DNA from: a virus
Length of the DNA stretch: 28,655 nt
Strand: one strand, 5' to 3'
Virus record (IMG/VR): IMGVR_UViG_3300034063_000150
Location: 1-28,655 of that record
Position numbers and translations under genes: made by a program. Under the pieces are notes generated by a model. It ran no database searches and had not been told where the DNA came from. It saw only the letters and a list, made by a program, of their open reading frames with translations. This document shows positions 1 through 28,655 of the stretch, piece by piece (position 1 is the first letter of the stretch; each line of letters opens with the position of its first letter).

Positions 1-134
1 TCCGCCTGATCGCCGTCAATGCCCGGATCAGCGCTGTGCAGGCTGATGAACAGGTTGGTGAGCGGAGCCGCCGGGAAGCTGCTGCCGCGCAGCCAGTTGA
101 GGTTGGCGTCAGCCAGGTAGCGAGAGGCCGGCAT
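1..134 (-). CDS. Phage tail-fibre/virion-associated protein, partial (3' end beyond window)
   Basis: Only the first 44 codons are visible, starting at the ATG at 134 and running off the left edge. The visible protein begins MPASRYLADANLNWLRG and continues with FISLHSADPG. This resembles the N-terminus of small phage proteins often annotated as tail-fibre or structural proteins, which share a 'YL...LN...RG..F.AP..L...LH.ADPG' pattern; that match is from memory. An in-frame TGA two codons upstream rules out a longer start. No clear Shine-Dalgarno sequence precedes the ATG. It follows the 253-residue virion-type gene after a 68-nt gap and is read in the same direction. The function is not proven. 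Confidence 0.6.
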   Translation of the reverse strand, partial: MPASRYLADANLNWLRGSSFPAAPLTNLFISLHSADPGIDGDQA

Positions 135-202
135 AGCGGTTCAGGTACTGCTGCTTATTCTGGCAGCCAAAACGCAAGGCACCTCTGGCAGGCGGCAGCT
201 GA
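135..202 (-). other. Short intergenic gap
   Basis: These 68 nt separate the 253-residue gene from the truncated last gene. The octamer CTGCCAGA occurs twice here on the minus strand, and there is a weak GCTGC/GCAGC stem with an 8-nt loop. I see no terminator with a U-tract and no recognisable promoter. Confidence 0.4.
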
Positions 203-964
203 TCAGGAGATCCGCCGGATGCCGCCCACCAGGTCCACGGAGAAGCCCGCGCTGCCGGCCAGGGCCACAGCTCGCCCGACCCGGCCCTCCAGCTCGAGGG
301 AGGCCGCCAGCAGCGCCGAGAGAGGCGTTAATCCGGTGCGGGCGGTCACTCCGAACCGGAGGCCCACCTCAGCGCTCAGCTCCACAGAGTTGACAGCGGC
401 CAGCTCCAGGCGGAAGGGCAGCTGCGGCCACTGGGAGCTGCTGATCAGCAGCGTGTAGACCCCGGGGCCGACCGGTTCGCCGCCACCTCCGGTTCCAGCG
501 GGCTGCCCTTGATCGGAGTCCTGCTGAATGGGCAGGGGCCGGGTGGCGGGCTCGATTTCGACCCTGGTGTACTCGTCATCCCAGTAGCCGGGATCAACGT
601 AGAACGTGATCACCGGGATCGAAGCTGGGATCAACCGATCGGCAACAGGAAGCGGCAGGACGTCACCACTGGGCCCGCGAATGCTGAAGCTGATGTACTG
701 CCTGGTGTACTGGTTGGTGCTGCTCAGCGCCAGGAGCAGCTGCGTCTGTTCCTCAAGCCGGAACGTGAAGAACAAGGTCTGCGTGCCGCTTTCGGCGCCG
801 ACCAGCCCTTCAATGACCAATCGATCCCCGGTCAGGACCCCCAGGTCACGGGGGTCGTACACCGAGGCGTGGCGAACGTAGCGCGAGCGATTGAAATTCG
901 GCTGCGTGTTGTCGCTGCAGCCGTAGGTGTTCGTGATCGCCTGGATCGCCTTGGACTGGTCCAC
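203..964 (-). CDS. Hypothetical virion/tail-associated protein (253 aa)
   Basis: Not recognised as a named family. The start is GTG at 964, supported by GGGAGG about 11 nt upstream; the preceding gene ends 6 nt earlier. Residues 1-150 look beta-rich, with many alternating hydrophobic residues (TLFFTFRLEE, YISFSIRGPSG, PVITFYVDPGYW). A Gly/Pro-rich linker follows (GQPAGTGGGGEPVGPG, about residues 155-170). The C-terminal part is again rich in beta-type and small residues (VELSAEVGLRFGVTARTG). There is no signal peptide or clear membrane helix. Its place after the tail-fibre genes suggests a tail or capsid accessory or receptor-contact protein; this is inference from context only. Confidence 0.65.
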   Translation of the reverse strand: MDQSKAIQAITNTYGCSDNTQPNFNRSRYVRHASVYDPRDLGVLTGDRLVIEGLVGAESGTQTLFFTFRLEEQTQLLLALSSTNQYTRQYISFSIRGPSGDVLPLPVADRLIPASIPVITFYVDPGYWDDEYTRVEIEPATRPLPIQQDSDQGQPAGTGGGGEPVGPGVYTLLISSSQWPQLPFRLELAAVNSVELSAEVGLRFGVTARTGLTPLSALLAASLELEGRVGRAVALAGSAGFSVDLVGGIRRIS

Positions 965-970
965 CTGGAA

Positions 971-1327
971 TCAAGCCTCCCAGGGCGGCGCCATAGGCAC
1001 CGCCGATGGCGTCCGCTTGGCAGCGAGCATCCCGGCCAGGCCGGTGCGCATCTGGGCGACGGTGGGCTCCTCCTCCCCGGCACGGGCGTCGATGGCGGCC
1101 TCCAGCCAGGTGGTCACCGTGGCTTCTGTGAGGTTCTCGAACAGGGTGAAGTCCTCGGGGTCGGCATCACCCAAGGGCACGTCGCCGTAGATGTCGAGGG
1201 TGTTGGTGCCGTCGGCTCCGAACAGGCGCCAGTGGACCTTGCGGACGACGTTGGCGAGGGCGCCTTCGGTGGGTGCGGCATCGAGGCGCTCGATGCGCCA
1301 GGTGTAGGTGACGGTCGGTTCAGTCAT
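971..1327 (-). CDS. Conserved cyanophage-type protein, DUF7936-like (118 aa)
   Basis: The protein starts MTEPTVTYTWRIERLDAAPT. It follows the pattern of a small protein common in cyanophages: 'YTW.I..L', then 'V..VHWRLFGADGTN', an Asp/Gly-rich stretch, then 'F..FENLTEATVTTWLEAAI'. I know this type as DUF7936, function unknown, usually encoded close to tail genes. The chosen start at 1327 has a good GAGGAG site upstream and overlaps the end of the preceding 57-residue gene by 8 nt. Longer in-frame starts would give a low-complexity Ser/Pro/Arg N-terminus, which is an out-of-frame reading of the upstream gene. Family assignment is from memory. Confidence 0.7.
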   Translation of the reverse strand: MTEPTVTYTWRIERLDAAPTEGALANVVRKVHWRLFGADGTNTLDIYGDVPLGDADPEDFTLFENLTEATVTTWLEAAIDARAGEEEPTVAQMRTGLAGMLAAKRTPSAVPMAPPWEA

Positions 1328-1493
1328 TGGCGGGGTTCTCCTCAGGGGCGGGGCTGGCGTCGCCCTTGGGGACGATCTCGACAGCTTCCAGGAAGGCGCC
1401 GAGCTGCTGAGCGGCGAACTGCTGCAGCACGGTGTCACCGCTGGCCCGTGCTGCGGCGTAGGAGTTCACGATGGTGATCAGTTGGTCCTTCAT
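1320..1493 (-). CDS. Small conserved hypothetical protein (57 aa)
   Basis: The ORF reads MKDQLITIVNSYAAARASGD, then TVLQQFAAQQLGAFLEAVEI and a Pro/Glu-rich tail ending NPAND. Hydrophobic spacing suggests two amphipathic helices. Its stop overlaps the start of the DUF7936-like gene by 8 nt. Short proteins of this kind stand directly before the DUF7936 gene in cyanophages I recall, which supports it as a real gene. No strong ribosome site precedes the ATG; the preceding fibre gene stops 14 nt upstream, so re-initiation is plausible. Function unknown. Confidence 0.65.
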   Translation of the reverse strand: MKDQLITIVNSYAAARASGDTVLQQFAAQQLGAFLEAVEIVPKGDASPAPEENPAND

Positions 1494-1507
1494 GGCGAGT
1501 GGTGGTG

Positions 1508-2278
1508 TCAGGCCCCGACGAGGCCGTGGGCGGTGAGGTCGTCAATGAGCGCCTTGACGCGCTGGGCCAGGTCCGCAACGGCGACCGTGGCGGTGTCGAA
1601 CGTTGTGCGCGTGGCCGTGCCGGTGGGTGCGGCCCAGCCGGTCTTGCGGGAGCCGACGACGTTGTTGGTGCCGACTCTGTAGCTGTCGGCGGTGTCGGTG
1701 AGTTGGATGTTGCCGGTGACGGAGAGGCGCTCCGTGCCGGTGGTGTTGTTGATGAGGACGTTGCCGACAGAACTGATCCGCATGGCTAAAACGACGGCTA
1801 CCGGTTCGCCGTCTGGGCTCAGGACGGTCCCAGGGTCGGAGCTAAGCCCCCCTTGCCCGTAGAAAAAGTCGAGGTTTGTGGCAATCGAAAGAGTCGCAGA
1901 AGTTGTTGCAGCCTGGCAGCGGATTGCCCCACAGTTCGCAATACCCCCTGCCCCGTTGCGGCCTTGGAACCAAATGGCACCAACCCTGTCTCCAGCCAGA
2001 ACCGGATTGGATCCTCTGGTTTTACGGAGAAAAAGAGCAGCGGAAGAACTATCATCTTTATTCCTTCGAATGCTCTGGTTTATGTCGCTTGTGTGGATTT
2101 CGCTCCAAACGTAGCTTCCTTGGACATCTCGCGTAGAAGCGTATAGCCTGCCGTCGGTTCCAAGGACCGTAGATCCCGGCATGGCCGCCGCGTTATAAGG
2201 CACCGGCAGCGCGGTCTCGGTGAGGGCTGAAGTGCGCAGTTGTTTGCCAGAGCCGGTCTTGATCCTGTCGAGTGTCAT
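1508..2278 (-). CDS. Tail fibre-like accessory protein (256 aa)
   Basis: The start at 2278 shares one base with the previous stop (TGATG) and has GGAGG 7 nt upstream. The N-terminus (MTLDRIKTGSGKQLRTSAL) and C-terminus (DSYRVGTNNVVGSRKTGWAAP, then VADLAQRVKALIDDLTAHGL) follow a pattern found in phage tail-fibre tips. The 'VG.RKTGW.APTGTA.R.TF.T' segment and terminal coiled coil are typical trimerising ends. The middle (about residues 45-145) is the variable part and is coded by much more AT-rich DNA (bases about 1840-2150; 24 of 60 are G or C in 2041-2100). That points to recombination in a receptor-contact region. It probably forms part of the adsorption apparatus beside gp17. Confidence 0.65.
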   Translation of the reverse strand: MTLDRIKTGSGKQLRTSALTETALPVPYNAAAMPGSTVLGTDGRLYASTRDVQGSYVWSEIHTSDINQSIRRNKDDSSSAALFLRKTRGSNPVLAGDRVGAIWFQGRNGAGGIANCGAIRCQAATTSATLSIATNLDFFYGQGGLSSDPGTVLSPDGEPVAVVLAMRISSVGNVLINNTTGTERLSVTGNIQLTDTADSYRVGTNNVVGSRKTGWAAPTGTATRTTFDTATVAVADLAQRVKALIDDLTAHGLVGA

Positions 2279-2799
2279 CAGGGTGCCTCCGAGTCGGGTG
2301 CGTGATCCTGGAACTCCAGAGAGACGGCAGAACCCCAGACCTGTAGGACACCAGCTGTCTGCGCCCTGGCACGCAGTCGATCACCCCGAAGCGCGGCAAG
2401 GTTGGTCTTGAGCAGCCGCAGCCCCTGGATCGGCAGCATGACGGTCTCATTGGCCGGCACAATCACTTGAGCGAACTTGAAACTTTGCAAGCCCGCAACG
2501 CTGTTGCCGCCTTGCTGGATGATCTCCAGTTGCACCCAGCAGCTGTTGGCTGAGTTGTTGGCCACATGTAATGGAGTCTCGAAGTAAAGCTCACCAGGCC
2601 GCAGCTCACGGCTTGAATCAGCTGGATCGAGGGTGACTCCCCCGGCCCCGGTTGATGGAATCGAGAAGTCGTCAGCTTCCGCAATGTCGCGCCAGTCCGT
2701 CAGCAGGGCGGCAGGGGGCGTCTCAAGTGACCCTCCGACCCACCAGTTGATGTTCTGCGGCCGTCCCGAGCTGGGCTGGTCGGTGCGTATCCGTGGCAT
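2278..2799 (-). CDS. Hypothetical tail-associated protein (173 aa)
   Basis: Not assigned to a named family. It begins MPRIRTDQPSSGRPQNINWW and looks largely beta-structured, with motifs such as GELYFETPLHVANNS, WVQLEIIQQGG and QVIVPANETVMLPIQGL that suggest a beta-sandwich. The start at 2799 has AGGAG about 11 nt upstream and lies 3 nt after the gp17 stop. Being directly behind the tail fibre gene and coupled to the next fibre-like gene suggests an adsorption-apparatus or fibre-attachment role. This is inferred from neighbours only. Confidence 0.6.
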   Translation of the reverse strand: MPRIRTDQPSSGRPQNINWWVGGSLETPPAALLTDWRDIAEADDFSIPSTGAGGVTLDPADSSRELRPGELYFETPLHVANNSANSCWVQLEIIQQGGNSVAGLQSFKFAQVIVPANETVMLPIQGLRLLKTNLAALRGDRLRARAQTAGVLQVWGSAVSLEFQDHAPDSEAP

Positions 2800-2802
2800 G
2801 GT

Positions 2803-4836
2803 TCAGTAGCTCCTGGAAATGATGGAACGGGTGACTCGGCCCCTGATCGCCGTGTCGAACGGTGGCCCGCCGAGCTGGCCGCTGCGGGCGTCGATGCTCA
2901 AGCCACCGACAAACACCGCATTGCCGGCGTCGTCCTGGCCGCTGAACCTCACCCGCCCGCCGTTGCGTTGCACGATGCTGCGCTGGATGCGACTGGCGGC
3001 CCGGGCTGGTGGCACCCGGTAGAACTCGACCCCCGCCAGTGGAGCGGTCCACTGGTGGTTGATGGCCGTGATCAGCGAGCGCAGCCGGCGCTGCACGGGC
3101 TCCACCGGGCTCGGAGCAGGACCCTGGCCCACCTCGAGCCAGTAGTTGTCGAGGGTCGCCTTGAGCCGTGCCACCAGGGCTAGCACCATCGCCTCGGCGC
3201 CGGATGTGAGCTGGCCGCCGGCGACCAACTGTGATGCCAGCCGGTCCCAGCTGGCCTTGAACGCAGCGTGGAAGTCGTAGGTGTAGACGCACACCCCGTC
3301 AAAGCGGAACATGCCCTCGGCGAAATTGAGCATCGGCCGCTCGAAGCCATGCACCAGGCAGGCGCTGATGGCGTCAAGGAATAGGCCGCCATCCTTGCGG
3401 GTCAGGGTCTCGAAGCCGGCTGGCCAGGATGCGGCGTTGTGGTTGGCCACCAGGAAAGACCACATGTCATTCACCAGGGCCACCTTGCCGGCGTTGATGA
3501 TCGTGGCGGCAGTGGACTGGCTCGTCAGCAGGGACGGGGTGATTGTGAGCGGCTTGATCTGCTGTGTGCTGCCCTCGCTCCAGAAGCTGTAGTCGCCGAA
3601 CTGGGAGCTGGAGCCAGACACCACCATCTGGCCGCCATCGAGGCAGACGAAGTGTTTGTGGGCGCCGACACCGATTGCATTGACCGGGTTGATGAAACCA
3701 CGGTTTCTGGACACATAGCCCATGCCGTTGGCGCTGCTGGGCGTGAAGCCCCAGGTCATGATGTTCGGGTAGACCGAGTAGGGCGACAGCACCAAGGCGT
3801 CGGCCAGCGCACAGCCGCCGCCCCTGGGGTGGGCCGGGTTGCCGTTCTTGGGGTCCATCGGCAGCGGTGTCGGCACCTCGGTCAGGGCCGACGTGACCAC
3901 GCAGTTCTGCCCGTAGGGAACGCCGCCGGGGAGGATGATCGCGCCAGGCCGGAAGGCCATGGCGAAACCCTTGGTGGGGTTGTCGAAGTCATCAATCTCC
4001 CAGCCGGTGAACTTCAGGCCTTGCAGGTGGACACCATTGCCGCAGAGGAACACGTTGCTCTGCTCGTCGCCGGCCGTGGGCCTGCAGACGGAGCGGCGCT
4101 GAAAGTTGACGCCGTTGATGGTGGTGAAGTCGGGAACTTCGAGCTCGCCTGGGGTGTCGAAGTCGCCCAGCACCCGAACGGTCCAGCCGGTGGGTTCTGT
4201 TTGCGCCTCGATGAACTCCAGCGCCCGCTCGATGCTCAGGAACGCTCGGTCTTCATTGCGCCCACTGGAATTGTTGTTGCCATCCGGTGCGATGTAGACC
4301 GTCTTGTAGACGGAATGACTGGGTGCGGCCCGAACGGTGATGTTCTGGGTGCCGTTGAATGGCACGCCGTTGATGGTCCTCGCGGTTTGCAGGCGAACCG
4401 CCGCATTGGCCAGGTTGGCCGAGCCGGCCAGCGTGGCGAAGGCGGCTGTGTCAGCGCTGTTGCTCGATTCCGACAGCGCTGCAAAGCGGCTGCGGTCGAG
4501 CAGCTCTTGCACGATGTAAAGGATCTGCAGGTCGGCGGTGTTCTGATCGAACGACTGCAGGTTTGAGGCATCGGTCCACTGGACGAGCTGCGCCTCCTTG
4601 GGTGTGTTGCGCAGGATGGTCAGCTCGCGACCGCTTGCCGGTGGGTCCGTGAGCCTGATGGTGGTGCCGTTCAGCCAGGTGAAGCCGGTGGGGTCGAATA
4701 GCTCATCGACCAGGGTGTCCTCGAAGTAATCCCACTCGTAGCCGACCCTGACGTGCGCCCTGCGGAGATAGGGGAACGGCACGACGAAGTTGCTGGTGCT
4801 GCCGTCACCGGAATAGGAGACGTAGGAGAGGGGCAC
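2803..4836 (-). CDS. 17: Tail fibre protein, T7 gp17-like N-terminus (677 aa)
   Basis: Residues 1 to about 140 match the T7 gp17 tail-attachment domain: MPLSYVSYSGDGSTSNFVVP, then FTWLNGTTIRL, LTILRNTP and DLQILYIVQELLDRS. A helical segment follows. The region from about residue 175 on (YIAPDGNNNSSG, then SIERALEFIEAQ) looks like the start of a parallel beta-helix, as in many cyanophage fibres. Residues about 290-345 are rich in Gly and Pro (GAIILPGGVPYG, NPAHPRGGG). The last third carries a helix and a beta-rich tip. At 677 residues it is longer than T7 gp17 (553). The start is GTG at 4836 with no clear Shine-Dalgarno site; the MPLSY start fits the family. The start codon lies in a strong inverted repeat, annotated separately. 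It mediates host binding, six trimers per T7-like tail. Confidence 0.85.
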   Translation of the reverse strand: MPLSYVSYSGDGSTSNFVVPFPYLRRAHVRVGYEWDYFEDTLVDELFDPTGFTWLNGTTIRLTDPPASGRELTILRNTPKEAQLVQWTDASNLQSFDQNTADLQILYIVQELLDRSRFAALSESSNSADTAAFATLAGSANLANAAVRLQTARTINGVPFNGTQNITVRAAPSHSVYKTVYIAPDGNNNSSGRNEDRAFLSIERALEFIEAQTEPTGWTVRVLGDFDTPGELEVPDFTTINGVNFQRRSVCRPTAGDEQSNVFLCGNGVHLQGLKFTGWEIDDFDNPTKGFAMAFRPGAIILPGGVPYGQNCVVTSALTEVPTPLPMDPKNGNPAHPRGGGCALADALVLSPYSVYPNIMTWGFTPSSANGMGYVSRNRGFINPVNAIGVGAHKHFVCLDGGQMVVSGSSSQFGDYSFWSEGSTQQIKPLTITPSLLTSQSTAATIINAGKVALVNDMWSFLVANHNAASWPAGFETLTRKDGGLFLDAISACLVHGFERPMLNFAEGMFRFDGVCVYTYDFHAAFKASWDRLASQLVAGGQLTSGAEAMVLALVARLKATLDNYWLEVGQGPAPSPVEPVQRRLRSLITAINHQWTAPLAGVEFYRVPPARAASRIQRSIVQRNGGRVRFSGQDDAGNAVFVGGLSIDARSGQLGGPPFDTAIRGRVTRSIISRSY

Positions 4837-4861
4837 TTGCTCTGCACCGTTGCAGATCCAT
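4805..4861 (-). CDS. Possible leader peptide ORF overlapping the tail-fibre start (18 aa)
   Basis: An ATG at 4861 has GGAGAGG 6 nt upstream, a better ribosome site than the fibre gene itself has. It reads MDLQRCRASAPLLRLLFR and stops at a TGA 29 nt inside gene 17 in another frame. The sequence shows no conserved motif, so the peptide itself may not matter. Ribosomes translating it would pass through and open the stem that covers the gp17 GTG start. It may equally be chance. Confidence 0.35.
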   Translation of the reverse strand: MDLQRCRASAPLLRLLFR

Positions 4862-4874
4862 TGTGCCCCTCTCC
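4825..4874 (-). promoter_or_regulatory. Nested RNA stem-loop covering the tail-fibre start codon
   Basis: On the transcript, GGAGAGGGGCAC (4874-4863) is perfectly complementary to GTGCCCCTCTCC (4836-4825), a 12-bp stem. The second arm is the GTG start and next three codons of gene 17. Inside it, TCTGCA (4856-4851) pairs with TGCAGA (4846-4841) across the tetraloop ACGG. The internal loop is AATGGA opposite GCAA. The structure would hide the fibre start codon; the pairing is seen in the sequence, the regulatory role is inferred. Confidence 0.6.
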
Positions 4875-4884
4875 AGCGCCAGCG

Positions 4885-7800
4885 CTACCTCAAGGCGGGC
4901 TGGCCCAGGGCCTCCATCAGATCCTGCAGCCGGTTGGTCTGCTGGGTGAACTGCTGCTCGGCGATGGCGGTGCGCTTCTGGCGCCAGTCCTGGGCGTCTG
5001 GGGTGTCGGATGCGTTGAGCTGATCGAGCGTGAGCAGGGAATAGTGGTCGTAGATGCCCTGGATCATCCGCGATGCGGCCTGCTGCCGGCGCTGCGATGG
5101 CGGCATGTCGCGCACCTCCAGGTCGGAAGTGGTGCCGGGCTGGTCCTGCATCCGCTGGTACACCGGATCGTTGAACAGGCTGGTGAAGGCCTCCACGATC
5201 GTCTTGCCCTTGACGTGCTTGCTCAGGAACGGCCCCAGGTCGATCGTCGCTGAATCGCCCGCCTTGGTGACCACCACACCAGAGCCGGCGAACTGGTTGC
5301 GGAGGTCGATCGGGATCTCCTTCTTAAAGCTGAAGGTGACGTTGATCTTGCGGCCAGCCAGCTCTGCGCGGGCCTCCAGGGGGATGCTGCCCTTCACGGT
5401 GCCGAAGGTGTCGTTGTACTCCTTCTGCAGCTCTGCAGACATCGCCACGCCCTCCAGCCGGCGGGTGAGCAGCGGCAGCGGCAGCCGGAGCTGGCCCTGG
5501 GCATCGAGCTCGGCATAGACCCGCTGGTTGGCGCGGGGCCACATGCGGGGGTGGAAGCGGCTCTTGAGTGCTTCCTTCCAGTCGGCGCCGAACTCAAGCT
5601 GGATCGGCTGGCCCAGGAAGTCCTGCTCCTTGCGTGGTGCGCCGCCGGGGAGGCCCAGCAGGGGGATGGTGCCGTAGGCCAGGCCGCGCAGGGTGCGTTC
5701 GGTCTTGGTCTGCCAGTCCTCCTCGCCCAGCCCGTAGCGCTCCTCGCCCAGCGGGTCGCGGTCCTGGTAGAGGTCGGCGCCACCGAAGCCGGTCACACGC
5801 TGCGCATCGCGCATGACGCCGCTGAACGGCAGCTGGCCCTGGCCCAGCCAGCCCACCAGCCGCGGCATTTCGTTCTCGGGGTCGAGCAGTGCGTCGATCA
5901 GCCGCTGCATCTGGCCGAAGCCGGTCTGGCGGATCAGCTGGCTGGTGAGCACCTGGGCGATCCCCCAGAAGGCGTTGTACTGGTCGAAGCTGGAGTAGTT
6001 GCCGCTGACGAAGGTTTCCTTGATGTCCTTCCACAGGAACAGCGTGTTGAGGATCGGCAGGCCGCCCAGGTAGGGGATGCCGGCGATGCTGTTGGGCTTG
6101 CGGCCCTCCAGCAGGAAAGCGCGGCGTGCCTCGGGCGGCAGCGGGCCGTTGCCCTCGATCAGCCCGGCCATGTCCAGCCCAGCGAACAGGCCCAGCAGCC
6201 CGCCCGTGGTGACCCAGCCGGCCTGCACCTTGGCGATCTGCTCCTGGGTGGGGTTCTTGCCGAAGATCACCTCGACCGTCTCGGCCAGCGGGCCGAAGGT
6301 GAGGCGGGTGTCGAACAGGAACTGGTTGAACGGCGCCCGCCAGTAGGGCACCAGCGAGTCAATGGCCCAGTGCTTGCGGGCGGTCATCACCGCCTCGTCG
6401 ATGGCGGCAGGCAGCCCACCCTCGGGGGCGCTCTGCATCCGGTTGCGCAGGCTGTAGTCCATGGCGCCCTGGGCCTCGGGCGTGTCGAGCGTGGGGTAGC
6501 CGTAGGTGTTGCGGGCGCGATCGGCCGTGATGATCGAGCGGATCTCGTCGTCGCTGATGTCGCTGCCCTTGAGCTTGTGCTGCCGGCGGAAGGCCAGCAC
6601 GTTCTCCTCGGTGGGCGCCAGCTGGTAGAAGGCGTTGTCCAGCTGCTTCTCCACCCACTCCTCGCGGCTGCGCTGGTCGAACAGGCCCAGCTGCGCACCG
6701 TCGCGGCGTGCCTTGATCTCCAGGTCGTTCTTGAGCTTGAACAGGAAGGCGTCGTAGCCGAGCACGCTGTCGGTGGCGCTCATCGCCCGCAGCGCCGGGG
6801 TGAGCACCTCATGCCGGCCGGTCCAGTGGAAGGCGAGCATCCGCGTGCCGGCCTGGATCTTGTGGACGGTGCGGGCCCAGTTCTCCGGCCGCAGCGGGCC
6901 GCCGGGCAGGTAGGGCTCATCCAGCAGGCCCTTCACCTGGGCGAGCAGCTGATCGTTGCTGCTGGCCCGGGGCCCGTAGGTGTCGAGGTTGCCGCCGAAC
7001 GGTGCATCGCCACGGAAGAAGGAGTCAGCCGCCAGCTCGCGCCAGGCACGCCGCACGCCGTCGTGGGAGTATTTGGCGCTCTCCCATGCCACCCGCAGGC
7101 CTTCGCTGAACACCTCGCGGGTGAGCTTTGTGCCGTTGGGGGTGAGGTTGCCGATGTTCTCGAACGCCTGGTGGGCGAACCCGTGGGTGTTGGCCAGCCA
7201 GGTGCCCATGAGGTTGGCCCGCACCTGGCTGCCGAAGTTTGTCAGCTGGGCGTCCTTCACCAGCGCATTGCCGAAGCGCATGTGGGTGTTGGCCCAGCCG
7301 TCATCAAGCGTTGCTTCTGGGTCGATCGAGTCGAGCACCGCTGTGATCCGCAGCTGCTCGATCGCCTCGGCGTCGCCGTTGTCGATCGCCTCGATCACCT
7401 TGGCGAAGTGCTCATCCGGCTTCACGTCTGCAGCCTTGGCGCCCAGCGTCTGCGCTGCCTCGGCCATGTCGGGCATGAACATTTCCGGCCGGTCGAAGTC
7501 GGTCTGCAGCGACCGCAGCGCCTGGCCGGTGTTGCGCTTGGCGGCGGCCACATGCCGCTCAGCCATCAGCGCTGTCTTGTAGGAGCTCCAGGCCCGCTGC
7601 TTGAGGCCGTCAGGCACCTTGGAGCTGGTGCTGCCCATGAACTGGTGGATCTGATCCAGCGTGCTCAGGTAGCCCTCCTTGGCCATGTCGGAGACGAACC
7701 GCAGGCGGGTCATCTTCTCGGCCAGGTTCATGAACCCTGCGGTGTTGTTGGCCAGCGATGTGGCGATGGCGTCCGCGTCGATGTAGTCCTTGTAGGCATT

Positions 7801-8268
7801 GGCCACGGTCTCCATCAGCCGGTCGCGGCCCCACACCTCCGTCACCAGGCGAAAGTCCTCGGGCGCCATCTGCTTCCAGGTGCCGACCAGCGCCTCGGTG
7901 AGCCGCGCCCAGTCCTCGGCATCGCTGATGTTGGCGTTGTCAATCAGCATCCGGTAGTTGACGAACCGGCCATTGCTGCCGACCGGCTTGGAGCGATTGC
8001 CCAGGCCGCGCTGCACCACCTGGTTGAGCTCGTTGGATTCAAGCCGGTTGGCGAAATCGCTGTAGGCCCGGTCGATGTCGGCATCCGTGAGCGAACGGAC
8101 CGAGCCGTCCTGCATCTTGAACACCCACTGCTTCTTCACCTCGGTGCGCAGGAAGGCCTCGCCGGCCTTGCGTGCGGCCTCGGAGGTGGAGAGCTCCTGC
8201 CGCAGCTGAGCGTTTTGCTCCTGCAGCTTCTGGATCTCATCGAAGTAGTCGTTGCAGTTGTTGGACAT
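4885..8268 (-). CDS. 16: Internal virion protein, gp16-like (1127 aa)
   Basis: A large, mostly helical protein just before the tail fibre gene, the place of T7 gene 16. The N-terminus is a coiled coil (about residues 10-35, DEIQKLQEQNAQLRQELSTS). Residues about 680-745 hold two hydrophobic segments (VTTGGLLGLFAGLDMAGLI and IAGIPYLGGLPILNTLFLW), followed by DIKETF. This resembles the C-terminal part of gp16-type proteins, which line the trans-envelope channel during DNA ejection. The transglycosylase domain that begins T7 gp16 is absent; a muramidase-like domain is found at the end of gp15 instead. The start at 8268 is 2 nt after the previous stop and has AGGAGG about 12 nt upstream. Likely packaged in the capsid core and ejected into the cell envelope. 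The assignment rests on position and overall character. Confidence 0.7.
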   Translation of the reverse strand: MSNNCNDYFDEIQKLQEQNAQLRQELSTSEAARKAGEAFLRTEVKKQWVFKMQDGSVRSLTDADIDRAYSDFANRLESNELNQVVQRGLGNRSKPVGSNGRFVNYRMLIDNANISDAEDWARLTEALVGTWKQMAPEDFRLVTEVWGRDRLMETVANAYKDYIDADAIATSLANNTAGFMNLAEKMTRLRFVSDMAKEGYLSTLDQIHQFMGSTSSKVPDGLKQRAWSSYKTALMAERHVAAAKRNTGQALRSLQTDFDRPEMFMPDMAEAAQTLGAKAADVKPDEHFAKVIEAIDNGDAEAIEQLRITAVLDSIDPEATLDDGWANTHMRFGNALVKDAQLTNFGSQVRANLMGTWLANTHGFAHQAFENIGNLTPNGTKLTREVFSEGLRVAWESAKYSHDGVRRAWRELAADSFFRGDAPFGGNLDTYGPRASSNDQLLAQVKGLLDEPYLPGGPLRPENWARTVHKIQAGTRMLAFHWTGRHEVLTPALRAMSATDSVLGYDAFLFKLKNDLEIKARRDGAQLGLFDQRSREEWVEKQLDNAFYQLAPTEENVLAFRRQHKLKGSDISDDEIRSIITADRARNTYGYPTLDTPEAQGAMDYSLRNRMQSAPEGGLPAAIDEAVMTARKHWAIDSLVPYWRAPFNQFLFDTRLTFGPLAETVEVIFGKNPTQEQIAKVQAGWVTTGGLLGLFAGLDMAGLIEGNGPLPPEARRAFLLEGRKPNSIAGIPYLGGLPILNTLFLWKDIKETFVSGNYSSFDQYNAFWGIAQVLTSQLIRQTGFGQMQRLIDALLDPENEMPRLVGWLGQGQLPFSGVMRDAQRVTGFGGADLYQDRDPLGEERYGLGEEDWQTKTERTLRGLAYGTIPLLGLPGGAPRKEQDFLGQPIQLEFGADWKEALKSRFHPRMWPRANQRVYAELDAQGQLRLPLPLLTRRLEGVAMSAELQKEYNDTFGTVKGSIPLEARAELAGRKINVTFSFKKEIPIDLRNQFAGSGVVVTKAGDSATIDLGPFLSKHVKGKTIVEAFTSLFNDPVYQRMQDQPGTTSDLEVRDMPPSQRRQQAASRMIQGIYDHYSLLTLDQLNASDTPDAQDWRQKRTAIAEQQFTQQTNRLQDLMEALGQPALR

Positions 8269-8270
8269 GA

Positions 8271-11200
8271 TCAGCAGCCCTCCTGTTGAGCTTTGCGGCG
8301 GATCTCAGCCATCCGCTGTTCGTTGGCTTGGATCTGTTGGCGGGCGGCCTGGTCGGCCTTTCTGGCGCGGGGCTCGGGGATAGTGTCCACTTTTTCGAGA
8401 GTCACTTTTTCGGCCGGGTCCCAGTAGATGCGGACTTGATGCAGCCGCCTGCCCCCGCCTGCGATGTGGCCGCCCTGATGGGTGAATCCACCGTAGCCAT
8501 CACTCTTGAGCACATCGACCATCTGATCAAACAGCTCCTGCACTTCATAGGCTGGCATGTCGAACTCTTTTGACCAGCCCCTGATCTCATCAAAGATCTT
8601 TCCTAAAGATGCCTTTGGCCCGGCTTCTTCTATCGCCTGTTCTACCAAGTCTTGCCCGTACTCGCTAATGGATGACTGAAGTTTAGCGACCGTGCTCTTA
8701 GGCACTGGCTTGTCTAAATCGAAGAACTTGACCGGGACATTCTCAACTATGCGATACACTGCGGGGGTCGGGTTAAGCGCGGTATCGTCTCCTGCGGCGG
8801 CGGCCCAAATGTCGGAGATCCTGCCAAGATTCTTTTTCCTGTAACCGGCGGCAGTCTTGAGATCATCAGTGACATAAAGGCCGTTGCCATAAATGTTCAT
8901 TTCGCCGCCTTGGAAGCCGGGCTCCAGCTCGAACTCTTTGGCGGTGCCATGGAAGAACTCGCCTTTGCCCCTGGTGTCCACCTCAACAGGCAGGCTGTCT
9001 GTCAGCTGCAGCGGCTCGGGGCGCACCGGGGCGGGGGCCAGCTGCATGTCCGGGCCTGGCGTACTGCCGCCCAATGGGGTGCCGTCAGCGGTCGATACCC
9101 GCCAGCCGGGAGGCCGCTTGCTCAGCATCTGGGCTGTCCCGGCCGTGCTCACCGTGTCGCTCAGAGCACCAATTCGTGTTCGCTCGAAGATTGCTCGGGT
9201 GGAATCGAACGTGCCGTTCGCCAGCAAGTTATAAACCTTTTCAACAAAGTCCAGCACACGATCAAAAGCGGCGATGACTTTGATGAATGCTTTGTCTGTT
9301 TTGCTTGGCAGAGGCCCCGCGAATGCGCCCACAAGCGCTTCGATGGGATCTTCCCCCATGGCTTTTGCTGTGGCATAGCGGGCAAAGGCGACGGCCTGCG
9401 ATTCTGAATACGATGGCACGGCTCCATCTTGCATAATGTGCCCCGAGCCTGAGGCAATCTTGAGCCGGGCGAAGGTGCCGTCTAGCACTTTGACTTCTTT
9501 TTCGCCAAGAGCTACATACTGGATCCGGTGAAACGCCTCATGATAAGAAGCGTCAGCCACAGCAGCCTGCCCCCTCTCTTTCATGGCGCGAATGGTGATC
9601 ATGTCCTCCACGAAGTTGTAAGACCCAGCTGACCGGGACAACTTTTTGCCGTCGCCGCCCCATTGCGCAGGCTTGATGCCGACCTTGTAGGTATCAGAAA
9701 AGCGGATTGAGACATCATCGCCGGCCACTTTTCGGATGATGTTCGTAGCCATCTTTTCGAGCTCGGCGATCTCGTCGGGGCTGTTCACAGGGCGCCCGTC
9801 GCCGCCAACGGCGTCCCACCCGCGAGGGGCGTTCTCGTCGATGGCCGGGTCATACCCATCCGTCATCCCCAGCGCCTTCTTCTCCTCGAACGTCTTGAGC
9901 TCGTAGCCCATCGCGTCCTTGGCGCCCTCCTCGGCGATGGCCCGCATCTGCGCATCGCGCTCGGCGAACTCAGCCGTCAGCCGGATCTCATCCGCCATGG
10001 CCTGCGCAGCAGGGGTGCCGGGCTCCACCTGGCCGCCGCGGGTCTCCAGATCGGCCCTGGCCAGATCAGGGGTGAGCGCCGGACCATCGGGCAGCTCGGG
10101 GATCGGTGTCTCGGGTGGCCGCACCTCGGCTTCATCCACAGCGCGGCGGATCACCTCGATCTGCGCGGCCTGGCGCTGCTCGGGGGTGAGCTCCACCACC
10201 TGGGGCGCTGGCTCTGCAAGCTCTGCAGCAGCGGCAGCCGGGCGTGCGGTCGGCAGGCCCTGCTCGTCCATGGCGCTCCGCACCGCTTCCGCCACCTGCC
10301 CGCGGATCCGGTCGGCGATCACCTTGGGCTTGGCACCCTCTGCAATCTGCCGGGCGCCGTCGTTGAGCAGCTCGCCGACTGGGCCCGGGGCGTACTTGAG
10401 CCGGTCGAACATGCCGAGCACCTGGCCGGCGTCAGCAGCGATGGCGCGGCTGTTCTCCACGTTGATGACGTTGCCGCCCTGCTCCAGGCGGCCGGCGCCA
10501 CGGGCGGCGGTGCCAAACACCCGCTTTTCCTTCAGCAGGTCGCCACGGATGGCAGTCACCAGATCGGCCTTCTGCCCCATCAGGGACATGGCCTCGGTGT
10601 TGCCGAACAGATCCACCTGGCTGCCCTCGACCACCGGGGCGCTGCGGACCTGCTGGACGATCTCGCTGAACTTGGCATCGCTCATGTCCTTGCCAGAGGA
10701 CAGCGCCTTGTAGGCCCTCTGCATCTGCGTCTCGTCCAGCCCGCTGCCGCCGATCGCCGCGGCCTTGCCAACGGACAGCCGGCCATCGACGGCAGCCTGA
10801 AAGATGTTGTCGGGCAGCTGGGACAACGCCAGCCCACGGGCAGCATGCCCATCGGTCATCGGCGCACCCATCCGCTGCAGCTGGTCAGGACTGGTGATGC
10901 CGCTGTCGCGCATGAACTTGGCGGCATCGAACACCGTGCCGCGACCCTCCTTGATGTTCGCCAGCGCCCCCAGCGCCCGGGCCTCCTCGGCGGTGGCGGC
11001 CGGCAGCTCGCGCACCGGCACCGTGGGGATGCCCAGCTGGTTGGCGCGGGCCAGCCGGTTGTGGCCGTTCACCACATAGGTGGCGCCATTGGCCGGATCG
11101 GTCCACACATCCAGCGTGCCCTCGGCAACGGTGTCCCAGCGGTCCACGCCCGCCAGGCTGTTGCCCCCCTGCTCGCCAACCTCGTTGACACCCTGCTTGA

Positions 11201-12977
11201 ACTGGAAGCGTTGCGGGTCGGCCTGGATCTCGCCCGTGGGGCGGAATGACTGCTGCCAGTCGCGCACCAGCAGGGCCTGGCCGGACTGCTCCCGGTACTT
11301 GGCGAGGCCCTCGATGATGTCGGCCTTGGTGAACTCCTCGAACTCGCGGCCGGTGATGTCGCCGATCAGCTGGGCCAGGGCCGGGTTGTTCTCCGGTGCG
11401 GCGGCGCCCCGCAGCGTCTCCAGCGGCATCGCCTCCAGCGTCTGCTCGTAGGGCAGCGGCTGGCCATCGCCGCCGATCCGCTCAGCCACGCTCTCGGCCG
11501 GTGCCATCACCCGGCCCTGCTCCAGCTCGGGCCGCACCGGCATGCCCTCCCTGGCCATCAGCAGCTCGTCAATGCGCGGCACCACCGGGCCGGGCTGGGC
11601 CAGCAGCGCCTGCAGGTCGGTGTCGTCCAGGTCGCGGACGAGGTTGAACACCACATCCGCCTCGGGCAGCTCGGGGTCGTAGATCAGCTCGAACGGGTCG
11701 ATCTCGACGCCCTCCACCTCCAGCTCGCCGCCGGCAGCAGGCGCCGCGGCTGGCTCGGTATCAGCCTTGGGTGCCGGGGTCGCCTCAGGCGTGGGGGCGG
11801 CATCGGCCGCATCAGCTGGGGGGCGTGCTGGCGTTGCCGGTTGATCGCCCCGCAGGCTGCCGAACACCGTCTGCGGCTGGTCGGTTTCGCCGATGTCCTC
11901 GAAGAACTGGTTGATCCGCGCCTGCTGGCCGGTCGGATCCGGCTCAGTCGGCTTGAAGGCCGTCGCACCCGTGGCCGGATCGGTCTGGGTGATGCCGGCC
12001 TGCTGCAGCTGCGTGCGGGCGTCCGTGACCTGCGAGACCGTGCGGCGATCCTTCAGCCACCGGCGGGTGTTCCTGAACCCACCGGCCGCTTCGCCCGCCC
12101 CGGACAGCAGCAGGCCGGGGATGGCGTTGGGGATCAGCGACTTGAGGCCCGCGTCGATCCAGTCGTCCTCGCCGACATTCACCGACAGGGGCAGCGGACG
12201 GCCAAAGGCCTCGCCCAGGTTGGCCGGGTTGCCGCCACGGTTGTCATCGAAGAAGGTGCTCAGCGCCTCACCAGCCGCAAGCCGCAAGCCGCCGGTCACC
12301 ACGGCGCCAGCGGCGCCAACACCGATGGCGGGGATGGCCTTGGCCGCCACGGCGGTGCCGACGATGCCAGCGCCAGTACCGCGGGCGACCGCATCCAGGC
12401 CCCGTTCAAACTGGTTCTGCTGCCCTGGCGGGGTGGCACCCAGCACCCGGTAGCCGGCATCGCTGATGCGCTCCACCAGGCTGTTTACCCCGGCGTTCTC
12501 CGGGTTGGCCGGCCGGCCGCGGACCTTCTGCGTGAGGGCGATGCCCAGCTTGGCGGCGTTCTCGGCCGCGCCCACGGTGAGGCCCGCCTGCAGGTTGCGG
12601 CCGGTTTTGCCCAGCACCGTTGGCAGGGCGTTCACCACATTCACGCCAGGCAGCGCCCTGGTGACCGCCTGGCCAACACTGCGCAGGGGGCCCTGCTGTG
12701 CCCGCTGGTTCGTGGCCTGCGCCTGGCGGCCGATGTAGCGCAGCTCGTTGCCGATCACCCCCAGCGGGTCGCTGAAGATCGAGCGGTTGAGCTTGCCGCT
12801 GCTCTTGAGCTTCCCGAAGGACTTGGGCGACTGCCACCGCCAGTCCGGCCCAGCCCACACCACCTGCCGGCCGCCCAGGATGGACTTGGCGCCGACCGGG
12901 CGGTTCTCGTCGGTGTACTTGGTCTGGGGCTGGTCGCGGACGACAGGCTGCGCGGGCCCGGTGAGTTTCAGTGGCAT
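8271..12977 (-). CDS. Giant polyvalent protein: ParB-like, zincin-like and ADP-ribosyltransferase-like domains (1568 aa)
   Basis: A multi-domain protein between gp15 and the gp16-like gene. Residues about 195-235 are hydrophobic and Gly/Ala-rich (GIVGTAVAAKAIPAIGVGAA), possibly membrane-active. Residues about 340-415 are a Pro/Ala/Glu-rich linker. Residues about 580-760 resemble the ParB-like domain of polyvalent proteins (TYVVNGHNRLARANQLGIP near 632, then ALANIKEGRGTVFDAAKF). A zincin-like segment contains YHEAFHRIQ, with HEAFH at 1146-1150 and a possible third ligand in SESQAVAFARYA. The C-terminus from about 1335 is PARP/ART-like: FFHGT with H1343, then IYGNGLYVTDD with Y1368, then DGYGGFTHQGG and VRIYWDP. 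Its place among internal core genes suggests packaging and ejection as a host-modifying effector; this is inferred. DNA for the last two modules is less GC-rich than the rest. The start is ATG at 12977 after AGGGAG. Confidence 0.8.
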   Translation of the reverse strand: MPLKLTGPAQPVVRDQPQTKYTDENRPVGAKSILGGRQVVWAGPDWRWQSPKSFGKLKSSGKLNRSIFSDPLGVIGNELRYIGRQAQATNQRAQQGPLRSVGQAVTRALPGVNVVNALPTVLGKTGRNLQAGLTVGAAENAAKLGIALTQKVRGRPANPENAGVNSLVERISDAGYRVLGATPPGQQNQFERGLDAVARGTGAGIVGTAVAAKAIPAIGVGAAGAVVTGGLRLAAGEALSTFFDDNRGGNPANLGEAFGRPLPLSVNVGEDDWIDAGLKSLIPNAIPGLLLSGAGEAAGGFRNTRRWLKDRRTVSQVTDARTQLQQAGITQTDPATGATAFKPTEPDPTGQQARINQFFEDIGETDQPQTVFGSLRGDQPATPARPPADAADAAPTPEATPAPKADTEPAAAPAAGGELEVEGVEIDPFELIYDPELPEADVVFNLVRDLDDTDLQALLAQPGPVVPRIDELLMAREGMPVRPELEQGRVMAPAESVAERIGGDGQPLPYEQTLEAMPLETLRGAAAPENNPALAQLIGDITGREFEEFTKADIIEGLAKYREQSGQALLVRDWQQSFRPTGEIQADPQRFQFKQGVNEVGEQGGNSLAGVDRWDTVAEGTLDVWTDPANGATYVVNGHNRLARANQLGIPTVPVRELPAATAEEARALGALANIKEGRGTVFDAAKFMRDSGITSPDQLQRMGAPMTDGHAARGLALSQLPDNIFQAAVDGRLSVGKAAAIGGSGLDETQMQRAYKALSSGKDMSDAKFSEIVQQVRSAPVVEGSQVDLFGNTEAMSLMGQKADLVTAIRGDLLKEKRVFGTAARGAGRLEQGGNVINVENSRAIAADAGQVLGMFDRLKYAPGPVGELLNDGARQIAEGAKPKVIADRIRGQVAEAVRSAMDEQGLPTARPAAAAAELAEPAPQVVELTPEQRQAAQIEVIRRAVDEAEVRPPETPIPELPDGPALTPDLARADLETRGGQVEPGTPAAQAMADEIRLTAEFAERDAQMRAIAEEGAKDAMGYELKTFEEKKALGMTDGYDPAIDENAPRGWDAVGGDGRPVNSPDEIAELEKMATNIIRKVAGDDVSIRFSDTYKVGIKPAQWGGDGKKLSRSAGSYNFVEDMITIRAMKERGQAAVADASYHEAFHRIQYVALGEKEVKVLDGTFARLKIASGSGHIMQDGAVPSYSESQAVAFARYATAKAMGEDPIEALVGAFAGPLPSKTDKAFIKVIAAFDRVLDFVEKVYNLLANGTFDSTRAIFERTRIGALSDTVSTAGTAQMLSKRPPGWRVSTADGTPLGGSTPGPDMQLAPAPVRPEPLQLTDSLPVEVDTRGKGEFFHGTAKEFELEPGFQGGEMNIYGNGLYVTDDLKTAAGYRKKNLGRISDIWAAAAGDDTALNPTPAVYRIVENVPVKFFDLDKPVPKSTVAKLQSSISEYGQDLVEQAIEEAGPKASLGKIFDEIRGWSKEFDMPAYEVQELFDQMVDVLKSDGYGGFTHQGGHIAGGGRRLHQVRIYWDPAEKVTLEKVDTIPEPRARKADQAARQQIQANEQRMAEIRRKAQQEGC

Positions 12978-12980
12978 GGG

Positions 12981-15860
12981 TTATCTCCCTGAGATTTCGC
13001 GGCGGGCCTGGATCAGCATTTGCCGCACCTGAGCGGCAGGGATCCCGCCCTTGTTCCCTGCGCTGTCGCCGTCGTAAACCCCCCGACCGTTCGGGGCCTG
13101 GAGGGCCGCCCATTCGCGGGCGATGTCCCAGTGGGCGGCGTTGAGGTCATTGCTCTCCCCCTTGAGATACCTGGCCAGGGCAGGCCGCTTCGTGCCAGTG
13201 AGCAACGCCATCGCCATCCGGTTCTGGTTTTCGGGCGTGAACGGGGCACCCGGCGGCAGGCCCGACTCCCGCCGGGCCCGCGCCAGGACGCCGGGGGTGA
13301 ACTGGTAGGCGCCAACCGCAAACACCCTGCCCTGAGCCTGCATCTGCTCAAGGGAGCCGATCGTCTTGCTTGTCAGCTGGCCGATCCCGCCGGGGGTATC
13401 ACCAGCCACGCCGCGGTTGACCGAGTTCCAGCTGCCCTCGCCGCTGCGGATCAGGCCGAGCAGCCCCCCGGCCCGGCCACCACCGCTCCGCATCGCCACC
13501 TGCCCACCGCCGCCAACCCCCACCGCTGACCGCAGCCGGGGCTGGGACTGTGATGCAACAGCCGGCCGGGTGCCCAGCACCATGTCGAGCATCCACCCGG
13601 CCGCCCGCGCTACCGGGCTGTCCTGTGGCGACCTGGCAGCGGTCTGCGTGGGCTGCGCTGCGCTGCGGGTGGCCTGCGACCGCCGGCCGTCGCGCTGCAG
13701 TCGCTCGCGTTCTTCTGGCGTCACTCGAATCCCTCCGGGGTAGTAGTCGATGTGCTTGTTGAGCAGGGCGCCTGGGGTGGTGCCGGCGTCCTTGGCGAAC
13801 CGCTGCAGCGCTGCGCTGGGCTTGCCGCCATCAAGGATCCGGTTGCCTTCCGTCACGACGGACTGCTGATCCAGCACCGGCTCGGACCGCCAGCTGCGCA
13901 CCCGGCTCTGCCGGTCGGGGATGTTGTCCAGCTGGCCGCTGGGGTACACCGGCTTGGTGGCGGGCCTGGTGCCAGGTGGCGGGCCCTGCTGCTGGGCGCT
14001 GCTCCCTGCTGCTGCTCCCTGCTGCTGCGGCTGGCTGCCGGCAACACCCGGCTGGCCATCGACCCCGGGGAACAGGTATTTGCGAGCGGCCTGGTCGCTG
14101 CGCCCGTATTCATCGACCGCCTGGGTGGCCACGGAAACCGTCTCCGCTGCCGTGAGCGGTGCTCCCTTCTTGCCCTCGGCCTCCGAGATCCGGTTGCGGA
14201 CGTGCGCCTGATAGGCCGAATACTGCCGCTGCGCCGACTGCGCGGCGTTGGCATCGCCCAGGCCAGCCATCACCTGCTCGATGTTGCCGCCGCGCAGCGC
14301 TGCTTCGGTGACCGTGCGGGGGTAGTTGGCGAGCAGGTTGGCCTTGATCTTGCGGTCGATCACCCCATTGGCTTCGCGGCTGGTGGGCGATGCCTCGCGG
14401 TCGTTGTTGCGGCGGCTGATCGCGGCGAACTGCTGCCGCAGCGCAGGCTTCTGGTCCTCCGGAGCCCCGGCCAGGGCCGCCTCGAACTCGCTGACGGCCT
14501 CGCTGGCGTTCCACTGGGTCCCCACCCGGCCGTCCATGTCCTGCAACAGGGCCGCCACCCCATCGGCGCTGCGGCCCAGGGCCGTCACCTTGTCGATGGT
14601 GGTGCTGACGCTCTGCTCGGCCTCCAGCTTCTGGCTCAGCGGCAGAGCCTGGAAGCGTGGGTCATCCCGCAGCCTTTCGATCTCCTGTAGCCGGGTCGCG
14701 CCATCAGGCATCCCATAGGTCTTGTTGATCAGCTCGTCCTGGTACGCCTGGCCCAGCGATTCCTGCTCGCGCTGCTGCCGCTTGTAGAACACCTCCCCGT
14801 ATTTGATCTCGGCATCGAGGGCCTCACTCGTCATGTAGAACATGGCGTTCGGCCGCTGCCCGAACTTGTCCGGCGGGCCGACGCTGATCTGCCGCAGCAG
14901 GTCCCGCAGCTCCGTGTTCCCGGACGACTCGGCCAGCGCCAGCGCACCCTCGATCGCCTTCACCTTCATCGGGATCACCTCGCCAGCGATCCCCAGCTCG
15001 TCCGCGAACCCATCGAGCGTCAGTGTCCATGCGGCGATGACAGCGGTACGGAACCGGCTGCCCTGGTCAGGGGTGATGCGCTCGCCGTTGAACTCGATGC
15101 CATCCCGCAGCGCGGTTCCGTAGATCCCCAGCAACTGCGCCTGGGCCGTGCGCCACACCGAACCCTTGAGGTAGTCCTGGCGGTCCTTCCACTGCAGCTC
15201 CGTGATCTTGTCGCTGGCCTGGTTCAGCTGCGGCAGGAACTTCTGCGCGAACCCCGGGGAGCTCTCATCCAGCTGGTACTTCTGCACCAGGCCCTGGGTC
15301 ACCTCGGCCTTGAGCTGCCCCAGTTTCGGGTCGCCGGGATTGAGTAGGTAGGCCCCTTCCATGCTCCGATAGGCCGTGAGCATCGCGCCCGGGGCTTCGG
15401 CCGCGGCCAGCTCGGTCAGCGCCCGCTGCCGCCCTGCTGCGCGGAACGGGTTGACCTGATCCATCATCAGGCCCGCGATCGGGTCCTGCACCGACAGCTT
15501 GCGGTTCTCGGCCGCGTACTCGGCGCCGGACTGGGCCGTCTGCTCATCGAGCAGCGCCTTGGCCCGCATCGCCTCGTTGATGCCCTGCTGCACCTCGTTC
15601 TTGGCGTAGAGCACCAGCCCGTTGCCCGCCAGCCGCGTCAGCTCCTGGTTGAACGGCGCCAGCGCTGCAGCAGTCCGGGCGAAGTTGTTGGCACCGGCAA
15701 CACTGCCGCCGCTGCCCTGCTGGATCACATTGATCTGCGCCACCCGCGGGATCTCCAGCGGCCCGGCCGGTGCCGCCACCTGGCGCTGCGCAGGCTGGAT
15801 GAACGTGCTCAGCGGCTGCGCCTCGGGGCGGATCTGGTTCAGCGGTAGGTCTCTGCTCAT
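12981..15860 (-). CDS. 15: Internal virion protein gp15-like with C-terminal muramidase-like domain (959 aa)
   Basis: It overlaps the gp14 stop by ATGA and holds the T7 gene 15 position. Residues 1 to about 620 are largely helical and Gln/Ala-rich, as expected for an internal core or ejection protein. A low-complexity Gln/Pro/Ala linker follows (QQQGAAAGSSAQQQGPPPGT, around 630-650). The C-terminal 160 residues look like a lysozyme-type muramidase: LIRSGEGSWNSVN with E808 as candidate catalytic glutamate, then FAVGAYQFTPGVLARAR and ENQNRMAMALL. The 'EG....N' and 'G.YQ..P' pattern is typical of phage lysozyme/transglycosylase folds. T7 gp15 (747 aa) lacks this domain, so the wall-degrading activity appears to have moved here from gp16. 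Role: local cell-wall hydrolysis during DNA entry. Confidence 0.8.
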   Translation of the reverse strand: MSRDLPLNQIRPEAQPLSTFIQPAQRQVAAPAGPLEIPRVAQINVIQQGSGGSVAGANNFARTAAALAPFNQELTRLAGNGLVLYAKNEVQQGINEAMRAKALLDEQTAQSGAEYAAENRKLSVQDPIAGLMMDQVNPFRAAGRQRALTELAAAEAPGAMLTAYRSMEGAYLLNPGDPKLGQLKAEVTQGLVQKYQLDESSPGFAQKFLPQLNQASDKITELQWKDRQDYLKGSVWRTAQAQLLGIYGTALRDGIEFNGERITPDQGSRFRTAVIAAWTLTLDGFADELGIAGEVIPMKVKAIEGALALAESSGNTELRDLLRQISVGPPDKFGQRPNAMFYMTSEALDAEIKYGEVFYKRQQREQESLGQAYQDELINKTYGMPDGATRLQEIERLRDDPRFQALPLSQKLEAEQSVSTTIDKVTALGRSADGVAALLQDMDGRVGTQWNASEAVSEFEAALAGAPEDQKPALRQQFAAISRRNNDREASPTSREANGVIDRKIKANLLANYPRTVTEAALRGGNIEQVMAGLGDANAAQSAQRQYSAYQAHVRNRISEAEGKKGAPLTAAETVSVATQAVDEYGRSDQAARKYLFPGVDGQPGVAGSQPQQQGAAAGSSAQQQGPPPGTRPATKPVYPSGQLDNIPDRQSRVRSWRSEPVLDQQSVVTEGNRILDGGKPSAALQRFAKDAGTTPGALLNKHIDYYPGGIRVTPEERERLQRDGRRSQATRSAAQPTQTAARSPQDSPVARAAGWMLDMVLGTRPAVASQSQPRLRSAVGVGGGGQVAMRSGGGRAGGLLGLIRSGEGSWNSVNRGVAGDTPGGIGQLTSKTIGSLEQMQAQGRVFAVGAYQFTPGVLARARRESGLPPGAPFTPENQNRMAMALLTGTKRPALARYLKGESNDLNAAHWDIAREWAALQAPNGRGVYDGDSAGNKGGIPAAQVRQMLIQARREISGR

Positions 15861-16675
15861 GCGCCGGCCTGGATGTTGGAGAGGGTGGAGTAGGTGTTGA
15901 GGCCGGTGCTCACGCCACTCATCAGGCCGGTCAGGCCACCCAGCACGCCAGGGCCGGTACTCGGCCGCGCACCGGTGAGCGTCGGCGCAGGCGGGGCCAG
16001 CAGCGTCGGCAGCGGCTGGAAGGGTCGCATCGGCTCCAGGTACGGCTGCTGCTCGTAGAACGGCTGGCTGTTGTACCGGCTCAGGAACTGCGTCACCTGC
16101 GCGGTCTGCGCCCGCGTGTACTGCCTGCTGCGCAGCCCCTGGTTGATCTCTTGGATCGTGGCGTAATCGCCTTGCTGGCGGGCGTAGTCGTTGATCAGCC
16201 GGTCGATGCTGCTGCCCTCCTGCCCGCTGGCCGCCACCGATGCCCGCGCCTTGAGCGCCGCCACCTGGTACTGCTGGTAGGCCACCGCATCAGCCATTGA
16301 GGCCTCAGCAAACTGCTGGCCCAGCGCCTGCGACTGCAGGGCAAAATCGGCGCCGGCCGCGGCCCGCGTCTGCCCCACCACTTCGGCCTGAGTGATCGCC
16401 TTGCTCAGCTCGAAGTTGCGCAGGCTGTTCACATAGGCCCGCTGCTGGTTGTAGGCCAGCGTGGACTGCCAATACTGATACTGCTGGTTGGCGTCGGTGT
16501 AGCGCTTGGTGAACCCTGCCTGCCACTGGGCGAACTGCTGATTGGCGCTCTGCAGCGCTCGCTGGTTGAGGTAGTCCTGCTCGGCGGCGGCTTGCTCCTG
16601 CGAAGCGCCAAGGATGCCCATCAGGGCATTGCTCGCGCCCATCGCCAGGGAGGCGGCCATCATCGGGGCAACCAT
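15857..16675 (-). CDS. 14: Internal virion protein gp14-like (272 aa)
   Basis: It starts at 16675, sharing one base with the gp13-like stop (TGATG), with AGGAAGG upstream. The N-terminus is hydrophobic (MVAPMMAASLAMGASNALMG), as in gp14 proteins, which enter the outer membrane at infection. It is followed by a long Gln/Tyr/Ala-rich helical region (DYLNQRALQSANQQFAQWQ, and further blocks to about residue 190). The C-terminal third is Pro-rich, then Gly/Ser-rich (GVLGGLTGLMSGVSTGL). At 272 residues it is longer than T7 gp14 (196). Position between gp13 and gp15 supports the call. In T7 gp14 forms the outer-membrane part of the ejection channel. Confidence 0.8.
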   Translation of the reverse strand: MVAPMMAASLAMGASNALMGILGASQEQAAAEQDYLNQRALQSANQQFAQWQAGFTKRYTDANQQYQYWQSTLAYNQQRAYVNSLRNFELSKAITQAEVVGQTRAAAGADFALQSQALGQQFAEASMADAVAYQQYQVAALKARASVAASGQEGSSIDRLINDYARQQGDYATIQEINQGLRSRQYTRAQTAQVTQFLSRYNSQPFYEQQPYLEPMRPFQPLPTLLAPPAPTLTGARPSTGPGVLGGLTGLMSGVSTGLNTYSTLSNIQAGA

Positions 16676-17124
16676 CAGGCCTTCCTCTCGAAGTAGCAGA
16701 ACAGCTGCCCGCAGGGGGCCATGGGGGCAGGCGTGCCGATCTCAAACCCCAGCGACCGCAGCCACCGCAGGGTGATCACATTGCTGGCCAGGGCAAGGTT
16801 CCACAGCGGGCCAACGCCATCGGCAATCAGTTCATCCACCCAGAGCTTTGCACCCCTGGCGAACTGCCGGCGATGGGACGGTGTGGCCAGCAGGCCATCG
16901 GTGGCCAGCAGCCAGATCCTCCCTCTTGGCGCAATGCCGCACAGGCCCACTGGCTCTCCGCTGTCGCCCTCTATGCAACGGCAATCAGGACTGTTCTGCC
17001 AGCTAGTCATCACGGCTTCCGCCGGTTGCATCCCATCACTGCAGAACACCTCGAAGGCATCCTGCTTGCGCAGGTGGCGGGCAACATGCAGCGCCCGCTC
17101 CTGGGTGGGTGGAGCGAACCGCAT
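16675..17124 (-). CDS. 13: Internal virion protein gp13-like, GNAT fold (149 aa)
   Basis: Starts at 17124, the last base of the gp12 stop codon (TGATG), after a GAGGATGCTGTG stretch. The length (149) is close to T7 gp13 (138). The pattern matches gp13-type proteins with an acetyltransferase-like fold: EPVGLCGIAPRGRIWLLATD, then a helix with RQFARGAKLWVDELI, then LWNLALASNVITLRWLRSLG and a final strand QLFCYFERKA. The 'W.....NV..LRWL...GF' segment corresponds to the T7 gp13 'N..HIRFLKTIG' region. Whether it is enzymatically active is not known; in T7 it is needed for assembly of the virion core. Longer in-frame starts inside gp12 give an unlikely N-terminus. Confidence 0.8.
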   Translation of the reverse strand: MRFAPPTQERALHVARHLRKQDAFEVFCSDGMQPAEAVMTSWQNSPDCRCIEGDSGEPVGLCGIAPRGRIWLLATDGLLATPSHRRQFARGAKLWVDELIADGVGPLWNLALASNVITLRWLRSLGFEIGTPAPMAPCGQLFCYFERKA

Positions 17125-19637
17125 CACAGCATCCTCGCCTTGCCGGACAGCATCCCCACCCATTCGCAGCTGGTGAACTTGCAGGGCACCGCGGTGCTGT
17201 TGTGGATCTCGACCACGCATGTTTCACCCTTTGCCTGAATCGGGATGGTGAACACCCCGTCGTGGTAACGGCCTGGGTCGGGGTCAACCTGCTGCGGCTC
17301 GATGCCAATAAAGCTGTTCCGCACTGCCAAGACTGCTCCATCGAAGGTGTAGATAGCCCGCGGACGGCGCTCAGCCATCACCCACACCTGGAAATAGCCG
17401 GTTTCGTTGTAGCGCAACTTGGCATGGCGCACTTGCGTTCGCATGGCGTTGGCCGCCGACTTGCCGGCCTGGCCTTCTTTGTAGAACTTGAACCGCGTAA
17501 AGCGATAAACGAAATCATAAACCTCGCCGATGTAGACACTCTTGTTGCGCCAATCGCCACGGCCAACAATCGTGTTCCCGCTTGATGCTTCGCCGAGCAT
17601 CACGCCGCCGATCTGTCCGTTCTCATAGCCAGACCACACCTGGGTCTTGGCAGCGATGGTGTACGGCAGGGCCCAGGTGGTGGTCAGCGTGAGCGGATCC
17701 CACACGCCGTTGCCCACGCGCACTGCAGCTGGCGCTGCTGCGGAGGTGGTCACCTGGCGATCGAGCAGCGCTGGCGCCGGGTTGCCGTCCAGCTCGCTCA
17801 TCCGATCCGCCACCGGGATCCGTTCCAGCCACACGGCCGCCCCGTAACGCATCAAGGCGTAGAGGGTCTCCTGCACGCACAGAACCTGCAGCACCTGGTC
17901 GGCACCGCTGAACTGCCAGTAGCTCCAGCTAGCCTGCGCACGCTCAGCTGCCCCGCCGTTGTTGCGGTAGTAGAACTTGAACACATAGACCCGGTTTTGG
18001 TAGCCCTGCCGCTCAGAAATGGCAAACCACATGTTGCCGGTGTCATTCGCAGTGAGCTTGGTGATGTCCGATGGGATGTAGCTGCCCACATGCCCGGTCA
18101 GCTCATCGGCCTCGGCCACCAGTGCAGTGCCTGCGCCGCGAACGCTGAACTCGCGGAACCGCGACCACCGGCCGCTGGCCTGGCAGAAGATGATGGTGCC
18201 GGCAATCGCGATCGGCCTCACGTCTGGGTCGCACTCGTACTGCGTAAGCACCGTGATCTGCGCAGTCGCTGGCGACAGCAAGGAATCAGGGGAGCCAAAA
18301 CGAAACTGCGTCTGATCAGAGAAGATGATCAGTTCATCCTGATAGGGGATTGCATAGCGCAACACCGCAACTCGCGGGGAGCTGGCACTGAGATCAATCG
18401 GGTCGCTGTCAAGAACGGTTGTAACTGTTTCGGGGAAGAACTCGAAGAAGTCCCGCGCTCTGCTGAGGATGACGTTCTCGTCCGCCAGCATCCCCAGGCG
18501 ATTCTTGTAGACGAACACGTCCTGGATGGGAAAGCCGATGAAGCTCGGGTCCGGGGCGCTCTCCAGATCGCCAGCCGTCCGCTCGCCCCACCCCGGCAGC
18601 GTCACACCGCCCTGGACACTGCCATCAGCGGGACCGAAGTGGAAGGTGCCGTTGGGCAGCCGCACCAGCACATGGGGCATGGTGGCCGGGTTGATCCGGT
18701 ACGGCACGCCTGGCGCCACCGTCTCCTCCCACGCCCCCTCGCCGAAGGATCCCATGCCCTGGAACACGGTCATGCCAGGCCGCGGCTGAAAGCGGACGTA
18801 GTAGGTGTCGAACTTGTTGCCCGGGTCGCCTGTCACCTCCACCTGATAGCCCTCAGGGGCGATGGCCGGAAGCTCGGAGAAAACCTGCACCTTGCTGGTG
18901 ATGGCCGTGATGTCAGCGTTGGCGCGGGCATCAGTGGCTGCAACCGTGATCGGACTGAAGGAGACGAAGTGAATGACGCTGCCGACCCGGAAGATCACCA
19001 CGCCGGGAGTGTTGATCAGCGCCCCGGCAAGGGATGTCGCGATTGCCTCCGAGCTGATGCGGTTCTCGATGGTCGTGCTGCCTGACACCACCACTGGCGC
19101 CACGGGCGTCTGCAATGTGGCTTCCAGCCCGTTCACGTTGACCCGGTAGGTCTGCCCGTAGTTAGCGGCCTTCACCCACACCAGACACTCATGCGGGAAG
19201 GTGCGCGGCACTGCCGGCGCTGTCGCCGCATCCATCGCCGGCACCGCTCTGGCGTTGGAAATGAAGGTCACGTCAGCGATCGTGGCCGCCCGGATGGAGC
19301 TCTTGGCGGTGGTGGCGGTGGCCAGGTAGCTGTACCCCGCAGGGGCGCTCACCGTTTTCTCGTTGCCAGCGAGGTCGAACACCTTGACTCCAGCGGGGCC
19401 GATCGCCACCAGGTACTTCTCGGCCGAGTCGCGCTCGATCTGGTGGAAGAACACATCGCCGAAGCCCGATTCGCTGACCTTGGCGATGACGTGGCTGGGG
19501 TCCCGCTTGCGCAGGCCCTCGGCCATGGAGCTCATCCCGTTGATCTGCTCCTCGCCCTGGGCGGGGTCGCGCTGGGCATCCGGCTGCTGGCTGACACCCT
19601 GAGCCAGGTTGCCGATCAGGTAGCTGACCAGGCTCAC
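17124..19637 (-). CDS. 12: Tail tubular protein B, T7 gp12-like (837 aa)
   Basis: The start is GTG at 19637, overlapping the gp11 stop (GTGA), with GGGAGG 9-11 nt upstream. The N-terminus has the gp12 hallmark: SLVSYLIGNLAQGVSQQPDA, then EEQINGMSSMAEGLRKRDPS. Later blocks are also typical: FHFGPADGSVQGG, FPIQDVFVYKNRLGMLADEN, IIFSDQTQFRF and YECDPDVRPIAIAGTIIFCQ. At 837 residues it is slightly longer than T7 gp12 (794). It forms the hexameric tail nozzle below gp11 and holds the tail fibres. The gene is complete and shows no frameshift. Confidence 0.93.
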   Translation of the reverse strand: MSLVSYLIGNLAQGVSQQPDAQRDPAQGEEQINGMSSMAEGLRKRDPSHVIAKVSESGFGDVFFHQIERDSAEKYLVAIGPAGVKVFDLAGNEKTVSAPAGYSYLATATTAKSSIRAATIADVTFISNARAVPAMDAATAPAVPRTFPHECLVWVKAANYGQTYRVNVNGLEATLQTPVAPVVVSGSTTIENRISSEAIATSLAGALINTPGVVIFRVGSVIHFVSFSPITVAATDARANADITAITSKVQVFSELPAIAPEGYQVEVTGDPGNKFDTYYVRFQPRPGMTVFQGMGSFGEGAWEETVAPGVPYRINPATMPHVLVRLPNGTFHFGPADGSVQGGVTLPGWGERTAGDLESAPDPSFIGFPIQDVFVYKNRLGMLADENVILSRARDFFEFFPETVTTVLDSDPIDLSASSPRVAVLRYAIPYQDELIIFSDQTQFRFGSPDSLLSPATAQITVLTQYECDPDVRPIAIAGTIIFCQASGRWSRFREFSVRGAGTALVAEADELTGHVGSYIPSDITKLTANDTGNMWFAISERQGYQNRVYVFKFYYRNNGGAAERAQASWSYWQFSGADQVLQVLCVQETLYALMRYGAAVWLERIPVADRMSELDGNPAPALLDRQVTTSAAAPAAVRVGNGVWDPLTLTTTWALPYTIAAKTQVWSGYENGQIGGVMLGEASSGNTIVGRGDWRNKSVYIGEVYDFVYRFTRFKFYKEGQAGKSAANAMRTQVRHAKLRYNETGYFQVWVMAERRPRAIYTFDGAVLAVRNSFIGIEPQQVDPDPGRYHDGVFTIPIQAKGETCVVEIHNSTAVPCKFTSCEWVGMLSGKARML

Positions 19638-20275
19638 AGGAACAGGCCTCCCGCGAGACGATCAGTCAGCCCCTCGGCCGGCTGGAAGGTGGGGAATCGG
19701 CGGCGGCCGGTGATCATGTTCGGCGCCTCCTGGGTGTTCTCCACCCGCAGCAGCTCAATCAGCGCCTGCTGCTCATCCGCCAGGGTGTACTGCACCCCGC
19801 TCACATCGCCGATGGTGCGGGCGCTGAACACCCGGGCAGCGCGGATCAGCGACCAGCGGTTGTAGGCCTCGGGGCACTCGTCCCAGGGCAGCAGCCACAC
19901 CACGTCCGCCTTGAGCTGGGCGACCGGGATCTGGTAGCTGCGGCTCTCCTTGTCGTAGACCCGCTGGCCGCGCAGCTGGTAGCGGTGCTGGAACTCGTAG
20001 GGGTCCGGCTGCCAGCTGATCACGTTGGTGGGCAGCACGATCTCGCCGCCGCTGCTGCGGGCGAAGGGGTACTCGCGCTCGCTGTTCCAGCTCCAGCCGC
20101 GGGTCTGCCCCTCCTTGTGCATCTCCAGGATGGTGGCCTCGGCGGTGCGGGCCTCCAGCACCTGCTGGTTCTCGAGCGTGGACACCGGCTGCTCGCCGAT
20201 GTTCATCAGCACGATGTTCACCGCCTCCAGCAGGGTGGTGCGGCCTGGCGTGGCCGACTGGTTCTCCAGGCCCAT
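19634..20275 (-). CDS. 11: Tail tubular protein A, T7 gp11-like (213 aa)
   Basis: Hallmark motifs include TTLLEAVNIVLMNIGEQPVS at the N-terminus, then ATILEMHKEGQTRGWSWN, PFARSSGGEIVLPTNVISW and LRGQRVYDKESRSYQI. These match the adaptor/gatekeeper family that joins the portal to the nozzle (T7 gp11, 196 aa). I chose the ATG at 20275; an upstream TTG (20299) would add eight residues that are not typical of the family. Neither start has a strong Shine-Dalgarno site. It is the first gene after the capsid terminator and is coupled to gp12 by a 4-nt overlap. Confidence 0.9.
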   Translation of the reverse strand: MGLENQSATPGRTTLLEAVNIVLMNIGEQPVSTLENQQVLEARTAEATILEMHKEGQTRGWSWNSEREYPFARSSGGEIVLPTNVISWQPDPYEFQHRYQLRGQRVYDKESRSYQIPVAQLKADVVWLLPWDECPEAYNRWSLIRAARVFSARTIGDVSGVQYTLADEQQALIELLRVENTQEAPNMITGRRRFPTFQPAEGLTDRLAGGLFL

Positions 20276-20316
20276 AGCGGCTGCGACCGTGCAGACCAAT
20301 GCTATCGGCAGGCATG

Positions 20317-20341
20317 AAAAAGCCCCACCCGAAGGCAGGGC
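20317..20341 (-). terminator. Rho-independent terminator after the capsid gene
   Basis: On the transcript, GCCCTGCC and GGTGGGGC form an 8-bp stem (two G-U pairs) around a UUCG tetraloop, followed at once by five U. It lies 28 nt past the capsid stop and before gp11. T7 has its main terminator at the same place, between genes 10 and 11, where it keeps capsid mRNA high relative to later genes. Confidence 0.8.
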
Positions 20342-20353
20342 CGTCGAACGCCT

Positions 20354-20367
20354 CTTCCCGAAGGAAG
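20354..20367 (-). other. Second UUCG hairpin just after the capsid stop
   Basis: CTTCC-TTCG-GGAAG on the minus strand: a 5-bp perfect stem with a UUCG tetraloop, starting 2 nt after the capsid stop codon and 12 nt before the terminator stem. There is no U-tract after it. It could protect the 3' end of capsid mRNA or be a processing element; that role is inferred. Confidence 0.5.
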
Positions 20368-20368
20368 T

Positions 20369-21403
20369 CTACGGAACCTCGATCACGGCGGCACACTCGG
20401 CGCGGAGAATCCCCATGCCGATGGCCATGCGTGCCACGAACAGCTGCGACTGGTAGACCACGTTGTAGTCACCGCCGGGGGCGGTCATCTGCAGCTGCGG
20501 GCGGCGCAGGGTGAGCACACCGATCGCATCACGGTGGAAGATCAGAGCCCGGCACTTGGTCAGGTTCTGCTGGTAGGCCGCGTTGCGATCGAAAGACGTG
20601 TTGGTGTAGGCCGCCTGGGTGACGTGGTTGCTCCACATGATCGGGAGCCCCTTCACCCGGCCGATGTTGCCGCCGCCATAGGTGCCATTGGCCGACCCCT
20701 GGTTGAAGTCGGCATTGATCACCTTGCTGCCCTCGTTGAGGAAGTCGTACTCCTCGGGGGGCACGACAACCACCAGGTCATCCGTGGGCACGTCCTTCTT
20801 CTGCATGGCGACCTTGATGTCGCCGATCACAGAAGCGAGCTCGTCACCCCGGGCTTGCTTCGAGGCGGTGGCATAGCCGGCGCTGAGAGTCCGTGCGGTG
20901 CCGGTGCGGCCGGCATTGCCGGCCTTGTTCAGCGGCTCGGCGCTGCGCTTGGCCGCGGCATAGAGCACCCGGGCAATCCGGGCGTCCTTCTCGCGGGCCA
21001 GGGCCTCGCCCAGCTGGTGCATCATGTCCTGCCGATACTGAACGTCCTCCATGAGGTCATCCAGGTCGTACACGGTGTCGGGCGCAATCAGCAGACCATC
21101 AAGATTGATGATCTCCTCGTTGCGATCCGAAGGTGCGTTGCTGGGGTTGGGGTTGTTGCCGTCCGTGGGGACGTTGGTGATCGGCGTGCCCGGGGTGTGA
21201 TACCCAGCGGTGCGCCGGCCAGTCACCTTGAACCGAGCACTTTGGCCGCCCCGAATGGAGCGCTCTTTGACCCGGCCGGTGAAAACGGTTTTGCGGTCGA
21301 AGGCGGTCAACACCTCCGACATGCCCAGTTTCAGGAACAGGGCGTAGTTGTCTGCGGCGTTGCCCTTAACTTGGCCAAGCCGCGAAAGGCTGATAGCGGT
21401 CAC
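20369..21403 (-). CDS. 10: Major capsid protein, T7 gp10-like (344 aa)
   Basis: The N-terminus (TAISLSRLGQVKGNAADNYALF, with LTAFDRKTVFTGRVKERSIR) is typical of T7-like and cyanopodovirus capsids, as are FKVTGRRTAGYHTPGTPI, INLDGLLIAPDTVYDLDDLM and LVVVVPPEEYDFLNEG. The length (344) equals that of T7 gp10A. The fold is HK97-type; 415 copies plus the portal build a T=7 head in T7. The start is GTG at 21403, with no good ribosome site next to it; the nearest purine run (AGAGG) is about 20 nt upstream, which is odd for the most abundant virion protein. No slippery site for a 10B-like extension was seen near the stop. Confidence 0.93.
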   Translation of the reverse strand: MTAISLSRLGQVKGNAADNYALFLKLGMSEVLTAFDRKTVFTGRVKERSIRGGQSARFKVTGRRTAGYHTPGTPITNVPTDGNNPNPSNAPSDRNEEIINLDGLLIAPDTVYDLDDLMEDVQYRQDMMHQLGEALAREKDARIARVLYAAAKRSAEPLNKAGNAGRTGTARTLSAGYATASKQARGDELASVIGDIKVAMQKKDVPTDDLVVVVPPEEYDFLNEGSKVINADFNQGSANGTYGGGNIGRVKGLPIMWSNHVTQAAYTNTSFDRNAAYQQNLTKCRALIFHRDAIGVLTLRRPQLQMTAPGGDYNVVYQSQLFVARMAIGMGILRAECAAVIEVP

Positions 21404-21510
21404 TGCAATGTGTGCGGTGAGCCTCTGCTATCTCGACGGGTTTGCGGTCAGGGTGTCGGCCTAGGCCGGCCTGTGCTCTGCGTGAGTGCAGACGTACTCA
21501 TGCACACCTT
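21404..21510 (-). promoter_or_regulatory. 107-nt leader between scaffold and capsid genes
   Basis: This is the longest gap in the structural module. It holds a perfect 12-bp palindrome CGGCCTAGGCCG (21457-21468) and a TGAGT/ACTCA hairpin (about 21482-21500). No T7-type or sigma-70 promoter is recognisable. Because the capsid must be made in excess, a phage promoter or an mRNA processing site here is plausible but not shown. Confidence 0.4.
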
Positions 21511-22467
21511 CTACACGAAGATTGGAGAGCGTGCAAACTTGGCGTCGATGTAGCGGCGGTACTTCTCGTCCACCAGGTAGCGCTGCTTGCCGCCTTTGGT
21601 GAGCACCTGCTTGGCTTCCATCGCCTCCTCCTCCGTCTCGAACACATCCAGGGCAGGGTTGGCGGTGCCGCCGCTGGCCATCACCAGGGCCGGCTCCTTG
21701 TCGGCTGTGGCGGCCCTGCCCTGCAGCCAGCGCACTGCTGCCCGGGCTGCTGCAGGGTTGCCGGTGTTGACGGCCTCGTTGTAGTCGGCCAGCTCGGCCT
21801 CGCTCAGGTTGGCCAGGGCCCACTGGCTGATCTCGGCGAACTTGGCATCGCCGCCCACCTCGACGCGGATCGCCGCGGCGTCCTCATCACTCAGGCCGGC
21901 GGTGGCGGGCTGGGCCTCGGCCGGGCGATAGGCCGACTCGTAGCGCTCGATCAGCGCCTCGGGCAGGCCCAGGGCCCCGGCCAGCTTCTGCCGCATTTCG
22001 CTGGTGTCCTCGCCCCGCTGCACAGCGGCATCCCACTGCGCCAGGTCGATCCCCTCCTGCTCGGCAGCGGCCACCACGGTCTCGCCGTAGCCGGCAACGG
22101 CCTCCTCGCGGGTGAGCGTCTTGACCTCGGCGGGCTCAGACTCAGCTGCAGGTTGCTCGGCGGCCCGCTGCCCCAGCTTCTTCTGGAGCTCCAGGTAGGC
22201 CTTCTCCAGATCCTCGGCGGACTTGAACTTCCCGGCCAGGGGCCGCTGCTCGCCCTGCTCCTGCTCAGCCTCCACCTCGTCGCCCTGCACCTCCAGGGTG
22301 GCGAAGTCAGGCGCAGCGACCGGGGCGGGCGGCTCCAGCGTGCCGGCGGCCAGGGCCGCATCCTCCTCGGCTATCTCCTGCAGGAAGCCAGCCAGGGCGT
22401 CCTTGTCGTAGCCAGGGCCGGCCAGGGCCAGCTGGTCGGGGGTGGGTTGGATCGGGGTGGCGGTCAT
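21511..22467 (-). CDS. 9: Capsid assembly scaffolding protein, T7 gp9-like (318 aa)
   Basis: An acidic, Ala/Glu/Pro-rich protein between portal and capsid genes, 318 residues against 307 in T7. The N-terminal half is disordered-looking (PDQLALAGPGYDKDALAGFL, and an Ala/Pro-rich stretch). A central helical segment follows (FKSAEDLEKAYLELQKKLG), and the C-terminus is basic (KGGKQRYLVDEKYRRYIDAK). The 'L.GKFKS.EDLEKAYLELQKKLG' block and a basic capsid-binding tail are typical of scaffolds of this group. It starts at 22467 with ATGA overlap to the portal stop and GAGGAA upstream. It directs procapsid assembly and leaves before DNA packaging. Confidence 0.88.
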   Translation of the reverse strand: MTATPIQPTPDQLALAGPGYDKDALAGFLQEIAEEDAALAAGTLEPPAPVAAPDFATLEVQGDEVEAEQEQGEQRPLAGKFKSAEDLEKAYLELQKKLGQRAAEQPAAESEPAEVKTLTREEAVAGYGETVVAAAEQEGIDLAQWDAAVQRGEDTSEMRQKLAGALGLPEALIERYESAYRPAEAQPATAGLSDEDAAAIRVEVGGDAKFAEISQWALANLSEAELADYNEAVNTGNPAAARAAVRWLQGRAATADKEPALVMASGGTANPALDVFETEEEAMEAKQVLTKGGKQRYLVDEKYRRYIDAKFARSPIFV

Positions 22468-24110
22468 TGGGCGGGTTCCTCAGTGGGTTGTTGCATGTCC
22501 TGAACGGTGGCCGCGGCGGTGGCCAGCTTCTGCGGATCCGCCACTGGCGATTGCAGCAGGGCCTGCTGCTGGGCGGCCTGCTGGGCCGCGTCCTGCTCCT
22601 CCTCGATCTGCTGCTGGGTCTTGATCAGCCCCACCGTGTCGATGCCCATCGCTGCTGCCAGCCGGCTGATCAGCTCGGTGGGCATCAGGTATTGCAGCGT
22701 GCCCTCGGGGGTGATCGTCTGTTGCAGGATCTGCATGAAGCGGGCGTGGCGCTCCAGGTCGTTGCCCCGGCCCACTGCCGCTAGGCCCACGCTCACCACC
22801 GGCTTGATCGAGTCATCCGGCAGCGGCGGCAGGCCGCCGGCCTTGGTGAGCAGGTGCAGCTTGCGGCTGATGTAGGGGTACTGGAACTCGGTCGTGAGGA
22901 TCGAGTAGACGCTGCCCAGGCTGTTCTCGATCTGCTGGGCCTGCAGTCGCACCTCCTCGGCCGTGGTGCGCTCGCTGTCGCGCACATCGGTGAGCATGAA
23001 GGCAGTGGCCAGCCGGGCCTGCACCCGCTGCAGCCGCTGCTCGGCCACGGCCAGGTCGCTGCCCTTGCCCACCTGCACGGCGGTGATGTCCTCCGGGAGG
23101 CCGGTGAGGCACGCACCGTTGGCGGCCTCGTTGAACTGCTTGGCGGTGACGGCAGCGCCGGGCTTGGCCAGGAACTTCACCATGGCTGACACCAGCGCTC
23201 CCTCGGTCAGGGCCCGGGTGAGGGCGTTCGCGGTCTGCAGGTCCGCCATGCACGCGGCCTCGACATAGCCGGGGCTGTAGTCCTCGGCGTCGATGCGGAA
23301 CATGCGCAGCGGGATCCACGGCGCCACGTCGCGGGGTGCGCGGCCCTCACTGCCCTCGATGCGGTGCCCCTTGATCTCCTGATACCAGCGGCACTTGTCC
23401 TTCTCCCAGCGGATGTGGGTGTAGACCTTGACCGTCCGCTCAATCTCGTCCTCGTCTCGCCACGCCAGGGTGTTGTCGTACCGCTTTTCGGTGAGGGGCT
23501 CCAGCGGGTCGGCCTTGTCGAGGATCTCCTTGGCGGCCTCGGGCAACTCCTCTGCTGCCATCCGCTCGCACACCACTGCTTCCAGCGGCTTGCCCATCGG
23601 GCAGCGGCGCAGCACGTAGCGGTAGAGGTTGAAGGTCTTGCATCCGTCCTCGGGCACGTAGACCATGCAGTTGCCGGCCACGATCAGGTGCAGCAGGGCC
23701 TCATGTAGCGCGGTGCGGTCGTTGCTGGTCTCGATGCTGCGCAGCACCGCCCGTTCCATCAGGCCCAGGGTCTTGTCGATCTGAGTCTTGAGCTCAGCGA
23801 TCTGCTCGGGGCCCATCCCCATTGCTGCGGCTTCCGCCTGCTGGCGGGCAAACTCCATGTCGTCGTGGACGAACCGGAAGAAGCTCTCGGTGGGCGGCAG
23901 CAGGGCCAGCAGCAGCCGGCTGGCGATGTTGTGGACACCCCGCTGGCCGATGCCATCCCACGGGTGGCTGATCTTCTCCAGCGCCTGGGGCTCGGGGTCG
24001 CCATCAAACGGCAGCAGCCATGGCAGCGTCAGTGCCCCCGCCTCGCGCCCGCGGTCGATCCAGTGGTTCCTGGCGGGTTCGAGCTTCTTGTAGCGGGCTT
24101 CTGCTGTCAT
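22464..24110 (-). CDS. 8: Portal (head-to-tail connector) protein, T7 gp8-like (548 aa)
   Basis: Clear member of the T7-like portal family: RYKKLEPARNHWIDRGREAG, TLPWLLPFDG, then QRGVHNIASRLLLALLPPTE with FFRF, later YIPEDG-like VYVPEDGCKTFNLYRYVLRR and TAFMLTDVRDSERTTAEEVR. The length (548) is close to T7 gp8 (536). The C-terminus is Gln/Ala-rich and helical (IKTQQQIEEEQDAAQQAAQQ), as in the portal crown or barrel. The ATG overlaps the preceding stop by four bases (ATGA) with no strong ribosome site, so translation is probably coupled. It forms the dodecameric ring through which DNA is packaged and ejected. Confidence 0.95.
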   Translation of the reverse strand: MTAEARYKKLEPARNHWIDRGREAGALTLPWLLPFDGDPEPQALEKISHPWDGIGQRGVHNIASRLLLALLPPTESFFRFVHDDMEFARQQAEAAAMGMGPEQIAELKTQIDKTLGLMERAVLRSIETSNDRTALHEALLHLIVAGNCMVYVPEDGCKTFNLYRYVLRRCPMGKPLEAVVCERMAAEELPEAAKEILDKADPLEPLTEKRYDNTLAWRDEDEIERTVKVYTHIRWEKDKCRWYQEIKGHRIEGSEGRAPRDVAPWIPLRMFRIDAEDYSPGYVEAACMADLQTANALTRALTEGALVSAMVKFLAKPGAAVTAKQFNEAANGACLTGLPEDITAVQVGKGSDLAVAEQRLQRVQARLATAFMLTDVRDSERTTAEEVRLQAQQIENSLGSVYSILTTEFQYPYISRKLHLLTKAGGLPPLPDDSIKPVVSVGLAAVGRGNDLERHARFMQILQQTITPEGTLQYLMPTELISRLAAAMGIDTVGLIKTQQQIEEEQDAAQQAAQQQALLQSPVADPQKLATAAATVQDMQQPTEEPAQ

Positions 24111-24517
24111 GCGCCGATGTTCAGGCCTGCGCCTGGGGTGACGAGAGTGGCGCCCGGCGTGATCCGCAGGCTGGTGGGCTGCGGCCGAATCACCGGGGTC
24201 ACCTCGGTGGTCTGCGCAGTGGCCGGTAGCGCCTGCTGCTGCGTGGTCACGGCGTAGTTGTTGGCCAGCACGGTGTTAACCGGCGGCGCCACCGCTTCTG
24301 CAATCTGTTGCTGGAGCTGCTGGGTCTGGTTGGCGGCTGCGTCGATCTGGTTCTGCAGCTGCTGCTGAAACTCCTGAGCCTGCGTCCTGGAATCCTGGCG
24401 GATCTGCTTGAGCTCTTTCTTCTCCTGCTTCCTCTCCTTCCTCTCCTCCCTGAGCTCCTTGCGGGTGGGCCCCTCCACCACGACCTTGGGCTGTTGCGGT
24501 GCCGATCCAACGCACAT
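24107..24517 (-). CDS. gp7.3-like small virion/ejection protein (136 aa)
   Basis: Begins MCVGSAPQQPKVVVEGP, then a highly charged coiled coil (ELREERKERKQEKKELKQIR), a Gln-rich helix to about residue 75, and a Pro/Thr-rich linker. It ends with SLRITPGA and then GAGLNIGA. T7 gp7.3, the gene just before the portal, ends in a similar 'L.V.R...GGINI' tail, and T7 gp6.7 starts MC; both proteins are ejected with the DNA. I chose the ATG at 24517, 2 nt after the previous stop; a TTG two codons earlier would add Met-Ile. Coupled to the portal by ATGA. Homology to gp7.3 is judged from position and the C-terminal tail. Confidence 0.65.
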   Translation of the reverse strand: MCVGSAPQQPKVVVEGPTRKELREERKERKQEKKELKQIRQDSRTQAQEFQQQLQNQIDAAANQTQQLQQQIAEAVAPPVNTVLANNYAVTTQQQALPATAQTTEVTPVIRPQPTSLRITPGATLVTPGAGLNIGA

Positions 24518-24519
24518 GA

Positions 24520-24915
24520 TCAATACGCTCCGATGTTGAGTCCGGTGCCAGCTGCAGCTGCCCCCTGCTCGATTCGCAGCTGCTTGCGCCCTGGGGCGCG
24601 GCGCTTGCCGGTGCGGTTGCTGGCCAGCACCGGCGCCTTGGCGGTGGGTTCGGGGGCTGGTGCGCCAATCAGGGCCGTGATGCGCCTGGCGTCAGCCTCC
24701 GTGCTCTTGGCTCGCTGCATCGTTGCAGCGTTCAGGCGCTCCAGCGTTGCCTGCTGATTGAGCAGGGCAGCGTCGTACTCCCCCTGTCTCCTGGTGGTTC
24801 GCCGCTGCTGCGCACTGTTCATCAAGGCCAGCTGCCGGTCGAGCCGCCGGTCGCTGGCGTCGGTGTCGGGCATCCTGATCACTGCCCGCTGGCTGCCACC
24901 TGAGCCGGAGCACAT
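24520..24915 (-). CDS. gp6.7/gp7.3-like small virion protein (131 aa)
   Basis: Begins MCSGSGGSQRAVIRMPDTD, followed by an Arg/Gln/Ala-rich helix (residues about 20-80) and a basic tail GKRRAPGRKQLRIEQGA that ends GTGLNIGAY. Both ends resemble the next protein (MC.GS at the start, LRI...GA...GLNIGA at the end). In T7, gp6.7 starts with MC and has GRKGLKVER, and gp7.3 ends GGGINI. It is likely a small ejected or tail-assembly protein. The start has AAGGAGG 8 nt upstream and shares one base with the previous stop (TGATG). Confidence 0.65.
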   Translation of the reverse strand: MCSGSGGSQRAVIRMPDTDASDRRLDRQLALMNSAQQRRTTRRQGEYDAALLNQQATLERLNAATMQRAKSTEADARRITALIGAPAPEPTAKAPVLASNRTGKRRAPGRKQLRIEQGAAAAGTGLNIGAY

Positions 24916-25082
24916 CAGCCCAGGCCTCCTTGCTGTTCGGCGTGCCAGCGCTTGATGCAGTCCACGACTGACTGCTCGCCGATCAGGTGGTCGATCTCCC
25001 TGTGGGACATCGACCGATCAGGCTTGCGGCCAAAGGTGGCATCCAGCTTGGCGATCAGTTCGTCGCTGACGAGTGGAAACAC
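24915..25082 (-). CDS. Small hypothetical protein (55 aa)
   Basis: A GTG-started ORF filling the gap between the exonuclease and the gp6.7-like gene. It reads VFPLVSDELIAKLDATFGRK, then PDRSMSHREIDHLIGEQSVV and DCIKRWHAEQQGGLG. The 'P.VS.ELI..LD..F' opening and 'E......G...VV..IK..' tail are like short proteins found before the portal in several T7-like phages, as I recall. It overlaps the next start by one base, and its stop lies next to that gene's ribosome site. An in-frame TAG upstream excludes a longer ORF. The ribosome site is weak. Function unknown. Confidence 0.6.
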   Translation of the reverse strand: MFPLVSDELIAKLDATFGRKPDRSMSHREIDHLIGEQSVVDCIKRWHAEQQGGLG

Positions 25083-25101
25083 TGCACCTATGCAGACTTC
25101 A

Positions 25102-25842
25102 TCAGGCTACCGGGGGCTCCCATAGTCGGACAGTGTGGGTGTCGAGGTCGTATTCGCCTGGCCGGAGGATGCGTGCGCAGCGTGCTTGCTGGATGGCATA
25201 GCGCTGATCGAGACCCTTCTTGCCAAAGGCAGCAACGACAGCAGCCCACATCTCCCGTTCAGTCATGCAGCCGGCCAGCGCCTTCTCAGCCGCCACAGGG
25301 CCGCAACCCGGGCAGCCGGGGTAGTTGTCGCTGGTGTCACCCACCAAGGCCTGGGTGTAGAAGGCCAGGTCCGCGTCGAATTCGGACACCTCGATGACCT
25401 GCCCGTTTCGCAAGTGGTAGCCGGGGAGGGTGAGCATGTCCTTGTCGGTCGAGGCGATCACGTCGCCTTGCTCGTAGAGGATGCCCAGCACGTCATCACC
25501 TTCCACGTCAGGGAGCTCAACCACCTCCCACCCACGGGCCGGGGCAACCTTGCGGACCCACTCGCGCAACTTGCTGTAGCCAGCGGGCTTGCGGTACTTC
25601 TTGCGGTTGGCCTTGTACTTGGGCCAGACGCCATAGCGGAACGAGACGCCAGCGGAGAACACCAGCACCGGCTGGAGACCTTGGAGGTTGTCGAGGATCT
25701 CGGCGATGGAGTCCTGGAACAGGGCCTGCGCATCGCCGTGGCGGCAGATGTAGGTCCAGTCATCAGGGGCCCACTCGGCTTCCATTTCGCACGCCGCAGC
25801 GGCGCGGAACAGGTAGACCTCGGTGTCAATCAGGGCTTTCAT
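25102..25842 (-). CDS. 6: 5'-3' exonuclease, T7 gp6/FEN-like (246 aa)
   Basis: Has the acidic metal-binding motifs of the 5'-3' exonuclease/FEN family: LIDTEVYLFRAAA at the N-terminus (D6), DVEGDDVLGIL (about residues 114-124), STDKDMLTLPG, and ALVGDTSDNYPGCPGCGPVA, the helix-hairpin-helix part. The basic arch region is WPKYKANRKKYRKP. In T7, gp6 removes RNA primers and degrades host DNA to feed nucleotides into phage DNA. The start overlaps the preceding gene by ATGA. It is followed by the structural module, as in T7 and P60-like cyanophages. Confidence 0.9.
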   Translation of the reverse strand: MKALIDTEVYLFRAAAACEMEAEWAPDDWTYICRHGDAQALFQDSIAEILDNLQGLQPVLVFSAGVSFRYGVWPKYKANRKKYRKPAGYSKLREWVRKVAPARGWEVVELPDVEGDDVLGILYEQGDVIASTDKDMLTLPGYHLRNGQVIEVSEFDADLAFYTQALVGDTSDNYPGCPGCGPVAAEKALAGCMTEREMWAAVVAAFGKKGLDQRYAIQQARCARILRPGEYDLDTHTVRLWEPPVA

Positions 25843-26219
25843 TCGTGCCCCATCGCAAGGACGTGCTCAAGCGCCTGCACATAGCCATTCCACCAGCGTT
25901 CGCTGAAGCTCTCCTTCTGTTGCGCGAGGCGCAGCTTCTCCAGTGCGTCTGCTTTCAGCCGAACGATGGCATCAGTGCAGAACCGACCGCTCTCGGCCTG
26001 CTCCAGCTGGGCGGCCTCTAGGGCTTCGATGCGGGCAGAGAGTGCGTTGATTGCATTAGCCACCTTGCGAGGATCTGCTGCAATGTCGCCTGGATAAACG
26101 CTCATCGAGAGCTGCTCAGGCGTGGCGCGATGTTGGTCGGTCATGGCTGGTGGCTGTGAATGCACGGTGAGTTGCTTGCCAAAGATGGCGTCATTGCGAG
26201 CGTCGCGAACACTGGCCAT
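25839..26219 (-). CDS. Hypothetical protein with C-terminal helical region (126 aa)
   Basis: The ATG at 26219 has a strong GGAGGTGGGGTG site directly upstream, so I prefer it although it overlaps the previous gene by 29 nt. A later ATG (26144, MTDQHRATPEQL) lacks a good site. Residues about 50-75 are a predicted helix (KVANAINALSARIEALEAAQ), likely a coiled coil. The C-terminus (RLAQQKESFSERWWNGYVQA) resembles tails of small phage proteins but no family is recognised. Coupled to the exonuclease by ATGA. Confidence 0.55.
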   Translation of the reverse strand: MASVRDARNDAIFGKQLTVHSQPPAMTDQHRATPEQLSMSVYPGDIAADPRKVANAINALSARIEALEAAQLEQAESGRFCTDAIVRLKADALEKLRLAQQKESFSERWWNGYVQALEHVLAMGHE

Positions 26220-26583
26220 CACCCCACCTCCGCACCGGCACCGGCTCGATGGTGGAGTGGGCGTAGCGGGTGAGGACAGCGCGGGCGATAGCCTCCAGAT
26301 CGTGAACTGAGCAGAGATACATGCCTACAGCACAGTTCCACTCCAGGCCCGTTTCCGTTGCTATCTGCTCCATGGCGTCTGCTGATTCAACTGTGCCTGC
26401 CTGAGGCAGTTCCACCCCCTCCGGCTCGGGCTGGGATAGGGCGGTGCGGGTCTGCGATAGGTGCTCGCGGCACTCCATCAGGACAACAGGATCGAAACAG
26501 TCACGATCAACGCAATCAATCAGATAACGGACGTTTTCGGCCAACTCGGCGCATGTCCGACGCCAATCAGTTCGTGTAGTCAT
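26191..26583 (-). CDS. Hypothetical protein (130 aa)
   Basis: Reads MTTRTDWRRTCAELAENVRY at the start and has a Cys-containing central part (VDRDCFDPVVLMECREHLSQ). The C-terminal half (GLEWNCAVGMYLCSVHDLEA, then IARAVLTRY) resembles short proteins common in cyanophage genomes, where 'IARAVL.R' is frequent; function unknown. The ATG at 26583 has AAGGTGAAG upstream, and overlaps the stop of a tiny membrane-peptide ORF (ATGA). The next gene starts inside its last 29 bases. Confidence 0.6.
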   Translation of the reverse strand: MTTRTDWRRTCAELAENVRYLIDCVDRDCFDPVVLMECREHLSQTRTALSQPEPEGVELPQAGTVESADAMEQIATETGLEWNCAVGMYLCSVHDLEAIARAVLTRYAHSTIEPVPVRRWGDGQCSRRSQ

Positions 26584-26666
26584 CGCTTCACCTTGAGAAT
26601 AGACCAAATCAGCACTATCGCTAGTGCTAAGTCCGCAACAGAGGCGGGGGAAATGTTGACCATCAT
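26580..26666 (-). CDS. Possible one-helix membrane peptide (28 aa)
   Basis: A short ORF in an otherwise empty 100-nt gap. It reads MMVNISPASVADLALAIVLI followed by WSILKVKR. It has one hydrophobic segment of about 14 residues and a basic C-terminal end, and overlaps the next start by ATGA, as real neighbours here do. The ribosome site is weak. It resembles the smallest phage membrane peptides or holin-like proteins in shape only. Confidence 0.4.
   Translation of the reverse strand: MMVNISPASVADLALAIVLIWSILKVKR
26609..26630 (-). other. Hairpin with GCGA tetraloop
   Basis: On the transcript, AGCACTA-GCGA-TAGTGCT is a perfect 7-bp stem with a GNRA-type loop, extendable by two further pairs (one G-U). 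It lies inside the 28-residue ORF and is not followed by a U-run, so it is not a typical terminator. It could be an mRNA processing or stability element. Confidence 0.45.
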
Positions 26667-26685
26667 GGCCGCTGCGGTGGTGTAA

Positions 26686-26904
26686 TCAAAACCAATCCCT
26701 CCTGCCCGCGCCTTGGGCGTAGGCGTCGAGATCGCGGTGGGTCTTGTCGAAGAACTGCGGGTGTTCGGTGATGAACCCAGGCGTGGGCAACACCGGCTCG
26801 CCCTTCCGGCTGGTGCGGTTGAACTGGTCGATCGACCAGAAGCCCTGCAGCAGACCCTTTTCGAGGATCCCCTGGAGAGCAGTGCCGCTGATCAGGGGTT
26901 GCAT
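26686..26904 (-). CDS. Small hypothetical protein (72 aa)
   Basis: Starts MQPLISGTALQGILEKGLLQ, continues GFWSIDQFNRTSRKGEPVL, and ends with an aromatic and charged tail (FFDKTHRDLDAY). The ATG at 26904 has GGAGG 8 nt upstream and overlaps the end of the ASCH-like gene by 13 nt. No domain is recognised. The 'LLQGFWS.DQFN' phrase looks like a DNA- or protein-binding loop but no function can be assigned. Confidence 0.6.
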   Translation of the reverse strand: MQPLISGTALQGILEKGLLQGFWSIDQFNRTSRKGEPVLPTPGFITEHPQFFDKTHRDLDAYAQGAGRRDWF

Positions 26905-27449
26905 GGTTCCAACCTCCGAAACGTGATCGCCCAAACCCATGGGTTGGCGTGCCATGAGCCGGGGCCGTGAATGCGCTCCCACAGCAAAGCGAACCACTCA
27001 CGAGGAAATGCGTGCGAGTGGTCGTAGCCCTCCGCCCGTGCATCCTCATCACTGATCTCCTGCAGCCGCTGCACGCGAACGTCGGTGATCTCCAGCAGGA
27101 TCCGCGATGCCATGCGGGGCATGAAGATCGACGGGCGCCACTTCATCGGATGGGCGGGCCCGTCTCCCTTGGGATCAAAGTGATCCGCCCGGTAGCTGAT
27201 TCCACCGGGGCAGCCCGCAACATCTTGAGCGAATGTCTCCCGTACCCACAGCCGGTCGCCGGGGGTGCCGTAGGGGCAGATGCTCCCCCATCCGTTTGCC
27301 TGTTGATAGGCCTCCATGTAGGCCGGGTTGTACGGGCCTTTGTGTTCGGTGGTGCCCTTGAAAGTCCGTCGCGTCTGAGTCTTGCTGCCGTCGAGGATGG
27401 CCCGCACCATCGAGCCGCTAAACAGGATCGGGCGTTCTTTCAGGTGCAT
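26892..27449 (-). CDS. ASCH/PUA-like domain phage protein (185 aa)
   Basis: The N-terminus [20 protein letters not shown] with TQTRR is the hallmark of a widespread phage protein family with an ASCH (PUA-like) fold, thought to bind RNA or modified nucleotides. Other typical blocks are GDRLWVRETFA, RPSIFMPRMASRILLEITDV and RVQRLQEISDEDARAEGYD. The end (NPWVWAITFRRLEP) also fits the family. The start ATG at 27449 has AGGAGG upstream and overlaps the preceding stop by 10 nt. Some members are mislabelled 'morphogenetic protein'. The role is unproven; ASCH proteins may act in RNA modification or translation control. Confidence 0.75.
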   Translation of the reverse strand: MHLKERPILFSGSMVRAILDGSKTQTRRTFKGTTEHKGPYNPAYMEAYQQANGWGSICPYGTPGDRLWVRETFAQDVAGCPGGISYRADHFDPKGDGPAHPMKWRPSIFMPRMASRILLEITDVRVQRLQEISDEDARAEGYDHSHAFPREWFALLWERIHGPGSWHANPWVWAITFRRLEPCNP

Positions 27450-27955
27450 GTCGCCTCCTCCTTGACCCGCTGCAGGTAGGCCCGCCACTGTTCATCGGTG
27501 AGGCCCTGGGCCTCGTCGGCAGGCGGCAGCGCCGGCCGCTGGCTGCCCTGCACCAGTGCATAAGCCTGGGCATTGGCCGGGTCGGGCGCCGCATGGATGG
27601 AGACGGGCACCTCGGGCAGCAGCGCCAGCTGGGCCGGCTTGAACTGCACGAACTTGGGCAGGTCCTCCTTCGGGCCCCAGCTGCGATTCGCCAGCCCGCC
27701 CTCGGTCCGGTAGAGCGGTGCCATCAGCTCAGCCCAAACTGGGAAGCGGTGAAAGGCCTGGGGGTCGGTGGATTGGATCCACTTCTCGGCGGCCCACATC
27801 AGCTGCGGGTCGTTCACCTCGGGGAACTCAGCGGTGAAGCTGTGGAGCTTCAGCCGGCAGACATGGGGGCTCCACCGATCGGCCTCCTTGAGCCGCAGGT
27901 GGCCGGCCACCATTTCGGCAACCGCCAGGAAGGTTTCAGGTGTCAGGCCGGCCAT
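27440..27955 (-). CDS. Hypothetical protein, possible replication partner (171 aa)
   Basis: Reads [20 protein letters not shown] at the start, then a mostly helical region with [20 protein letters not shown] and [21 protein letters not shown] Pro/Ala-rich stretch and a short C-terminal helix follow ([16 protein letters not shown]). The start at 27955 overlaps the zinc-ribbon gene's stop by 13 nt, with GGAGG 4 nt upstream. Its pairing with a replication-protein-like gene suggests a helicase-loader-type role, as in lambda O/P pairs, but there is no motif that proves it. A longer in-frame ORF upstream (to 28507) is an antisense-frame artefact of the neighbouring gene. Confidence 0.6.
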
Positions 27956-28512
27956 GGCTCCTCCAGCGCGGCGAGCATGGCGGGGTCCTTGGGCATGGGC
28001 CGGCGGCTGATCTGCGACAACCCGAGCGGCTTGTGGGCGCCCAGGTAGTCCTCCTTGAGAGCCATCCAGCCGTTCTCCACCCCAGCGGTGCAGAGCTCCA
28101 GCTGGCGGGCTGGCGGGAGCGCACCCACCCGGCTCGCGCTGGACAGCCAGGCGGCCTCGGTCCAGGTGGCCCGGCTGCCGTGCTTGCTGCGGCGGCTTTC
28201 GCGCCACCACTGCAGCAGCAGGGGGGCGGCGTCGGCGGTGATGCCGAAGCCATCGGGCACCTCCTCCGGCATGAACCGAGCAGCGCGGGCGGCCTTGGCT
28301 GGCGCCTTGGCGGGTTGCTGGGGCTCCGGCACCACCCGCAGGGCAGGCGCATCGAGGTAGCCCTTGGCGCCTGGGTTGTTGACGCACACCCGCTCCATGG
28401 TTGGGAAGCGGTGGGCGCATTTCATGCACCGCCGGTAACGCAGGTCGCCGTCCTCGCGGGGCCTGGTCTCCAACACCCGGGTCACGTCGTGGTCGCAGTT
28501 GGGGCACCTCAT
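27943..28512 (-). CDS. NrdR-type zinc-ribbon protein with replication-protein-like C-terminus (189 aa)
   Basis: The start at 28512 has AGGAGG 7 nt upstream. Residues 1-40 form a zinc ribbon very like that of Nrd[21 protein letters not shown], then [18 protein letters not shown], with Cys 3, 6, 29 and 32 as ligands. The NrdR ATP-cone does not follow; instead there is a linker and then a helical domain ([20 protein letters not shown], then [20 protein letters not shown]) whose 'W.R..K.....WT...W......LP...QLEL...A..NGW..L' pattern resembles C-terminal parts of phage replication initiators. It could bind DNA near an origin or promoter. It overlaps its neighbours by 4 and 13 nt. Confidence 0.65.
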
Positions 28513-28655
28513 CGAGTCACCTCCTGCGGGGCCCATTCGCCGCACCAGAAGTCAGGGCAGACAGCCGGCCACCACCCCCATGCGGTCTTGTCGTCGTCGG
28601 AGTGCTTGAGGTCAGTTAGCTTGGGCGATTTACACCGGCAACTGAGTACGTCGTC
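28509..28655 (-). CDS. Cys/Trp-rich small protein, partial (5' end beyond window)
   Basis: The last 48 codons of an ORF that enters from the right edge. Visible motifs are LSCRCKSPK, then [20 protein letters not shown]. Four cysteines spaced C.C ... C....C suggest a zinc-binding fold. The 'WP.V.PDFWCGE' ending is common in small phage proteins with a metal-binding knuckle. It overlaps the next gene's start by ATGA. Confidence 0.6.

Follow-up and report, generated by a model that had tools for sequence, protein, structure and literature searches.

The hairpin at a tail fibre start codon as a probable copy of a late-gene control element in T7-like cyanophages that look temperate

Why should the start codon of a phage tail fibre gene be enclosed in a perfect hairpin? 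The question is raised by IMG/VR virus record IMGVR_UViG_3300034063_000150, a fragment of a T7-like phage whose 28,655 bases were all analysed (the window). Its structural genes lie on the minus strand in the order portal, scaffold-position gene, capsid, tail tubular proteins A and B, three large genes and tail fibre. The fibre gene (gene 17, 2803..4836, minus strand, 677 aa) matches PHROG tail fibre families, with a best E of 1.4e-17 over residues 3-150. Upstream of it lies an 1127-aa gene (4885..8268, minus strand, stop TAG at 4885) that matched no PHROG family and has two distant matches only in the phage collection, in Synechococcus phage S-SRP02 and AP013547 (23-26% identity). The hairpin sits in the 48 bases separating this stop from the fibre GTG at 4836. 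S-SRP02 is the nearest isolate found, at low identity, and sequenced phages show no DNA similarity at the hairpin site. Relatives were gathered at all distances by means of the upstream 1127-aa protein and the fibre N-terminus.

The two arms of the outer stem, GGAGAGGGGCAC (4863..4874) and GTGCCCCTCTCC (4825..4836), both on the minus strand, are perfectly complementary over 12 bp and 26 nt apart. The 3' arm is the fibre GTG with the next three codons. A 6-bp stem, TCTGCA/TGCAGA (4856-4851/4846-4841, minus strand), is nested between them. A first, sequence-only reading had described this pairing and had noted that gene 17 has no good ribosome site; both points are confirmed, the fibre start having no Shine-Dalgarno sequence of its own. 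The RNA folding that it proposed as a check gives a local fold whose stability greatly exceeds that of shuffled versions of the sequence (z = -4.6 for the coding strand, -6.7 for the other strand). The start at 4836 is supported by L085 and L099, which have ATG at the exact position of the window's GTG. A search of the window for further copies of the outer arm gives 6 matches at two or fewer mismatches, against 7 expected.

Two explanations were rejected. The hairpin is not an intrinsic terminator, GTGCCCCTCTCC being followed by TACGTCTCC, where a T run is absent. Read-through of the upstream TAG into the fibre was likewise rejected, as a TAG stands in frame at -24 in both L085 and L098. In the window itself the upstream TAG and the fibre are in the same frame with no stop between them (4837-4887), which is not so in L085 and L098. 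Fibre modules are also seen to switch at the leader. The leader of L091 is identical to that of the window while its fibre N-terminus is only 64% identical; L087 has a 98% identical upstream protein, yet its leader and fibre differ. The leader (4825-4885) may thus be a recombination joint.

The sequence-only reading overlooked that other late genes carry the element of which the inner stem is one copy. This conserved leader element consists of an AT-ended box followed, after 4, 5 or 8 nt, by the dyad CTGCAN4TGCAG. At the fibre gene, box 1 (GGGGCACAAT, 4860..4869, minus strand) is a candidate late-promoter core that also accounts for the greater part of the outer stem's 5' arm, and the dyad, box 2 (CTGCAACGGTGCAG, 4842..4855, minus strand), is a candidate operator conserved in 75 leaders. 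About 25 relatives, whose fibre N-termini range from 98% down to about 38% identity, carry GGCAnAATAGGTCTGCAnnnGTGCAGA or a variant directly before the fibre start; in the 21 fibre leaders aligned, A14 and T18 of box 1 are invariant. Box 1 has a related form, CCGATAGCAT, in front of the tail tubular protein A gene. The leader there reads GCCGATAGCATGAGGnCTGCACCCCTGCAGAG and directly follows a GC-rich hairpin and T run resembling the capsid terminator; dozens of relatives have the two boxes in this position.

Three further copies lie on the minus strand of the window. The second (CCGATAGCATTGGTCTGCACGGTCGCAG, 20277..20313) occupies the tail tubular protein A leader, directly behind the capsid terminator. 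This gene most likely begins at ATG 20275 and not at TTG 20299, the start in the list of open reading frames, which falls within the element. The third copy (TGTGCATGAGTACGTCTGCACTCACGCAG, 21478..21506), with a gap of 8 nt between box and dyad, is in the capsid leader and has the same place in the capsid leaders of many relatives, which contain GGGCATGAGTTGATCTGCACnnGTGCA. The fourth (CCGGTAGCCTGATGAAGTCTGCATAGGTGCAG, 25078..25118) lies at the end of the gene at 25842-25102 and is found at the same place in relatives.

The relationship between these copies was examined with two covariance models. The first (R1), trained on fibre leaders and searched against 59 other loci, scores best there at the leaders of tail tubular protein A, in sense orientation. 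The second (R2), built exclusively from tail tubular protein A leaders of relatives outside the window's clade, identifies two sites in the window, 20313-20277 (31 bits, E 5e-8) and 25118-25078 (16.2 bits, E 0.0013), these E-values being rough, with models built from sequences picked after the motif was seen. The R2 match to the window's fibre leader is weak (4.8 bits); the link to the fibre leader rests on the reverse search with R1 and on the intermediates L104, L107, L111 and S-SRP02. The fibre box is thus a divergent version, with relatives such as L104 (GGCCGATAAGGTAAGACTGCACAGGTGCAGAGC) providing the connection. Box 1 varies among the genes of one phage, more than is usual for T7-type promoters; common to the sites within a genome are only the dyad and an AT-ended box, 4, 5 or 8 nt apart. 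Both DNA patterns are rare in IMG/VR (9 and 40 stretches). A naive scan for direct repeats in S-SRP02 returned mostly repeats within genes.

The dyad is over-represented. The window contains 4 copies of CTGCAN4TGCAG where 0.16 would be expected, and among 5-4-5 dyads it ranks first, alone or jointly, in six of seven near-complete relatives. In S-SRP02, 7 of 9 copies (at most one mismatch) lie outside genes by the published gene positions (p 1.5e-5). Exact copies within genes of the window are located at 5425-5438 and 24715-24728, the first of which G047 and G025 share at the corresponding position.

The window, as a fragment, is without polymerase, MarR and integrase genes, which are known from relatives. 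A T7-type RNA polymerase (PF00940) is found in 12 of 15 relatives, the nearest (G047) included, and a winged-helix MarR-like gene and an integrase gene lie side by side just before it. In relatives, a plus-strand dyad is found near -135 relative to the phage RNA polymerase gene (-204 in G018). S-SRP02 and G020 carry in addition a reverse-oriented (minus-strand) dyad at -63 from this gene, a site that did not score in every relative. In S-SRP02 it is flanked by TTGACC and TGAAAA, whose spacing, judged by eye, resembles that of -35 and -10 boxes. Two copies of the variant CTACRGCCCCGCAG precede the polymerase gene of AP013547, and CTGCAGCCCTGTAG precedes its MarR gene; most other relatives show no close dyad match before the MarR gene. 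Beside the integrase gene, upstream of the polymerase gene, the sequence GGACTCATAATCCG resembles a tRNA anticodon arm (L132/L133 in G047, L134-L136 in G018, L144 in G025 and L128 near 39970). It is a possible phage attachment site and perhaps points to a temperate life style.

With a probability of roughly 0.55, we read the fibre hairpin as a copy of a repeated late-gene control element, a late promoter together with an operator, perhaps of a MarR-type regulator, in an apparently temperate group of T7-like cyanophages. Box 1 would most likely be the core of the promoter where the fibre mRNA begins, and CTGCAN4TGCAG most likely a DNA operator just behind it. The operator would plausibly be bound by a MarR-type lysogeny regulator, silencing the late genes and the phage RNA polymerase gene. 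Both the promoter activity and the repressor binding are what we infer from letters, repetition, position and conservation.

In the window's lineage, box 1 is also complementary to the region of the start codon. It doubles as the 5' arm, so that RNA read through from upstream would fold into the 12-bp stem and hide the fibre start, whereas RNA begun at the box would lack the 5' arm and escape this closure. The predicted cost of opening the fibre start of the window is 23-26 kcal/mol in read-through RNA against about 9 in box-started RNA; the difference is about 12 kcal/mol in L085 and no more than a few kcal/mol in most other relatives. The predicted probability that the start codon is unpaired is 0.003 in read-through contexts of 50-200 nt. 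In box-started RNA with 150 nt of downstream sequence it is 0.10, the start being still mostly paired. The dosage or timing control suggested by the sequence-only reading is retained in part: the start is predicted to be buried in read-through RNA, but only in the window's immediate lineage, and by a route other than coupling to a leader reading frame (see below).

The outer stem is much less widespread than the inner element. In the closest relatives (L091, L097 and others) the leader is letter-for-letter that of the window. L085 retains 11 bp, and L098 a stem that includes one G-U pair and a bulge; only 7 bp are left in L155, and three pairs are disrupted in L088/L149. All 12 bp occur in no more than a few close relatives. 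A chimera test combined each phage's 5' flank with the start regions of all the others. Natural flank-start pairs bind slightly better over all phages (p=0.075) and no better than foreign flanks outside the window's clade (p=0.40), which leaves selection for flank-to-start pairing across the group unsupported. The sequence-only reading had looked for conservation of the pairing through compensatory changes; the chimera result and the broken or shortened stems of L088/L149 and L155 speak against it. What that reading had named as evidence against itself, relatives with the same fibre start but lacking the pairing, is largely what is seen: the stem is damaged in L088/L149 and L155, and in more distant relatives the pairing does not exceed that with foreign flanks. 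The RNA lock is best described as a lineage-specific overlay whose effect is predicted.

Whether the outer stem has any function at all is an even question. It could equally be a chance by-product, arising where a box containing GGGGCAC lies near a conserved start, GTG CCC CTC TCC TAC, and each arm would then have its own separate reason for conservation. The short stem of L155, the broken pairs of L088/L149 and the indifference to foreign flanks outside the clade are all consistent with this. So is the chance expectation: perfect inverted repeats of at least 12 bp with a loop of up to 40 nt are expected 0.3 times per shuffled window, so that only the position at a start codon and the repeated inner dyad make the present repeat notable. 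However, chance has to supply five more pairs beyond GGGGCAC, the stem is retained in L098 and L085, and the predicted effect of about 15 kcal/mol is large enough for read-through RNA to feel. This explanation concerns the outer stem only and is compatible with a promoter and operator as the origin of the inner element.

For the inner element itself, the chief rival assigns the promoter to the dyad. In T7, the late promoter phi17 precedes the fibre gene. The dyad with its preceding bases could itself be the promoter for a T7-type RNA polymerase of the phage, such as relatives encode, with RNA beginning just behind it and a nearly leaderless fibre mRNA. The absence of a Shine-Dalgarno sequence between dyad and start would agree with such an mRNA, the dyad is the best-shared part among the sites within one phage, and the full element is sense-oriented at late genes. 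Some copies (ATTGGGCTGCACCCCTGCAG in L052) moreover resemble the Syn5 promoter, ATTGGGCACCCGTAA (PMC3950665). The resemblance to promoters of the T7 family and Syn5 is limited to the presence of a candidate late promoter before the fibre gene and to letters that are partly alike; the element differs from them in having two boxes at variable distance, a dyad, and a box 1 that varies much among the sites of one phage. Dyad symmetry is unexpected in a T7-type promoter, as is a reverse-oriented copy before the polymerase gene of S-SRP02 and G020, and in the tail tubular protein A leaders box 1 is conserved to the same degree. We regard a promoter in the dyad as rather unlikely. The consequence for the outer stem would be the same with the promoter at box 1 or at the dyad: the 5' arm, being located within or ahead of the promoter, would be missing from RNA started there.

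It is less likely still that the inner stem acts as RNA, as a 5' hairpin protecting or processing late mRNAs in the manner of the T7 late mRNA leader hairpin. Most copies do fold as a stem, and for the fibre leaders alone the covariation score exceeds that of all shuffles, with changes on both sides in only 4 cells. However, in the 75 late-gene leaders, taken from three genes, pairing is lost at 45 of 375 pairs and a single change is compensatory, and one arm can decay alone (CAACACCCATGCAG) while the other stays. The dyad is conserved as sequence and not as RNA structure, a conserved RNA stem being rejected on these counts, which fit recognition of DNA.

The weakest proposal, that of the sequence-only reading, was that translation of an 18-codon leader reading frame would open the stem and make fibre synthesis dependent on it. 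This frame (4805..4861, minus strand, ATG 4861 to TGA 4805, out of frame) is present as described, running through the stem with the good Shine-Dalgarno-like GGAGAGG 6 nt 5' of its ATG, and it recurs in several close relatives. It is nevertheless judged not functional, and the coupling highly improbable, since the ATG is lost (AATGG to AATAG, ATG to ATA) in three of nine relatives with the same leader (L150, L151, L154), its bases derive from the box consensus, where AAT precedes A, G or T, and box-started RNA would leave the leader without a ribosome site. L148 and L154 are alike in leader and fibre start except for AATGG in one and AATAG in the other.

Occlusion of a start site by upstream RNA has been described for T4 gene e (lysozyme), soc and I-TevI, where RNA structure, promoters and a 100-fold effect on gene e were reported (PMC3014915). 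As in gene e, the fibre start of the window would be buried in a helix of read-through RNA, and the 5' strand of the helix overlaps a promoter, here a candidate one conserved with other late leaders. In contrast to gene e, the window has a promoter that is only predicted and a stem that few close relatives share, and the RNA polymerase belongs to a different type.

For temperate T7-like phages, the LUZ100 paper relays a hypothesis in which a MarR regulator represses the polymerase through sites flanking its promoter (PMC10134795). The relatives resemble the LUZ100-type phages, as that paper presents them, in the adjacent integrase, MarR-like and T7-type polymerase genes and in repeated sites flanking the polymerase promoter region. 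They depart from the proposal as relayed there in that the same dyad is also present in the capsid, tail tubular protein A and fibre leaders, so that late genes would be direct targets of the regulator. We found no report of dyads at late-gene leaders under MarR control, the LUZ100 hypothesis being taken in the form given by this citing paper. A combined scheme can be drawn, in which one MarR-type repressor acts on the polymerase promoter and on the capsid, tail and fibre leaders, and one lineage adds an RNA lock at the fibre start, giving two layers of silencing. We consider this full combination unlikely.

The element predicts where late promoters and operators lie in a freshwater phage group seen in many metagenomes; the paper on S-SRP02, the only isolate found for the group, leaves promoters unmentioned. 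It also illustrates that a textbook-looking start-codon hairpin with a leader reading frame can be mostly a DNA element overlapping a gene start. If the preferred reading is true, T7-like phages would be temperate by direct silencing of their late genes, and not through the polymerase alone.
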